DNA of 55,090 bases from Aromatoleum evansii. GTDB lineage: Bacteria; Pseudomonadota; Gammaproteobacteria; Burkholderiales; Rhodocyclaceae. Both the position numbers and the translations under genes were made by a program. The notes beneath the pieces were generated by a model, which did no database searches, was not told where the DNA came from, and saw nothing but the letters and a program-made list of their open reading frames with translations. The stretch is taken from positions 1-55,090 of the forward strand of contig NZ_WTVK01000039.1 in assembly GCF_012910805.1 (NCBI RefSeq), in the 5' to 3' direction. Numbering within the stretch: position 1 is the stretch's first letter; the number at the start of each line of letters is the position of its first letter. Shown here piece after piece: positions 1 through 55,090 of this stretch.

Positions 1-121
1 CAAGCGGAGCGCGCAGCGCCGGCACGGCGCGGAGGCGTCAGGGATTGACGCCCGAAGGGGCGAGACGCCGCAGGCGGCTCGATGCGCAGCACGAAAGCCC
101 GGCCCCGCAGGGGAGACGCCC
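1..121. repeat. Repeat R1, left copy (hairpin-rich, 121 bp)
   Basis: This stretch matches 52187-52307 at 119 of 121 positions. It consists of successive short hairpins, for example GCGTCA/TGACGC, CGCCC/GGGCG and CCCC/GGGG. Both copies lie directly 3' of the stop codon of a minus-strand gene (HD hydrolase here, zinc-ribbon gene at the other copy). It begins at base 1, so it may extend further left. No gene is seen in it. A 3' untranslated or terminator-like role is inference. Confidence 0.9.
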
Positions 122-126
122 AGGGG

Positions 127-774
127 TCACGCTTGCGCCTCGATCTGCCCATGCACAGCAGCACGCAACGACTCCAGCGCAGCCAGGAACCGCTCGGCCG
201 CAACGTCAGCCGCCCACGGCTCCCACGGCCGACAACCGTAGATTTCAGCCAGCGGATCGACATCAAGCACCGGATGCACGATGCCCAGGACATCACGCAC
301 TTCATGAGCTGGCCAGCCAATGCAATGCACAGCCTCGGAAGCGGCCGCCACCGAGTCGGCCCGCTTGTGGACGGCGTGCGCTGCCGGCGACCAAGCGCGC
401 AGCTCGTACCGTTCCGAAACCGCAGCCATCAGGCGAGACGAAACAGCACGGAAGGAAAGGCCCAGCACGTCCTTCAGCGGAGAAATGCAATCGAACCCAA
501 GGAAACCTTCCTCGGCGTCGTGTAGAAGCTCCAGGAGCGCGTCAGAGGCCGGCAAAGGGGTGTCGCTCCACTGCCGGCGCAAAGCGAGCACCAGGAGCGA
601 ATGCTGGGCCACAGAGAGGGGCAGGGGCCATGATGATTCCCCACCCCAGCGGTACGTCCTCGCCAAACGCAAGGCAAGGTCACTGTCGAGCCACACGCCG
701 GGATCGGGATTGATGAGGTCGAGGCGACGGCCAGAAGGAAGCCGAACCCACGCGCGCGCCTTTGCCTGCGTCAT
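127..774 (-). CDS. HD-domain phosphohydrolase (YfbR-like)
   Basis: The 215-residue product carries the HD-superfamily metal-binding pattern: H58 in SVAQHSLLV, H85-D86 in LLHDAEE, and a downstream Asp near 140 (HKRADSVA). The family hydrolyses phosphate esters, often nucleotides. The N-terminal segment (GRRLDLINPDP, then ARTYRWGG) is typical of plasmid and phage members. The start ATG overlaps the upstream protease stop (ATGA), so the two genes are translationally coupled. It is the last gene of the long minus-strand operon that begins near 10,568. Substrate unknown. Confidence 0.8.
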   Translation of the reverse strand: MTQAKARAWVRLPSGRRLDLINPDPGVWLDSDLALRLARTYRWGGESSWPLPLSVAQHSLLVLALRRQWSDTPLPASDALLELLHDAEEGFLGFDCISPLKDVLGLSFRAVSSRLMAAVSERYELRAWSPAAHAVHKRADSVAAASEAVHCIGWPAHEVRDVLGIVHPVLDVDPLAEIYGCRPWEPWAADVAAERFLAALESLRAAVHGQIEAQA

Positions 775-1298
775 CGGCCGCCTCGCAAGATCATGAAGCC
801 GCCCGAATAGGCGATCTGGAAGCGGTTGAGCACGTCCATCCCCAGCAGCGGAGCGGAAAGGCGCTCCAGGACGGCGATAGCCGCACCCTCAACGGCGAAG
901 GGGCCGACGATCACCGTGTTGGCCGCAGTGATGCCACCACGTTCACGGCCTGCGGCCGTGTCAAAGGATGTTGCGCGGCCAGCGCGGATGCCAGCATTGC
1001 GGGCGAGCTTGACCGGCAGCGTCGTGAAGCGCGCTCCGGTGTCCACCATGAAGACCACGGGAAAGCCGTTGACGGCCCCGGCGATATAGTAGTGGCCGTC
1101 CGCAGCGCGCGGGATGGAGTAGTCCCCATTGCCCAGGCGCTGCGCCGGCTTGACCATCACGGGAGAGGCGGCCGCAACGTCTAGCTGGTCGCCGGGGTAG
1201 CTCTGGCCGTCATAGATGATGTATTCGCGCTGCTGCGCGTGCGATGTTCCAATGGCAAGGCAGGCCATCAGTGCCACAAGGGCGCGAGTAGCGTTCAT
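771..1298 (-). CDS. Secreted retropepsin-like aspartic protease
   Basis: The 175-residue protein has a signal peptide (residues 1-21, cleavage after SHA) followed by a single retropepsin fold. The catalytic motif is VDTGA (D86-T87-G88), preceded by GHYYIAGAVNGFPV, and the second family motif is LLGMDVL near 151-157. This is the clan AA, TIGR02281-like family. The start was chosen at ATG 1298 because GGAG lies 7 bases upstream; a longer frame exists but overlaps the DUF1294 gene. It is probably periplasmic, with an unknown substrate. A second, membrane-anchored member lies at 2465-3283. Confidence 0.8.
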   Translation of the reverse strand: MNATRALVALMACLAIGTSHAQQREYIIYDGQSYPGDQLDVAAASPVMVKPAQRLGNGDYSIPRAADGHYYIAGAVNGFPVVFMVDTGARFTTLPVKLARNAGIRAGRATSFDTAAGRERGGITAANTVIVGPFAVEGAAIAVLERLSAPLLGMDVLNRFQIAYSGGFMILRGGR

Positions 1299-1720
1299 TG
1301 CCAACTCCAGCGATAGAAGCCAGTCAAGTGCGCGAAAATAGCGGCGTTCGCGGCGCTGGCCAGCCAGGTGAAAAACAGAAAGGAAGCCTTCCGCGACTTG
1401 TGGCGGAAGGCATGTTGACCAATCAAGGCACCGGGCCAGCCGCATAGCAGCGCGATCCAGTGCAAAGACTTTTCAGACCAGCGCCAACGGTCAGCGACGG
1501 CCGCTGATTTGTCGAGGCCGTAGGCCAGAAAGGCCAAGTTGCTCATGAGCGCATAGGCCCAAGCGTAGTGAGGCCGGATACGCCCGGCGATGCTGGCGAC
1601 AATTACGCCCACAAGGAACACCGTGCCCAGCGATGGGCGATCCAAAAGCGATCCGCCAGTGACAGGCCCGGCGCGTTCATTTCGCCAAAGCAGGATCAGC
1701 GGAGAGGCCCAGGGCCACAA
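1295..1720 (-). CDS. DUF1294 membrane protein
   Basis: The family signature is visible in the middle and C-terminal part: YGLDKSAA, then WRWSEKSLHW, CGWPGALIGQ, and RHKSRKASF. Several hydrophobic segments indicate an inner-membrane protein. Its function is unknown in all members; some are fused to cold-shock or nuclease domains. The start is uncertain because the frame overlaps the upstream lipoprotein gene by about 44 bp and no good ribosome site is seen. The stop overlaps the start of the next gene (ATGA). Confidence 0.7.
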   Translation of the reverse strand: MWPWASPLILLWRNERAGPVTGGSLLDRPSLGTVFLVGVIVASIAGRIRPHYAWAYALMSNLAFLAYGLDKSAAVADRWRWSEKSLHWIALLCGWPGALIGQHAFRHKSRKASFLFFTWLASAANAAIFAHLTGFYRWSWQ

Positions 1721-2438
1721 TCAAGCCGGCAGCCTCCTGCAAGCCCGCAAGGGACGACTGGATGAGTCGCGCCGGCACCAGCTCGGCATCCTCGGCCGTG
1801 GCCAGCACGGAGCACTTCTGTTCCGTGCTGCCTTCCTTGCGCGTCAGGTTGACGACATTGCGCTGACGGTAGCGCCACGTCTCGCAGCGCGACAGGCATT
1901 TGCCGTCCGGGTCGCCGGCCGTGGCCGCGTTCACCGAGTCCTGCGCGCCGGTTGCATTCCCGACATTGGATGCAATCGTGCCGATCAGCATGGCCAGCGG
2001 GTTCAGCGACAGCATCACGGAGCCGCCCCGGCCGCTTTTGGTGGCCAAGGGTGCGGGGTTCTCGGCATAGTCGCCCACGCGAACCTCGGCGGTACGCCGG
2101 GTCGCGGGGCGCAGCGCCTGGAAGGCACCGTCCAGCTCGTACACCACGTCAGCCTGTTCGCGGGTGTCCACCAGCTCGAAGCCGCTGGAGGCCAGCGAAG
2201 CCCGCGCGGCGGCCGTCAGCTTTGGGCTGGCCAGGAATTCGATGAAGACTTTGCGCCCTCGATCAGCAGTCAGGTCGATGCGCCCGGTGATGGCCACCTT
2301 GACCTCGGCGGCCGTGGCGGCCGTGGCGGCCGCTACAGCAGCCGGAGCATCGTCGGGCACCGCTTCAGAACTGGCCAGCGCAGGTAGGGCGCAGCCGGCC
2401 GCAGCGGTCAGAAGCAGGTAAAGCGGAAGGTGACGCAT
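1677..2438 (-). CDS. Putative lipoprotein, unknown function
   Basis: The 253-residue product starts at ATG 2438, preceded by AGGAGG. It has a lipoprotein-type signal ending in TAAAGC, with lipidation expected at that Cys. After an Ala-rich linker it holds a mixed alpha/beta region (about 55-130) and a Gly/Ala hydrophobic stretch near 145-170 (LNPLAMLIGTIASNVG). Three Cys lie in the C-terminal half. The hydrophobic segment loosely recalls surface lipoproteins such as TraT, but no family was recognised. An outer-membrane or periplasmic location is likely. Confidence 0.65.
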   Translation of the reverse strand: MRHLPLYLLLTAAAGCALPALASSEAVPDDAPAAVAAATAATAAEVKVAITGRIDLTADRGRKVFIEFLASPKLTAAARASLASSGFELVDTREQADVVYELDGAFQALRPATRRTAEVRVGDYAENPAPLATKSGRGGSVMLSLNPLAMLIGTIASNVGNATGAQDSVNAATAGDPDGKCLSRCETWRYRQRNVVNLTRKEGSTEQKCSVLATAEDAELVPARLIQSSLAGLQEAAGLIVALGLSADPALAK

Positions 2439-2464
2439 GTTTTCCTCCTTGTTGTTCTTGATGT

Positions 2465-3283
2465 TCAATCGTCTTCTCGGAAATGGGTGGTGGAGAACAG
2501 CAGCGCCGATCCGCGTTGCTCGATCTGCACCATCCCCAGGATGTTCATGCCCAGCAATGCAGGGCCGTTCATGGTGGGCATGACGGCAACCTGGACGTTA
2601 TGGGCACGGAAGGAACCGAAAACCACTTCTGCTACCGTGGCGACGCATCCGAAGACCTCGCCGGCCGCCGTGCTGAACTGGCGAGGTTCGCATGATGTGA
2701 TGCCCAAGGGCTTGGCCAGCGAGCCAGGAACGGATGTCACGCCCGCGCCGGTATCCACAATGAAGGTGACAGGCTGGCCGTTGATGCTGCCCGGCGTCTC
2801 ATAGTGCCCGCGCTGATTCTTTGGCACGCTCATGGTGGCCACGCGCGGCGGCTCGCCCGCTCGTTGTGCGGCCGTGGCGGCAGGCTTTTTGCCGAAGTAG
2901 TCGAAGGCAACAAAGCACAGGAACCCGATCCCGATCCAGACATAGGCGATGCCGGCGAGGCGCGGCCTTGCCATGTAGAAGGCCGCACCGGCTACCATCA
3001 GGAGGCACAAGACCGGATGGCTCAACACGAAACCTTTGAGCCATTGGGTCGTCATCAAGAGGGCGTCGTGTGGAGTCGCCCCATGCGCTATTTGCCAGAT
3101 CGCGCCCGCGACAATCAGAAAGGCGTAGGGCAGCGCATTGGCGATGACGAACTGCAAAAAGGTGATACGGGGTTGGTCTGCGCGAACCTCGCGCGAACCG
3201 CGAAACACCTTCGGGTCATAGTAATGATCCTGCATGGTTTTCGCGGCCCGCTCTCGGTACCAATCCCGGTCATCTGCGCTCAT
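2465..3283 (-). CDS. Membrane-anchored retropepsin-like aspartic protease
   Basis: The 272-residue product has an N-terminal cytoplasmic stretch, about three membrane segments (roughly 43-63, 88-104 and 109-128), then a retropepsin domain. The catalytic motif is FIVDTGA (D177-T178-G179), preceded by GHYETPGSINGQPV, with LLGMNILG near the end. It resembles TIGR02281-family proteases and is a distant paralogue of the product of 771-1298. It lies 9 bp downstream of the OmpA-domain gene, in the same operon. The protease domain is predicted to face the periplasm; the substrate is unknown. Confidence 0.8.
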   Translation of the reverse strand: MSADDRDWYRERAAKTMQDHYYDPKVFRGSREVRADQPRITFLQFVIANALPYAFLIVAGAIWQIAHGATPHDALLMTTQWLKGFVLSHPVLCLLMVAGAAFYMARPRLAGIAYVWIGIGFLCFVAFDYFGKKPAATAAQRAGEPPRVATMSVPKNQRGHYETPGSINGQPVTFIVDTGAGVTSVPGSLAKPLGITSCEPRQFSTAAGEVFGCVATVAEVVFGSFRAHNVQVAVMPTMNGPALLGMNILGMVQIEQRGSALLFSTTHFREDD

Positions 3284-3292
3284 GGCCAGCTT

Positions 3293-4348
3293 TCACTTGC
3301 TGAAGGCCACGGCCGGCGCTGGCATCACCAGCTCAACCTCTACGCGCCGGTTTGCGCTGCGCCCAGCCTCGGTGTCATTCGAGGCGACAAAGCAGGTCAC
3401 GCAGTAGGAGACTTTCAGCTTTCGGGGGTCAACGCCACCACGGGCAAACGCGGCGCGCACAGTCGCAGCTCTTGCGATGGCCAAGGCGCGATTGCCGGCC
3501 ACGGTGCCGGTCGAATCAGTGCGGCCACGGATCAAGACGCGCTCGGCCGTCATGGCCAGTGGCAGCAGCTCGGACAAATTACGCTTGGCCTCATCGTTCA
3601 GATTTGCCACGGAGCTAGAAAACGGGAGCGAGCGCAAGGAACTGGAGGCAGTAGCCGCGACTGGCGCGGCCGTGGCCGGGCCGACTGCAACTACCGTCAC
3701 GGGGCGCACGTCGTCGGTGAGCTGGGCGGAGCCGGCCGGGATGGCATCCGCTTCGGCCCGGATGGCGAGTGTGGCGACAGTATGGGCGTCTAGCTTGGCC
3801 AAGACCGAAGGCTGCGGCCGTGCAGCCGCCTTGCCGGTCGCCTCTGGTGCAGCATCGGTGCTGCCCAGCATCGGAGTCTTGGGCGTTGGTGCCGCACACG
3901 GATTGCATGGCACAAAGTAGTCGGTGCCGGTTTGTGGATCGCGCACTTGGGCCAGCCCGGTGAGCACGGGCGCGCCCATCAGGAGCACACGGGGTTGCTC
4001 GGGAGGCATCGGCGCGCATCCGGTTACGCCAGCGGCAAGCATGGACGCCCCTAGCGCCCAAGTCACAGGCGCTGGCCAGAACGGCGTGCCAGGATGGAGT
4101 GCGCGCCGGCCCTTGCGCGTCAGAGACAGTCGGATGGATGTGCCGGCAGGCTTGCGCGACAGATAGCCGCGGTCGATAAGGTGGCGGGTTTCACCCAGGT
4201 ACTCGCGCATCACGGCCAGATCGACAGCACCGCACAATGGGCGGCCCGCCGCGCGTTCCGAAAGCACCCGAATGCCCCGCACTTCGCCACGGTCGAGCGC
4301 ACGCAGCAGCGCAAGCGCGGTTCCGTTCAAGTCGGGATGTTTGCTCAT
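3293..4348 (-). CDS. OmpA-domain protein with unusual N-terminal region
   Basis: Residues about 235-345 form an OmpA-like peptidoglycan-binding domain (LPFSSSVANLN, RGRTDSTG, NRALAIARAATV, NRRVEVEL). Residues 1-85 are charged and look like a small winged-helix unit (ALLRALDRGEVRG, LIDRGYLSRKPAG, LSLTRKGRRAL). Between them is an internal hydrophobic segment ending in AAGVTGC, like a lipobox at about residue 112. The order cytosolic domain, membrane or lipid anchor, periplasmic OmpA domain is odd for an OmpA protein. The start ATG lies 4 bp after the HU stop. An internal start at the hydrophobic Met would give an ordinary lipoprotein. Confidence 0.75.
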   Translation of the reverse strand: MSKHPDLNGTALALLRALDRGEVRGIRVLSERAAGRPLCGAVDLAVMREYLGETRHLIDRGYLSRKPAGTSIRLSLTRKGRRALHPGTPFWPAPVTWALGASMLAAGVTGCAPMPPEQPRVLLMGAPVLTGLAQVRDPQTGTDYFVPCNPCAAPTPKTPMLGSTDAAPEATGKAAARPQPSVLAKLDAHTVATLAIRAEADAIPAGSAQLTDDVRPVTVVAVGPATAAPVAATASSSLRSLPFSSSVANLNDEAKRNLSELLPLAMTAERVLIRGRTDSTGTVAGNRALAIARAATVRAAFARGGVDPRKLKVSYCVTCFVASNDTEAGRSANRRVEVELVMPAPAVAFSK

Positions 4349-4351
4349 GGT

Positions 4352-4627
4352 TCAGTCCTTCACCAAGTCCTTGAACGTGGCCCCAGGCGTGAACTTCGGC
4401 TTGTGGGTCGAGGGAATCTTGATCGGCGCGCCGGTCTTCGGGTTGCGCCCGGTGCGCGCCGCAACGGCTGCTTTCTCGAAAGTGCCAAAGCCGGTGAGCT
4501 TCACCGCGCCGCCCTTGGCCACCTCGTTTTGTACGATGGTGATGAGGCTATCGAGAAAGCGCGTGGTGGCCGCCTTGGATGCTTCGGTGTCTTCAGCAAT
4601 GGCGTCGATCAGGTCTTGTCGGTTCAT
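4352..4627 (-). CDS. HU-family nucleoid-associated protein
   Basis: The 91 residues match HU/IHF along their full length: MNRQDLIDAIA, GFGTFEKAAVAARTGRNPKTG (the DNA-binding arm) and FTPGATFKDLVKD. HU dimers bend and compact DNA. A GGAG site lies 6 bases before the ATG. A plasmid-borne HU could help relaxosome assembly or silence transfer genes, but that is inference. Confidence 0.95.
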   Translation of the reverse strand: MNRQDLIDAIAEDTEASKAATTRFLDSLITIVQNEVAKGGAVKLTGFGTFEKAAVAARTGRNPKTGAPIKIPSTHKPKFTPGATFKDLVKD

Positions 4628-4642
4628 GGAAATCTCCGTGTG

Positions 4643-4786
4643 TCAGTTGAGAATATGACCCAGCACCTTGCCGCAACGGGCGCAGCGCCGTTCATGTACT
4701 TGGGTTCCGTCCCAGCTCGAATAGATGGGCGTGGACAGCGGCGAATGGATGCCAAACAGGCAAAGCAGGGCGTTCCACACCTTCAC
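4643..4786 (-). CDS. Small protein, 47 aa, with a CxxC pair
   Basis: A GTG start overlaps the stop of the HAD gene (GTGA) and opens a 47-residue frame. Visible features are a hydrophobic N-terminus (WNALLCLFGIHSP) and a C-terminal CARCGKVLGH knuckle that could be half of a zinc ribbon. The frame fills the gap between the HAD and HU genes, which are otherwise packed without spacing. This supports it being real. Function unknown. Confidence 0.6.
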   Translation of the reverse strand: MKVWNALLCLFGIHSPLSTPIYSSWDGTQVHERRCARCGKVLGHILN

Positions 4787-5307
4787 GGTGCGGCCCACAT
4801 CACGCGGGTGAGCTGAAGCAGCGACTCCCCGGTAAGTCCGTCCAGATACTCGGTGGCCACCAGCCGGCGTGTATCTGGAAATTCCTGCACGCGGTCATCG
4901 AGGGCAGCCCACTGGGTGACGCCGTACTCGCGGACAACGCAAAGGATCTCGTCCAGCCTGGTGCAATCAGGCAAAACGGGCGTGCAGCCGATAACGCGCT
5001 CGCGCAGCTCGATGGAGAAGAAGTTGCGCAGCTCATCCAGCGTATGCGTCTCGCGCCAGTTGGACGAAATCACCACATCAACATCGGGATGCGTTCGCAG
5101 CCATGTTTCCAGCAGGGGCAGGTAAATCAGCGTGCCAGACTGGCCAGGGTGTAGAACCCCGTCGATGTCCAGCATCAGGACGGGGCCACGGGGAGCACGC
5201 TGAAGCGCCCATCGTGTTGCGCGTTGAGTCGCCGGCAGACTTTCGCGCGCGAAAGTCGGGGCGACGGTCGGGCGAATGCCGACGAAGCGGAGTAGGGCGC
5301 TCATCAT
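4783..5307 (-). CDS. HAD-superfamily hydrolase (HAD_SAK_2-like)
   Basis: The 174-residue product shows HAD motif I (LMLDIDGVLHPG, D47 and D49), motif II (VVISSNWRET) and motif III (AALDDR). It resembles HAD domains of the Swiss Army Knife RNA-repair type (PF18143). The ATG start overlaps the stop of the DUF1173 gene (ATGATGA). Codons for TFARES near residue 18-23 contain palindrome P1. A phosphatase role is likely; the substrate is unknown. Confidence 0.75.
   Translation of the reverse strand: MMSALLRFVGIRPTVAPTFARESLPATQRATRWALQRAPRGPVLMLDIDGVLHPGQSGTLIYLPLLETWLRTHPDVDVVISSNWRETHTLDELRNFFSIELRERVIGCTPVLPDCTRLDEILCVVREYGVTQWAALDDRVQEFPDTRRLVATEYLDGLTGESLLQLTRVMWAAP
5238..5257. repeat. Dispersed palindrome P1
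   Basis: GACTTTCGCGCGCGAAAGTC is a perfect palindrome inside the HAD gene, read as FARES. Confidence 0.9.
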
Positions 5308-6515
5308 CGGCCGTGCTCCGGCAGCGCCGGCAGCGCCGGCATAGGAGCCTCGCCAGCCACCCACTTCCATGAAGGGAGCTTGCTTTCCGCAATCAATTCA
5401 TCGACGGCGGCCGCATAGTCTTCACTGGCCCCAGGCGGAACCACGTACATGGCGGTCGGCTCCGGCTCGGTATCCGAAGCCACCGCGCAGGCCAGCGGCC
5501 GCGTGGAAGGCAGGTTGTACCGCATCCCTTTCATGAAGCGCCGGTTCTGCTGCGTCAGAGCATCGAGCGCCATCTTCTCGAAGGTGCTTTCAAACGGAAT
5601 CCAGTTCTCGGTCACGCACATCAGCGCGACTTCCTCCAGCGAGGCCACGCCGGTAGCGCCGATGCTGAAAGTGCCGATCATCATCAGGTGGGTGCCCTCC
5701 AAGGCATCCCACAGGCCCAGCTCCACCTCGAATCTCTTGAGCAGCCTCTTGTAGATGTCGTCGTTCATCATGAAGTGGCAATCGGGCAGGTGCTTGAGGA
5801 CGATCTTGTGCCCGTAGCGCGACTGAGCCAGTTCCTTCACCTCCCCCACCACCAGCATCAAGCGCCGGGTGCCCTTCTCGGGCGTGGCGATTCGCATCAT
5901 CTGCGCGAGTCGCCGCTGGGTGATTTCGTTCTTCTTCTCGGCGTTGAACGATTCGGGCATGTAGAGCATTCCGGCCAAGCTCGCGCCTTTTGCAGTCTTG
6001 TCCTCGGCTGCTTGCAGCAGATACTTGCGGATCACGTACCAACTGCGCTTGCCGGCCATCGTCGGTGCCCATCGGTTGAAGCCCGCTTCTTCCCACAGGT
6101 AATGCAGGGTGCCGCGCAGGGTCAGTTTGTTGCCATCGGTCTTGACGCTATCCGTCTCCTTTCCGCTCGGTGCCGGCGCGGATCGGCTGGCCCCCTTGGA
6201 CAGCGCGAAGTCGAACTTCAGCGCCGTGGTGCCTTCGTCGGGGTTCTCCTGGATCGCGGAGCCAATGACTTGGCCAAGCCCGGACAGCTCGGGCGGCGGC
6301 TCGTAGGAATCGCAGGCCGGGGCGTGGCCGCTACCAGAATTGGGCATCCGTTTGATGAGGTACTTGTCATCGACCTTGGCCACGTACATTTCAATGCCAG
6401 GGGTACGGCACAGGCACAGCGGCCGCTCCCGCGAGCTGTAGATATTGGCCAGCAGCTCGGACAAGGCTGGGTCGTCTGAATGAATGGATTGCCCGCCAAT
6501 CTGGTAGATCGCCAT
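5304..6515 (-). CDS. DUF1173 family protein
   Basis: The 403-residue product matches the plasmid-associated DUF1173 family. It has an N-terminal RPLCLC motif, MYVAKVDDKYLIKRMP, and the conserved SGSGHAPACDSYEPP block. The His/Cys-rich N-terminus could bind metal. The family function is unknown, though genes of this family recur on large conjugative plasmids. The gene sits between the zeta toxin and HAD genes with short or no spacing. Confidence 0.85.
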   Translation of the reverse strand: MAIYQIGGQSIHSDDPALSELLANIYSSRERPLCLCRTPGIEMYVAKVDDKYLIKRMPNSGSGHAPACDSYEPPPELSGLGQVIGSAIQENPDEGTTALKFDFALSKGASRSAPAPSGKETDSVKTDGNKLTLRGTLHYLWEEAGFNRWAPTMAGKRSWYVIRKYLLQAAEDKTAKGASLAGMLYMPESFNAEKKNEITQRRLAQMMRIATPEKGTRRLMLVVGEVKELAQSRYGHKIVLKHLPDCHFMMNDDIYKRLLKRFEVELGLWDALEGTHLMMIGTFSIGATGVASLEEVALMCVTENWIPFESTFEKMALDALTQQNRRFMKGMRYNLPSTRPLACAVASDTEPEPTAMYVVPPGASEDYAAAVDELIAESKLPSWKWVAGEAPMPALPALPEHGR

Positions 6516-6530
6516 GTTTTTCTCCCTTGC

Positions 6531-8213
6531 TTACCGGCCCATGTCCCGGCCCACGTCCCGCGCGTTCTCCCGCGCAGGCTCTTTGCCCTGCTCGTACACC
6601 TGACTCTTTTCGTTGCCGTGCTGGATCGTCACTTTCTCGCCTACCCGGACATCCCGATCCAGCCCTTCCTTCTCGTAGCGCACAGCCACCATGTCGGACA
6701 TCTTCACCAGGGCGTGATGCGATGAGGTGGCCACCACTTCGCCCTTCACGTCCTGCTTGAGTTCTTGCGCATCCCGCACCACCAAGCCCCGATGACTGGC
6801 GGCCATGTCGATCACGCGCCGCGATTCATCCACGGTGACACTTCCCTCCGGGACGCGGCCCCGATGAAGCTGCTCGGACAGCTCGGCACGCGCATTGAAG
6901 TAGCTGGTTTCCCGCTGGTCTTGACTGGTCTGAGGTGTCCAGCTCTGCTTGATGTCGTGAAGCTGCTTGTAGGCCCCGTCCAGCTCCGGGTGGCGCTCCA
7001 GCGCCTCCCGCTTGGTGAGCTGGTCGAATGCCTGGGCGCGCTGATAGGCCGGGGTCTGCTCGAAACGGGCCAAGTCGTTTCGAGCCGCTTCGAGCTTGGC
7101 CGCCAGCTCGTCACGGTCGGCCAGCACCGGCCGCGCGGTGCGCTCCTGTTCCGGCCGCAAGGCATCAGCGTAGGCCCGCTTCAGGGCCTCGTCGTTGCCC
7201 CCGATGTACTTGCCATACTCCCGCACACCCTCCTTCTCGGTGTACGTGGTCTGCCCCGGCGTCGAGGCCGATTCCCGGCCATTGGGAAGGCGCTCGGTGC
7301 GGATCACATAGGGCTGGTCTTCAGCCTTGGCATCCCGGAAGGCCCTGGCGGCGTCATTGACGTTGCTGTAGTCCTTCGCATCGTTCTTGGCCACGGTGCC
7401 CACGGTGTAGGTCACGTTGTCGCGCACACCTTCCCGCTGCTTGGCCAGCGTATTGATGTCGTCCAGGGCGGACACGTAATCGCGCCGCTCGGCGTGCGTC
7501 CAGGCGCGCCCGCGCTCCTGCTCCAACACATCAACCGCTGCTGCTCGCCGTTTCCACTCTCCGCGCTCTTGGCTGTTCTCGTAGATTTGCCGTTGGTTGG
7601 CGTCATAGACGCGCACCGAGTCGGTGAGCTTGTCCCGCTCCAAGGCGCGCACGGACTCCACCATGCCGTTGTAGGCGTTGTCGTGCTGTTCCTTGTTGAC
7701 GAACCGCCCGGTGCCGCGCTCGGCCACCTGTTCCTCGAAGCGCAGCCGTGCGCGGGTCACTGAGGTTTCCGGGTTGACGGCCAACACTCTGGCCTCCACC
7801 TCGTAACCCTGTTCCTTCAGGCGAGTGGTCAAGTCCCGGATGTTCTCCGGGCTGCGCATCGTGCCGTCCACCACCAGATTGCGGCGGTTCTCCACGGCGG
7901 CCAGCGTGAGGCGGGTAGCCCATTCGCCGGCCTCTTTCTGCGTTCGGTCGGCGGCGTGCTGGGGGTCTTCGCGCGAAAGCTGCTTGTAGCGCGGGTTTTC
8001 CTCGCGCATCCGGTCGGCGTCGATCACCACAGCGCCACCGTTGGCGCGCAGCTCGCGGATCGCTTCGGCCGCCAGCGCCGATTTACCCGATCCCGGTTGG
8101 CCACCCAACAGGATCGCCTTCGGATTCTCCTGCGCCGTCGTTCTTGCCAGTGCATCGCGCTCTACGTCTTTGTAGGCGCTCTCCATTGCGTACTTGGAAA
8201 CCTCCCCAGCCAT
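6531..8213 (-). CDS. Zeta-toxin kinase with C-terminal KfrB-like module
   Basis: The 560-residue protein starts with a zeta-toxin P-loop kinase: Walker A GGQPGSGKS at 37-45, then VIDADRMREENPRY. Zeta toxins phosphorylate UDP-N-acetylglucosamine or related nucleotides and stop cell-wall synthesis. Residues about 410-560 form a KfrB-like module (SVTVDESRRVIDMAA, SSHHALVKMSDMVAVRYE, SQVYEQGKEPA). This module is clearly homologous to the C-terminus of the Fic protein at 8998-10086. A small upstream gene (8231-8491) is the likely antitoxin. The long middle region (200-400) is charged and unassigned. Confidence 0.85.
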   Translation of the reverse strand: MAGEVSKYAMESAYKDVERDALARTTAQENPKAILLGGQPGSGKSALAAEAIRELRANGGAVVIDADRMREENPRYKQLSREDPQHAADRTQKEAGEWATRLTLAAVENRRNLVVDGTMRSPENIRDLTTRLKEQGYEVEARVLAVNPETSVTRARLRFEEQVAERGTGRFVNKEQHDNAYNGMVESVRALERDKLTDSVRVYDANQRQIYENSQERGEWKRRAAAVDVLEQERGRAWTHAERRDYVSALDDINTLAKQREGVRDNVTYTVGTVAKNDAKDYSNVNDAARAFRDAKAEDQPYVIRTERLPNGRESASTPGQTTYTEKEGVREYGKYIGGNDEALKRAYADALRPEQERTARPVLADRDELAAKLEAARNDLARFEQTPAYQRAQAFDQLTKREALERHPELDGAYKQLHDIKQSWTPQTSQDQRETSYFNARAELSEQLHRGRVPEGSVTVDESRRVIDMAASHRGLVVRDAQELKQDVKGEVVATSSHHALVKMSDMVAVRYEKEGLDRDVRVGEKVTIQHGNEKSQVYEQGKEPARENARDVGRDMGR

Positions 8214-8230
8214 TTGTCTGCCCTCCTGCC

Positions 8231-8491
8231 TTATTGGTAAAGGTCGCGGGCCTGCTGGCCGTACTGAGTGATGACGCGCTCGATGGCCTCGTCAGCATTC
8301 GGATCGAGGTCTTCGCGGATCGTGCGCAGCTCGTCCTTCGCTTTCTGAGCGGCCGCAATCACGGCCTCGTCAGGGGTAGCTTTTTCGCGCTCGGCGGCAA
8401 TGGCTTCGGAGTGGTGGGCGATGATGGCCCCCAGGACATCCAGCGCCACCTCGTAGCGGACGCCGGCACGGCTGAAAAGTTGATTGGTCAT
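8231..8491 (-). CDS. Small helical protein, candidate antitoxin of the zeta protein
   Basis: The 86-residue, mostly helical, acidic protein lies 17 bp upstream of the zeta-toxin gene, where epsilon-type antitoxins usually sit. GAGG precedes the ATG. The sequence (HHSEAIAAEREKATPDEAV, then AKDELRTIREDL) does not clearly match classical epsilon, so the antitoxin role rests on size and position. Confidence 0.6.
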   Translation of the reverse strand: MTNQLFSRAGVRYEVALDVLGAIIAHHSEAIAAEREKATPDEAVIAAAQKAKDELRTIREDLDPNADEAIERVITQYGQQARDLYQ

Positions 8492-8503
8492 GGTCTGGAT
8501 TCC

Positions 8504-8965
8504 TCACTGATTACCGGATTGGTTCTTGGCTTGGTTTGCATGGAGCGGCCACAGGGCCGCGTGCAGCAGGCGGTAGGTGATGCGGTCGCGCTTCAGCAGG
8601 CGCGCATACACGTCGTTGGCCGTCAGCCCAAGGCTGCGGGTGGCGTACAACCCCCAAGCCAGATAGACGGCCAGCAGCACGGCAGCAGCCGGGACAAAAG
8701 CCAGAAACCACACCCCAGCTATGACAAGCCCCACCACAAGCAAGCGGCCCCCTACGGTCGCCCACTTGGAGCCGAACATTTCGAGCTGGGCCTTACGGTT
8801 CAGGTCGTGCTCGGCATGAGCGCGCTTCCAGACATCGGCCCACAGCTCTCCGGGGGAACGGCTGAAGACGGCATCCAGGTAGGCACGAAACTCGCGCATC
8901 AACAGGTAGGACGCGGCAAAGCACATCCCCACAAAAACCAGCAGCTCAAGCGTTTCTCGATTCAT
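8504..8965 (-). CDS. Inner-membrane protein, unknown function
   Basis: The 153-residue product has an N-terminal membrane helix (LLVFVGMCFAASYLLM) and one or two more between about 70 and 110 (VVGLVIAGVWFLAFVPAAAVLLAV). A charged loop separates them. A GGAGA site precedes the ATG. It lies between the two toxin modules. No family was recognised. Confidence 0.7.
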   Translation of the reverse strand: MNRETLELLVFVGMCFAASYLLMREFRAYLDAVFSRSPGELWADVWKRAHAEHDLNRKAQLEMFGSKWATVGGRLLVVGLVIAGVWFLAFVPAAAVLLAVYLAWGLYATRSLGLTANDVYARLLKRDRITYRLLHAALWPLHANQAKNQSGNQ

Positions 8966-8981
8966 GTTCTTCTCCGTTGGT

Positions 8982-8997
8982 CTTTCGCGCGCGAAAG
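8982..8997. repeat. Dispersed palindrome P2
   Basis: CTTTCGCGCGCGAAAG lies between two genes, abutting the stop codon of the Fic gene. Confidence 0.9.
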
Positions 8998-10086
8998 TCA
9001 GCGCGGCGTCGGCACGCGCTCGCGCTCCATCTGCATGTCCTTGCCGCCACGATCCCGCGCCGGCTCCTTGCCCTGCTCATAGACTTGGCTGCGCGCCTTG
9101 TCGTACTGGATCGTCACGCGGTCGCCCACGGCAAGGTCACGATCCAGATTGGCGCGTTCGTAGCGCACGGCGATCATGTCGCCCACTTGGAGCATCGCGT
9201 GGTGCGACGAAACCGCCACCACTTCGCCCTTGAATTGCCCGCCAAGCCGTTCGGCATCCCGCACCATCAGGCCGCGATAGGCTGCGGCGTGGTCGATGAC
9301 TCGCTTGGACTCGTCCAGCGTCACGCCATCGCCCACCAGCCGGCCGCTGTGCAGCTCTTTGGAAATTTCTGCCCGCAGGTAAGCGGCGTCCTGCCCGGCC
9401 CGGTGGGCGTCGTGCAGCATCTTGTAGGCACCATCCAGCTCGGGATGCTTGGCCAGAGCTTCGCGCGTGGCCAGCTTGTCGAAGGCCACCGCCCGCTCCA
9501 CTGTCGTGATTTCGTAGAAAACCTCGCGCGCCGGCTCCAGGTTGCCGCGCGCGGATTCCTTGGCGGCCTCGTTCCACGTCTGCTTATCGACCTTGGAGTA
9601 ATCGAGCTGGTAGCCCGCATCCTTGGCGAGTTGCCCGATGAATTCGCGCGTCGTGCGGCCGTTCCCTTCGCGGAAGGGGTGCATTTCGTTCACGCCGGCA
9701 TAGACCTCGGCCATCTTCCCGCTGAACTGCTCCTTGTCCATCCCGCGCAGATAGTTGGCTTCCTTGATCGCGGATTGGATTTCCTGCGCCTTCTGCGGGA
9801 TGTCTTCCTTGAAGGTGAACAGGGTTCGGTCGCCCGCAGGCCCCTTTGCAATATCCACCTTGCGCACTTCGCCGGCCCACTCGTAGACATCCCGAAAAAC
9901 CTGCTTGTGGATCGCCTGAAGGTGGGCCAAGTCGTATTCGCCCCGTACCGGGTTTTCGCGCAGCTCCTGGATGCGAACGGCCGTTGCGCCGCGCTCGAAG
10001 CGTTGAAGCGCCGCGAGGTCGCGGATGTCGGCCTTGTTCTTGAGAACGTGCGTGCCGGGGTAGGTGTAGTCCTCTTGCTCGCTCAT
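8998..10086 (-). CDS. Fic-domain AMPylase-type toxin with C-terminal KfrB-like module
   Basis: The 362-residue product carries the complete Fic motif HPFREGNGR (His136), so it should be active in transferring AMP or a related group to a target protein. The inhibitory helix is not in the protein but in the gene just upstream, as in class I Fic systems. Residues about 205-350 repeat the KfrB-like module of the zeta toxin (VTLDESKRVIDHAA, SSHHAMLQVGDMIAVRYE, SQVYEQGKEPA). The start overlaps the antitoxin stop (ATGA). The layout parallels VbhA-VbhT, where the Fic toxin carries a C-terminal T4SS signal. Confidence 0.9.
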   Translation of the reverse strand: MSEQEDYTYPGTHVLKNKADIRDLAALQRFERGATAVRIQELRENPVRGEYDLAHLQAIHKQVFRDVYEWAGEVRKVDIAKGPAGDRTLFTFKEDIPQKAQEIQSAIKEANYLRGMDKEQFSGKMAEVYAGVNEMHPFREGNGRTTREFIGQLAKDAGYQLDYSKVDKQTWNEAAKESARGNLEPAREVFYEITTVERAVAFDKLATREALAKHPELDGAYKMLHDAHRAGQDAAYLRAEISKELHSGRLVGDGVTLDESKRVIDHAAAYRGLMVRDAERLGGQFKGEVVAVSSHHAMLQVGDMIAVRYERANLDRDLAVGDRVTIQYDKARSQVYEQGKEPARDRGGKDMQMERERVPTPR

Positions 10087-10310
10087 TGGCTGGCCCCGCG
10101 TGTGCGCTCCAGGTACTTGGCTACCGCCTCGTCAGGGGTCAGGGTGCCGGCGATGACGGCCTCCTGAATGGCGAGGTCGGCGGCGTCCACCGGCATCCCC
10201 TCCAGGGACAGGGAAGCATTGGCTTGAACAAACTGCGCACGGCGCACGTCGGCCGGATGGGGCGCAGCCACGGGGCCGGTATCGAGTTCATAAGGGTTCT
10301 TGTCTTCCAT
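10083..10310 (-). CDS. VbhA-like antitoxin of the Fic protein
   Basis: The 75-residue product contains SLSLEG (S33 to G38). This exactly fits the class I Fic inhibitory motif [S/T]xxxE[G/N], in which the Glu blocks the ATP site of the Fic partner. The C-terminal part (EAVIAGTLTPDEAVAKYLE) also follows the antitoxin pattern of VbhA. It overlaps the fic start by 4 bp. The motif and its position together make this a confident call. Confidence 0.85.
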   Translation of the reverse strand: MEDKNPYELDTGPVAAPHPADVRRAQFVQANASLSLEGMPVDAADLAIQEAVIAGTLTPDEAVAKYLERTRGASQ

Positions 10311-10322
10311 GTTCGCCTCCAG

Positions 10323-10568
10323 TCAGCCCAAGCCGGGCACAGCAATGCCAAACACCCGCACGGCAACAAACACCACTGCCGCCAGCCCCGCCACGATCAG
10401 CACGCCGCGCAGCACGCGCGCGAGCAACAAGCCAACGACAATGCCGATTAACAGCGGGGTAGGGGTTTCAGCGAAGATGCGTTGCAGTGCGGCCCAGGCC
10501 CCGCCCACGTAGGGAGAAACCATTTGCCATATCTGCGTCAGCAGCGCATCCATCGGTAAGTTGTCCAT
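10323..10568 (-). CDS. Small membrane protein, first gene of the accessory operon
   Basis: The 81-residue product has two hydrophobic helices (LLIGIVVGLLLARVL and VLIVAGLAAVVFVAVRVFG). It is the first gene after an operator-like palindrome at 10605-10625. No homologous family was recognised. Confidence 0.65.
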   Translation of the reverse strand: MDNLPMDALLTQIWQMVSPYVGGAWAALQRIFAETPTPLLIGIVVGLLLARVLRGVLIVAGLAAVVFVAVRVFGIAVPGLG

Positions 10569-10604
10569 GCGGGTGTCCAGTGCCAGTATTCAGATGCCGT
10601 TTGT

Positions 10605-10625
10605 TTGCTTTCACGGTGAAAGCAA
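10605..10625. promoter_or_regulatory. Operator-like palindrome Op1 upstream of the accessory operon
   Basis: The arms TTGCTTTCAC and GTGAAAGCAA form a perfect palindrome around one central base. On the minus strand it is preceded by an A/T-rich block (GTAGGATTTTTTTGATAAAC) that also precedes Op2 at 34057-34077. No gene lies in 10569-10693. A -35-like TTGACG occurs on the minus strand at 10676-10671. A convincing -10 was not identified. Confidence 0.7.
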
Positions 10626-10693
10626 GTTTATCAAAAAAATCCTACTGGCACTAGGCGTTTAGCGCGATAACGTCAATAGGAAGGGGAGAGCGA

Positions 10694-11062
10694 TCACGCC
10701 ACCAAGCTCTCGCGCACCGGCCGCAGCGCGGCGGATGTCTGGCTGATGATCTGGTGGATTTCGCCCAGGTAGCTATCCACCCGGTTCTTCATGCTGGCCC
10801 AGGTATGTTTGGTCTGAACCAACGCATCGAGCGTTTCAGCGTCGAACCGCCCCGCCTGGATGCAGTTGTGGATGTTCAGCAGGCGAATCTCCATGTTGCG
10901 CAGCGCATACTCGCAACGATTGATTTGCTGGCCGTCGATGGGGGTATGGCAGTAGCGGACGTTCTCCACGTCGCGCACGAAGCCCTCGAAGTCCTTTTGA
11001 TGGTCGCTGAGAAGGCCGACAAAGGTTTCCATCAGGCGCAGTTCGCGGTCAGGGGTAGTCAT
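10694..11062 (-). CDS. Small helical protein, unknown function
   Basis: The 122-residue product starts at ATG 11062 with GGAG 9 bases upstream. It is predicted to be almost entirely helical (LMETFVGLLSDHQKDFEGF, NMEIRLLNIHNCIQAGRFD, DSYLGEIHQIISQTSAALRPV). There is no signal peptide. It is the last gene of the cluster that begins with the KorA-like repressor. Not recognised. Confidence 0.65.
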   Translation of the reverse strand: MTTPDRELRLMETFVGLLSDHQKDFEGFVRDVENVRYCHTPIDGQQINRCEYALRNMEIRLLNIHNCIQAGRFDAETLDALVQTKHTWASMKNRVDSYLGEIHQIISQTSAALRPVRESLVA

Positions 11063-11085
11063 TGGTGGAATCTCCATGTTGTTGG

Positions 11086-11610
11086 TTAAGGGTTGAGAGA
11101 AAAGCATTCGGAACGATGGCCGCATGTGTCGCATTTGCGGCCCCGGCTTTTGCGCGCCTTGGCCCTGCGCTCGGTGAGGTCGATGTACCGGGCCACCAAC
11201 TGCTCGCAATAGGCGTCGTCGCGCAGCTCCACGCGCATGGCTCGGCGCTCACGGGTTTTTCGGTTGTTGATGGCCACGAAGCCAAAGGGCGCTGTTTCGA
11301 GTCCGTTCAGGCGAAGCAGCCACGCTTGCAAAGAGAGCTGTGCAATGTCCGTCTCATAGACGCGGTGGGCATCGCGGTTCTTGTTTTCGAGGGGAACATG
11401 CAGCCCATCAGGAAGCCGATACACCTGATCGGGCCGGCCCACGACGGGGAACGGTGCATTGATGAACAGGTTGCGCTCCACTTGAGCCACCTTGCCGGCC
11501 GCAAGCTCGGGAGGGAGCCAGTTCTGAGTGAACCCGCGCCAGACCATGAATGTCCAGCCGGCCAGCACCAGGGCCAGGGCGAATAGGATGTAGCTGGCCA
11601 AGTTGCTCAT
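11086..11610 (-). CDS. Cas4-like PD-(D/E)XK nuclease, C-terminal half of a split enzyme?
   Basis: The 174-residue product begins with a membrane helix (LASYILFALALVLAGW), then shows a nuclease core: GRPDQVYRL (D61), VPLENKNR (E75-x-K77) and a Gln-rich helix DIAQLSLQAWLLR. It ends with three Cys in KCDTCGHRSEC (C160, C163, C169). Cas4 and AddB-like exonucleases use four Cys for a 4Fe-4S cluster, the first near the N-terminus. That first Cys is missing here but is found in the upstream gene, which overlaps by 4 bp. Confidence 0.75.
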   Translation of the reverse strand: MSNLASYILFALALVLAGWTFMVWRGFTQNWLPPELAAGKVAQVERNLFINAPFPVVGRPDQVYRLPDGLHVPLENKNRDAHRVYETDIAQLSLQAWLLRLNGLETAPFGFVAINNRKTRERRAMRVELRDDAYCEQLVARYIDLTERRAKARKSRGRKCDTCGHRSECFSLNP

Positions 11611-12026
11611 CGCGGCATCCCCAGCAAGCGAAGCAGGGCGTTCAGCCCAGCGCGCACAGCCGTGGCCGCGCACCGGCTCCTGCACAGCAGAGGCACCAAG
11701 CCAGGTGAGACGGCGTAGTAGGCTCGGACGAACAAGCGCCCTACCATTGCCGGCATCAGCACCCGGTCACGCCAAGCGCGGAGGAAATTTGTCTCGGCGG
11801 CGTCAGGCCCGTAGATCGTGGTGGCAATGAAACAGCGCCGGTCAATCGCCGCGCGCGTCTGCCCTTCGACCTGAAACCGTAGGTGCTCGAAGGTGCCGGC
11901 AGCGGCCTTCGCCCGAACCTCCAGCGGCCGGGCATCCCCGCGCTCACGGTCGAAAACCACCTTTTGCTCGCAGTAAACCGTGCCTACGATGTCGGTGATG
12001 GTGTGGTACTTTTTCGCCCGCCTCAT
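11607..12026 (-). CDS. CFI-box protein with Cas4-like N-terminus
   Basis: The 139-residue product has two parts. Residues 10-55 (TDIVGTVYCEQKVVFDRERGD, then GTFEHLRFQVEG; C19, H48) look like the N-terminal Cys and His motifs of Cas4-type nucleases. Residues 65-125 are a CFI-box domain (CFIATTIYGP, LRAWRDRVL, RAYYAVSPGL). The start overlaps the stop of the upstream membrane gene and the stop overlaps the nuclease start, so the three are coupled. It may supply the missing Cys to the nuclease. Confidence 0.7.
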   Translation of the reverse strand: MRRAKKYHTITDIVGTVYCEQKVVFDRERGDARPLEVRAKAAAGTFEHLRFQVEGQTRAAIDRRCFIATTIYGPDAAETNFLRAWRDRVLMPAMVGRLFVRAYYAVSPGLVPLLCRSRCAATAVRAGLNALLRLLGMPR

Positions 12027-12286
12027 CACCCCTCCTGCTTTCGCGCGCGAAAGCCGGGCTTGGCCAGCATCCAGCGATAAATGCCCAGCAGGCTTGTGGC
12101 AGTGAAAGCCACCTGCATGAAGATAAGGCCCGGCGCGTCGGTCATGACGCCGAAGCCGATCCAGCAGACATTCGAGGCTAGGAAAGACACGAACCCCCAG
12201 CCCGACAAACGGTTGTTGAGGGCCAGCAGCAAGGCCCCCAGCACCCCAAACGCGCAGCCGATCCATTGCAGGTAGAAGGCATCCAT
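12026..12286 (-). CDS. Small multi-pass membrane protein (PnuC-like segment)
   Basis: The 86-residue protein has three or four membrane helices (WIGCAFGVLGALLLALNN, GFVSFLASNVCWIGFGV, FTATSLLGIYRWML). The pattern resembles short phage and plasmid proteins similar to nicotinamide mononucleotide transporters, but it is far shorter than PnuC. Its C-terminal FRARK is encoded by palindrome P3. It lies 7 bp after the M48 protease gene. Confidence 0.65.
   Translation of the reverse strand: MDAFYLQWIGCAFGVLGALLLALNNRLSGWGFVSFLASNVCWIGFGVMTDAPGLIFMQVAFTATSLLGIYRWMLAKPGFRARKQEG
12038..12053. repeat. Dispersed palindrome P3
   Basis: CTTTCGCGCGCGAAAG lies at the 3' end of the membrane-protein gene, read as FRARK. 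Confidence 0.9.
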
Positions 12287-12293
12287 GCTCACC

Positions 12294-13019
12294 TCACAGA
12301 AGGGCCTTTCGCCCGGTTTCCACGGCCCGCATCCGCATGGCCAAGGTTGGGTAAGCATTGGCGAACGAGAACCAGCGAACCCAGGATTTCGAGGGGTACA
12401 ACACGGCCAGCTCGCGCAGCGCCGTCAACATCGCTTCGCGCCCTACGGACTGCGCAGCGCCGGCATCCGCCCGGTACTCGCAATACCGGCGAATCCCCAG
12501 GAACAGGAGGAAGGCGGCAAAGAAAAAGTTGTTGTTGTCCAGGAGGTGGCTGCTCACAGCAAAGCAGCAGGCATAGGTGAACGTGGCGAAGATATGGCGC
12601 TCATGAACATGTGCGTTTTCATGGGCGATCACGCCCCGCATACCCTCGTCGCTCATGCTGGCCAGCAGGCCGGTTGTCACGTAGATGCGCGAATGACTCG
12701 GCAGCAGCCCCACGGTGTTGGCTTCCTTGTCGGCATGGTCATACAGGAAGACGGGGCGACTATCAGGGACGGTTGCCACTATCCTTGCCAAACGCTCTTG
12801 AAGCACAGCATCCCGCGACGGTCGCGGAGCAAGGAAGCGCGCCGATAATGGCGCGCTGGCATAAAAGCCGAACAGGAATATCAGGCTACCGAGAGCCTGA
12901 GTCATTGGCTTGGCGGCCGGATTCGTGGATAACCTGCCAGTTACCCACAAAATGCCGCCAGCAACCTCCATGATGAAGACGATCAGAATGATCCGTCTGA
13001 ACCAGTGAGACGGGATCAT
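12294..13019 (-). CDS. M48-family membrane metalloprotease (HtpX-like)
   Basis: The 241-residue product has two N-terminal membrane helices and a gluzincin active site HENAH (H133, E134, H137). The third ligand is Glu in EYRADAGAA near residue 183. Family members degrade or process membrane and secreted proteins. The ATG overlaps the stop of the small lipoprotein gene. The role in the plasmid is unknown. Confidence 0.85.
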   Translation of the reverse strand: MIPSHWFRRIILIVFIMEVAGGILWVTGRLSTNPAAKPMTQALGSLIFLFGFYASAPLSARFLAPRPSRDAVLQERLARIVATVPDSRPVFLYDHADKEANTVGLLPSHSRIYVTTGLLASMSDEGMRGVIAHENAHVHERHIFATFTYACCFAVSSHLLDNNNFFFAAFLLFLGIRRYCEYRADAGAAQSVGREAMLTALRELAVLYPSKSWVRWFSFANAYPTLAMRMRAVETGRKALL

Positions 13020-13177
13020 TGCAAATTGCAGTCGTCACAGATTAAGGCTGTGGGGATCGAGCGATACGGCGTTTGATCGGTGCCAGCGCGCCAGTCATTT
13101 CTCATGCTGAGAGGCTGTTGCGAAGCACATCCGCCCAAGGTGGCCGTGGTAATGAGAATCAGGAGTAGTTTTTTCAT
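13016..13177 (-). CDS. Small lipoprotein, 53 aa
   Basis: The product MKKLLLILITTATLGGC... has a clear lipobox (LGGC). The mature part is about 37 residues and carries a second CxxC near the end (ICDDCN). AAGGG lies upstream of the ATG, and its stop overlaps the M48 start (ATGA), which supports translation. It overlaps the 3' part of the KorA-like gene by 83 bp in another frame. The size is reminiscent of VirB7-like or entry-exclusion lipoproteins, but no match is claimed. Confidence 0.6.
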   Translation of the reverse strand: MKKLLLILITTATLGGCASQQPLSMRNDWRAGTDQTPYRSIPTALICDDCNLQ

Positions 13178-13424
13178 CGGTTGCCCTTTCAGGGGAAAGT
13201 TGGTTGTTGATTTCTTCCAGCAGCTCCCGGCACACTGAATGCACCCGCTGACGCGAGACGCCGACGTGGCGCGCGACGGTTGCCTGCCGGTAGCCTTTGA
13301 GGAACACTTCTTCAGCGATGCGGTAAGATTCGGACGAAAGACCAAGCCGCCGCGCTGCTTTCACGAAGACAGCACGCGACACATGGCCACACGCTGCGGA
13401 AACAGTCTTGAATATCTGGCTCAT
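13095..13424 (-). CDS. KorA/TrfB-like transcriptional repressor
   Basis: Residues about 32-70 fit the KorA/TrfB helix-turn-helix pattern (SYRIAEEVFLKGYRQATVARHVGVS, then QRVHSVCREL). KorA proteins of IncP-type plasmids are global repressors of plasmid operons. The start is uncertain: ATG 13424 is preceded directly by AAGGGG, and an in-frame ATG lies at 13478 inside the promoter region. The C-terminal part overlaps the lipoprotein gene. Confidence 0.7.
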   Translation of the reverse strand: MSQIFKTVSAACGHVSRAVFVKAARRLGLSSESYRIAEEVFLKGYRQATVARHVGVSRQRVHSVCRELLEEINNQLSPERATDEKTTPDSHYHGHLGRMCFATASQHEK

Positions 13425-13455
13425 CCCCTTGCACCGTAAGGGTTTTGAGCGTATT

Positions 13456-13469
13456 TTGTCAATAGACAA
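13456..13469. promoter_or_regulatory. Operator-like palindrome in the divergent korA-like/orf intergenic region
   Basis: TTGTC-aata-GACAA lies between the KorA-like gene (minus) and the plus-strand gene at 13508. On the minus strand it contains CTATTGAC, which also occurs in the leading-region promoters (51639 and 54964) and upstream of the accessory operon (10672-10679). It is placed where a repressor could control both directions. Confidence 0.5.
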
Positions 13470-13507
13470 GATGCGCAAATTCTATCCAAATTGGAAGGAG
13501 AGTTGTA

Positions 13508-13762
13508 ATGAAAAAGATGCTTTACGCTGCTTTCATCGTGGCAGCACTTGCCGACATGACGAACGCCAGCGCCCAAGCGGCCGCCGCGAAGCGTGGCGGT
13601 GTCTGCATCGGCCCCTTCCGTGGTGGCGACTCGGTGTTGCAGTGCGAACACATCGGCAAGGTGACGATCAAGCAGATTTACGAAAAGGGCTTCCGTGTCG
13701 TGCATATGCAAGATGACAAAAACACGGCCACCTACGTGATGCTGGTTATTGAGGAACAATAA
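13508..13762 (+). CDS. Small secreted protein, unknown function
   Basis: The 84-residue product has a signal peptide (KKMLYAAFIVAALADMTNASAQA) and a short mature part with two Cys (GGVCIGPFRGG, LQCEHIGK). GGAG lies 8 bases upstream of the ATG. It is transcribed divergently from the KorA-like gene. Its stop overlaps the next ATG (TAATG). Periplasmic or surface location expected; not recognised. Confidence 0.65.
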   Translation: MKKMLYAAFIVAALADMTNASAQAAAAKRGGVCIGPFRGGDSVLQCEHIGKVTIKQIYEKGFRVVHMQDDKNTATYVMLVIEEQ

Positions 13763-14073
13763 TGATGCGACTGAAAAAAATGCTGTTCTCTCGAAGGCGC
13801 TGGATGCTCTGGCTTCCATTGCCGGCCGCTGCCGCACTTTCGGCATCCGGTGGTAATTTCCTTGCCGACTACATTCCAATGCTCGGCGGCGGATTGATTT
13901 TCTGGATTCCATTCTGGCTTGCATGGTGGTTAAGCGATGGATTCAAGGGAATGTCGAAATGGCCCGGCACTGGCGCGCCAAATAGCGCAGCAGGCGTTAA
14001 TCCATTTACCGGCAAGTCTTGTGTTGTTCATCATTTACCCTGGGGCGATAACTACACGGGCGGCAATTCTTGA
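13762..14073 (+). CDS. Small inner-membrane protein, unknown function
   Basis: The 103-residue product has a basic N-terminus and two membrane segments (WMLWLPLPAAAALSASG and GGGLIFWIPFWLAWWL), followed by a hydrophilic tail. It is coupled to the secreted protein upstream and ends at the terminator that faces traG. With its partner it is a candidate for entry exclusion because of position and size only. Confidence 0.6.
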   Translation: MMRLKKMLFSRRRWMLWLPLPAAAALSASGGNFLADYIPMLGGGLIFWIPFWLAWWLSDGFKGMSKWPGTGAPNSAAGVNPFTGKSCVVHHLPWGDNYTGGNS

Positions 14074-14093
14074 AAGGGGGCAAAGCCCCCTTT
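14073..14093. terminator. Bidirectional intrinsic terminator between orf and traG
   Basis: AAAGGGGGC-aaa-GCCCCCTTT is a perfect 9-bp stem with a T-rich tail on both strands. It lies between the convergent stop codons of the plus-strand gene and traG. It should end the 20-kb transfer transcript. Confidence 0.85.
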
Positions 14094-14097
14094 CCCT

Positions 14098-17000
14098 TTA
14101 CTTGCTGCCGTTGTTGATCTGAACCGAGGCGGCCGTTTCCCGCTTCATGTTGTCGTTCAGCTTTTCGCCGTCTGCCGTACCGTCGCCGCCAGTCAGCTTG
14201 TCCCAAGCCTTCTGAACGGTGTCCTTGCCGTCGCGGATCATGTTGTCCTCGTTGACGGCTGCGGGATTGGCCCGCCCAGCGCCTACAGCCTTGTCCGGGC
14301 TGGCCCAGGCATTCACGTTCTCGTCCAAGGCCCCAGCACGCGCCGGGATGCTGCCCTTGTTCTTCGGGTCGAGCTGGCCCTGTACGTCCCCTCTGGATTC
14401 CGCAATGATCGGAGGCGCAGAGGTATCGACCTTGAGCGGAGCGGTTCCGCCGTAGCCGGTCTGTGCCACCTTCTTCTTGTGGACGCCCTGGATGTCCTGC
14501 GGGATGCCGGCGCGATCCTTGGCGGATTGCTTCTCCAGCTCGCCCTTCGTGGTCGGCAGTTTTTCGCCTGCGAAAGTCTGCTGCGGCATGGTGGTAGCTT
14601 GTTGAACCATGCCCTTCTCGCTCACGTAGTCCTGCACCATGTCCATGATCCGGTCTTCGGATTGGTTGGCGAAACGCATGGCGGTCATGCCATTGCGCGC
14701 GGCCACCTTCTCGAACAGATACGGATCGGCCATCAGATCCTTGTGAGTCGTGAAGCTGTTGCTGTCGCTACGGTTGGCGCGGTCGCCAGTACCGAACTCA
14801 CGGCGGTCAGAGACATCACGCACGCGGGAAACTTCATCCACGTTTGTGAGGGCTGCATCGCGGCCGTGGCGGTCGTTTTGGGCCGATTGGTTGCCCGTCC
14901 CGGCCTGCTCGGTTCGTGAGCCGCGTTCAGCAAACGTGCGCTCGGTGCGCGCGGCTTCCTGGTTGCCATGAACCGTATCCACGCCCCGATCCCGGCCGTG
15001 CTCGGCCGTGTAGGTCTTCGCGCCGTTGTACCCCAGGCCCGCGTTGATGAGGCCGCCCGAAGGCTGGGCACCACCCTTGCCGCCCCGGTAGTTCTTCAGA
15101 GCTTGGTCGATCTGTTGCTGGTTCGCGCCGCCCTGCTTCATGGCGTCGGCAATGCGCTTTTCCTCGCGCGGATCAGGCGCACCGCCTGCACCGCCAGCAC
15201 CAGGCGCACCGCCGCCGTTGGGGTTCCCACGGCCAACACCCAAATTCATGTGGAGCTGGTCATTGGCACCGGCCGCCGTGCGGAAGTGCGAACCCTCACG
15301 GAAGTTGCGATCCAAGTTCTGGCCGGTTGAGTGCTGGCCACCATACCCACCCTCGCTCCCGCGAGCCGCCACCACACCCGTATTCTGATATTGACCACGG
15401 GTTGTATCGTGCCCCTTCACGTCCGTGAGGCTGGAGCTGTCGCCGTGCCGGCGCGCCAGTTGATCCCCGGTCGATGTGATGTCGGTACGATGCGCTTCCT
15501 GGTTGCGGCCGGCTTCCAGTCGGTGATCCATGTTCATCTGCGTCAGCATCCGGTTTTGGAGCTGCTGCAAGGCAACCGCGCCGTTCGCGGCCATCGTGGC
15601 CGTCGAGCCATTGCCCCGACCGATGGTTGCCCCGCCACCTTGCAGGCCGATGTTGCTGTCGTACTTGTTCATCGAGGTCGTGTTGACCGATGCGGTATCA
15701 AGTCCAGCTTGGCCCATGCTGACATTGCCGCTGGCATTGCTTGCGCCCACCGCCGCCCCGGCAGAGGCAAAGCCGGTCATCATCCGGTCGGCAACACCCA
15801 TGAAACCGCCCTGCCCCAGCTTGATGATGGCCCCGGCGATGAATGGCACCAGGACAACCATGTAGCCGATGGCCGCCTGCTCGTTGGTCAGCGTGGCGTC
15901 GAAAGCATCGGTGAGCTGGAACGGCACACCGGCCGCCAGCTCCAGCGCGCGCGCCTTGTAGCGCAAGTGCATGAGCGACAGGTGGTTGATGACGGCAAAC
16001 AAGATTGGCCACAGGCCGATCCAGGCCAGCGACATCATGTAGCCCGCAATGATCTTCTTTGCCCCCTCGGTCGAGCTGACAACCATCAGCACCACAACAA
16101 CCGGGAACAGACCGTAGATGATTGCCTCGATCCAGTTGCGCATGTGGGGCAGCGTCTCTTGCGCCAGCAGGCTCAAGGTGCTGTTGGAGCCGTCCGCTTG
16201 CCGCGCCGCTTGGGCAGCGCCGGCCAGGGCATTAACCTCGGCCACCCGCGCAGGATCGTTCAGCAGCGCCGGCAGCTCGGTGCCGGCCTCCTTCCAGATG
16301 TTGTTGAACATCGCCTGCTTCATCGCGTCTGAGGCGTTGCTGGAGTTGTTCAGAATCCAGTCGTAGGACGTGCCCACCGTCGAAACGAACATGCTGGTAG
16401 CGATAGCATCACTGCTTGCCCGCGTGAAAGCCTGCTTGCCGTAGAAGGCTTGGCCAGCCGTTACCGCGTCGTTGACCTTCTCCTTCAGGATGGCCGCAAC
16501 ATTGGTGCAGGTATCGGTGGTAGGCGCATTCGTCAGGGTGTTGTAGGTGACGAAGCGGGCTGGACTCGTGTTGTTGAAAATCACGTTCCAGGTATCGGTG
16601 CCGCCCACAATCTGCTGCGGGGTGATTTCACCGTCTTTCACGTCGTACAGCGTGCATTCCTTGATGAACTGCATCAGGTCGGAGCGCAAGCTGGGGTCGC
16701 GGATCGTCGCGTTATTGACTTGTTTCAGGATGCGGTGCCCGAAGCCCACATCCCCTTTTTGCAGGCCCAGGTCTTCAGGGACACCGAAGACCGTTTCATA
16801 GGTGTTGGTCAGCGCGCCGAACACCAGATTGGTCGTCTGCGCAGTGACGGCCAGGGCAAAGGGCACGTTATCAACCACGCGCGGCGGCTCCAGCCCTGTC
16901 TTGTCGGTCAAGGCAACGCGCGCGATCGGCAGATTGAGCACGGTCACAAAGGCCAGGGCGTGGATAAACCACTTCGCCATTTCGAGCTGCTTGTTCATGT

Positions 17001-17145
17001 AGCCGAACATGCCGATTGCGATGGCGAACAGGAAAACCAGCTTCAGCAAGCCAGCGAAGCCAGCGCCGGCCATCATCGAGGCCACGGCGTTGAAGACGTA
17101 GTAGAGCGTTTCTACGTTCCAGTAGGTTTGAATTTCGATGTCCAC
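14098..17145 (-). CDS. traG: TraG, mating-pair formation and stabilisation
   Basis: The 1015-residue product starts at a GTG with AGGGGGG upstream. The first roughly 480 residues match the TraG N-terminal family with membrane helices (near 20-50, 60-75 and several at 345-460). The long C-terminal region (480-1015) is hydrophilic, rich in Asn, Gly and charged residues, as in F TraG. F TraG (about 938 residues) is needed for pilus assembly, and its periplasmic tail for mating-pair stabilisation and exclusion. Codons near 855-861 contain palindrome P4. Confidence 0.9.
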   Translation of the reverse strand: MDIEIQTYWNVETLYYVFNAVASMMAGAGFAGLLKLVFLFAIAIGMFGYMNKQLEMAKWFIHALAFVTVLNLPIARVALTDKTGLEPPRVVDNVPFALAVTAQTTNLVFGALTNTYETVFGVPEDLGLQKGDVGFGHRILKQVNNATIRDPSLRSDLMQFIKECTLYDVKDGEITPQQIVGGTDTWNVIFNNTSPARFVTYNTLTNAPTTDTCTNVAAILKEKVNDAVTAGQAFYGKQAFTRASSDAIATSMFVSTVGTSYDWILNNSSNASDAMKQAMFNNIWKEAGTELPALLNDPARVAEVNALAGAAQAARQADGSNSTLSLLAQETLPHMRNWIEAIIYGLFPVVVVLMVVSSTEGAKKIIAGYMMSLAWIGLWPILFAVINHLSLMHLRYKARALELAAGVPFQLTDAFDATLTNEQAAIGYMVVLVPFIAGAIIKLGQGGFMGVADRMMTGFASAGAAVGASNASGNVSMGQAGLDTASVNTTSMNKYDSNIGLQGGGATIGRGNGSTATMAANGAVALQQLQNRMLTQMNMDHRLEAGRNQEAHRTDITSTGDQLARRHGDSSSLTDVKGHDTTRGQYQNTGVVAARGSEGGYGGQHSTGQNLDRNFREGSHFRTAAGANDQLHMNLGVGRGNPNGGGAPGAGGAGGAPDPREEKRIADAMKQGGANQQQIDQALKNYRGGKGGAQPSGGLINAGLGYNGAKTYTAEHGRDRGVDTVHGNQEAARTERTFAERGSRTEQAGTGNQSAQNDRHGRDAALTNVDEVSRVRDVSDRREFGTGDRANRSDSNSFTTHKDLMADPYLFEKVAARNGMTAMRFANQSEDRIMDMVQDYVSEKGMVQQATTMPQQTFAGEKLPTTKGELEKQSAKDRAGIPQDIQGVHKKKVAQTGYGGTAPLKVDTSAPPIIAESRGDVQGQLDPKNKGSIPARAGALDENVNAWASPDKAVGAGRANPAAVNEDNMIRDGKDTVQKAWDKLTGGDGTADGEKLNDNMKRETAASVQINNGSK
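14561..14576. repeat. Dispersed palindrome P4 (variant)
   Basis: TTTTCGCCTGCGAAAG keeps the core arms TTTCGC and GCGAAA with a CT centre. It lies inside traG. Confidence 0.75.
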
Positions 17146-17156
17146 GGCATCCCCCC

Positions 17157-18563
17157 TTAGCGCAGGCTCTTGCCGAAGGCGAGCGAGTTACGCAGCGTCT
17201 GCGACAGGTTGGCATTCAGCGCACGCTCCATGTACTGCACCTCCTGGGCGATGTTGTAGGTGCTGATGGTCTGCGAGTAGGCAGTGGCCAGCACCTGCTT
17301 TGCCGCGCGCGAAATTTCCTCCAGCTCGGGCTTCATCTTGCCCAGCTCGGCGGCCTGGGTGGCATCGGCTGCGGCAGAGAACTTCGCCATCGCGCCGCGC
17401 AGGTCGGTGACGGCACGCTGGATGTAAACCTCGGCGTATTTGGCGGCGATCAGCTCCTGGTAGCGGCCAATCAGCGCGTCGGCCATCGAGGTGTTGTTGA
17501 GGGTTGTCGTCACGGCCAGCATCTTGTAGATGGGCAGATCGGTTGCGTTCAGGAAGCCGATGGTGGCCGCCATGTCGTCGTGAGCTGAACGGTTGGCGAT
17601 CTTGTCGGAGATTTTTTCCATCTTCTCCCGCACCATCGTCTTGAAGCTCTTGGTGGTCACTTCATCCTCGGTCGGACTCAAGCAGCCGTCCGCGCTGGTG
17701 GTGTCGCAACGCCAGATCGGCACCGTGATGGTGTCGGAGGTGGTACGCGCACCCACCAGGGCCTCCACCGTGATTTCCTTGCGCAGCAGCGGGATAGGCA
17801 GTTGCGGGGTGTCGCCGGTCGGGAAAATCATGCTGCCGATCATCGACATCAGGATCATGCGTTGCTCGTCGGTGACGCCATCGAGCTTCTTGAGCGCCTT
17901 CCAAACCACGTTGCCGGTCGGGAGCTGGTCTTTCGCCTCGGGTCGCGCGCTGGCCGCCGAGTTCACCGTCTGGTTGGCCCGGCTTTCGCTGTTCATCACG
18001 TTCGTCCAAGCGTCGGTGATGTTCTCGAAAATGTTGGTGTCCACACCGAAGTTCTTAGCCGCGTTTTGCTTGCCGCGCGTCCAGGTGTCGGGCACGGCCG
18101 CATTGACGATCCCCTTGGCCGCCTCGCAGGAATCCATGTTGAGACGATTGGCAGCTTGCGCCGTGGCTTGCAGGGCCTGCATCACGTTGTCGCAGGTCGG
18201 GCACAGGTTCTGAATGGCCAGCTTGAAGCCGTAGCCCAGGGCATTCGAGCCAATGTTGCGCAGCATGGCCACGAACTGCTCTTTGTTGATGAACGAGAAG
18301 CCGCCCGCGAACAGGTCAATGCCGCCGCACCCAGCGTTCCAGCTCGGCGGCGTCACCGTCGCCAGTTGGTAGGTGCGCTTGGGCATCCGCATGAACAGAC
18401 TGCCTCCGGTGTAGAGGTTCATCGTCTGGCCTTGCAGCACGGCCGGGTTGCTGACGTTGCCTTGAGCATTCACGGAGTCGAAAAGCTCCTGCATGTTCAT
18501 GGCGTAGGTAGAGGTGGTGAAAGCAAATGCCGTCACCAGCGCCGTTACTTTTTTCAGTAGCAT
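17157..18563 (-). CDS. traH: TraH, pilus assembly protein
   Basis: The 468-residue product has a Sec signal peptide (residues 1-20) and TraH family features: GCGGIDLFAGGFSFIN, LCPTCDNVMQALQ, and several conserved Cys. TraH is periplasmic/outer-membrane-associated and works with TraF, TraU, TraW and TrbC in pilus extension. The start at 18563 is set by AAGGAG 6 bases upstream. It lies 11 bp before traG. Confidence 0.92.
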   Translation of the reverse strand: MLLKKVTALVTAFAFTTSTYAMNMQELFDSVNAQGNVSNPAVLQGQTMNLYTGGSLFMRMPKRTYQLATVTPPSWNAGCGGIDLFAGGFSFINKEQFVAMLRNIGSNALGYGFKLAIQNLCPTCDNVMQALQATAQAANRLNMDSCEAAKGIVNAAVPDTWTRGKQNAAKNFGVDTNIFENITDAWTNVMNSESRANQTVNSAASARPEAKDQLPTGNVVWKALKKLDGVTDEQRMILMSMIGSMIFPTGDTPQLPIPLLRKEITVEALVGARTTSDTITVPIWRCDTTSADGCLSPTEDEVTTKSFKTMVREKMEKISDKIANRSAHDDMAATIGFLNATDLPIYKMLAVTTTLNNTSMADALIGRYQELIAAKYAEVYIQRAVTDLRGAMAKFSAAADATQAAELGKMKPELEEISRAAKQVLATAYSQTISTYNIAQEVQYMERALNANLSQTLRNSLAFGKSLR

Positions 18564-18573
18564 GGGCAGCTCC

Positions 18574-19386
18574 TTAGAAGTTATCGCCGGGCTTGGTGCC
18601 GGTGAGGACAAAGATTCGATTGACGATTTCGGTTAGGGCCATCATTCCGAAGCCCACGGGCGCACGGTCGCCGGTCTGCTTTGAGCCAATGAACAGTGCC
18701 GGCACGCGCTCAATCCCCCAAGCCGCAGCTTGCGCGCGGCCGTCGCGGGGGTTCGGGAACTCGGGCAGGCCCATGCCATCGACTGATACCGGCAGCACCT
18801 CGATGCCGTACTTGTCGGAAAGCATCTTCAGCGTCGGGGCCATTGCATGGCAGTACGGGCAGTCGCTACGGAAGAAGAAGATCAGCCCGTGCTCCTTGGC
18901 CAACATCTTCAGTTGCTGTTCCTCGTTCTGAATGCGGCCTTCGTCGTAAATCTTGATCGCGGAGTTATTGACCGGCCGCTTTTGCGCGTAGTCGAGGCTC
19001 GGGTTTTGCCAGACCACGCGCCGCCAGTTGTCAGCGAAGACAGCCCCCTTGTCCTGCGTCATCTGCCAAAGCTCCAGGTAGTCCTTCATGTTCTGGTCGG
19101 TGGGGTTCATCACCGCCACGTCTTCCCGGCGCTTCAGTTCTTGTCGCAGTTGCTCGGCGGTCTTGATGTCCTTCAGCTCGATGCGCTTTGGCTGGTCAGC
19201 CTTGCGGCTAGTCTGCTGCCGTGCCGGTGCCGGCGTCGGCTGCACAGGTTGCGGCTTGGCGTCTTCCATGTCGCAGTACCAGTTGGGCTTGTTCGCATCG
19301 CACTGCCAAACAGACGGGTAATCCAGTGACTGCGCATTGGCGTACCCGGACAGCAGGGCCAGCAGGAGAAGGCTTCGCTTCATCAT
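18574..19386 (-). CDS. traF: TraF, thioredoxin-like pilus assembly protein
   Basis: The 270-residue product has a signal peptide ending in ANA (residue 18) and a C-terminal thioredoxin fold with SDCPYCH (C176, C179). F TraF has lost this active site, but many relatives keep it, so this one may be a working periplasmic thiol-disulfide enzyme. A GGAG site lies 7 bases upstream. It lies between a small secreted-protein gene and traH. Confidence 0.9.
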   Translation of the reverse strand: MMKRSLLLLALLSGYANAQSLDYPSVWQCDANKPNWYCDMEDAKPQPVQPTPAPARQQTSRKADQPKRIELKDIKTAEQLRQELKRREDVAVMNPTDQNMKDYLELWQMTQDKGAVFADNWRRVVWQNPSLDYAQKRPVNNSAIKIYDEGRIQNEEQQLKMLAKEHGLIFFFRSDCPYCHAMAPTLKMLSDKYGIEVLPVSVDGMGLPEFPNPRDGRAQAAAWGIERVPALFIGSKQTGDRAPVGFGMMALTEIVNRIFVLTGTKPGDNF

Positions 19387-19390
19387 TGGC

Positions 19391-19753
19391 TTACTCCACG
19401 GAAATTGGCGGGGTGCCGTCGAGGCAGTAGTTGAGCTGGGTCTTCAGGATCGCGTCGGTGCGGCCTTGTGGGGTATCCACGTCCTTCTTGGTGAACACCA
19501 TTTCAAGGCGCTTGCAGTCGGCGCGGCTGAAAGACTTGATGACCTTCGCAGTCACCAGCAGCGGCCCGGTCGAGCGGAATTGGCGCGTGAAGTGCTCGGC
19601 CACCTCCCCTTCCATGACGCCGCTGGAGCTGCCGTTGCGGATCGCAGCGGCCAGCACGTCGTGTTGCCGGGTATAGACGGTTGGCCCAGCGAGGCTTTCG
19701 CGCGCGAAAGTCGAGCAGGCCAGCAGAATGAGGGCGATAGAGAGAGTTTTCAT
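19391..19753 (-). CDS. Small secreted protein in the tra operon, unknown function
   Basis: The 120-residue product has a signal peptide (KTLSIALILLACSTFARES, then LAG). The FARES part is encoded by palindrome P5. The mature part (about 97 residues) has two Cys (SRADCKRLEM, LNYCLDG) that could form a disulfide. The start overlaps the traN C-terminal gene stop. It occupies the slot that trbB or similar genes have in other F-type operons, but no similarity to a known Tra protein was recognised. Confidence 0.7.
   Translation of the reverse strand: MKTLSIALILLACSTFARESLAGPTVYTRQHDVLAAAIRNGSSSGVMEGEVAEHFTRQFRSTGPLLVTAKVIKSFSRADCKRLEMVFTKKDVDTPQGRTDAILKTQLNYCLDGTPPISVE
19695..19710. repeat. Dispersed palindrome P5
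   Basis: CTTTCGCGCGCGAAAG lies inside a signal-peptide coding region, read as FARES. Confidence 0.9.
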
Positions 19754-20994
19754 TGGTCGTAGTAGCTCTGAACTTTTTTGTTGACGGTCTGCTGCACCCG
19801 GTTGCTCATGGTCGATGCCGGCACATCCTTGGGCACGATGTCCGCGATGAACTCGGACAGATCAATCCGGGAGAAATCGAGGGCCTGGAGCTGCGCCTGG
19901 TTGAAGCCGCCGCAGCTATTCATCGGCATCCCGAGTTGGGCGCGGCCTTGGCGGTTGATGATCTTGGCCAGCTTGGAGTTAAAGCAGCAGTGGCGTTCCT
20001 TCTTCTCCACGCAGACCTTGAGCACCTTCTTGCTGCAATACGTCTCAATATGGACGCACAGGTTTTGGCCGCGCTTCATGGCCATGACCTGCTCGGCCGA
20101 ATCGCAGCTCAACCATTCCTGCACCAGCATGATTGCCACGGACAGGGCGAAGCTGTACGGGTCAAAACCGACGAACTGGAAGCCGTTGGCAAAGGTGAAC
20201 TCAAAAGTGAAGCCATAGAACCCGAATTGCGGATTGAAGACACCATCACCCAAGCCGGAGGCCCAGCTATTCATTGCGCCAAGTCCCTTATCTACAAGGG
20301 AGCTGTCGAGCTGGCCATACAGCGAGTCGTACATGTACTTGGAACCCAGCACGATGGATTCGCGGCCCGCTTCGCCTGCCGCCTTCATGCCGGCGCCCAG
20401 GAGCGCGTAATTGCTGAAGGCAGCGCCACCACCGGCTGACTTGCAGCAGCTCTTGAGCGTGGTGCCACCCAAGACCTTGATGCTGCATTCCTCCATGTAG
20501 CCCTTGAAGATTTCGACCTTGTTCGGGTCGATGCCGTACACGCCGGCCTCGCGGGCGGCCTCCATCATCACGGCCGCTTGGCCAAAGTCCTTGTCGGGTG
20601 GCGCGCTGGTATCAAAGCACCCAGCCCCGCCGTTCTGGCAGAAGGCGCTTTGATCGCACACCGTTTTCTCGGTGTAGGTTTCAGGCTTGTCCGGGCAGTT
20701 GTATTTCTGCTCGTACATCACGCAGGTGCCGGAATCGTCGCGCTCCACGCATGACGATCCGATCTGAGAGCACCCCTTGTCTCGCAGCGGCTGGCAGTCG
20801 TTGACCATGTTCTGGCTGCGGCATTGATAGGTGTCCTGGTATTCCCAGCATTCACGAAAGACGGACAGGCCCGACACGTTGCGGGTCTGGTTGGGCGCGG
20901 TGCAAACCGTTCCCGTCTTCTGGCAGTCAGGCGCTGCGAAGGCGCTGAAGCTGGCGACAAAGGCCAATGCGGCAAGAATCTTCTTCATCATCAT
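19750..20994 (-). CDS. traN: TraN-like protein, C-terminal half (split traN)
   Basis: The product, about 414 residues, has its own signal peptide (MMMKKILAALAFVASFSAFA) and is very Cys-rich, with blocks matching the C-terminal part of TraN (DKGCSQIGSSCVERD, WLSCDSAEQVMAMKRGQNLCV, RHCCFNSKLAKIINRQGRAQLG, then SCGGFNQAQLQALDFSRIDLSEF). TraN is the outer-membrane adhesin that stabilises mating pairs. The start overlaps the stop of the preceding traN-like gene. A separate signal peptide means this is an organised split, not a frameshift artefact. Confidence 0.85.
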   Translation of the reverse strand: MMMKKILAALAFVASFSAFAAPDCQKTGTVCTAPNQTRNVSGLSVFRECWEYQDTYQCRSQNMVNDCQPLRDKGCSQIGSSCVERDDSGTCVMYEQKYNCPDKPETYTEKTVCDQSAFCQNGGAGCFDTSAPPDKDFGQAAVMMEAAREAGVYGIDPNKVEIFKGYMEECSIKVLGGTTLKSCCKSAGGGAAFSNYALLGAGMKAAGEAGRESIVLGSKYMYDSLYGQLDSSLVDKGLGAMNSWASGLGDGVFNPQFGFYGFTFEFTFANGFQFVGFDPYSFALSVAIMLVQEWLSCDSAEQVMAMKRGQNLCVHIETYCSKKVLKVCVEKKERHCCFNSKLAKIINRQGRAQLGMPMNSCGGFNQAQLQALDFSRIDLSEFIADIVPKDVPASTMSNRVQQTVNKKVQSYYDQ

Positions 20995-22289
20995 TGAGCC
21001 CTCTGTTCCAGGGGAGCGCACTGGCTGTTGTCCCATTGGTCATAGCAGTTGCGCGGGCACAGTTGGCGCGTCGTGAGCTGGATCGCCCCTTCCCCGCCGC
21101 CCGCAACAATCGTCCGCATGAAGATCGTGTTGGAGCCGTTCTTGAGGTAGGGCTTCACGTCGATGTTCAAGCCGAAGTTCCAGCTCGTCGAAAGCTCCGG
21201 GCCGCTGAAGCAGGTGGCGCAGTACTGAACCATGCCGGTGCGGTAGTCGCTGGTTGTGCAATTCCAGCCGCCGCCCACGGCCGTGCAGGATTGGTAGGAG
21301 ACGGCATTACCGCCACCGCCGCCGCCCCACCAACCGCCGCCGCCCGTATCGGAGCACTGCCAGCCACTGCCCCAATCGTCCCAAGTCTGCGTGCATGAGC
21401 GCGTGCTGGAGGACTCGAAGACCGGAGGCGGCGAATAGATTTCGAGGCGGTCGCCACCACGCGGGCCGACATAGACGAGGTTGCCGTTCACCTTGACCAT
21501 CAGCCAGTCGTCAAACGCGGCACGGGTCAGGGCGAAACGGGTAATCAGCCCCACGTCACGGATGTCGAAAGTGAGGTTGCGGTCGTACACCGCACCCCAG
21601 CCGCCCCAATAGTTGTCCGCGATGGTGCCGAACTGGAGGATGTAGTTGCCGGCCCCGTCCGGGGTGAAGCTGGTGGCCATGTCGCCGGCCCAGCTATTCG
21701 GGACAATGCCGCCCTGGTCGCAGCCGTCGCGTTCTGGATCGCACGCCACCTTGAGCACGCGCTTGCAGGACAGGTTTTCCAGCGTCTGCGTTTCCGTGCA
21801 AGTCTCGGTGATGTAGGTCGCCGGGTTTTTCACGCGCTCCACGCGGCATTGCTGCGTCGAAGCGCCAGGGATGCTGCCGGGGTTGTTGATGACGCCTTTG
21901 GAGCCGGTCAGGATCGGGTCGGTCTGCTTGTCGATGGTGAACTTCGGCCGCTGCGTCGGGTTCTTGCTCATGAAGTTCACCGCGTCGCATTCCTGCTGCT
22001 GGAAGGCATTGGGGGCCTTGTACGTCTCGCACTGAATCTGCTTGTTCGTGCCCGCCCCGCCGATGAGGTTGCGCCCCTCCTGGAAGTTGGCCGTCTCCGG
22101 TGCCGTGGTGCTGTAGTACGGCAGCACGTTGGAGCCAGTTGCCCCATTGATCTTGCCCCCCGCCACACCTTTGCCCGTGTTGGCGAAGTCCTTGCCGGCA
22201 TTGAAGGCGTCGGCCGGCGTCGTGATGGTTTGTGCGCTGGCTACGCCCACAGCGGCCAGCATCGCGGCGATGGAAAGGACGCGCTTCAT
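20991..22289 (-). CDS. traN: TraN-like protein, N-terminal half (split traN)
   Basis: The 432-residue product has a signal peptide ending in ASA (residue 19). Next come a Cys-containing region (QQCRVERVKNPATYITETCTETQTL, abbreviated by eye) and a beta-rich region with FDIRDV and FDDWLMVKVNGNLVYVG. These match the N-terminal portion of long TraN proteins. A Gly/Trp-rich stretch sits near 325-340. In F the adhesin is one chain of about 600 residues. Here this gene and the next sum to about 846 and are coupled by a 4-bp overlap. Confidence 0.8.
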   Translation of the reverse strand: MKRVLSIAAMLAAVGVASAQTITTPADAFNAGKDFANTGKGVAGGKINGATGSNVLPYYSTTAPETANFQEGRNLIGGAGTNKQIQCETYKAPNAFQQQECDAVNFMSKNPTQRPKFTIDKQTDPILTGSKGVINNPGSIPGASTQQCRVERVKNPATYITETCTETQTLENLSCKRVLKVACDPERDGCDQGGIVPNSWAGDMATSFTPDGAGNYILQFGTIADNYWGGWGAVYDRNLTFDIRDVGLITRFALTRAAFDDWLMVKVNGNLVYVGPRGGDRLEIYSPPPVFESSSTRSCTQTWDDWGSGWQCSDTGGGGWWGGGGGGNAVSYQSCTAVGGGWNCTTSDYRTGMVQYCATCFSGPELSTSWNFGLNIDVKPYLKNGSNTIFMRTIVAGGGEGAIQLTTRQLCPRNCYDQWDNSQCAPLEQRAQ

Positions 22290-23062
22290 TGGTTCCCCCT
22301 GATCTGGCGAAGGTAGCGAGACGCCACGGCTTCAAACTGCGGCGCGCGGCGCACAATCTCGTCCAGGGCGTAGTCCAGCGAAACGTCACCGGCCACTGCC
22401 ACAAAGTTGTCAGGGAGGGCGCAGCCCTCGTTGTCCACTTGGTCGATGGTTGCGGCCTTGGCCAGCACCATCGTGGGAACAGCCTTGACCTTGTACTTGG
22501 TGAAGGCGTTGGGGTTCACCAGGACGTTGCCGCCCTGCTCTCCCAGCTCCTTGATGGCCAGCGCCGTATCCTTCAGCGAGTTGTTCTTGAAACCGCGCAG
22601 CACCACAGAAGCCCCCACCCGGTTGGCTTGGCTGACGATCCGCTTGAGTGATTCGGCCGGCATCGTGAAGCTGGCGAAAATCATCAGGTCATCCATCTTG
22701 CGGGCCTGGGCCTTTTGCTCGTATTGCTTGGCCAGCGCCTCGATGTCGATCCCGGCGCGCTCCGGCGTCGGCACGTTGGGGAACACGTTGGCGGCGTTCT
22801 TGGTCGCGGGGTTGTTTGGATCGAACATCTGCTTGCGCTCACGATCTACGCGGCGCATTTCCCGGTCGATGTCGGCCGAGTTGGGCATAGCGCCCTTCTT
22901 GGCCTTCGAGGCGGGGTTGTTCGGGTCAAACATCTGCTTGCGCTCAAGCTCGATGCGTTGGCGTTCTTGGTCGAGCTGGGATGCGGTCGGCGTGCTCTGC
23001 GCCACGCTTTCGCGGGCGAAAGCGGCCAGCAGCATCAGCCCGATGACAGTTTTCTTGTTCAT
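22286..23062 (-). CDS. trbC: TrbC, periplasmic pilus assembly protein
   Basis: The 258-residue product has a signal peptide with FARES encoded by palindrome P6. The C-terminal half matches the type-F TrbC family (MIFASFTMPAESLKRIVSQA, VVLRGF, TKYKVKAVPTMVLA). The N-terminal third holds a tandem duplication: ERKQMFDPNNPASK and RERKQMFDPNNPATK. The ATG overlaps the traU stop by one base (TGATG). TrbC acts with TraW and TraU in pilus extension. Confidence 0.88.
   Translation of the reverse strand: MNKKTVIGLMLLAAFARESVAQSTPTASQLDQERQRIELERKQMFDPNNPASKAKKGAMPNSADIDREMRRVDRERKQMFDPNNPATKNAANVFPNVPTPERAGIDIEALAKQYEQKAQARKMDDLMIFASFTMPAESLKRIVSQANRVGASVVLRGFKNNSLKDTALAIKELGEQGGNVLVNPNAFTKYKVKAVPTMVLAKAATIDQVDNEGCALPDNFVAVAGDVSLDYALDEIVRRAPQFEAVASRYLRQIRGNQ
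23007..23022. repeat. Dispersed palindrome P6 (variant)
   Basis: CTTTCGCGGGCGAAAG lies in the trbC signal-peptide region; the core arms are intact and the centre is GG. Confidence 0.85.
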
Positions 23063-24063
23063 CAGAATCCCACTCCCAGGCAGCAGTTTTTCTTGCGGAA
23101 AATCATGTAGGCGAAGTCTTCGCCGGCATACGGGTAGCTCTTGCCAGCGCCCCAAATCGCGGTCGTGCGGCCATAGGGTTGGCAGCAGCGCCCGTTGATC
23201 TTTTCCGTCTGCGGGATCGGGTAGAGCATCTGGTACTTGTATTGGGTCTTGTCCATCACCGGCTCGGGATAGATGCCGCACAAGCCGTCAGCGCCAGAGG
23301 TGCCCCACATCAGGAATTCGCGGTGCAGCTTGGCCGTCATGCGCTGCACCAGCAGCGAACTGGCTTGTACGTGTGAGACGTGGGCCTGCACATGGCCGTT
23401 GAAGGGGTAGATCGAACCCTGGCAGCCGGCGCACCAGAAAAGCGCGTTACTGCCAAAGCCAGCCGATGACAACACGCAGTCGCCGGCACACGCGGCTTGG
23501 GCAATGGGGTTGCCGAACAGGAAAGTTTCCGGGTTCAGCAGCATGGTCAGCTCGTCGTCGTTCCAAGTCGGATCGACTTCGGTGATGTAGGCCACGTCAA
23601 AGGAACCCGTCTCCAGGCACGGGTTATCCAGGATCACCTCCAGCCAATAAAGGATCGGATCGGCGTACCAATGAACCTGATAGTTGGACTGCTTGGTGTT
23701 GTCCTGCTGCAAACGGATCTCGCCTTCCGGGGCACGGATACCGGGATCGAGCTTGATGCCTCCCAGCGAGACAAAGCAGTACGGGGTGCGGGTCACATCC
23801 ACGCGCCGCGCCGGCTCCCAAAAGCCGGTCTTGATGCCGATGCGCAGCGGGTTGGTGCAGGTGCAGAGGAAGCCGTCCGGGTTGCCGGTGTCCTCCTGGC
23901 CCATCGTCATGATCGGCGTGCCGCCCAACGTCAGCGGGAACAGGCAGCTCCAGCAAATATCGGTGATGGGGTTGGCAAACTTGCCCTGGCACACGCCGGC
24001 CATACTTTCGCGCGCGAAAGTCGCCGCGAGCACCATGAAAGCCATTACAAGCCAGCGTTTCAT
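23062..24063 (-). CDS. traU: TraU, DNA-transfer and pilus assembly protein
   Basis: The 333-residue product has a signal peptide (RWLVMAFMVLAATFARES, then MAG) containing palindrome P7. Family blocks are clear: GKFANPITDICWSCLFPLT, LCTCTNPLRIGI, GFWEPARRVDVTRTPYC, and RCCQPYGRTTAIWGAGKSYP. Many conserved Cys suggest dependence on periplasmic disulfide enzymes. AAGGAG lies 5 bases before the ATG, which overlaps the traW stop. Confidence 0.95.
   Translation of the reverse strand: MKRWLVMAFMVLAATFARESMAGVCQGKFANPITDICWSCLFPLTLGGTPIMTMGQEDTGNPDGFLCTCTNPLRIGIKTGFWEPARRVDVTRTPYCFVSLGGIKLDPGIRAPEGEIRLQQDNTKQSNYQVHWYADPILYWLEVILDNPCLETGSFDVAYITEVDPTWNDDELTMLLNPETFLFGNPIAQAACAGDCVLSSAGFGSNALFWCAGCQGSIYPFNGHVQAHVSHVQASSLLVQRMTAKLHREFLMWGTSGADGLCGIYPEPVMDKTQYKYQMLYPIPQTEKINGRCCQPYGRTTAIWGAGKSYPYAGEDFAYMIFRKKNCCLGVGF
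24005..24020. repeat. Dispersed palindrome P7
   Basis: CTTTCGCGCGCGAAAG lies in the traU signal-peptide region, read as FARES. Confidence 0.9.
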
Positions 24064-24698
24064 TGCAGCTCCTTCGCGGGAATCTCATCGAGCACAAGCA
24101 TCTTTCCCTGCTGACGAATCACAGCCGGCACGGCCGTGATGCCGAACCGTTTGGAAAGGGTGCCCTTCTGGTCGTAGAAAACTTGGGTCTTCCAGGCTTT
24201 GGTGAGGTCGAGCCAAGACCCAGCAACGAGAATCGGCTTCACCTTGAGCTGGCCGCCCTTGGCCACCAAGCGCCCCACTGCTTCGCGCTGTTCGGGGTCG
24301 CGGCCGTCGAAGAAAACCAGCGTCTTCGTCAGGCTGGTCATGTCCAGCGGGTTGATCTTCGTTCCAGCCGGCACCACGATGCGGCCGTCGTCGGTCGTCA
24401 CCGGCTTGGTGTAGGTCACGGTGGGGTCGATGAAACGCTGCGCGCGGGCGCGCACGGTGGTGATACCGTCCACCGGCTTCATGTTCTTGATGCTGCCCAT
24501 CGAGCGGCGGATGGCTTCTTCCTGCAACCGCTTCAGCTCGCCGCTACGCTCCTTTTCGCGCAGCTTCTTCATAATCATGTCGAGGGCGCTTTCCTCCCCA
24601 ATCGGGTAGGTCGGCCCGATGCTGCCCAAGCTCGCCGCGTTCGCGGCAGGCAGGATCGAGGCGATCAGCAGGGCTGCGATCAGCTTAGAAAATCTCAT
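24060..24698 (-). CDS. traW: TraW, periplasmic pilus assembly protein
   Basis: The 212-residue product has a signal peptide ending ANA (residue 21) and TraW features: LGSIGPTYPIGEESALDMI, then DPTVTYTKPV, INPLDMTSLTKTLVFFDGRD and ITAVPAVI. It acts with TraU and TrbC. GGAGG precedes the ATG, and the gene overlaps the signal peptidase gene by 14 bp. Confidence 0.92.
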   Translation of the reverse strand: MRFSKLIAALLIASILPAANAASLGSIGPTYPIGEESALDMIMKKLREKERSGELKRLQEEAIRRSMGSIKNMKPVDGITTVRARAQRFIDPTVTYTKPVTTDDGRIVVPAGTKINPLDMTSLTKTLVFFDGRDPEQREAVGRLVAKGGQLKVKPILVAGSWLDLTKAWKTQVFYDQKGTLSKRFGITAVPAVIRQQGKMLVLDEIPAKELQ

Positions 24699-25161
24699 AA
24701 GCCCTCCCGATGACTTCGGCCTGCTTCACGTTGCCGGTCAGCGCATACCGCGAGTCCAGGCTGTTCGGGTTGGGCGTCGAAACGAAATACTCCCCTGCCC
24801 CGATAACGCCCTCTTGCGCGGGCTGGAGAGGCACGCCAGCCTTCGAGAAGGGCTTGGCGGTGCCGATGTATTGGTCATTCACCCAAAACGCGCTGCCGGC
24901 CCGTTTAACCGTGTCGCCAGCCACACCGGCCACGCGCTTGATGAAGGTGGTGCCAGCGGGATAGGTCGCACCGCCATGCCAGCGGTAGGCGATCAGCTCG
25001 CCCTTCTTCACTTCCCCGCCCTTGTGGATCACGTAGAGGGTGCCGGGCAGGCTGTTGGTGAGGTTGAAGGTGTAATCCAGCCAAGGGGTAGTGGCGGCGG
25101 CCAGCGCACCCACGGCGAACACACCCGCGCAAACTGTCCAGTAGATGCGCTTCGCCTTCAT
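24685..25161 (-). CDS. S26 signal peptidase, TraF(RP4)/TrhF type
   Basis: The 158-residue product has an N-terminal membrane helix and the S26 catalytic Ser in LTNSLPGTLY (S37) and Lys in TTFIKRVAGVAGD (K75). Plasmid members mature prepilins or other transfer proteins. Its place between trbI and traW matches TrhF-like genes of IncH and related F-type systems. The likely substrate is the TraA prepilin. The start overlaps the trbI stop (TGATG). Confidence 0.88.
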   Translation of the reverse strand: MKAKRIYWTVCAGVFAVGALAAATTPWLDYTFNLTNSLPGTLYVIHKGGEVKKGELIAYRWHGGATYPAGTTFIKRVAGVAGDTVKRAGSAFWVNDQYIGTAKPFSKAGVPLQPAQEGVIGAGEYFVSTPNPNSLDSRYALTGNVKQAEVIGRAYEIF

Positions 25162-25589
25162 CACTTCATCCTCGCCCGGACTTGATCCGTGTAGTCGATG
25201 GTCACGCCACCCAGCAGCGCCGCCTTGTTGACGATCACGCAGTTGCACTCTTGCCCCAGCGCATCCACGGTCGCGGACAGCTTCTTGGCAAAGTCGATGG
25301 TCAGCTTCTGCGCCACGGCGCGCTGCTCGTCGGTCACGTCGCCACCCTTCCCGATCACGTCGAGGGTGCGCTTCTGGTCTTCCTCCACCAGCACCTGCAA
25401 ATCAACGGTGGCCACACGCGCAGGCATGTTGCGGTTGATGACGTAGGCCACTGGCGCGAGCGCCACCAGCGTGAGCAAGGTGGACAGCACGGCCGGGATC
25501 ACATAACGCATCCGGTCGGCGGCCGGCGCGGCGGCCTCGGCCGGCGCTGGCGTCTCGGGGGTTGGGTTGGTGTTCGGTTCAGTAGTCAT
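25161..25589 (-). CDS. trbI: TrbI-like type-F transfer protein
   Basis: The 142-residue product has one membrane helix (about 29-51) and a periplasmic domain ending with VDALGQECNCVIVNKAALLGG, typical of type-F TrbI. In F, TrbI affects pilus outgrowth and retraction. GGAGG lies 4 bases before the ATG. It overlaps the traC end by 11 bp. It lies directly after traC, as in F. Confidence 0.82.
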   Translation of the reverse strand: MTTEPNTNPTPETPAPAEAAAPAADRMRYVIPAVLSTLLTLVALAPVAYVINRNMPARVATVDLQVLVEEDQKRTLDVIGKGGDVTDEQRAVAQKLTIDFAKKLSATVDALGQECNCVIVNKAALLGGVTIDYTDQVRARMK

Positions 25590-28203
25590 CTTTCCTCCGG
25601 CGCGGGGACAGTTGTTCTTGAGGGGTGCGGCGGGCCAGCATGATTTCCAGGGCTTCCATCGTGGAATGGCCCTGCTCCAGCAGCGCGTTGCATTCGTTGA
25701 AGTCCTGCGCGTTGGTCGAAGCCATCAGCAGGGAGAAGGGATCGGGGATGTGGCGCACCACGGAATCGCCGTTGGGCGAGGAAATGAGCATTTCGCTGAA
25801 GCGGCCGCGCTCGGTGCGCAGCGACAGCAGCATCCGCTTCACGGCCGGCGAGAAATTCACCATGCCGTCCTCGATCAGCTTTTCCAGGTTCTTGCGGTCT
25901 TGGCGCAGCAGAATCTTCCAGTCGGCGTTGTTGTAGGCCGCCTGGGCCGCATCATTTTTATAGGCGTCTTCGATACCTTGCGTGCCCACACAAAAAATGC
26001 CGTTGTACTTCCGGGCGCGGCGGTAGCCTTCCTCGATGAACTCTGCGGTTTCCTTGTCAGCCCCCAGGAGCTGCCATGCCTCATCGACCAGACACAGCTT
26101 CTTGCGGTCGCGGGTCAGATACATGTCGTGGGCAATGCGCGAGGTCAGCACGAACAGCACCACGCGGCGCAGCTCGGGAGCGTTCTTCAGTTCCTCCAGC
26201 TCCAGCCCCACCATGTCGGCGTCCAAGCTGATGTTGGCGCGGCCGTTGAAGAAGTCCCCATAGACGCCATCCTTGGTGAACGGCGCGAGCTGCTTGGCCA
26301 GCTCGTAGGCCACGCGCTCGGTGCTGCCCGACTCGTTCTTGATGTTGCTCAACAGGTAGTCGCGGATGCGGGTCGGGTTGGTGTCCTGCCCGTAGTCTTG
26401 CCAGACGGCGGTAATCGCCTCCCCGATCAGCGCGTACTGGAATTCCGTCAGCGGCGCATTGGGGGACGCCATGCGGCCGATCATCGGCTTGAGCATCCGC
26501 ATTTCCGCCTTGAAATCCAGCTCGTCGTCAGTGCCCACCCAAGTGAATGGATTGATGCACAGCTTCGTGCTCGGCGTGAACTCCAGGAAGGTGCCTTTCT
26601 GGAGCCGGATCAGGTTCTGATAGCTGCGGCCCACGTCGATCACCCACACCCGCGCGCCAATACCTCGATAGGCCGAAACGACTTCGTTCATGGTCACGGA
26701 CTTGCCCGAACCGGACACGCCCGCCACGAACACGTTGTAGTTGCCCTGCTGGTTGCTGTAGAAGTCGAGGAAGGTAGGGGTGCCACGACGGCCAAAGAAC
26801 ATCATCACCGGGTCGCCTGCGCCCTTCCATTCGCCAATCACCGGGGCCATGTCCACCGCGTTCACCGTGGTCTTGGACGTGATGAGGCGTAGCTTCTGCA
26901 AGTCGTCGCGCACCGTCTCGGTGAGCGTCATGGGCAGGCTGGAATACAGGGCCGTCAGTTGCAGCAGTTGCAGCGGGCAGATCGTGAAGCGTTCGCTGCG
27001 CCACACGTTCAGGGCCACTTGGCTTGCCCGGTTGATGACGCGCTTGGGTGCGAACAGCAGCAGCGTGTGGTACAGCTCGCACATGCTGCCGCCGTTGTTG
27101 AGCTGGTGCAGCACGATGTCCCAATCGTTCGCCTGGGCCTGAAGCTCGGGCTGGAACTCGGCCATCTTGGACTTGGCGTTTTGCTTGGTGCGTGCGGCCT
27201 TGATCTGAGCCTTGCCGTCCACCACGTTGGGGTCAAGCGTGAAGACGCCACCGCACACCAGGAATGGGCACGGGTATTGAAGGCCGTCATCGAAAAACGA
27301 ACCGATGATGTTGGCCATCTCCCACAGCTCTTTCTTCTGCGGGTACTGAAGCACGCCGAAGCCACGCACGGCGATGCGCTTGTCTTCGTCGCCCTGCTTC
27401 TCGGGCGGCAGGCCAAACAGCAGCTCGTTGGCTTTCACGCGCACATGCTGGCCAAAGGCCGTGACTTGGTTTTTGATGGATTTCCCGTCGTCGTAGCGCA
27501 GATCGGGGAACGGCTCCTTGCTGAACATGCTTTCGGGGTTGAGGATCGGCCACAGGAAGCTAATCAGCCCGTCAGCATCGAGGGGGAAGGACGGCAGGCT
27601 TGCCGTGCGCAGCGAAGCGCGCACTGTCTCGCGCAGCTCGTACATTTCCTCCACCAGCTTGGCGTCACGGAAGGAACCGGCTTTGGTGATGGAGAACAGC
27701 AGGCGGATGTTCTTCACCACGTAGTTGTCATTGGGCCAAAGCGGCTTGCCCTTTGCCTTGTAGATGTACTCCACGCGGCGCTTGGCCAGCTCCTGAAAGA
27801 ACGGCGTGGTCTTGCCGTTGTCCACCGCGATATGGCGTTGATCCATGTACGCTTGGAACTGGTCATCCAGCACCGGGCTACCGAACAGGCACCACTGAAT
27901 TCCGTAGTGCGGCGGCACCGGGGTAAAGAGCGTATTGAGGCGGCTCGCCATGTCGTCGTCCGCGCCGGTTTGCGCGATGACTTCAAAGCAGAAGGCCACC
28001 GAGTTGTCGTTGTAGAAAAGGCCCGTGTCGGGGTCGTATTGGTCGTACTTGAGGATGCTGTGCAGCCCATAGAGGCTCGTCACCTCGTTGGCGGCCGCCA
28101 CGGGGGCCGGCTGGCTCCCGACATCCGAGGTGTTGCCCAGCACGGTTTCGTCCCAAAACCGGGCGGCAGCACCCTTTAGCTTGTCCATCATGCTGTCTTG
28201 CAT
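25579..28203 (-). CDS. traC: TraC, T4SS ATPase (VirB4 family)
   Basis: The 874-residue product has Walker A GVSGSGKS at 495-502 and Walker B LCLVDEAW near 700. The N-terminal domain fits TraC of F-type systems (GQHVRVKANELLFGLPP, GFGVLQYPQKKELW). TraC is the inner-membrane ATPase that drives pilus assembly. A GGAG site lies 8 bases before the ATG. The size is close to F TraC (875). Confidence 0.95.
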   Translation of the reverse strand: MQDSMMDKLKGAAARFWDETVLGNTSDVGSQPAPVAAANEVTSLYGLHSILKYDQYDPDTGLFYNDNSVAFCFEVIAQTGADDDMASRLNTLFTPVPPHYGIQWCLFGSPVLDDQFQAYMDQRHIAVDNGKTTPFFQELAKRRVEYIYKAKGKPLWPNDNYVVKNIRLLFSITKAGSFRDAKLVEEMYELRETVRASLRTASLPSFPLDADGLISFLWPILNPESMFSKEPFPDLRYDDGKSIKNQVTAFGQHVRVKANELLFGLPPEKQGDEDKRIAVRGFGVLQYPQKKELWEMANIIGSFFDDGLQYPCPFLVCGGVFTLDPNVVDGKAQIKAARTKQNAKSKMAEFQPELQAQANDWDIVLHQLNNGGSMCELYHTLLLFAPKRVINRASQVALNVWRSERFTICPLQLLQLTALYSSLPMTLTETVRDDLQKLRLITSKTTVNAVDMAPVIGEWKGAGDPVMMFFGRRGTPTFLDFYSNQQGNYNVFVAGVSGSGKSVTMNEVVSAYRGIGARVWVIDVGRSYQNLIRLQKGTFLEFTPSTKLCINPFTWVGTDDELDFKAEMRMLKPMIGRMASPNAPLTEFQYALIGEAITAVWQDYGQDTNPTRIRDYLLSNIKNESGSTERVAYELAKQLAPFTKDGVYGDFFNGRANISLDADMVGLELEELKNAPELRRVVLFVLTSRIAHDMYLTRDRKKLCLVDEAWQLLGADKETAEFIEEGYRRARKYNGIFCVGTQGIEDAYKNDAAQAAYNNADWKILLRQDRKNLEKLIEDGMVNFSPAVKRMLLSLRTERGRFSEMLISSPNGDSVVRHIPDPFSLLMASTNAQDFNECNALLEQGHSTMEALEIMLARRTPQEQLSPRRRKDDY

Positions 28204-28240
28204 TGAATGTTCTCCATGTTGGCCGCCCGGCCAGCGATGC

Positions 28241-28891
28241 TTATTCGCTGTCCGGGATGACGTTGCCGGGGCGCATGATTCCGTTCAGCAGCTCGGTGGC
28301 TTGCTCGTTGCTCATGCGGTCTTGACGGACGCCGATAGACTCCATCCCGTTGTCAGCGGGAGGCGTTGGCTGCTGCCCCAGCACGCCAGGGCTTTGCCGT
28401 TGCTGGCCAGCGCCGGCCGTTTGCGGCTGCGCAGCCTGGGCCGTCACATTCGACGGGGCGCGTACCGGCCGGTAGTTGTCCTGGATGCGGCGGCGGTTGT
28501 GCTCGATCAGCCAGCGGCCGGAATCGACCGGCAGGTACACGTAGGACTGGTCGTGCAGATCGCCATCGGTGTCTTCCCACGGGGCGAACCAGACGCGAAG
28601 CAGGCGCGGTGCGCTGCGGATCGGCGTGCCCGAGTAGATGGGCTTGGTCATCACGTTGCTGCCGGCTTTCGCCTGCGAAAGTTCCACCGGAGCCTCGCCG
28701 CGCGCATTCACGCGCTGGCCCGGCAGGTTCTTCGCCTGGGCATTGGCGTAGATGCCGCTCATCGACTCGCACAAGATGCCGTCCGGGGCCTTGCACGCGA
28801 ATTCGGATTTCGCATCAAAGCCAGACATGCTGCTGCAACCGGATAGGGCCACCACGGCCCCGATGCCAAAGGTCAAGGCCAGTGCCTTCAT
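28241..28891 (-). CDS. traV: TraV, outer-membrane lipoprotein of the core complex
   Basis: The 216-residue product starts at ATG 28891 with GGAGG upstream. It has a lipobox (VALSGC) and then SGFDAKSEFACKAPDGILCESMSGIYANA, typical of TraV (two early Cys). Next is RVWFAPWEDTDGDLHDQSYVYLPVD. TraV is the VirB7-like lipoprotein that joins TraK and TraB in the core. Palindrome P8 is read as LSQAK. The start overlaps the small lipoprotein gene. Confidence 0.9.
   Translation of the reverse strand: MKALALTFGIGAVVALSGCSSMSGFDAKSEFACKAPDGILCESMSGIYANAQAKNLPGQRVNARGEAPVELSQAKAGSNVMTKPIYSGTPIRSAPRLLRVWFAPWEDTDGDLHDQSYVYLPVDSGRWLIEHNRRRIQDNYRPVRAPSNVTAQAAQPQTAGAGQQRQSPGVLGQQPTPPADNGMESIGVRQDRMSNEQATELLNGIMRPGNVIPDSE
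28666..28681. repeat. Dispersed palindrome P8 (variant)
   Basis: CTTTCGCCTGCGAAAG lies inside traV; the core arms are intact and the centre is CT. Confidence 0.8.
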
Positions 28892-29037
28892 TTGCTTCCC
28901 TCCCATGCGTGCGCGGCACTGCCGCTGAAACCGACACCCTTGCAGCAAGCGCCGCAGTCGCGGCCAGCGAGCGAACCGCAGCCCGTCAGGGCCAAGGCGA
29001 GCGCGCCGGCACCAAACATCAAGGCGGTGCGCTTCAT
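28888..29037 (-). CDS. Very small Cys-rich lipoprotein, 49 aa, between dsbC and traV
   Basis: GGAGG lies before an ATG at 29037 that overlaps the dsbC stop (ATGA), and the stop overlaps the traV ATG (ATGA). The 49-residue product has a lipobox (LALALTGC) and a mature part of 30 residues with three further Cys (GRDCGACCKGVGF). The coupling on both sides argues that it is translated. It may be an accessory lipoprotein of the TraV/TraK outer-membrane ring; no family was recognised. Confidence 0.75.
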   Translation of the reverse strand: MKRTALMFGAGALALALTGCGSLAGRDCGACCKGVGFSGSAAHAWEGSK

Positions 29038-29783
29038 TGGGTTGCCTCCTGCGCAGCGGCCGGCGCGCCAGGCTTACCGGCGTTCAGCCACTGGTCGATC
29101 TTCTCGGCCGGTGCGGAACCAGGCAGGACGCGGCCATCGGCGGCAATCAGGGTAGGAGTGCCCACCACGCCCAGCTTGGAACCCAGCACCAAGTTGTCGT
29201 TGACGGGGTTGTTGCAGGCCACCAGCTTGGGCTTCTTGCCGGCCAGCATCAGCTCGCTCCAGGCTTTCGCCTTGTTCGGCGCGCACCACACGCTGACGGC
29301 CTTGGTCTTGGCTTCCGGGTGCAGCGATTCGAGCGGGTACAGGAACGTGTAAATGGTCACGTTGTCCAGGCGGGCCAGCTCGCCCTCCAACTGCTTGCAG
29401 TAGGGGCAATCCGGGTCGCTGAACACGGCCAGGATTCGGCTGCCGTCGCCCTTGACCGTCTTGATCGCTTGGCCAAGTTGCTGTGCCGGGAACTCGGTTT
29501 TCTTGCTATCGAGCTTGCGCTGGGCAGTCAGATCGACTTGCTGCTGCATGTCGAACAGGTGCCCGAAAATGAAGTAGCGGCCCGACTCGTCGGTGTAGGC
29601 GATGTTCTCGCCCATCACTACCTCATACAGCCCGGAAACTTGCGACTTGCGAATTTCCTTGAAGGTCGTCTTCGGGTACATGGTCTTGAACTTCTCGACC
29701 ACGGACGCGGGCGCTTCATCTTGGGCAAATGCGGGAACAGCCAGCGCAGCAGCCAGCGCGAGGGTCAACACTCGTTTAATCAT
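29034..29783 (-). CDS. dsbC: DsbC-type protein disulfide isomerase
   Basis: The 249-residue product has a signal peptide ending AFA (residue 20), a DsbC-type N-terminal dimerisation region and a thioredoxin domain with DPDCPYCK (C126, C129) and cis-Pro in VVGTPTLI. It shuffles disulfides in periplasmic proteins. The Cys-rich TraN, TraU and TraH are likely clients. It overlaps the traB end by 8 bp, with GGAG 8 bases before the ATG. Confidence 0.93.
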   Translation of the reverse strand: MIKRVLTLALAAALAVPAFAQDEAPASVVEKFKTMYPKTTFKEIRKSQVSGLYEVVMGENIAYTDESGRYFIFGHLFDMQQQVDLTAQRKLDSKKTEFPAQQLGQAIKTVKGDGSRILAVFSDPDCPYCKQLEGELARLDNVTIYTFLYPLESLHPEAKTKAVSVWCAPNKAKAWSELMLAGKKPKLVACNNPVNDNLVLGSKLGVVGTPTLIAADGRVLPGSAPAEKIDQWLNAGKPGAPAAAQEATQ

Positions 29784-31125
29784 CTTCGTATCTCCTGGAG
29801 TTGGTGCCGGTGCGCTTCAGGAGGCCCCGGTAATCGTCCTTGGCGAGCGCCTTGCCGGAATAAACAGCGCCCTTGGTGATGAGGATTTCGACGGTACGGC
29901 CGCCATCGGTTTCGATGACGGGGTACAGCTTGTCCGCAGCCTTGAGGTAGTACTGAGCGAGCTGCTGGCCCGCGCTGCCTACCCCACCACCGATAGCGGC
30001 TTGCCCGATCTTGTCCGGGTCGATGGTTTGCGTGATGCCGCCGCCGCCTGTGCTGGTGATGGTTGCGGAGGACTGGAAGGCTTTGCCGATACCACTGAGC
30101 GCGCCGGCAAACAGGGCATTGGCGAGCAACTGGCCCTGCTTGGTGACGAGACGGCCCCGAACCCCAGCCTTGCCGTCTTCCCCAATCACTTGGCCCTTGA
30201 TCGCCATTTCAACGGCCTCGCCGTTGATAACGCAGGCCAGGGTTTCGGTGCGGCCCATCATCCGCTCTGAGGACAGATCGCCCCAGGTGGCGGCCACGAT
30301 GCGGCAATCCTTGATGTCCAGCTTGTGCTTGTTGGCCAGATTGGCGACATCGAGCACATGGAAAGCCACCGGCAGCGGGTTCGATTGGGCTTGCCCGCCT
30401 GTCGGCGCATCCACGCCGTTGAGCATGGCCACGCGCACAAAGGAGCCAGCCGGCAGAAACTCGATGGTCTGCTTCTTGCCGTCTGCCCCGCCCGAGGTGG
30501 TGCCGTACTTCTTGGCCTTCTCGTCGGTTGGGAAGCCCAGCACCTCGGTGATGCCACCAGCGCCGCCAACGGCTGCGCCCGCTGCGCCCTTGCCCTCGGC
30601 ATTGTTGAAGGTGATGATTTCCACTTCCCGCCGCGCCGGCACATCCACCTGATTGAGCGGCTGGTTTAGGGTGGTGGCCCCGCCCTTGCCGTTCGGTGAC
30701 TGGAGAACACGCTGGCCCGGCCCGGTGCCGTTGCCAATGGGCAAAGGCTTGTCCAGAACCGAAGCATCTGGCTTCGCAGCCGTTGCGCTGCCAGCCGAAC
30801 CGGCTGCGGCCTTGTTGGCCTTCAGTTCCTCCAGCGCCTGCGCGAGCTTCTTGTTCTGTTCCTCCTGGGCCTTGAGCTGGGTCTTAACTTCCCCGATCAA
30901 GGCTTCGTTGGACTTCTCCTTGGCCGCTTGCTGCGCACGCCACGCATCCTTGTCATCTACGGTGCCCGGTGCGGTGATGCTGACGGTCTTGGGCTTTTCG
31001 CGGTGCTGTGCTGGGCCACTGTCGAACAGGAACATGCCAGCCCCGGCCAGACCGAGAATGCCGGTCACTGCCCCGCCGATGAGCATCATCTGGCGTTTCT
31101 TTGTTTGTGCGTTCGGCTCACTCAT
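29776..31125 (-). CDS. traB: TraB, inner-membrane core protein (VirB10 family)
   Basis: The 449-residue product has one N-terminal membrane helix (about 14-31), a coiled-coil stretch (70-105, KTQLKAQEEQNKKLAQALEEL), a Pro/Gly linker and the TraB/VirB10 beta-barrel domain (FLPAGSFVRVAMLNGVDAPTGG, CRIVAATWGDLSSERMM, GVRGRLVTKQGQLLANALFAG). It spans the envelope between TraC and TraV/TraK. The start lies inside the traK end (8-bp overlap). Confidence 0.94.
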   Translation of the reverse strand: MSEPNAQTKKRQMMLIGGAVTGILGLAGAGMFLFDSGPAQHREKPKTVSITAPGTVDDKDAWRAQQAAKEKSNEALIGEVKTQLKAQEEQNKKLAQALEELKANKAAAGSAGSATAAKPDASVLDKPLPIGNGTGPGQRVLQSPNGKGGATTLNQPLNQVDVPARREVEIITFNNAEGKGAAGAAVGGAGGITEVLGFPTDEKAKKYGTTSGGADGKKQTIEFLPAGSFVRVAMLNGVDAPTGGQAQSNPLPVAFHVLDVANLANKHKLDIKDCRIVAATWGDLSSERMMGRTETLACVINGEAVEMAIKGQVIGEDGKAGVRGRLVTKQGQLLANALFAGALSGIGKAFQSSATITSTGGGGITQTIDPDKIGQAAIGGGVGSAGQQLAQYYLKAADKLYPVIETDGGRTVEILITKGAVYSGKALAKDDYRGLLKRTGTNSRRYEDD

Positions 31126-31855
31126 TGTCTTTGCGCTCCCGAACGATGTAGATGTCCGTCCCGTCGCCCTGCATCAGCGTGTGGTGCTCTACGGCAATGG
31201 CGCGCACGCCACGGCGGTAAAGCTCCTGCTCGACCAGCAGCATTTCGGAGGGGGAAACGTTGGTCAGGCGGTATTTCTCGCCCACCACTTCGCCATCCAT
31301 GTACTTGGCCACCAAGATCAAGCGCCCCTCTTTCCACAAAGGCACTTCCTTGTTCACCTGGATGGTTTCAACGCTGTCCTTCAGCTCGTCGTCGGCCATC
31401 ACCAGCATCAAGTCCTTGATGCGGCGCTGGTAGGAGACGGTGCGGCCATCAGCGGCTGCGCGGCTCGAAGGCGTAGCCTTCTCGCTCGGCGGCCGGATGA
31501 TGATTTCCTCGCCGGCCACCGGACGCGGAACGAGGATCAGCTTGTAGGTAACGCCCTTCTCGTCGGACACGAAAACCGTGACCGTGCCCTGGTTGGGCGA
31601 CTCGCTGGCCAGCGTGAAGTAGTAAGCCCCCAGGGCCTCGTCCTTCTGGCCTGCCAGCACGCCCTTCACGCTGGGCACCACATTGGCAATGCGGCGCCCG
31701 TCGATTGCGAGACGGTTGGTTTCGTTGACCGAGATATTGACTTGAACGTGGCCCCGGTCAGCGTTCTCAACGACTTGCGTTGCGCCTGCTTCAGTTGCCA
31801 GCAGGCTTGTTAGCAGAAGGATCGCGCTTAACGATTTCTTCGATCTTGGAAACAT
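31118..31855 (-). CDS. traK: TraK, outer-membrane ring protein (VirB9-like)
   Basis: The roughly 245-residue product has a signal peptide (SLSAILLLTSLLATEAGA) and a mature domain with TraK features (VNISVNETNRLAIDGRRI, QGTVTVFVSDEKGVTYKLILVP, and MLLVEQELYRRGVRAIAVE). TraK forms the secretin-like ring with TraV. The start at ATG 31855 overlaps the traE 3' end by 65 bp. A shorter start is possible but would lose the signal peptide. Confidence 0.88.
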   Translation of the reverse strand: MFPRSKKSLSAILLLTSLLATEAGATQVVENADRGHVQVNISVNETNRLAIDGRRIANVVPSVKGVLAGQKDEALGAYYFTLASESPNQGTVTVFVSDEKGVTYKLILVPRPVAGEEIIIRPPSEKATPSSRAAADGRTVSYQRRIKDLMLVMADDELKDSVETIQVNKEVPLWKEGRLILVAKYMDGEVVGEKYRLTNVSPSEMLLVEQELYRRGVRAIAVEHHTLMQGDGTDIYIVRERKDNE

Positions 31856-32384
31856 AGAGACGCCCCGAGGTAGTGATGGTGAATTCAACGAGATAGTCCT
31901 TCTCGCGTTCGGAAGTGAGCTTGTCGGCAATAAAGGTCTTGAGTTTTCCGCTGACCTTCACGCGCTTGTCCTGCTCGCTGACTTCCTCTTTGCGAGGAAC
32001 CCAAATAGTGGTGACTCGCTCCTGTTTGAGCCGCATTGCGGCCGCATCAAGCGCGGTCTTCAACCCGGCGTAGCCGTCCGGGTCGGCCATCTTGAGAATC
32101 ACCTTGTTGTTGTAATCAACCGTCTCCGGCGTGACGGTCAACACCGTGCCCAGGACATAACCGGCCATATCCAGCAGGTAGTCCTTATTGGCGTAGTTCG
32201 ATCCAATCTCGTAGGGCCGCTTAACTTCAGGCGGCACGATCTTGGTTGTGTCGCGCACGACGACGAAGCCCAGCAGCAGCACCCCGAAAAACAGAGTGCC
32301 CAGCAGGCCCGCGTTCATCGCGCGGTGGAAGCGGACTTGCGATTGCAACTTGTCCCGCTCATTGATTGCTTTATCTGGTGCCAT
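31791..32384 (-). CDS. traE: TraE, inner-membrane T4SS protein (VirB5/VirB8-like position)
   Basis: The 197-residue product has an N-terminal membrane helix (about 24-44) and TraE features: ERDKLQSQVRFHRAMNAG, then SNYANKDYLLDMAGYVLG. It is a bitopic inner-membrane protein needed for pilus assembly. It follows traL with 14 bp spacing. Confidence 0.9.
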   Translation of the reverse strand: MAPDKAINERDKLQSQVRFHRAMNAGLLGTLFFGVLLLGFVVVRDTTKIVPPEVKRPYEIGSNYANKDYLLDMAGYVLGTVLTVTPETVDYNNKVILKMADPDGYAGLKTALDAAAMRLKQERVTTIWVPRKEEVSEQDKRVKVSGKLKTFIADKLTSEREKDYLVEFTITTSGRLYVSKIEEIVKRDPSANKPAGN

Positions 32385-32398
32385 AGCGCGTGTAGCCC

Positions 32399-32692
32399 CT
32401 ATCCATTGAGTTCTCGAATGTGGCTACCCGGCAGCTCTTTCGGCTCGGGAAACCCGGTGAACCAGTACAGGAGGTGGGTGGCCATGCCCGGATGCTTCCC
32501 AGCCTTCAGCTTCCCGTAGAAAAAGGCCGCTCCAATACCGAGGAACAGCCCAATCACCGGGAAGCCTGAGCCAATGCCAACCAACACGCCCATGAGGCCG
32601 ATCATGGCAACGTCCATTTCCCAAAAGAGGAATTTGGCTCCGTCGTCCAATCGGCGCGGGATGTAGTGAGAGAGATCCGTTTTTTCGGACAT
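32399..32692 (-). CDS. traL: TraL, inner-membrane T4SS protein (VirB3-like)
   Basis: The 97-residue product has two membrane segments (FWEMDVAMIGLMGVLVGIG and FPVIGLFLGIGAAFFYGKL) preceded by HYIPRRLDD, typical of TraL. The ATG at 32692 is preceded by AGGAGG 5 bases upstream, favoured over a GTG two codons earlier. It lies between traA and traE as in F. Confidence 0.9.
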   Translation of the reverse strand: MSEKTDLSHYIPRRLDDGAKFLFWEMDVAMIGLMGVLVGIGSGFPVIGLFLGIGAAFFYGKLKAGKHPGMATHLLYWFTGFPEPKELPGSHIRELNG

Positions 32693-32707
32693 GGCCACCT
32701 CCTGCGC

Positions 32708-33040
32708 TTAGATGACGGCCGTGAAACTGGCGTTGACGATGCCGACGATCACGCCGATACCCATCGACAGCACCACCGCGCCGAAGAACCAGCTCCAGTC
32801 CTTCTTGACGGCGGCGACGACGGAACCCACGCCGATGGCGATCAGGGCGGCCAGCTTGCCCAGGTTGCCCTTCACCCAGCCGTCCCACTTGGTTACGGCG
32901 GCGTCGAACTCCGTGCCGTCACTGGCGTATGCGCCGGAAGCCAGCATCATCAGACCCAGGATCAGGCCGGCGAGCATCAGGGCCTTGAACCACTGGCCCG
33001 CTTCCTTGCGAACATCGACTGCTTGAATTGCTGCGTTCAT
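32708..33040 (-). CDS. traA: TraA, F-type propilin
   Basis: The 110-residue product has a long signal (residues 1-39, cleavage after AYA). The mature part is about 71 residues with two hydrophobic helices separated by a basic loop (VKKDW). This matches the size and topology of F pilin (70 residues). Maturation would fall to the S26-type or host peptidase. ATG 33040 has GGAG 9 bases upstream. A TTG two codons upstream is less likely. Confidence 0.9.
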   Translation of the reverse strand: MNAAIQAVDVRKEAGQWFKALMLAGLILGLMMLASGAYASDGTEFDAAVTKWDGWVKGNLGKLAALIAIGVGSVVAAVKKDWSWFFGAVVLSMGIGVIVGIVNASFTAVI

Positions 33041-33134
33041 CTTCAATAACTCCTACGTAGAAAGTTGGTTGGAACCCCTGCATTTCCCCGTGTGGGGCCT
33101 TGCGCCAGGGGGATGCGCAAAGACGGAAAGCCCA

Positions 33135-33518
33135 TCACTTCGGTTTGCTGACAGGCTTGCATTCGTACTGAATCGCGGGCTTCTTCCGCTTCTTCTTCAG
33201 TGGCTTTTTCTTGGCCGGGACTTTCGCGTGCGAAAGTTCTTCGGGCGGCTGGATGGATTGAGGCGCAGGCATGACCGGCTCTTGGACAGCAGGCGGCGGT
33301 GGAGGCGGCACGTACAGATGCTTGATGGAGCGTTCCGGGCAGTCTTCCCCGTCGCAGAACACAAACTTGGTGTCGCGGGGCACGCCGAACTGCACCACGT
33401 CGGAGAGACGATCCAGGGGGTTGGGCTGGTTCAGTGACTGCGCATTGGCAGCAGTGACGCCAGCAGCAGCCAGCGCAAAGACGATAGAAATGCGAAACGG
33501 TTTGGCTGGCAACGCCAT
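33135..33518 (-). CDS. Secreted Pro/Lys-rich protein, unknown function
   Basis: The 127-residue product has a signal peptide ending ANA (residue 26), a short domain with FVFCDGEDCPERSIKHLYVP, a poly-Pro tract, and a Lys-rich tail (KVPAKKKPLKKKRKKPA). The CxxxxC unit and Pro-rich linker suggest an envelope protein that reaches across the periplasm. It lies between the transglycosylase and pilin genes. Palindrome P9 is read as LSHAK. No family recognised. Confidence 0.7.
   Translation of the reverse strand: MALPAKPFRISIVFALAAAGVTAANAQSLNQPNPLDRLSDVVQFGVPRDTKFVFCDGEDCPERSIKHLYVPPPPPPAVQEPVMPAPQSIQPPEELSHAKVPAKKKPLKKKRKKPAIQYECKPVSKPK
33221..33236. repeat. Dispersed palindrome P9 (variant)
   Basis: CTTTCGCGTGCGAAAG lies inside the Pro/Lys-rich protein gene; the core arms are intact and the centre is GT. 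Confidence 0.85.
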
Positions 33519-33519
33519 A

Positions 33520-34020
33520 TCAATCCCCTTGGAAACTGGCCACTTGGGCCGGTGAAGTTGAAATTTGGTGGGCTTGCTGTCTGCGGTAGCCCTCGTAGAA
33601 CCGCTGCACGTCGCGGACGTACTCAACCTGGGCGCTCACATTGGTCGATGCCGGGCCGGCGTAGTAGCAGCCCACGGACTTCCAGGTAGCGCCGAAACGC
33701 TGGATGCAGTCGGCCAGAACCCAGGCCCCCACCTTCTGCGAGGTGCAAGCGTCGAACAGGTGTTCACGGCGGATGCCGAAGCGCGCGAGGTTCGGCAGGT
33801 GGATCGTGTTGATCTGCATGAGGCCCAGCGCGCGGTTGCCGTCTTTCAGCTTCGGGCCGACTGCACCCGTCCAGCCGCGCGATTCCTTCCAGGCAATCGC
33901 CTTCAACAGCAAGGGGTCGATCCCGTAGCCGCGCCCAGCCTCATCCCAGCACGTTGCAGAAGCAGCGAGCGGCATCATCAGCGATGCCGCCGCGATCAGT
34001 GCGCGTGCAGAGAAGTACAT
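33520..34020 (-). CDS. Lytic transglycosylase (VirB1-like), first gene of the transfer operon
   Basis: The product of about 166 residues has a signal peptide (FSARALIAAASLMMPLAASA) and an SLT domain: IAWKESRGW with the catalytic Glu, then ALGLMQINTIHLPNLARFGI. It opens peptidoglycan for the secretion channel. An in-frame ATG at 34035 lies at the expected transcript start of the -10 box at 34047-34042. ATG 34020 with GGAAA upstream is therefore preferred. Confidence 0.9.
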   Translation of the reverse strand: MYFSARALIAAASLMMPLAASATCWDEAGRGYGIDPLLLKAIAWKESRGWTGAVGPKLKDGNRALGLMQINTIHLPNLARFGIRREHLFDACTSQKVGAWVLADCIQRFGATWKSVGCYYAGPASTNVSAQVEYVRDVQRFYEGYRRQQAHQISTSPAQVASFQGD

Positions 34021-34041
34021 AGAGGCGTTTCCCATTGCGAT

Positions 34042-34077
34042 ATTGTAGCAGTCAACTTGCTTTCACGATGAAAGCAC
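34042..34077 (-). promoter_or_regulatory. Promoter and operator-like palindrome Op2 of the transfer operon
   Basis: The palindrome TTGCTTTCA-cga-TGAAAGCA lies at 34057-34076, and a -10-like TACAAT on the minus strand at 34047-34042. The palindrome covers the -35 position, where no good -35 is seen, so control by a bound protein is likely. The A/T-rich block after it (CTAGGTTTTTTCTGTTATC on the minus strand) parallels Op1 at 10605. Confidence 0.65.
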
Positions 34078-34452
34078 GATAACAGAAAAAACCTAGAGCG
34101 ACAAGGCATCTAGCCTAGGTTTGTCATCGTGGGAGGTGGCGTTGAGGCACCCATCCGACAGCCCCGCTTTACCCGCCGAATCCAGCTTGCCAAAGGCATG
34201 AAATGCCCACGACAAGGGGCCAAATGATACCATGCAGTAGAAAAATAACTTCCTGTCAGCGGAAGCAATAGGTTAGTTCGCACGTATAATGCCGTCCCCC
34301 GAACGGTGCGGATCATGGCTAGATCAGCCGGGCGCGGTATATCGAATGCGGCTTTTCTGTCAAAATTCGGTTATTGCCTCGCCGGCGAGGGTGTTGCACC
34401 CACCGCCGATCTGCATGGCCGCTATCCGCCAAGCACGGCAGCGCCTGCCTGC
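34078..34452. other. Intergenic region before the response regulator gene
   Basis: No convincing gene is seen. It contains a TATAAT at about 34285-34290 on the plus strand with a weak -35, and the imperfect palindrome CTTCC-tgtcagc-GGAAG just upstream. These are candidate control elements for the regulator gene. In-frame codons continue upstream of 34453 as far as 34306, so the true start could be earlier. Confidence 0.5.
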
Positions 34453-35163
34453 ATGGCCAACGAACTTCGGGATCAATACGATCCCAAACCAATAGGTGAC
34501 GTTTTGGGAATAAAAGTATTTCTTGCGGACGATCACCGGCTGCTGGTAGCCGGTTTCCGCGATGTATTGAAGGACTACGGGATCGACGTAGTAGAGGTGG
34601 CCTACAGCCTGGATGGGCTGATCGACCGCTTCTTAGAGGTCAAGCCGGATGTCCTGGTGATCGACGTGCGCTTTGACAGCAAAGGCTGTGGTGAGAACGG
34701 GCTGGACGTGTGCGAGGAACTACTGGCCCGCGACCCCTCGGCCAAAATCATTGTCTTTAGCCAGTTTGACGACCAATACATCATCGAGCGTTCCTACAAG
34801 CTCGGCGTGCTGGCCTTTGTGCGCAAGGATGAAAGTACGGAAGTGCTCAACGAGGCGATCAACACGGTAGCCCAGGGCAAGGAATACTTTTCCCCCGAGA
34901 TTGCCCGCCTACTCGCATGGTCGGCCGTCAAGGATCGGAACCCGAACCGGCTCCTGGATGAGAACGAAATGCGGGCCTTCAGCCTTGCAGCCGATGGCGC
35001 ATCCATGACCGAAATTGCCACCGCGATGGACTTGTCCACCAAGACCATTGGCCACTTGATGAAGGGCGTAAAAGCCAAGCTAGGCGTTGAAAGCCAAGCT
35101 GACATCACCAAGCTGGCGATCCGTCACGGCATTACGACAACTGCCCTGAAAACGAAAAGCTGA
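34453..35163 (+). CDS. NarL/FixJ-family response regulator
   Basis: The product has a receiver domain (KVFLADDHRLLVAGF, VLVIDVRFDSKG with the phosphoacceptor Asp, IIVFSQFDD, FVRKDES) and a C-terminal LuxR-type helix-turn-helix (LAADGASMTEIATAMDLSTKTIGHLMKGVKAKLG). It is divergent from the transfer operon and converges with the histidine kinase gene, overlapping it by 32 bp. The start is uncertain. It may act on the transfer promoters. Confidence 0.88.
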   Translation: MANELRDQYDPKPIGDVLGIKVFLADDHRLLVAGFRDVLKDYGIDVVEVAYSLDGLIDRFLEVKPDVLVIDVRFDSKGCGENGLDVCEELLARDPSAKIIVFSQFDDQYIIERSYKLGVLAFVRKDESTEVLNEAINTVAQGKEYFSPEIARLLAWSAVKDRNPNRLLDENEMRAFSLAADGASMTEIATAMDLSTKTIGHLMKGVKAKLGVESQADITKLAIRHGITTTALKTKS

Positions 35164-36100
35164 GTTTCGTTCCCGGCCGCTTCTGGTTGGCAGGATCGGC
35201 CGCCTGTATTTTCAGCGCACCACCAAGCACCCGCACCCGCTCGCGCATGTCGATCAGTCCAATGCCGGCGTGCTCTCCATTGCGAGCCGTGGCTTTCATC
35301 CCCACCCCGTCATCGGTGATTTCCACCTTGTAGGTGTCTAGCGCCTTGTTGTGGTGGATGCTGACGCGCACCTGGGCAGCTTTGGAGTGCTTGATGGCAT
35401 TGAAAATCGCTTCCCGGATGATCTTGTAGGCGCTGATAGCCGATGCCTCTGGCATCGCAGGCCGCTTTGGTAGATCGTGCTCCAGCGTGATGGCCGGCTT
35501 TTCGGAAATGTTCGTGTAGTGGGCCACCAGCGACTCCAAGGCCGCAGTGAAGCCGATGGAGTCGATCACCTCGATTCGCGTGTTCTTGATGATGTCGCGC
35601 ATTTCGGCATAGGCATCATTCAGCATTCCCGAGGCATTACCCAGCAGCTCGGCGGCCCGCCCATTCCCAGCCACCAGTGGCTCAAGCTGCTTCAGTACGT
35701 TGCGCGTGAGCAGGAGCTGGGGATTCACCTCGTCGTGCAGACGGCGTGCAAGGGTGCGCCGTTCCTCGTCAATGCGCCGGTTCGATTCAGCCAGGACACG
35801 GCGGGTTTCTTCGTGAGAAACGTCCACGCGCTCCATCCCATAGCGGACGGTGATGTAGAGCACGTAGAGAAAAAACACAAGCATCAGGCCAGCGGCGATG
35901 TGCGAAATCATGTTGGCCCGGTTCATGAGCGGCAGCGCCAGGATCATCAGCGCCGCCCATACCCACAGGAAATACTTGGCCGCCTGGTTGCCGCGCAGAG
36001 CCAGCACCATACTGACCAAAAAGACGGTCAGCAGAAAAGCGCAGCTCGTATAGAAGATGACTTCCACTTGAATGGCCTTGCTCCAATCTCCAGGCGGCAC
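35132..36100 (-). CDS. DesK/NarX-type sensor histidine kinase
   Basis: The 322-residue product has three or four membrane helices in residues 12-86, a coiled linker, a HisKA_3 box (ARRLHDEVNPQLL, H122) and an HATPase domain (REAIFNAIKHSKA, ITDDGVGM, GIGLIDMRERV). This kinase class pairs with NarL-type regulators, as encoded opposite. The start is a GTG without a strong ribosome site. There is no large periplasmic domain, so it may sense through the membrane or through partner proteins encoded upstream. Confidence 0.88.
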   Translation of the reverse strand: MPPGDWSKAIQVEVIFYTSCAFLLTVFLVSMVLALRGNQAAKYFLWVWAALMILALPLMNRANMISHIAAGLMLVFFLYVLYITVRYGMERVDVSHEETRRVLAESNRRIDEERRTLARRLHDEVNPQLLLTRNVLKQLEPLVAGNGRAAELLGNASGMLNDAYAEMRDIIKNTRIEVIDSIGFTAALESLVAHYTNISEKPAITLEHDLPKRPAMPEASAISAYKIIREAIFNAIKHSKAAQVRVSIHHNKALDTYKVEITDDGVGMKATARNGEHAGIGLIDMRERVRVLGGALKIQAADPANQKRPGTKLSFSFSGQLS

Positions 36101-36108
36101 GGTCTAAA

Positions 36109-36384
36109 TCACCGCATCTTGTTCAGTGCGTCTTGGCCAGACTCACCCACTTGGATGCCCAGCTCAACCGCTTTGTTCGAGGTGGCTACCACCTTGGCCT
36201 TGCGCATGTCGTCAAAGGTATTCACCCCGGTGACGATGGCGCAAACCTCGCCGGTCTTGTTGCAGGTTTCCACATTGATATAACCGCAACCGAGAATCCC
36301 CTTGGGGGCCTTCATTACCAGTAGCGGCCGCGCCAGATCGAATTGCAGCAGCTCCAGGTGCTCTTGAATGGCTCCAGCGTCCAT
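36109..36384 (-). CDS. YunC-like DUF1805 protein
   Basis: The roughly 91-residue product matches the YunC/DUF1805 pattern: LARPLLVMKAPKGILGCGYIN, then AIVTGVNTFDDM and ATSNKAVELGIQVGESG. The conserved Cys in GCGYIN may be functional. YunC biochemistry is not established. The gene is 8 bp upstream of the kinase gene, which suggests a role in the signalling unit. Confidence 0.8.
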   Translation of the reverse strand: MDAGAIQEHLELLQFDLARPLLVMKAPKGILGCGYINVETCNKTGEVCAIVTGVNTFDDMRKAKVVATSNKAVELGIQVGESGQDALNKMR

Positions 36385-36416
36385 AGTCATTTCCTTTACA
36401 GAGAGGGTTGAGAAAA

Positions 36417-37271
36417 TCAGTTCTTACGCTTGCTGTTCTGGATCATTTCGTTAATGGCGTCATTGGCGATGGTAGCCTTGAAGGTATCAACAAAATGCTC
36501 GATATATTCCGGGTGTTTCTTGTCCATTTTCGATATGTCGATATTGATGCAGATGAATCCGATCAAGCCGTACACATCGTGAAAAATCGGGATCGTGGTG
36601 GACTTCACCGCGCGTCCGTCTTTCAGGGTGAGGTCGTAGCTCACAAACGAAGCACCACGCCCCTGGCCCTGCCCTTCGCCATAGCTGTAGTTCTTGATGA
36701 GCTGGATACCGAAGTTGGTATTCGTGTCGCCCAGCCTGCGGCCGGAAATGGGGTTCTGCACAGCCACAATCGAGCGCAGCGGGTTGCGCGTGTCGTGCAA
36801 GACGATCTCTACCGGCGTGCCCGCGAACGTCTGGCCAATGCCGTTCACGATGTCCGCATAGGACTGGAAGATGCGATCCTTCTCCCGATCCACCTCCGAC
36901 AGCGCCACATAGTCGGGCTGCTGGGTCAGCATGAGGTACTTGGCCTTGGTCGGCCCGTCCAGCAACAGGGTGACGTTGTTGGAGTTGCCCAGGTAGATCA
37001 AATCCGCCACGGCGCGCGGCGAGGGATGCTGAGAGAGGTAGTTGACCGCCTTCACGAACAATTCCCGATCCAGGTATAGCGCCCCGGTGTCATCGGCGCG
37101 GATCGGGTAGAAGTCGTCGTAGGCGGCCAGTGCTTTACCGGGCAGAACCCTAAGATCAGGGGAAGGCGGGGCACGAAAGCCCAGCACATAAATGCTGATG
37201 GCTGCGATCAGTACGCCCGGCACAAAAACCGAAGCCAGACGTTTCCAGTTGATCGTTGAAATAATAGACAC
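36417..37271 (-). CDS. Membrane protein with YheO-like PAS sensor domain
   Basis: A GTG at 37271 with GGAG 8 bases upstream gives 284 residues. A membrane helix (about 8-30) precedes a short extra region. Then comes a YheO-like PAS domain (PF08348 type): VEIVLHDTRNPLRSIVAVQN, SGRRLGDTNTNFG, GRAVKSTTIPIFHDVYGLIGFICINIDIS. Normal YheO proteins are soluble and carry a C-terminal DNA-binding domain, which is absent here. It probably senses a small ligand and signals to the kinase. Confidence 0.8.
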   Translation of the reverse strand: MSIISTINWKRLASVFVPGVLIAAISIYVLGFRAPPSPDLRVLPGKALAAYDDFYPIRADDTGALYLDRELFVKAVNYLSQHPSPRAVADLIYLGNSNNVTLLLDGPTKAKYLMLTQQPDYVALSEVDREKDRIFQSYADIVNGIGQTFAGTPVEIVLHDTRNPLRSIVAVQNPISGRRLGDTNTNFGIQLIKNYSYGEGQGQGRGASFVSYDLTLKDGRAVKSTTIPIFHDVYGLIGFICINIDISKMDKKHPEYIEHFVDTFKATIANDAINEMIQNSKRKN

Positions 37272-37361
37272 GCGCGCCTCTCCCTGAATCCACCGATGAA
37301 CCTCACATGATATTCGGGTTCTCGGCACCCCGGCAAACAGGGCGAGGCGTCTATGGCGCGG

Positions 37362-37574
37362 TCACTTTTTCCGTTTCTTCAGGTCGGTCTCGATGAGTCC
37401 CGAAATATAGGTGTTGGCAGGTATTTTCAGATCGTCGCACAAGTCCATCATGCGCTCGTGCAGCTCGGGGTCCATCCGCAGGGATACCGTTCGGCGATCG
37501 CCATAATTGCGAGTTCTACGGCGTTTAGTTCCCTGCCCATCGGCCGACATCTCGGCGTCCTTTGGGTCGGTCAT
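37362..37574 (-). CDS. Ribbon-helix-helix (Arc/CopG-type) DNA-binding protein
   Basis: The 70-residue product has a basic N-terminus and an RHH fold (RRTVSLRMDPELHERMMDLCDDLKIPANTYISGLI, abbreviated by position 27-61). Such proteins are autorepressors or relaxosome components. It is upstream of the YheO-like gene. Palindrome P10 lies about 85 bp upstream of its start. Confidence 0.8.
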   Translation of the reverse strand: MTDPKDAEMSADGQGTKRRRTRNYGDRRTVSLRMDPELHERMMDLCDDLKIPANTYISGLIETDLKKRKK

Positions 37575-37654
37575 GGCTTGTTCTTTAGCATAGTCAAAGG
37601 TTCATCACACAAGTCTAAGCCGACTTGCCTACTGGCGAAAGGCAGAACCAGCCG

Positions 37655-37678
37655 CCAACTTTCGCGCGCGAAAGTTGG
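37655..37678. repeat. Dispersed palindrome P10 (longest copy)
   Basis: The core CTTTCGCGCGCGAAAG is extended by CCAA and TTGG to a perfect 24-bp palindrome. It is intergenic, between traI and the RHH gene. Confidence 0.92.
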
Positions 37679-37715
37679 TTAAGGCCAGCGCGCGTAAGTT
37701 GACATTTTATAGGGA

Positions 37716-40601
37716 TTACCGTTGAACGTCACCGTTTCGCTGCGGCGACACCGGGCGTTCTCCCGCCTTGTCGGCCGTGATTGCCGTGGCCCGTTCGTGT
37801 TGCCGGAGCGTTTCCACCGCACTGGTCTTGTCTTGCTTCGCCGCCACCGCCTTGGCCGCCACCGCCTTGTCGTTGGTGTAGATGCGCAGCTCATGCGAGG
37901 CGCGCGTGGCCCCGACATAGAAGCTCCGATCCCCGAAGACCTTGGCCATGTTCTCCAGCGCCCGCTCCTGCTTCTTCTCGCTCTCGGTCTGAGGCGCTCG
38001 GATGTGGAAGATGGCCCGGTGCTGAGTCGCGCCCTGGGAGGCGTGAACCGTCTGCGCGTAGGCATGATCCCAATGCTTGTTGCGAGAGAGATCCACTTGG
38101 TGCAGTGACACATCCTTGCCTTGCTTCAGCTCCAGCGTCACCTTGTCCCCAGCCACAGCCGTGACGCGCGCCACCTCGCCGTTTTTGAACTCGCCTTCGT
38201 TTCGGGTGATACGGATCAGGTCGCCCTTGGCCAGCTCGCGGGTGTCGCGGTCGTACACCTCGATTTTGTTGTGCTTCTTCGGCTGCCATGCGATCACAGA
38301 GCCGTCTTCCTTCTGGAGCACCACAGTGCCATTGGGGGCATCCACGGCCGACACGCGCATGTATTCGCCCTTCTTGGCGTCGATCTGCTGGTAGTCCCGC
38401 CCGAAGCGCACCACGTCGCCGGCCTTGTAGTATTGCGCCTCCTTCTGCATGGCCCGCGTCCACCCCTTCGAGGTGTAGATTTCGCGCGTATCCTCGGAGC
38501 GCGACAGTTCGCCCTGCTCCTTCAGTCCCTCGCGCACGCCGGCATTGATGGCCCGCCTGTCTTCGTTATAGGCGGTAATGACGATGGTGCGCTCACGCTC
38601 TGCCTTGTCGAGCTTCAAGATGTCCTGCACTACGGCCGCCACCAGGCGGCCCTTGTCCTCCTCGGACTTCTCGGGAATTTCCCGGATCATTCCAGCCTTG
38701 TCCATGTACTCGAAGGCCCGCGCGTTGTTGGCCAGCTCCACTTGGGTGAGCCGCTGGCCGTCCCCCAGGTTGTCGCGGCCAGTGATGATGTCCACGGCTT
38801 GCTTCAGGTCGGCGGTCTTCTGGCGGTTGATTTCGGTCATGTACGCGGTTTCCATGCCGTCCCGCTGGGCCAGCTCGAAGGGCTTGCCGGCCTCTACACC
38901 CTGCAACTGGAGCGTGTCGCCCAGGTACACCACCTTGGCCCCGGCCTTTTCGGCCATGTGGTCGAGCTGGGCCTTCTGGCGCTGCGACAGGAAGGACGAT
39001 TCATCCACGATCCAGACTTCCGCCTTGCGCTGGAAGTCGGGTGCGTACTGCTTGGCAAACTCGATGTCCTTCTGTAGCTGCCGCTCCTTGATCTGGAACA
39101 TCGAGACGGTATCAGTAGCAATACCTGTCTCCCTGGCCAGCACCTTGCTGGCCGCCCCGGTCGGAGCCATGCCGCGCACCGTGTAGCCCTGCTCCTGCGC
39201 CATTTCGCGCACGCCTTTGAGCATAGTGGTCTTACCCGTCCCGGCAAGGCCCTGCACCGCCACGTAACGATCTTCAGTGGTCAGTACCTTGCTGATGGCC
39301 TCCTTCTGGCCTTCGCTGTATTTGAAGCCCTGCCGGCCCTCGGCCTGCGCGATCCGCGCTGCCACCGCTTCCGGCTCCATCATCTTCGGCGTCTGGCCCT
39401 TCTGTGCGCGCACTTGGTCGAGTGCCCACATTTCGCTGCCCAGCATCTTCTTGGTCGTGTAGTTGCCGTCAGGCAAGGCCACCAGATCACCATCCTTCTC
39501 CAGCTTGTCGAAGGCCCGCTTCACCTCCGATGCCGATACGCGCCCTGCCCCGTGCTCGATGGCCGCCGCCATGAGGTCGTTCTTGGATACCACGGCCTCG
39601 CGCTCGATCAGGTGTGCGGCCGCAAAGGACATCGCCTCGCGCCCGGTGAGCTTGTCAGCGCGCACCACACCACCTTGCGCCCGTTGCGCGTCGGCCTTGG
39701 CCTGGATGGCGTCGAAGTCGATCCCGATGTCTTTGGCTCGTTCCTTCCAGCTCCCGATCAAGGCTTCATGATCCACGTCCACCTTGCGCGCTCTGGTCTT
39801 CAGCGTGGCGTCTTCCTTCTGCTGCGCGCTGGCATCGTCGATGTCCACGCCCTTGGCTTTCAGCGCCGCCTCTATTTCTGCCCGGCGCTGGCTGAAGTGC
39901 TCGATCTGCTCGCGGGTGATACCGGCAATCTCGAAGTTGCCTTTCTCGTCGGTGCGGCGAATGTCGTAGCCCAGCGCCTGGAGCCGGTCGGCCAGCTCGG
40001 ACGTGTAGATGGCCCCGATAACGCGCTGGGCGTTGTAGATTTCTTCATTCGTCAGGGAGCGCCACTGCCCATCCTCCCGCTTGGTGGCGTTCATGATGAC
40101 GGCGTGCGTATGCGTCTGCGGGTCGAGGTCGCGGCTTGTGTTATGCCGGAACATGGCCACAGTCACGTTGCCGGTCTGTACCGCTTCGGTCTTCCCGTCC
40201 ACGGTTTGCCGCGTCCTGGCCAGCTCGGTTTCGATGTGGCTGAGTGCCTTCTTGACGGCCGCCTCATGCGCCTCCCGCACGTCCCGCTTGCCGTACACCT
40301 CGGCCATGAGAGAAACACTCTTGGGCGCGGAAAACGTCATGTCGGTGCCCGGCCGGTGCTCGCGTTCCTTCTCGCCGGTTTCCTCGTTCTTGACCCACTT
40401 GCCCAGCTCTTGGCCATCCACCTTTCCGTTCAACACCTCGAAGAAGGCTTGACGATCAATCTTGCCGGAAAGCCCAAGGTGCTCGGCCCCCTTGCCGAAC
40501 CACTCGGAATGCTCCAAGCCCTCGTCCTGGGTGTAGTAGTTGTCAGCGGAAAAGTAGTGCAGTGCCTGCCCGGCGCTGCCCACGTTGTTCATGCTAATCA
40601 T
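37716..40601 (-). CDS. traI: TraI/TrwC-type MOB-F relaxase-helicase
   Basis: The 961-residue product has an N-terminal TrwC relaxase domain: YYTQ tyrosines at about 22-23 and the three-His site in RHNTSRDLDPQTHTH (H153, H164, H166). A RecD-like helicase follows, with Walker A GLAGTGKT near 455. It nicks oriT, stays on the 5' end and unwinds the transferred strand. Its size is close to TrwC of R388 (966) and shorter than F TraI. The start ATG overlaps the stop of the DsbD-like gene, with GGAGG upstream. Confidence 0.95.
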   Translation of the reverse strand: MISMNNVGSAGQALHYFSADNYYTQDEGLEHSEWFGKGAEHLGLSGKIDRQAFFEVLNGKVDGQELGKWVKNEETGEKEREHRPGTDMTFSAPKSVSLMAEVYGKRDVREAHEAAVKKALSHIETELARTRQTVDGKTEAVQTGNVTVAMFRHNTSRDLDPQTHTHAVIMNATKREDGQWRSLTNEEIYNAQRVIGAIYTSELADRLQALGYDIRRTDEKGNFEIAGITREQIEHFSQRRAEIEAALKAKGVDIDDASAQQKEDATLKTRARKVDVDHEALIGSWKERAKDIGIDFDAIQAKADAQRAQGGVVRADKLTGREAMSFAAAHLIEREAVVSKNDLMAAAIEHGAGRVSASEVKRAFDKLEKDGDLVALPDGNYTTKKMLGSEMWALDQVRAQKGQTPKMMEPEAVAARIAQAEGRQGFKYSEGQKEAISKVLTTEDRYVAVQGLAGTGKTTMLKGVREMAQEQGYTVRGMAPTGAASKVLARETGIATDTVSMFQIKERQLQKDIEFAKQYAPDFQRKAEVWIVDESSFLSQRQKAQLDHMAEKAGAKVVYLGDTLQLQGVEAGKPFELAQRDGMETAYMTEINRQKTADLKQAVDIITGRDNLGDGQRLTQVELANNARAFEYMDKAGMIREIPEKSEEDKGRLVAAVVQDILKLDKAERERTIVITAYNEDRRAINAGVREGLKEQGELSRSEDTREIYTSKGWTRAMQKEAQYYKAGDVVRFGRDYQQIDAKKGEYMRVSAVDAPNGTVVLQKEDGSVIAWQPKKHNKIEVYDRDTRELAKGDLIRITRNEGEFKNGEVARVTAVAGDKVTLELKQGKDVSLHQVDLSRNKHWDHAYAQTVHASQGATQHRAIFHIRAPQTESEKKQERALENMAKVFGDRSFYVGATRASHELRIYTNDKAVAAKAVAAKQDKTSAVETLRQHERATAITADKAGERPVSPQRNGDVQR

Positions 40602-41053
40602 CCCTGTCTTCCTCCCATTGACGGCACGCTGAAAGCCTTGGTGATCGGTGCATAGCACACCCCCACAATCGCCGCGCAGCCCTGTGCCGTAGCCACCAGT
40701 TTGACGGCCTGATTGCCCCCAGCCAAGCGCACGCGCACCGCCACCCGCTCGGTGTAGTAGCGCATGTTCTGGCCCATCGCCTTGTCGAACTTTTCAAGCG
40801 GTGGCGGCAGCTCAACGCCGGCCACCGTCACGGCTGGGTTGTCCGTTTTGAAGCTGAAACGGTCGCGGTACAGGTGATAGCCCGGTGCGATGATGTACTC
40901 CAGCTCCACCACTCGCGCATCCACCCGGCGAGCCGACACCCGGAAGGCTTCATCAGGTTGCAGCAAGTCCGGCTCGGCCTGCACGGAAACGCAAAAAGCC
41001 GCCAAGCAGGCGGCCGCGACGGAATGTAGAAATGCCCGTCTCTGAGTTTTCAT
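40598..41053 (-). CDS. DsbD N-terminal-domain-like secreted protein
   Basis: The 151-residue product has a signal peptide (residues 1-27) and matches the N-terminal (alpha) domain of DsbD: PDEAFRVSARRVDARVVELEYIIAPGYHLYRDRF, then FDKAMGQNMRYYTERVAVRV and a Cys pair in AQGCAAIVGVCYAP. DsbD-alpha passes electrons to DsbC and similar proteins. The transmembrane part of DsbD is absent. Its place between traD and traI is unusual; it may recharge the plasmid DsbC or TraF. Confidence 0.8.
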   Translation of the reverse strand: MKTQRRAFLHSVAAACLAAFCVSVQAEPDLLQPDEAFRVSARRVDARVVELEYIIAPGYHLYRDRFSFKTDNPAVTVAGVELPPPLEKFDKAMGQNMRYYTERVAVRVRLAGGNQAVKLVATAQGCAAIVGVCYAPITKAFSVPSMGGRQG

Positions 41054-41064
41054 TCGGTATCCTC

Positions 41065-43062
41065 CTATAGCGCATCCGCCAGCGGGTTGGGCTTCTTGCC
41101 CTGGCCGGCTGATTTCGCATCTGCATCATCTTTCGCGCGCGAAACCTTCTCGGCTGGCTTGATGATTTCGCCGGTTGCCTTGTCGATCACATCGCCATTT
41201 TCGTTGCGCATAACCTCCACCGTAGCCGGCGCGTCCATATCGTCGTCATCCAACATGTCGCCTTGCTCCGGCGCGGCCGGCTGCTGAACTTCAGCGGCGG
41301 ACGGAGCGGGTGCCGGCGCTGCGGCCGCCGTGGTCGGCTTGAAGCTGATCGCAAAGCCGTCGCGCTCGATGAAGCCGTTGGCCTGTTTCTCTGTCGGCAC
41401 GTAACCATACTTGACGCGGGCAATGGGATAGTCGCCCGGAACCAGCAGATAGCCGGTCATATCGGGCAACGTCAAAATCTCCGATGTCAGCACAAGGTCG
41501 CGCATCTGTCGGCGCGCCATCACGCTCACGCCGTCACGCTGCGAGCTGAGGCCGTAGCTCAAGGTTTCATCCTTTTCATCCACCTCGGCCTGTCCCATCA
41601 ATTCGGCCAACAGCTTCGCCGCAGCTCCATCCGTCACACGCAGCAGCAGCTTCGTTTGGCACCCGGAAATGATCGTCTTGGCCAGATCGTGCCCGTAGAT
41701 TTCGTAGAGCTGGCTGAAGTCCTGCACGCCCAGCACCATGCACAAACCGTACTTCCGTGTGTTCGTCAGAGCCAGCTTCAGGATGTCGAGTTTTTGGAGT
41801 GTCGGCAGCTCGTCAATGCAAAACCAAAGCCGCTCGCGGTGGATCGGCTCCAAGTCAAGCACGGCCTTGATTGCCGTGTCGATCCACAACGACAGAACGG
41901 GCTTCAATGCCTCGCGCATCGCTTCCCGTGCTGTGATGAACATCCATGAATCGCCTTCTTCATGTACCCATTTTCGGATGGAGAACGATTCGCCCTCATC
42001 TGGCAAAAACCGGAAGGCTTCAAGCTGGTTCTGAACAGTCATCTTGAGTGACATCCCCGTGCGCTCGGTCGTGGGATCAACATAGGTTGCGCCCGCTGTC
42101 CCCTGCAACAATGCGTGCATGGCGTCCAGGTTGCTCTTGGCGATAGCGTTGTAGAGGTCGCGGTTCGTGCGGCGGCCCTCGCGCCCCAATACTGCAATCA
42201 CGTCCTTTAGCACCATCCGGCCCGCAAGCGCCCAAAATGGATCGGACTCGGCCGGATCGGGGATCAGGCCGTTCGCCATGTTGTCGAAGTGGTAGTCCTT
42301 GGCGATTTCGTTCCAGATGTTCCAGTTCGGGCTTCTGGAGTCCAGCGGGTTCATCAGGATGTCTTTGCCTTCACGGTAGAACGCCTGGGTGAACTCGCCG
42401 GTCGGGTCATACACGATCATCCGCTTGCCACGCGCCCGCACCTGTTTCATGAGTGCGAAAAACTGCTGTGACTTACCCGTACCCTGCGCGCCGGCAAACA
42501 GCGTATGCAGCGTCTCTGACTTCACGCGCATGGGCACGCCCGCAATCTCATAAGGGCTTGCCTCGTCGCGGTGTCGGATCAGTCGCGCAAGCTCCTTTCC
42601 TTCCACCAGCTTGGCCCCGCGCAGTTGGTTGTCCTGCATCCGTTCACGGCCATAGCCCCACCAGTACAAAGAGATCAGAAACACCACACCGATGGAAGTC
42701 AGCAAGCCGAACATGCCGCCGTTGCGCAGCTTTCGCCAAGCATCTTCGGCCATGTCGTCGGTCAGCAAGGCAACCTCGGAAACTTCCATCTTGCGCAGCT
42801 CGCCGTTGACGTTCAGCTCCATCTTTCCGGCCGTCATGTAGAGCGCATCCCGCGTGTGCGCCAAGACGTTCCGCTCCAGCGCGTACTTTTCGTCTGCGGT
42901 AGTCGCATTCCAGAAGTACGCCGTCGTGACTGCCAGACCGGCCAAGATGGAAATCAGCACAACCGTCCAGATGGCCACCACGAACAGCCTGGCTTGGTGC
43001 ATCCACAACTCGGCCCCACGGGAGAAGCTACCGGCGCTTCCCTTTTCCTCTCTCTTTGCCAT
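41065..43062 (-). CDS. traD: TraD/TrwB type IV coupling protein
   Basis: The 665-residue product has two N-terminal membrane helices (about 27-50 and 112-132), Walker A GAQGTGKS near 191 and Walker B FCIDELPT near 415. Family blocks such as DPTGEFTQAFYREGKDILMNPLD are present. It brings the relaxosome to the secretion channel. The C-terminal 90 residues are acidic and disordered. Palindrome P11 is read as VSRAK near the end. AAAGGAGG precedes the ATG. Confidence 0.94.
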   Translation of the reverse strand: MAKREEKGSAGSFSRGAELWMHQARLFVVAIWTVVLISILAGLAVTTAYFWNATTADEKYALERNVLAHTRDALYMTAGKMELNVNGELRKMEVSEVALLTDDMAEDAWRKLRNGGMFGLLTSIGVVFLISLYWWGYGRERMQDNQLRGAKLVEGKELARLIRHRDEASPYEIAGVPMRVKSETLHTLFAGAQGTGKSQQFFALMKQVRARGKRMIVYDPTGEFTQAFYREGKDILMNPLDSRSPNWNIWNEIAKDYHFDNMANGLIPDPAESDPFWALAGRMVLKDVIAVLGREGRRTNRDLYNAIAKSNLDAMHALLQGTAGATYVDPTTERTGMSLKMTVQNQLEAFRFLPDEGESFSIRKWVHEEGDSWMFITAREAMREALKPVLSLWIDTAIKAVLDLEPIHRERLWFCIDELPTLQKLDILKLALTNTRKYGLCMVLGVQDFSQLYEIYGHDLAKTIISGCQTKLLLRVTDGAAAKLLAELMGQAEVDEKDETLSYGLSSQRDGVSVMARRQMRDLVLTSEILTLPDMTGYLLVPGDYPIARVKYGYVPTEKQANGFIERDGFAISFKPTTAAAAPAPAPSAAEVQQPAAPEQGDMLDDDDMDAPATVEVMRNENGDVIDKATGEIIKPAEKVSRAKDDADAKSAGQGKKPNPLADAL
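41130..41145. repeat. Dispersed palindrome P11
   Basis: CTTTCGCGCGCGAAAC has an intact core; the last base breaks the outer pair. It lies in the disordered-tail region of traD. Confidence 0.85.
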
Positions 43063-43063
43063 T

Positions 43064-43441
43064 TCAGCCTCCTTTCACTCGCTTGAGCTTTGCCTTCGCC
43101 TTGTTCTGCGCTTCGTACAACTGCTGCACGTCACGCGCCTCAACAATCGCCGCCAGCATGTACTCCGCAGTGAAGACCGAAAGCCACAGTTCATCGGGAA
43201 TCTCGACCTTTCCGCCACCCTCCCCGCCAGCGCGGATTTCATCGAGAAGGCGGCGCAGCCGCTGCTCGATGTCTTGCACGTTTTCTGCGATCACGCCCTG
43301 CACCAGCGTTTGGCGCAAAAACTCGGAAATGCTGATTCCGTGCTCGTTTGCCTTGGTTCGATAGAACCCCGCCGTGTCCTCATCGAGTCGGATGTTGAAC
43401 CGCTCGGTTGGGCCTTTCCCTGTTCCTTTCGCTCTCGGCAT
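43064..43441 (-). CDS. RHH relaxosome accessory protein (TrwA/TraY-like position)
   Basis: The 125-residue product has an N-terminal ribbon-helix-helix (ERFNIRLDEDTAGFYRTKANEHGISISEFLRQTL, positions about 13-46) and a helical C-terminal part. By position next to oriT and before traD it corresponds to TrwA of R388 or TraY of F, which bind oriT and repress their own operon. It is the first gene of the DNA-processing operon. Confidence 0.82.
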   Translation of the reverse strand: MPRAKGTGKGPTERFNIRLDEDTAGFYRTKANEHGISISEFLRQTLVQGVIAENVQDIEQRLRRLLDEIRAGGEGGGKVEIPDELWLSVFTAEYMLAAIVEARDVQQLYEAQNKAKAKLKRVKGG

Positions 43442-43469
43442 TTTCCTTTACTCCATAAGGGTTTAGGCC

Positions 43470-43475
43470 ATTATA
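43470..43475 (-). promoter_or_regulatory. Promoter of the DNA-processing operon (extended -10)
   Basis: On the minus strand TGCTATAAT forms an extended -10 about 30 bp upstream of the RHH gene. The -35 position falls within the two direct repeats at 43479-43514, so the RHH protein could repress it by binding there. Confidence 0.65.
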
Positions 43476-43478
43476 GCA

Positions 43479-43514
43479 TTTTCGGTGTCGCCGCGTTGTC
43501 TTTTCGGTGTCGCC
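43479..43514. repeat. Two direct repeats in oriT, 22-bp period
   Basis: TTTTCGGTGTCGCC occurs at 43479-43492 and 43501-43514. The 22-bp period is about two helical turns, as expected for cooperative binding by an RHH accessory protein. Confidence 0.8.
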
Positions 43515-43643
43515 ACGCTAAAAGGCGCGCCACAGCGCGGCTTTTAGCACCGGCAACCATGTTGCGTGGTGTGTGACCGTTCTTCCGGGGCGCGGGGCTT
43601 GCCCTGCGAGCTGGAAGAACGGTGCCGTTCTCTCCCCCAGGCC

Positions 43644-43729
43644 CTAGTGGAAGAAAACCGCGCATTTGGTAAAATGCAGCCGATCAGGGACGCAGCACGT
43701 CCCGCCAGATCAGGCAGGTTTTCCACTAG
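43644..43729. other. Long inverted repeat enclosing a promoter-like sequence
   Basis: CTAGTGGAAgaaAACC (43644-43659) pairs with GGTTTTCCACTAG (43717-43729) apart from a 3-base insertion. Inside are TAAAAT (43670-43675), a GGGACG/CGTCCC hairpin and two GATCAGG repeats. It precedes the gene at 43754 and may be its regulated promoter or part of oriT. Confidence 0.6.
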
Positions 43730-43753
43730 AACCCACAACGCGAGGTAAGAGCC

Positions 43754-44074
43754 ATGAGTAGTGAAACGACGAATCCGAAGTCAGGCCGCAAGGCCAAGAC
43801 GCTGGATGAAGAAATCGCAGCACAACGCGAGAAGCTGCGGAAGCTGGAGGAACGACAGCGAGAGCAGCAGCGCAAGGAACGCGAGCGCAACCAGAAGGCA
43901 GTGATGGAACTCATCAAGACGGAACGGCTTGATGCGGTTCCATCTGATCTTTGGCGCGAAGCGATGCCAAAGATCAAGGCCCTTCTGGTAGTCGATGCAG
44001 CGAAACCGGCAGAGCCGGTGAAGCCTGTTCAGACTGCGCCTGAAGTAGCAGCGACGGCCGAGGCCAGCCAGTGA
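43754..44074 (+). CDS. Coiled-coil protein next to oriT, unknown function
   Basis: The 106-residue product is highly charged; residues 17-50 (TLDEEIAAQREKLRKLEER, then QREQQRKERERNQKAV) form a coiled coil. The tail is Pro/Ala-rich. GAGG lies upstream of the ATG. It is divergent from the relaxosome operon and is the first gene on the leading side of the predicted nick. A relaxosome or regulatory role is guessed from position. Confidence 0.7.
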   Translation: MSSETTNPKSGRKAKTLDEEIAAQREKLRKLEERQREQQRKERERNQKAVMELIKTERLDAVPSDLWREAMPKIKALLVVDAAKPAEPVKPVQTAPEVAATAEASQ

Positions 44075-44222
44075 GCGTTTTCCACAAATCCACAGGCCCC
44101 GGTGCCCTCGACCGGGGATACCCAAATATCCCAAAGGGAGAGGGTCGCGCCCGGTTTTCCACAAGAGACTTCTTGTGGAAAACCGGAAAAGCGCGAGGGC
44201 CTGTGGGGCTTGTGGGAAACGC
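44075..44222. other. Cloverleaf-like structured element, unit 1
   Basis: The outer arms GCGTTTTCCACAAATCC... (44075-44099) and ...GCTTGTGGGAAACGC (44197-44222) pair imperfectly over about 25 bp. Inside are hairpin A (CCCTC/GAGGG outside, GGGATA/TATCCC inside, 44105-44144) and hairpin B (CCGGTTTTCCACAAG/CTTGTGGAAAACCGG, 44151-44186). It begins right after the stop codon at 44074. TTTTCCACA occurs twice and is one base from the DnaA box TTATCCACA. Confidence 0.85.
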
Positions 44223-44350
44223 GGCGGTTGCAGGAGAGACGGCCCGGAGTCCAGAGGCGCGCCTTTGGTCGGCTCCCCTCACGGGGAGACGAAACGGGTG
44301 GGGTTGGTTTTTGACTCACCTAGGGGCAGAAGGCTGCAAGCAGCGGACGA

Positions 44351-44497
44351 GCGTTTTCCACAAATCCACAGGCCCCGTAGCCGTTGCCCGCGATACCTCA
44401 ATATCGCAAGAGGCAACGGTCGCGCCCGCTTTTCCACAAGAAACCTCTTGTGGGAAAGCGGATCAGCGCGAGGGCCTGTGGAGCTTGTGGGAAACGC
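44351..44497. other. Cloverleaf-like structured element, unit 2
   Basis: This is a diverged tandem copy of unit 1 in the same order. The outer arms are almost identical. Hairpin A is CCGTTGCC/GGCAACGG outside and GCGATA/TATCGC inside (44381-44419). Hairpin B is CCGCTTTTCCACAAG/CTTGTGGGAAAGCGG (44426-44461). Four base pairs differ from unit 1 on both sides so that pairing is kept. The DNA between the units (44223-44350) holds a CTCCCC/GGGGAG hairpin and no gene. Confidence 0.85.
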
Positions 44498-44520
44498 GGC
44501 GGTTGATAGTGGCACGGTCT

Positions 44521-44646
44521 AGCGCCCGGAGGGCGCAAGCGAAAGGGATGTGCAAGGCTGCGCAGCAGTCCCCGCAACGCGGGGATGAGCGCGAATGCGC
44601 GAACCTGGAGCAGCCCGGTCGGCCCGCAAAGCGGGACGATTCGCCC
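44521..44646. repeat. Repeat R3, copy 1 (126 bp)
   Basis: It matches 47976-48101 at 124 of 126 positions. It contains hairpins GCGCCC/GGGCGC and CCCCGC/GCGGGG. It directly precedes the small plus-strand gene at 44667. No gene is seen in it. Confidence 0.92.
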
Positions 44647-44666
44647 AACAACGGACGGTGAAGACG

Positions 44667-44888
44667 ATGGAGCAAAGCATCGGGAGCCAGGAGCTATACC
44701 AGCACCTGAAGACCCACGGACGCGCGGAAATTGACGGCTGGGCGATTAACGCGGACGGTGCGGAAATTTGGCTCACGAACCCCTACGGCATCGACGTGGG
44801 GTTCTACGCCAACAACGCGGAAGGATGCGCCGGCATCCTGGAGCGCATTTCAACTGACGATCACGAAAGGGAATGGGGCACGCTGTAG
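44667..44888 (+). CDS. Small acidic protein, unknown function
   Basis: The 73-residue product (MEQSIGSQELYQHLKTHGR...) is soluble and acidic, with a compact pattern (EIDGWAINADGAEIWLTNPYG, then IDVGFYANNAEGCAGILE). The ribosome site is weak. It is the last plus-strand gene of the leading region. A near-perfect hairpin at about 44954-44995 downstream could end its transcript. Confidence 0.55.
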   Translation: MEQSIGSQELYQHLKTHGRAEIDGWAINADGAEIWLTNPYGIDVGFYANNAEGCAGILERISTDDHEREWGTL

Positions 44889-45523
44889 TGCTGCCATTCA
44901 GAATTCAAGGCAACCGACACACGCCACGGAACGGGCGCGGTTGCGTGACAAGGAAAGGCGAAGGTGACGGACGAAGGAAGTCGCCCTCGCCTTTCGCACT
45001 TTCCGGCCCTGCGTGACGCGGCACAAGCGCGGAACGAAACAGCAGGACGGAAAGCGGGAGAAGGCGCAAGGCGAACCGCTGCGAAGCAAGGGAAGCCGTA
45101 TTGCGCCTCCCCGACTTTCGCGTGCGAAAGTTGTACAAAACCGGCAGCGGAGCGGACGGGCCGGGACGGCCGCCGAATGGCGGCAGCGGGAACCGCGACG
45201 GCCCGGCGACACGAAGCAGAATGGCAACGGTAGCAGCCTACGGGGCGAGAAGTGGAAAGCCTAGAAGCGATAGCGAATAGGCGATCACCAACTGCGAGCC
45301 AGGCCGCGCATTGCGTGGCCTGCGTCTTTCGCGGCGATCCAGATCAAAAGCCGCGAGAAAGGCATACGGCAAGGATGGTGGTCGGCCGAAGGCTGGCCAC
45401 CATCGAGCCAGTGCAAGCGGAGAGGTTGCCGGCCTGAGTTCAGGCGAAGCTGGAACGAAAGACCGGCAAGGAAGCGGAGCGGGAAAACCGGATTGGCACG
45501 GTTGGGCCGAAGGGCCAGCCGTG
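44889..45523. other. Gene-free, hairpin-rich region
   Basis: No convincing gene is seen in 635 bp. It holds a 15-bp imperfect hairpin (AAAGGCGA...TCGCCTTT, 44954-44995), palindrome P12, a hairpin with arms ATGGTGG and CCACCAT (45374-45402) and the terminator at 45488. Purine-rich stretches separate them. It could hold a small RNA or an origin element. Confidence 0.6.
45115..45130. repeat. Dispersed palindrome P12 (variant)
   Basis: CTTTCGCGTGCGAAAG lies in non-coding DNA; the centre is GT. Confidence 0.85.
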
Positions 45524-45541
45524 TCAATCCGGCGCTTTTTT
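45488..45541. terminator. Strong terminator hairpin 3' of the resolvase gene
   Basis: CCGGATTGGCACGG pairs with CCGTGTCAATCCGG (one mismatch) and continues into a GGCC stem. The plus strand has TTTTTT after it and the minus strand TTTT. The right arm overlaps the resolvase stop codon, so it may end transcription from both sides. Confidence 0.8.
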
Positions 45542-46141
45542 GGGAAAGTGCCGCGCAAGGAACTTGCGCATGGTTTTCTCGGTAACGCCAAAGTATTTGG
45601 CGAGCTTCGGCGTCGTCAAACCGAGGGCGTGCAGCTCCCCTACTTTATCGCGTTGAGGGTCGAGCTTGAGGCGGCCGGTGCTGCCTTTGCGCCGGCCGCC
45701 GATGCGGCCCTCAAGGCGAGCACGCTGCAAGCCTTCACGGGTGCGCGCACGGGTGAATTCCACCTCGATCATGGAGGCCATAGCGAAAGCGGCGGCCTGA
45801 ATTTGAGCATTCAGGCTACCGTCCATGACGGTGCCGTTCTTCGTGATGATGATGGTGACGCCGCGCTCGGCGGCAGTCTCCAGAATCGAAAAGACTTGTC
45901 CGGGCGACCCGCCCAAGCGGGTGAATTCGGAAGTTAAAAGCAAGTCACCACGCTGGGCCTGCTCCGTTAGGAGCGAGCCCAGCGCGCGTTCCCGCCAGGG
46001 AACAGAGCGACTTGCCGTTTCTTCAACGACAACGAGCGGGGCGTAGCCGCGCGAGTTGGCGAAATCCAGCAGGCCAAGCCGCTGGTTCGCCACGTCTTGC
46101 GAGTCGCGGGAGACTCGCAAGTAAGCGAAGTAACGAGGCAC
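45524..46141 (-). CDS. Serine recombinase (resolvase/invertase family)
   Basis: From a GTG at 46141 the product is about 205 residues: catalytic Ser in YLRVSRDSQD (near residue 11), then SEFTRLGGSPGQVFSILE, a long helix, and a C-terminal helix-turn-helix (TTPKLAKYFGVTEKTMRKFL). It may resolve plasmid multimers or invert a segment. No paired recombination sites were recognised around it. The start follows the upstream stop by 7 bp with a weak ribosome site. Confidence 0.88.
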   Translation of the reverse strand: MPRYFAYLRVSRDSQDVANQRLGLLDFANSRGYAPLVVVEETASRSVPWRERALGSLLTEQAQRGDLLLTSEFTRLGGSPGQVFSILETAAERGVTIIITKNGTVMDGSLNAQIQAAAFAMASMIEVEFTRARTREGLQRARLEGRIGGRRKGSTGRLKLDPQRDKVGELHALGLTTPKLAKYFGVTEKTMRKFLARHFPKKAPD

Positions 46142-46148
46142 GGCCGAT

Positions 46149-46385
46149 TCACGCGGAGAACATGAGTTTGTACGCGAGAGGGAAAGCGGCCAGGACGCCC
46201 ACAATCGGGCACAGGCGGCGGCAGAATGCCGCGCCGGTCTTGGACTGGATGCTGCGAGCGAGAGCGAAGCCTAGCAGCCAGCCAAGGCCCCAGCCGGCGA
46301 CAAGCACCAGGAGCGCAAAGAAGGTGTTGCGGCTGAAATAGTCGAGGGATGCGGACATCACTCGGTCGGCGGTTTTGTCATCCAT
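46149..46385 (-). CDS. Small membrane protein, unknown function
   Basis: The 78-residue product has two hydrophobic segments (TFFALLVLVAGWGLGWLLGF and LCPIVGVLAAFPLAYKL). GGAG lies 6 bases before the ATG. It is upstream of and close to the resolvase gene. Confidence 0.6.
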   Translation of the reverse strand: MDDKTADRVMSASLDYFSRNTFFALLVLVAGWGLGWLLGFALARSIQSKTGAAFCRRLCPIVGVLAAFPLAYKLMFSA

Positions 46386-46397
46386 GAAGGGCTCCGA

Positions 46398-46724
46398 TCA
46401 GTAGACGCAAACGGAGCTGGCCAGCAGGTCAGCGAGTTTGCGGGCTTTGGTGGTCTTGGGCATGGATTGGCCAAAGTCGGTGATCGCGTCCACCAGGACG
46501 CGGCACTCGGCTTTGGTCAGTCGCACGCAGGGAATGGGATAGGTAGCGCCATTGCGGAATCGACTGGCCAGCGCCGGCACGGCGCGCAGCCGGCGATTCG
46601 CGCAATGCACGGCATCGAGCACGTCGGCCACGGCCACCATGTCGCCGGCTTTGCCGGTGAACATGTGGTCGGCTTGGGCGTGGTCGCCGTCCGAAGTCAG
46701 CAGCGCGAAGATGTCGAGCGCCAT
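46398..46724 (-). CDS. Conserved-looking plasmid protein, unknown function
   Basis: From ATG 46724 the 108-residue product is soluble (MALDIFALLTSDGDHAQAD, then AVHCANRRLRAVPALASRF and RLTKAECRVLVDAITDFGQ). It begins just after the stop of the upstream gene at 46739. Not recognised. Confidence 0.6.
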   Translation of the reverse strand: MALDIFALLTSDGDHAQADHMFTGKAGDMVAVADVLDAVHCANRRLRAVPALASRFRNGATYPIPCVRLTKAECRVLVDAITDFGQSMPKTTKARKLADLLASSVCVY

Positions 46725-46738
46725 GATGGGGCAGCGCG

Positions 46739-47068
46739 TCAGCGGGCGCGCGGAGCGCGCAGCGCGGTGGCCATCAATGGCTCCACAAAGCGCAGCAATG
46801 CGCTTTGCTCGTCCACGGTGAAACCGATGGTCAGGCTGTGCTCGATCAGCTCCAGTGCGGCCTCCTTGTACTCGATGGGGAGAGCACTGAGCATGGCCAG
46901 ACTGAAAAGGTAGTCCGGGTGCGCGGCTGAAGCGGCGCACTGGAGCAGGATCAGCGCGGCCTCGTTAGACGGGTTTTTTTCGATCAGGTGAAGGGTTGCC
47001 CTCACCGGCTCGGGAAAGTCGCTCAAAACGGCTGTATTCGCGCCGTAGATCGGGCGATGCTCGCTCAT
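46739..47068 (-). CDS. Small helical protein, unknown function
   Basis: From ATG 47068 (GAGG upstream) the 109-residue product is mostly helical (NEAALILLQCAASAAHPD, FSLAMLSALPIEYKEAALEL). The upstream region holds the palindrome ATTAAAA-N6-TTTTAAT (about 47126-47145) and TAAAAT as a possible -10 on the minus strand. Confidence 0.6.
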   Translation of the reverse strand: MSEHRPIYGANTAVLSDFPEPVRATLHLIEKNPSNEAALILLQCAASAAHPDYLFSLAMLSALPIEYKEAALELIEHSLTIGFTVDEQSALLRFVEPLMATALRAPRAR

Positions 47069-47186
47069 AAGGGCCTCACGGTAGTTATTTGTCCAGAAAG
47101 GGCGAATTTTACCGGATTCGACGGTAATTAAAAGGTACGTTTTAATGCCGCTTTTTCCGGCAGGAAAAACGGTCGTTAAAACTACC

Positions 47187-47226
47187 GGGCAAAACGCCCC
47201 GGAGGGGCGTTTGCCGGGTTTTTCAC
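47187..47226. terminator. Intrinsic terminator 3' of radC
   Basis: A 12-bp stem with one bulged base (GGCAAAACGCCCC-gga-GGGGCGTTTGCC) lies 25 bases past the radC stop. The plus strand continues into GGGTTTTT and the minus strand into GTAGTTTT. Confidence 0.75.
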
Positions 47227-47240
47227 CCGGCTGGCAGCGG

Positions 47241-47735
47241 CTACAGCAGGCCGCGTTGAGCGAAGGACACGGACGCCCCGCCGGCGACGACGACGTGATC
47301 CAGCACGCGCACGTCCACCAGGGCGAGCGCATCCTTCAGCACTTTGGTCAGGTTCTCATCGGCGCGTGACGGCTCGGGCACCCCGGAGGGGTGGTTGTGC
47401 GCGAAGATGACGGCGGCGGCGTTCAGGCGCAGCGAGGTCTTCACCACCTCGCGCGGGTACACGCTGGTCTGCGTCAGCGTGCCCCGGAACAGCTCGATGT
47501 ACTCGATGACGCGGTTCTGTGCGTCCAGGAAGATGGCCGCGAACACTTCATGCTCCAAGCTCCCAAGGCGCAGCGAGAAGAAGGCGCTGGCGTCAGCCGG
47601 CGCGGAAATCAGGCCGTTGCGCATCACCTTTTCGTCAAGGATGGCCAAGGCGGCCTCGATGACTTGGCCGGCGCTGGCCAGTTGAAACTGGCCGTTGTCG
47701 TCAATGGTGAAAAGGTCGATGTGCGAAGCAGTCAT
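47241..47735 (-). CDS. radC: RadC-family JAB domain protein
   Basis: The 164-residue product carries the JAMM/MPN+ metal site HNHPSGVPEPSRAD (H113, H115, S117, D126). This is the C-terminal RadC domain without the N-terminal HhH part, as in many plasmid and phage copies. The function is unsettled. The start at ATG 47735 is set by GGAG 8 bases upstream. Such genes are common in conjugative leading regions. Confidence 0.92.
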   Translation of the reverse strand: MTASHIDLFTIDDNGQFQLASAGQVIEAALAILDEKVMRNGLISAPADASAFFSLRLGSLEHEVFAAIFLDAQNRVIEYIELFRGTLTQTSVYPREVVKTSLRLNAAAVIFAHNHPSGVPEPSRADENLTKVLKDALALVDVRVLDHVVVAGGASVSFAQRGLL

Positions 47736-47938
47736 GTCATGGACTCCAGGAAGTGGGCGGGATTGCCTACTTCCTCTGGATCGGTTCGCAGCGCAGCGGT
47801 CAAGGGTGAAACGGCCAGCGGCCGCAAGCGCCCGCCAGGGCGCGCAGCCCTTGACGGCGAGAACGAACTGATACCCTTGGAAGTGACAGGCAACCCCCAC
47901 CCTCTGCACACCACGGACGCCTTTGTGCAGTTGTCTAG

Positions 47939-47954
47939 CTTTCGCGCGCGAAAG
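47939..47954. repeat. Dispersed palindrome P13
   Basis: CTTTCGCGCGCGAAAG (extended to GC...GC) lies in non-coding DNA. Confidence 0.9.
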
Positions 47955-47975
47955 CTCACTTCAGGCCGACAGGCC

Positions 47976-48101
47976 AGCGCCCGGAGGGCGCAAGCGAAAG
48001 GGATGTGCAAGGCTGCGCAGCAGTCCCCGCAACGCGGGGATGAGCGCGAATGCGCGAACCTGGAGCAGCCCGGTCGGCCCGCAACGCGGGGCGATTCGCC
48101 C
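47976..48101. repeat. Repeat R3, copy 2 (126 bp)
   Basis: It is a direct copy of 44521-44646 with two mismatches. It lies between the radC and 72-aa protein genes. Confidence 0.92.
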
Positions 48102-48294
48102 GGCAGGTTTTCAGGGGTTAGAGGAAGCCAGGGAGAGAGAGGAACACGGGGAAGGAGAAGATCCACCCAGCCAGCAGCAGCGACACAAGGAAGGACGCCG
48201 GCAGGACGGTGCGCGCAGCGCGCAGGCTTGCCGGCCCAGCCAGCAGGGCAAAGCCCTGCCCTTCCAGCCCGGCGCAGCCGGGCTTGTCGCCGGC

Positions 48295-48513
48295 CTACCG
48301 CTCCACCTGGGGAGCGGTCGCGGCTACGGCCGCCCTGCCCGCCTCCATAGCAGCATCGGCTCGCTTGTCCAGCAGGGCGCACAGGAAGGCGGCATCGTTG
48401 GCCACGTCCACCGGGTCACGGGTCAGCGCGGAGCGCAGCGCGTTTTTCATCCAGTGGGAGGCGGCGGGATCGGCTAAAACTTCGTCAATGGTCGGGACAT
48501 GGGCGCGGGGCAT
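48295..48513 (-). CDS. Small protein, 72 aa, unknown function
   Basis: From ATG 48513 (GGAG 8 bases upstream) the product (MPRAHVPTIDEVLADPAAS...) is soluble and helical. It contains VDVANDAAFLCALLDKRADAAME. It resembles small leading-region proteins of unknown role. Confidence 0.6.
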   Translation of the reverse strand: MPRAHVPTIDEVLADPAASHWMKNALRSALTRDPVDVANDAAFLCALLDKRADAAMEAGRAAVAATAPQVER

Positions 48514-48529
48514 AGTAGGTGCTCCAGTT

Positions 48530-48551
48530 GCGGCCGCCACCGGGCGGCCGC
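48530..48551. other. GC-rich hairpin between leading-region genes
   Basis: GCGGCCGCC and GGCGGCCGC form a perfect 9-bp stem in the short gap between two minus-strand genes. Confidence 0.7.
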
Positions 48552-48556
48552 GCGTT

Positions 48557-49006
48557 TCAAAAAAGGGCCAGTTGCGGGGGTTCCGCCTCGGCCAGCTCGG
48601 TTTTCACGTCCTCCAGCTCAAGCGTCAGCTTGACCAGAATGGACAGGTCATAGGAAATGTGGGCGTCCTTCAGGCGCAGCGCCGTGCGCAGCGCGCCCAG
48701 CGGGTTGTTACCGCTGGAAATGCACACGTCGTAAGCGGACAGGGCCGCTAGGCCCTGCTCGCGGTAGCGCGTATATGTGGCGATGTCGCGCTGTAGCTCG
48801 GCCTCGTACTGCTCGATTTTCCGGGCCAGGTACTCGGCCCGGTCGGCCGTGGCCTTCGGGACGCGGTGCCCTAGATGGGGATCGAGGCTTTGCCAGTTGG
48901 CGCGGATGCCCACCTTCTCGGCCTCGGGGAATTCCGCGATCAGGGCCGCGACAGCGGCCGGATCGACGGCGGCCACCAGTGCGGCGGCCTGCTCCTGTAT
49001 AGACAT
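48557..49006 (-). CDS. Helical leading-region protein, unknown function
   Basis: The 149-residue product is Ala-rich and helical, with a central coiled coil (ADRAEYLARKIEQYEAELQRD, about 54-75) and an acidic C-terminus. GGAGG precedes the ATG. It follows the 155-aa gene with 13 bp spacing, in one operon. Confidence 0.65.
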   Translation of the reverse strand: MSIQEQAAALVAAVDPAAVAALIAEFPEAEKVGIRANWQSLDPHLGHRVPKATADRAEYLARKIEQYEAELQRDIATYTRYREQGLAALSAYDVCISSGNNPLGALRTALRLKDAHISYDLSILVKLTLELEDVKTELAEAEPPQLALF

Positions 49007-49019
49007 CGGCCGCCCTCCC

Positions 49020-49487
49020 CTAGCCTTCCAAGCGGGTCAGCAGCGGGACAGCGCCGTAATTCCACCAGTCAAAAACCCGGTGCAGCGTGGCGCGCTGTTC
49101 TTCCTCGGTCGCGGTGCTGAAAAGGTTGTGCTGCCGGATCACGCGGCCAGCGTGGAAGGCTTGCAGCACCTCCAGCGGGGACGGGGCACCATCGAGGGCG
49201 CGCAGCGCCTCGCGCAGCTCGCCGTCTTTCACGAAGCCGGGCGGGAACGGCTGGCCACGGTCGGCGGCTGCGGTCGCGGCCTGCTCGATGTCGTGCAGTG
49301 TCCATTGCTTCATGATTCGATCCAGCAGGGCGGCGCGGCCCTCACGGACTCCCGCGCGCAGCGCGGCCGCTTGTTTTTCCAGTTCCTCGGCGCTGGCCAG
49401 CTTGGCGGCCAGCTTGTTGCGCTCGTTGCGGATCGGGTCGCCCACTTCCGGCAGCAGGTCAACCCAAGGCATGAATTTCGGTTGCAT
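49020..49487 (-). CDS. Leading-region protein, 155 aa, unknown function
   Basis: From ATG 49487 (AAGGAG 8 bases upstream) the product is soluble, with an N-terminal helix (NERNKLAAKLASAEELEKQAAAL) and a C-terminal Trp-rich end (RVFDWWNYGAVPLLTRLEG). Not recognised. Confidence 0.65.
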   Translation of the reverse strand: MQPKFMPWVDLLPEVGDPIRNERNKLAAKLASAEELEKQAAALRAGVREGRAALLDRIMKQWTLHDIEQAATAAADRGQPFPPGFVKDGELREALRALDGAPSPLEVLQAFHAGRVIRQHNLFSTATEEEQRATLHRVFDWWNYGAVPLLTRLEG

Positions 49488-49506
49488 GGCTCGTACTCCT
49501 TGAGAG

Positions 49507-49525
49507 GCCCCGGCGAAGCCGGGGC
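49507..49525. terminator. Hairpin 3' of the methyltransferase-like gene
   Basis: GCCCCGGC-gaa-GCCGGGGC is a perfect 8-bp stem in the gap between two minus-strand genes. There is no strong T-run, so it may attenuate or protect mRNA rather than stop transcription. Confidence 0.6.
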
Positions 49526-49540
49526 GCGTGCGTTGGTGGG

Positions 49541-51517
49541 TTAGGCGGTCAGGGTGAAAAGGGCGGTATTTACGGCGGTGCCGGATTCCGCGAAGGTATC
49601 GGGGGGCAGGCTCTCCCATTCGCCGCCGTGCTGCTCCACCAGCGGGCGGAGCTGGTCATTCTGGCGGGGGCCGTTGGCGCAGATCGCTACCAGCTTGCCG
49701 CCCGGCTTCAGGAAGCGCAGCGCGTGGCGGATGTGCTTGATGTCGTCGGCGTTGGCAAAGGGTGGATTCATCAGAATGCGGTCGAACGATCCCCACAGGG
49801 TTTCGGGCGTGCATTGCAGGAAGTCACCGATCACCACGGCGCGGCGGTCTGCATCGAGGCGGCCGCCCAAGGCCGCGTTAATCTCCACGGCCACCACTTC
49901 GCAGCCCTCGGGCAACTGCTCCAGAATCCGGCCGGTGCCGGCGCTCGGCTCCAGCACGCGCATTCCCGGTTCGATGTCGGCCAGCTCAACCATGCGCGCG
50001 GCCAGATCGGCCGGGGTCGGGAAAAGTTGCGGGACGCTCACAACCTGCACGCCAGCCTTGAGCTGGTCGCGCATGGCTTGGAAGTCCTCGGCCATCGCGG
50101 CGCGGTTGTCGGCGCTCTCGGTGCTGGCCGGGGCCTGCTCGGCCGTCACCGGGGCCGGGGCCACGGGTTCGCGCTCGAATTTCACCGGCTCGGCGGCCTC
50201 GGGCGCGGGCTTGTCCACGCGCTTGGCGTCGGTGATGTAAACCTGCACGATCCGATAGCCGCTATTGGCCAAAAAGGCGGTGCGGTAGCGGTACGCGCCA
50301 TGCTCGGCCGTGGCTTGCGCGGTGCGGGTGCCCTTGTAGTCGGCGGGCTTGCGCTTATATTCCTCGGCGGTCATTTCGATGAAGCCTTCACCGGGGAAAT
50401 TCACCAGCGGCGGCAGCTTGGCGGCCTTCTTGACCTTGGCGGCGTCTTCCTCGGTCGGCGCGCGGTAGTCCTTGATTTCCTCAATGCCGCGCACGCGCAC
50501 ATAACGGGCGTTCGTGGTCACGCTGTTGATCTGGCCGCCCTTCTTGTTGACGCGCATCACCACCAGCCATTCACCATCAACCAGGACGCGGCCGCCCGGC
50601 TGGATGTCGAAGCCCTCGGCCTTCAGGCCGCCTTGCTCGTCCAGCATGGCGCGCTCGTAGGCAATCCGGTTTTCATAGTGGGCAATCCAGCGGTCACAGT
50701 GGGCAACCGTGGCCGGGTAGGTCTTCTTGGCGGCCTCGATCACTTCGGCCAGGGTGCGCGGCGCGTAGAGGTTCGGATGCGAGCCGTTCAAGGCGTCGTA
50801 AGCGGTCGGGGTGTGGCTCCAGTCTTCGCGGTCGCCTTCCTTGCGCGGCAAGTGCAGCCAGCACATGCCAGCGATGCGCAGGGCCACGGCCTTTTGCAGC
50901 TCGGCGTCTCGCTCGGCCTCGCATTCAAGCCACAGCTTCAGCCACATTTCGGCCTCTTGCTTGCTGCGCTCCTGCTTGCGCTTGTCGGCCTCCAGCCCCT
51001 TGATGCGGCGATGACGGACGGCGGGCAGCTCCTTGTATTTCGCATGACGCAGGGCACCGGCTGCGCGCTGCTTCCAGTATTCGGAGGTTTCCCACATCTG
51101 CACGGCACGGCGCATCCCGTTTTCCATGCGCTCGGCGTCCTTGCGGGCCTTGCGTTCGCTGTGATGGCCCACAAGGATGGGTTGCCCGAACTCGAACCGC
51201 TGCCCGATGGCCTGCACGGCGTTGCGCGCTGCGCTGGCGTCATGGGCGCGCTTGTCGCTGTAGTCCTCGAAGCGGTCGGCGCGCTCCTCGGCGCGCTCAA
51301 CTAGGCCCGTGTCCTCGTCGCCAATCTCGCCGCACAGCTCCATCAGGAGGTCTTCGCGGGCCGGCGTCCACATGGGGGCCACGAAAAGCTCTTGACGGGG
51401 TGCCCACTTGAAGCCGGCCGCCTTCACGCGCTCATAAGTCGCGCTGTCCAGTCGTGAGGACGGATAAAGGCGCAGCTTGTTGTCTTCGGGGGAATAGGTG
51501 GCGGTCAGCGTTTGCAT
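49541..51517 (-). CDS. DUF3560 protein with C-terminal adenine-methyltransferase-like domain
   Basis: The 658-residue product begins with a DUF3560-type region (LTATYSPEDNKLRLYPSSRL, FKWAPRQELFVAPMWTPARE) and a long charged helical middle. The C-terminus (about 500-658) is a class I methyltransferase: SAM motif VLEPSAGTGRILEQL and catalytic NPPF near 583. Methylation of incoming DNA could protect the plasmid from host restriction. The start at ATG 51517 has AAGGA upstream. The promoter block R2 copy 1 lies about 110 bp upstream. Confidence 0.82.
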   Translation of the reverse strand: MQTLTATYSPEDNKLRLYPSSRLDSATYERVKAAGFKWAPRQELFVAPMWTPAREDLLMELCGEIGDEDTGLVERAEERADRFEDYSDKRAHDASAARNAVQAIGQRFEFGQPILVGHHSERKARKDAERMENGMRRAVQMWETSEYWKQRAAGALRHAKYKELPAVRHRRIKGLEADKRKQERSKQEAEMWLKLWLECEAERDAELQKAVALRIAGMCWLHLPRKEGDREDWSHTPTAYDALNGSHPNLYAPRTLAEVIEAAKKTYPATVAHCDRWIAHYENRIAYERAMLDEQGGLKAEGFDIQPGGRVLVDGEWLVVMRVNKKGGQINSVTTNARYVRVRGIEEIKDYRAPTEEDAAKVKKAAKLPPLVNFPGEGFIEMTAEEYKRKPADYKGTRTAQATAEHGAYRYRTAFLANSGYRIVQVYITDAKRVDKPAPEAAEPVKFEREPVAPAPVTAEQAPASTESADNRAAMAEDFQAMRDQLKAGVQVVSVPQLFPTPADLAARMVELADIEPGMRVLEPSAGTGRILEQLPEGCEVVAVEINAALGGRLDADRRAVVIGDFLQCTPETLWGSFDRILMNPPFANADDIKHIRHALRFLKPGGKLVAICANGPRQNDQLRPLVEQHGGEWESLPPDTFAESGTAVNTALFTLTA

Positions 51518-51626
51518 GGTCGTTTTCCTTATGCGGAAGGGTTGAAGATGGTCTAAGCGGCTGGGGTCTGGTCTGCTCACCGTCACCCCTGCCGGGGCAT
51601 CGCCTCATCACTGAAGCAATGCCTAC

Positions 51627-51655
51627 ATTCTACCCGTCAAACTATTGACCGTCAA
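51627..51655 (-). promoter_or_regulatory. Sigma70-like promoter of the DUF3560/methyltransferase operon
   Basis: On the minus strand TTGACG (51655-51650) and TAGAAT (51632-51627) are separated by 17 bp. The -35 lies inside the palindrome with arms AAACTATTGAC and GTCAATAGTTT (51639-51661), so a repressor could cover it. Confidence 0.78.
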
Positions 51656-51765
51656 TAGTTTGTGAGAGAAAAAAGCCTGATTTTTCGCGGGTTCCGGGCT
51701 TGTGTTTCTTCGGGGTTCAGGCAAGCTACCTTGGAGCCTCGGGGCGGGGTTTGGGGGCCGGAACA
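51639..51765. repeat. Repeat R2, copy 1 (127 bp promoter block)
   Basis: It matches 54964-55090 at 126 of 127 positions. It starts with the operator palindrome and extends upstream of the promoter through the hairpin TTGGGGGCC/GGCCCCCAA. Confidence 0.93.
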
Positions 51766-52144
51766 GGCCCCCAAGGTGTTGCAGTTGCTCTTGCCCCGCA
51801 GGGGCACAAGCTCCCCTGCTCCCCGTCGATCACCCACATGGCCAGCGGAGCGCGGGGCCGGCTTTTGCATCCCACCATCTACCTCGTCGCCTCGGCGTCC
51901 AGGAGCACGCAGGACGGGCGCGGTCAAGGGAGAAACCGGAGGCCGCACGCGGAGCGCAGCCCGAAGGGCGAGCACCGAACGGGTGAGGATTTCAGGGCGC
52001 AGCCCGGCCCTTGACCGGAGAAGCCCGGCCGGAGGGCACCATGACGACGAATAAAGGCGCGAGGTAGTGGTGGGGTGCGGCCCCGCGCGTAGCGGATTCA
52101 GCGCACCAGCGCCGGCACACCACGGATCAGATCCACAGCCCGAA

Positions 52145-52160
52145 CTTTCGCGCGCGAAAG
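52145..52160. repeat. Dispersed palindrome P14
   Basis: CTTTCGCGCGCGAAAG, extended to GAA...TTC, lies in non-coding DNA about 27 bp before R1 copy 2. Confidence 0.9.
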
Positions 52161-52186
52161 TTCCTCGATGCGGCCTTCAGGCCGGG

Positions 52187-52307
52187 CAAGCGGAGCGCGC
52201 AGCGCCGGTAAGGCGCGGAGGCGTCAGGGATTGACGCCCGAAGGGGCGAGACGCCGCAGGCGGCTCGATGCGCAGCACGAAAGCCCGGCCCCGCAGGGGA
52301 GACGCCC
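52187..52307. repeat. Repeat R1, right copy (121 bp)
   Basis: It is a direct copy of 1-121 (two mismatches) and ends at the stop codon of the zinc-ribbon gene. Confidence 0.93.
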
Positions 52308-52522
52308 TAACGACGGCGGGAATCCTGGTGCAACAGGTCATAGACGCCCTGCCCTTCGCTGTGCTGGCAATACTGGCACCAGCGGAGCATCCCCGCAGCC
52401 GTGGCCCGCCATTGCGTCAAACCGTGCTTTGCACACGCCGGGCAAAGCCCACGTTTCGGCTTCCGGGAACCGAAGCCCTGGCCAGCTCTCACGCCCACGG
52501 CGCGCACCCGGAAAAGGGCCAT
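52307..52522 (-). CDS. Small zinc-ribbon protein
   Basis: From ATG 52522 the 71-residue product has CPAC and CQYC separated by about 22 residues (GLCPACAKHG ... LRWCQYCQHSEG), a likely four-Cys zinc ribbon. The ribosome site is weak, and upstream codons in frame extend to 52714. Function unknown. Confidence 0.55.
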   Translation of the reverse strand: MALFRVRAVGVRAGQGFGSRKPKRGLCPACAKHGLTQWRATAAGMLRWCQYCQHSEGQGVYDLLHQDSRRR

Positions 52523-52619
52523 ACCGGGACGGCGTAGCCGTGCCGGCCAAGCCCAGCAGGATGCCGCGCGGCGGGGCGCAGCCCCAAGAGCGCCCGCCCG
52601 CGCAGGCGGGCGGTGGTCA

Positions 52620-52850
52620 TCAGCATTGCCAGTTGGCACGGAAGCCGCGCCAGTCGCGGGCCACAAAGCCGGTGGCCGATTCGAGCGCGGCGGCCAGGGC
52701 CTCGGCGCGCGCATGGGACGAGTGGCGGCGGATCGCGGCCGCGAACTCGGCCAGGGTCAGGCGGGAACCCCAGCGCACCAAGTAGCCCCATGCGGCGATA
52801 GCGTGGCGGATCAGTTCGTTGGTGGCAGTGTCGGTAGCGGTCTTGCTCAT
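52620..52850 (-). CDS. Small helical protein, 76 aa, unknown function
   Basis: From ATG 52850 (AAGGA upstream) the product (MSKTATDTATNELIRHAIA...) is helical with several Trp. Not recognised; it is one of the small leading-region genes, separated from its neighbours by hairpins. Confidence 0.6.
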   Translation of the reverse strand: MSKTATDTATNELIRHAIAAWGYLVRWGSRLTLAEFAAAIRRHSSHARAEALAAALESATGFVARDWRGFRANWQC

Positions 52851-52885
52851 GGTCATGTCCTTGGGTTGGATGGTCGAGGGTGAGG

Positions 52886-52951
52886 CTGACGCGCGGGCCT
52901 GCTCGCCCTGGTGCGCGTCAGCCGGGTGCAGCGCCGGCCAGCGGCCGGCGC
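52886..52951. other. Two adjacent hairpins between leading-region genes
   Basis: CTGACGCGC/GCGCGTCAG (52886-52921) encloses GGCCTGCTCGCC. GCGCCGGCC-agc-GGCCGGCGC (52931-52951) is a perfect 9-bp stem. The GGCCTGCTCGCC loop recurs at 54208-54241. Confidence 0.7.
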
Positions 52952-52957
52952 TCCGAT

Positions 52958-53266
52958 TTAGGCGGCGGCCTCCAGCTCGGGCACGGCGCGGGATTCATCC
53001 AGGCGCAAGCGGGATTCGGGAACCGGGAACCACGGGCAATCCCAGTCCAGCAGATAGCGCGCGCCGTTCGCGTACTGGCCGCACGGCGAAGCCGGGCGCT
53101 GATAGAAGCCGGTGACACGCAAGGGAAACTCAATGCCTGCCGGGTTCGTGTAAATCACTGGATCGCCGGCTTTGAACCGCAAGGGCTGGCCGTTCTCGGG
53201 TGCATAGGGCTTTTGCGCGTCGTGCTGGGCGGTGACTTCCTCGGCCCATTCGTGGTGGCTGCTCAT
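52958..53266 (-). CDS. Small protein, 102 aa, unknown function
   Basis: The product (MSSHHEWAEEVTAQHDAQ...) is beta-rich (LRFKAGDPVIYTNPAGIEFPL, RYLLDWDCPWFPVPESRL), like a small SH3-type barrel. AAGGA precedes the ATG. It follows the DUF932 gene after a GC-rich hairpin. Confidence 0.65.
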   Translation of the reverse strand: MSSHHEWAEEVTAQHDAQKPYAPENGQPLRFKAGDPVIYTNPAGIEFPLRVTGFYQRPASPCGQYANGARYLLDWDCPWFPVPESRLRLDESRAVPELEAAA

Positions 53267-53298
53267 GGTGTCGTCCTTCGTGTAGTGGTGGGAGGGAG

Positions 53299-53327
53299 GC
53301 CCGGCCGCGCGTCCAGCGTGGCCGGGC
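53299..53327. other. GC-rich hairpin 3' of the DUF932 gene
   Basis: GCCCGGCCGCGC pairs with GCGTGGCCGGGC with one mismatch. It lies in the gap between two minus-strand genes. Confidence 0.65.
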
Positions 53328-53335
53328 GGCTCGGG

Positions 53336-54163
53336 TTAGCCCTTCAGGCGGCGCATTTCCTCGGCCAGCACCCACAAGGCGCGGTTCAGCTTAACGCTCT
53401 GGTCGATGCCGTTGACCGGGCGCGTCGTGGTGGTGCGGCCGCTGCGGTTGCGGCCGCGCAGTCCGCCCTTCATCATGTTTTCCTGCACGCGGTTGAAGGT
53501 CGTCCACATGTCGTCGCGGCGGTCCTCGAAGCGGCGCGGGGCCAGGATTTGGGATTCAGTCACGGGCACAGCCCCGCTGTCCTGGTCGTCGTACTTCAGG
53601 GCCAGTGCAGCGCGGGCAAAGGCGGCCTGCTCGCCCTGGTTGAGCGTGAGCACCTGCATGGCCTCGCGCTGGGCGGTGGCTTCCTCGAAGCTGTCCAGCA
53701 CCTTCAAAGCGCCTTCGATCACATCGCCCACCACGTCGCCGTTATGGCGCACGCGGATGTCGCTGGTTGTCTCGCCGCATACCATGCCGTTAGAGCACAC
53801 AAAGCGGAACATGCCGGCCAGCATCTGGTAGCTGCTGGTGCCGTCGTGGCTGTTCAGCAGGATGATTTCATTCGCCTCGCGGCCGGCGATCTGGTCGGCG
53901 TGGCGCAGGCGGATCATGTGCTTGGTGTGCTCGCGCTTTTCCTCGTTGCGCACGCGGGTCTGGCAAACCATGAAGGGCTGGAAACCCTCTTTGCGCAGGC
54001 CGTTCAGAACGTCAATGGTCGGGATATAGGTGTAACGCGCGGAGCGGCTTTCGTGGGCGGCCTCGGCAAAAATCGAGGGGGCCACGGCGCGGATTTGGTC
54101 ATCCGACAGGGGCATGTCGGCGCGGATACCGGAAGCATTGCGGAAGCGGCTTGCGAGTTGCAT
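53336..54163 (-). CDS. DUF932 family protein
   Basis: From ATG 54163 (GGAG 8 bases upstream) the 275-residue product matches DUF932 (phage/plasmid-like protein TIGR03299 relatives): GFQPFMVCQTRVRNEEKREHTKHMIRLRH, then EIILLNSHDGTSSYQMLAGMFRFVCSNGM. Members are frequent in plasmid leading regions next to ssb; the function is unknown. Confidence 0.85.
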   Translation of the reverse strand: MQLASRFRNASGIRADMPLSDDQIRAVAPSIFAEAAHESRSARYTYIPTIDVLNGLRKEGFQPFMVCQTRVRNEEKREHTKHMIRLRHADQIAGREANEIILLNSHDGTSSYQMLAGMFRFVCSNGMVCGETTSDIRVRHNGDVVGDVIEGALKVLDSFEEATAQREAMQVLTLNQGEQAAFARAALALKYDDQDSGAVPVTESQILAPRRFEDRRDDMWTTFNRVQENMMKGGLRGRNRSGRTTTTRPVNGIDQSVKLNRALWVLAEEMRRLKG

Positions 54164-54207
54164 GGTCATTTCTCCAGTGAGTTGATGATGGTCTAGGGAT
54201 CAAAGGG

Positions 54208-54241
54208 CCGATAAGCCCGGCCTGCTCGCCGGGCCTGTCGG
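54208..54241. other. Hairpin upstream of the DUF932 gene
   Basis: CCGA-taa-GCCCGGC-ctgctc-GCCGGGC-ctg-TCGG forms an 11-bp stem with one internal loop. It shares the GGCCTGCTCGCC loop with 52886-52921. Confidence 0.65.
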
Positions 54242-54245
54242 TTGT

Positions 54246-54425
54246 TCAGGTCTGCGGCGCGGATTCGCGCAACATCCCTTGAATCTTGGCTTGGAGGTCT
54301 TCCAAGCGGGCCACCGCCTCGGCGGTGCCTTCTTCGTTCGGGCAGTAGTCTTTTTTGTCGTCGATGAGGTTTTTCACTGCATATTCCAGATCGAAAAGCT
54401 CATCACGGGTAAAGCTGCTGGCCAT
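54246..54425 (-). CDS. Small acidic protein, 59 aa, after ssb
   Basis: An ATG at 54425, two bases after the ssb stop, opens a frame of 59 codons: MASSFTRDELFDLEYAV..., then DDKKDYCPNEEGTAEAVARL and a helical end. It is acidic and soluble. The composition and tight spacing support a real gene. Function unknown. Confidence 0.65.
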   Translation of the reverse strand: MASSFTRDELFDLEYAVKNLIDDKKDYCPNEEGTAEAVARLEDLQAKIQGMLRESAPQT

Positions 54426-54427
54426 GA

Positions 54428-54868
54428 TTAGCGGCGGCCTTGACCGGCTTGCTCGGTGCTGTCGTAGTCGCGCATCCAGTCGTCGTGCTCGGCGTTGCCG
54501 GGGCCTTGCTGCTGCTGGCCAGCGTCACCGCCTGCACGGTTGCCGCTGGGACGGCCCAGGTACTGCACGCGCTCGGCCTCGAAGTTGAAACCGCCCTTGC
54601 GTTCGGCCTGCTTGTACCAGCTACGAATCCGGCCCATCACCGCCACGGTGGAACCCTTCTTCAGAAACTTGGCGTCGTTCTCGGCTTGCTTGCCGTAGGT
54701 CGTCACCGGGATGAAGTCGGTTTCTTCGTGCTTCTTGCCGTCGCGGTCGAAATAGACGTTATCCACGGCGACAGTGAAGGTCACGGAAGGCGTGCCGCTG
54801 GGCGTGTAGCGCAATTCCACGTCCTTGGTCACGTTGCCCACGATGGTGAAAGTGTTGATGCTGGCCAT
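54428..54868 (-). CDS. ssb: Single-stranded DNA-binding protein
   Basis: The 146-residue product has an OB fold (INTFTIVGNVTKDVELRYTPSG, then ETDFIPVTTYGKQAENDAKFLKKG, VMGRIRSWYK). It would coat the entering strand after conjugation. The C-terminal tail is Gln/Gly-rich and ends in EQAGQGRR; the usual acidic DDDIPF-like tip is missing. The start at ATG 54868 is set by AAAGGAG 8 bases upstream. It is expressed from the R2 copy 2 promoter. Confidence 0.93.
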   Translation of the reverse strand: MASINTFTIVGNVTKDVELRYTPSGTPSVTFTVAVDNVYFDRDGKKHEETDFIPVTTYGKQAENDAKFLKKGSTVAVMGRIRSWYKQAERKGGFNFEAERVQYLGRPSGNRAGGDAGQQQQGPGNAEHDDWMRDYDSTEQAGQGRR

Positions 54869-54952
54869 GATCGAAGCTCCTTTTTTGCTCGGTTGATGGT
54901 GGTCTTTGCTGCCTGGTGCAGAACCGTTCTTTGTTCCTACACCATGAGTCAT

Positions 54953-54980
54953 ATTGTACCATAAAACTATTGACCGTCAA
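54953..54980 (-). promoter_or_regulatory. Sigma70-like promoter of the ssb operon
   Basis: On the minus strand TTGACG (54980-54975) and TACAAT (54958-54953) are separated by 16 bp. The -35 lies in the palindrome at 54964-54986, identical to that at 51639-51661. Confidence 0.8.
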
Positions 54981-55090
54981 TAGTTTGTGAGAGAAAAAAG
55001 CCTGATTTTTCGCGGGTTCCCGGCTTGTGTTTCTTCGGGGTTCAGGCAAGCTACCTTGGAGCCTCGGGGCGGGGTTTGGGGGCCGGAACA
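54964..55090. repeat. Repeat R2, copy 2 (127 bp, cut by window end)
   Basis: It is a direct copy of 51639-51765 with one mismatch and runs to the last base, so it probably continues beyond the window. Confidence 0.93.

What the first reader, a model, noticed from the sequence alone, without database searches (positions are those of the whole stretch)
44075..44497. Tandem cloverleaf-like elements beside oriT, with compensatory base-pair changes
Two units of 148 and 147 bp repeat in tandem just past the predicted nick. Each has an outer stem (GCGTTTTCCACAA... with ...TTGTGGGAAACGC) and two inner hairpins. The units have diverged, but four stem pairs changed on both sides: C107-G142 to G383-C417, C109-G140 to T385-A415, G116-C131 to C391-G406, G154-C183 to C429-G458 (add 44,000). 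Such covariation is strong evidence that the fold itself is selected. The units enter the recipient first as single strand, so they may be a priming site, a single-strand promoter, an RNA, or an origin with DnaA-like TTTTCCACA boxes. I know of no named element with this plan.
Basis: partly seen in the sequence, partly recalled or inferred. Interest (0 to 1): 0.9.

Follow-up and report, generated by a model that had tools for sequence, protein, structure and literature searches.

The report
Folded DNA start-site beside transfer origin
Just inside the end of a plasmid that enters a new cell first, as a single DNA strand, lies a selected cloverleaf fold carrying a motif like the binding site of the replication starter DnaA; the same stem turns up in single-stranded DNA phages, so it is probably where copying of the incoming strand begins.

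Summary
Two units (44075-44222, 44351-44497) fold far better than shuffles (z about -11), and the four named base-pair swaps are present. Across 42 distinct relatives, 40 of 59 pairs change on both sides and 95.5% of cells pair. G·T pairs outnumber A·C 110 to 6, so the + strand folds; an F-like nic motif suggests this is the transferred strand. Relatives lie beside oriT in MOBF/MPF_F plasmids of Betaproteobacteria; a compact form does so in an Edwardsiella F-type plasmid. Compact-stem patterns hit eight viral contigs, all ssDNA phages (7 microviruses, 1 inovirus), on the coding strand each time.

Best reading: a single-strand initiation site on incoming DNA, probably a DnaA-box hairpin like the "A-site" of the ABC primosome. 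The inner-stem box TTNTNCACA (36 of 42) stays nearly fixed while its flanks covary. It does not resemble Frpo: no promoter hexamers, no model match in F's leading region. DnaA binding and priming are inferred, not shown; none of the eight phages has an exact DnaA box.

The parts
43563..43575 (+). nic-like motif TGCGTGGTGTGTG of the origin of transfer (inferred; F nic sequence recalled)
   Evidence: single match, none in shuffles; F counterpart on the strand that leads into F's leading region; same strand and 357-554 nt before the element in 24 of 36 loci, other strand in 0 of 36
43754..44074 (+). small gene (106 aa, possibly coiled coil) between nic motif and first unit; neighbour, not shown to be part of the element
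   Evidence: weak Pfam match below cut-off; relatives in 42 plasmid records
44075..44222 (+). unit 1: cloverleaf-like element (outer stem and two hairpins)
   Evidence: fold z -11.4; covariance model 167.6 bits
44078..44086 (+). DnaA-like box TTTTCCACA in the outer stem of unit 1 (8 of 9 to TTATCCACA); core TCCACAAATCCACAG runs 44081-44095
44151..44186 (+). inner hairpin of unit 1, with box TTTTCCACA at 44155-44163
44351..44497 (+). unit 2: cloverleaf-like element
   Evidence: fold z -11.7; covariance model 166.6 bits
44354..44362 (+). DnaA-like box TTTTCCACA in the outer stem of unit 2
44426..44461 (+). inner hairpin of unit 2, with box TTTTCCACA at 44430-44438

Best explanation
The units are single-strand initiation (ssi) sites on the transferred strand. 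As that strand enters the recipient 5' end first, these units, about 500 nt from its end, fold (that the + strand folds is supported by covariation and the G.T bias). Recipient DnaA then binds the box in the hairpin stems and loads DnaB from DnaB-DnaC; DnaB travels 5' to 3' along the incoming strand while DnaG lays primers, turning it into duplex (inferred, by analogy with the ABC primosome). Once the DNA is duplex the fold is gone and the site is off. I put the general claim (a start site for complementary-strand synthesis) at about 0.7 and the DnaA-specific mechanism at about 0.5; the confidence given is for the specific claim.
For: Fold under selection: 40 of 59 pairs with changes on both sides, 388 such cells against 116 in shuffles, slid controls pair 37-46%. 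Folded strand: G.T 110 against A.C 6, + strand more stable in 41 of 42 sequences, one tie. Place: nic-like motif on the same strand 357-554 nt upstream in 24 of 36 loci, 0 of 36 on the other; 20 of 24 oriT-side loci have one or two strong hits, 32 of 32 on the same strand. Box: inner hairpin fits TTNTNCACA in 36 of 42; 10 double-changed cells in its eight positions other than the third, 96 in the seven flanking pairs. Exact TTATCCACA, with the first three bases not asked for, in 6 of 7 structured elements outside Betaproteobacteria and in both stems of B. cepacia L032; a Pectobacterium relative keeps the box on both arms while the second repeat has changed. ssDNA phages: 8 of 8 viral contigs, motif strand = coding strand in 8 of 8. 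DnaA-box hairpins load DnaB on ssDNA in vitro (PMC6127211, passages).
Against: No binding or priming was tested. Only 22 of 42 inner boxes fit the stricter TT(A/T)TNCACA; 14 have G at position 3. The eight phage elements have 1-3 mismatches to TTATCCACA, none exact. The conserved outer core (about 15 nt) is longer than a DnaA box. The compact forms lack the boxed inner hairpin. L207's motif strand is not the more stable one. Two Massilia loci lack the element and two Mycetohabitans loci have only about 20 bits. The phage motif letters were imposed by the search patterns.
Confidence: 0.5

Rival explanations
1. A start site for complementary-strand synthesis read by another host factor (PriA primosome, DnaG directly, or an unknown protein that reads the TCCACAWATCCAYRG core with its mismatches).
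For: The outer core is longer than a DnaA box and includes recurrent mismatched pairs, T.G or T.T at one place and A.T or G.G at another; phage copies have weak DnaA boxes.
Against: The inner-hairpin box is nearly fixed at DnaA positions while its flanks covary; exact TTATCCACA recurs unasked in distant lineages.
Confidence: 0.2
2. An Frpo-type single-strand promoter: RNA polymerase starts on the folded strand, for a primer or for leading genes.
For: Leading region of an F-type plasmid; Frpo is also a folded element of the transferred strand (PMC9849209 and PMC11541004, passages).
Against: No sigma-70-like site in 43450-45000 (only 0.3 expected by chance, so weak evidence). The model does not match F's leading region at E 0.1. 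RNA made on this strand would run towards the nic, away from the leading genes of the - strand.
Confidence: 0.12
3. A structured + strand RNA (for example a 3' region of the transcript of the small gene, or a small RNA).
For: G.T pairs on the + strand fit RNA equally well; a + strand gene ends at unit 1.
Against: In four loci (L015, L019-L021) both units lie before that gene, not after it; no Rfam match; occurrence in ssDNA phages. No expression data were available.
Confidence: 0.1
4. A duplex-DNA site: vegetative origin, resolvase or partition site, with the inverted repeats read as double strand.
For: DnaA-like boxes are typical of duplex origins; a resolvase gene lies about 1 kb away.
Against: Duplex recognition needs no compensatory changes between distant arms and gives no strand bias of wobble pairs. 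An annotated replication initiator lies about 17 kb away in the near-identical plasmid L001.
Confidence: 0.05

Closest known systems
A-site of the ABC primosome (DnaA-box hairpin on ssDNA; Masai, Nomura and Arai 1990 and Masai and Arai 1995, seen only as cited in PMC6127211)
   Same: A DnaA-type box in the stem of a hairpin on single-stranded DNA.
   Different: That assay uses a single box hairpin in M13 ssDNA (PMC6127211, passages). Here there is a roughly 150-nt cloverleaf with box-like motifs in two stems, once or twice per plasmid, next to oriT. Priming not tested; the R6K record was not held.
Frpo / ssiD of F and ssi2, ssi3 of ColIb-P9
   Same: Folded element of the transferred strand in the leading region, thought to act while the DNA is single-stranded.
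   Different: Frpo rebuilds -35 and -10 boxes (PMC9849209, passages); none found here, and the model has no match in F's leading region.
sso1 of ICEBs1 (PMC4595007, abstract and section 20)
   Same: Single-strand origin just downstream of oriT on the transferred strand, helping acquisition by transconjugants.
   Different: Found by similarity to a Bacillus rolling-circle plasmid sso; no sequence comparison was made here.

Membership tests
ABC-primosome A-site | DnaA box inside a hairpin stem | tested here: met
   inner hairpin 8 of 9 to TTATCCACA in both window units; 36 of 42 relatives fit TTNTNCACA, 22 of 42 TT(A/T)TNCACA (consensus recalled)
ABC-primosome A-site | acts on the strand that becomes single-stranded | tested here: inconclusive
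   folded strand = strand of the nic-like motif; the nic is inferred
ABC-primosome A-site | DnaA-, DnaB-, DnaC- and primase-dependent synthesis | not testable with these tools
   needs the in vitro assay
Frpo / ssi single-strand promoter | -35 and -10 hexamers rebuilt in the fold | tested here: not met
   0 sigma-70-like sites in 43450-45000 on either strand; 0.3 expected by chance; other promoter types not covered, pairing across the fold not modelled
Frpo / ssi single-strand promoter | similarity to F Frpo | tested here: not met
   model R1 has no match at E 0.1 in F 45000-69000; the reverse search with Frpo was not run
Frpo / ssi single-strand promoter | drives leading genes on the transferred strand | tested here: not met
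   leading genes are - strand at higher coordinates; RNA from the unit would run away from them
Rfam families (release 15) | score above a family's gathering cut-off | tested here: not met
   0 matches in the window; 9 weak matches with E up to 1 in 43400-45000, all below gathering

The most novel reading that the evidence does not exclude
Conjugative plasmids, integrated elements, microviruses and inoviruses share one folded single-strand origin, by exchange or convergence, read by the host initiator DnaA; DnaA, known as the starter of chromosome replication, would then also start second-strand synthesis on incoming single-stranded DNA.
Probability: 0.35. Interest if true: 0.88.

Novelty: new variant of a known kind. 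Interest (0 to 1): 0.74.

Why it matters
How a transferred strand is first primed in the recipient has been worked out for few plasmids, best known through RNA polymerase at Frpo. A folded site with a DnaA-like box beside the nic would be another route, would tie establishment to the recipient's own initiator, and could be tested at once with the existing ABC-primosome assay. The same stem in two kinds of ssDNA phage suggests a shared answer to the same problem.

Tried and rejected
Rfam, both thresholds: nothing credible. The long-gap pattern gave 0 viral contigs. Blast of two compact elements against named phages: no match, and three weak matches to unrelated phages. The Brenneria element has no match in plasmids or E. 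coli genomes, the Methylococcaceae element none in plasmids. The model found 4 of 399 genomes of the order, one of them the window's own; of the other three I examined genes in one, which has a Rep_trans initiator and an integrase but no coat or Zot match among the proteins scanned, so I call it an integrated rolling-circle element and not a proven inovirus. Integron attC-like folding was considered from memory and not tested. Searches for a published description; listings and passages only, in a library without most subscription papers; no description of this element was seen. The original Masai and Nomura papers were not looked up.

Full report
What is there. The window is a contig of a conjugative plasmid: TrwC-type relaxase at 37716-40658, TrwB-type coupling protein at 41065-43062 and a NikA-like protein at 43064-43441, all on the - strand, and 99.4% identical over 25 kb to a MOBF/MPF_F plasmid of Acidovorax carolinensis. 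Beyond a nic-like motif at 43563-43575 comes one small + strand gene and then two units of 148 and 147 bp separated by 128 bp. Both fold with z near -11.

The fold is selected. Nine relatives gave 23 of 59 pairs with changes on both sides. A covariance model found 32 hits of at least 74 bits in 20 of 24 loci (window and L001-L023), all 32 on the same strand; two units in 12 loci, one in 8. Two Mycetohabitans loci gave about 20 bits and two Massilia loci nothing at E 1. Adding 16 loci of a genome scan gave 55 hits, 42 distinct: 40 of 59 pairs change on both sides, 388 cells, 95.5% paired; slid controls pair 37-46%. The alignment was fitted to the model, which leans towards the structure, and the sequences are related, but the shuffle control (116 cells on average, 0 of 500 as high) is far below.

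Which strand. G·T pairs on the + strand number 110 and A·C pairs 6, in 16 and 5 columns; 52 of the 110 come from two columns. The + strand is more stable than its complement in 41 of 42 sequences, with one tie. The nic-like motif lies on the same strand 357-554 nt before the element in 24 of 36 loci and on the other strand in none; 12 loci show no motif, some because the locus ends nearby. The F counterpart lies on the strand that leads into F's leading region (that F transfers this strand is recalled). So the folded strand is very probably the one that enters the recipient.

The box. The inner hairpin fits TTNTNCACA in 36 of 42 distinct units; six depart from it, among them Methylococcaceae L034, which has no box there. 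22 of 42 fit the stricter TT(A/T)TNCACA (the DnaA consensus as I recall it) and 14 have G at position 3. The eight positions other than the third have 10 double-changed cells in all; the seven flanking stem pairs have 96 (rank test P 0.0007, on positions chosen after seeing the sequences). One-sided G·T changes do occur at position 4. B. cepacia L032 reads exact TTATCCACA in outer and inner stems. The outer stem has the longer core TCCACAWATCCAYRG with recurrent mismatches: T·T in 10 of 42 at one pair, and G·G in 23 of 42 where others have A·T (18) at another. I cannot explain that alternation.

Where else. A genome scan with the core and its closing arm found 24 stretches: 16 with strong model hits, 6 compact elements in Enterobacterales (model E 5e-6 to 0.04), and 2 chromosomal clusters of DnaA boxes without a comparable stem (L052, L053). 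The three bases before the core were not asked for, yet 6 of the 7 structured elements outside Betaproteobacteria read exact TTATCCACA. Edwardsiella L041 matches 20 Edwardsiella plasmid records and one of Pectobacterium; in the one Edwardsiella record opened, the element lies between the SLT gene beside traM and a metallopeptidase gene, first in the leading region. The Pectobacterium relative keeps TTATCCACA on both arms although its second repeat has changed. L037 and L045 carry TraG_N, L037 and L049 an integrase; L039 and L043 were not examined for genes.

Phages. Three viral scans with compact patterns gave 8 distinct contigs: 7 hold a microvirus major capsid gene (with a profile built from four of them; those four confirmed independently with PHROGs) and 1 is an inovirus with pIV and Zot-like genes. 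In all 8 the motif strand is the coding strand, which for these phages is the virion strand (recalled). One scrambled-arm control gave 1 contig, without the fold or a capsid gene. The share of ssDNA phages in the collection was not measured; as a rough guide 0 of 141 other viral loci had the capsid gene, though large contigs were held only in part. The element is rare among viral contigs, and the phage boxes have 1-3 mismatches to TTATCCACA.

How it most likely works. A site that must fold as a single strand, sits where the strand enters, carries a DnaA-like box and recurs in ssDNA phages is best read as a place where second-strand synthesis starts. The ABC primosome gives a ready mechanism: DnaA binds a box hairpin on SSB-coated DNA and loads DnaB (PMC6127211, passages). 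DnaB moving 5' to 3' from near the 5' end would follow the incoming strand (direction recalled). Shown here: fold, strand, place, box conservation, phage association. Inferred: DnaA binding, helicase loading, priming.

Compared with what is known. Frpo (PMC9849209 and PMC11541004, passages) is a folded promoter upstream of leading genes; this element shows no promoter hexamers (a test of low power), has no match in F's leading region or in R388 by the model, and RNA from it would run away from the leading genes. sso1 of ICEBs1 also lies downstream of oriT (PMC4595007, abstract and section 20). The natural A-site of R6K could not be compared. Reviews read in passages describe Frpo/ssi priming by RNA polymerase (PMC7690428; PMC7736820). 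I call this a new variant of a known kind: a single-strand initiation site with a plan and spread not seen in the searches made.

Noticed in passing
window 44515-44650: A second structured stretch just past unit 2 (fold z -3.8); part of it (44544-44617) matches two Variovorax records at 83-86%, and by eye it is kept in B. savannae L002.
   Followed up: partly
L003 8160-8800; L004 8290-8780; L013 2040-2700: Long hairpin-rich repeats near oriT in relatives: about seven copies by eye in L003 just past the units, others in L004 and in Massilia L013, which lacks the element.
   Followed up: no
viral contigs: Palindromic exact DnaA boxes (TTATCCACA, 4-34 nt, TGTGGATAA) occur in at least 120 viral contigs against 21 for one scramble; spacings look helically phased by eye.
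   Followed up: partly
L052 6968-7092; L053 4800-5050: Chromosomal clusters of DnaA boxes (5 and 7 with at most one mismatch in the stretch listed) in Pontibacter and Paenibacillus, not beside dnaA among the genes checked.
   Followed up: partly
window 49541-51586: Leading-region gene joining a DUF3560 domain to a methyltransferase-like part.
   Followed up: no
L011 and L012, 3323-3449: Apparently decayed units in Mycetohabitans plasmids, about 20 bits, first TCCACA lost in L011.
   Followed up: partly
outer stem, columns 22/147 of alignment A3: One pair alternates between A.T (18) and a G.G mismatch (23) in 42 distinct units; the G.G form also appears in several phage stems by eye. No explanation found.
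   Followed up: no
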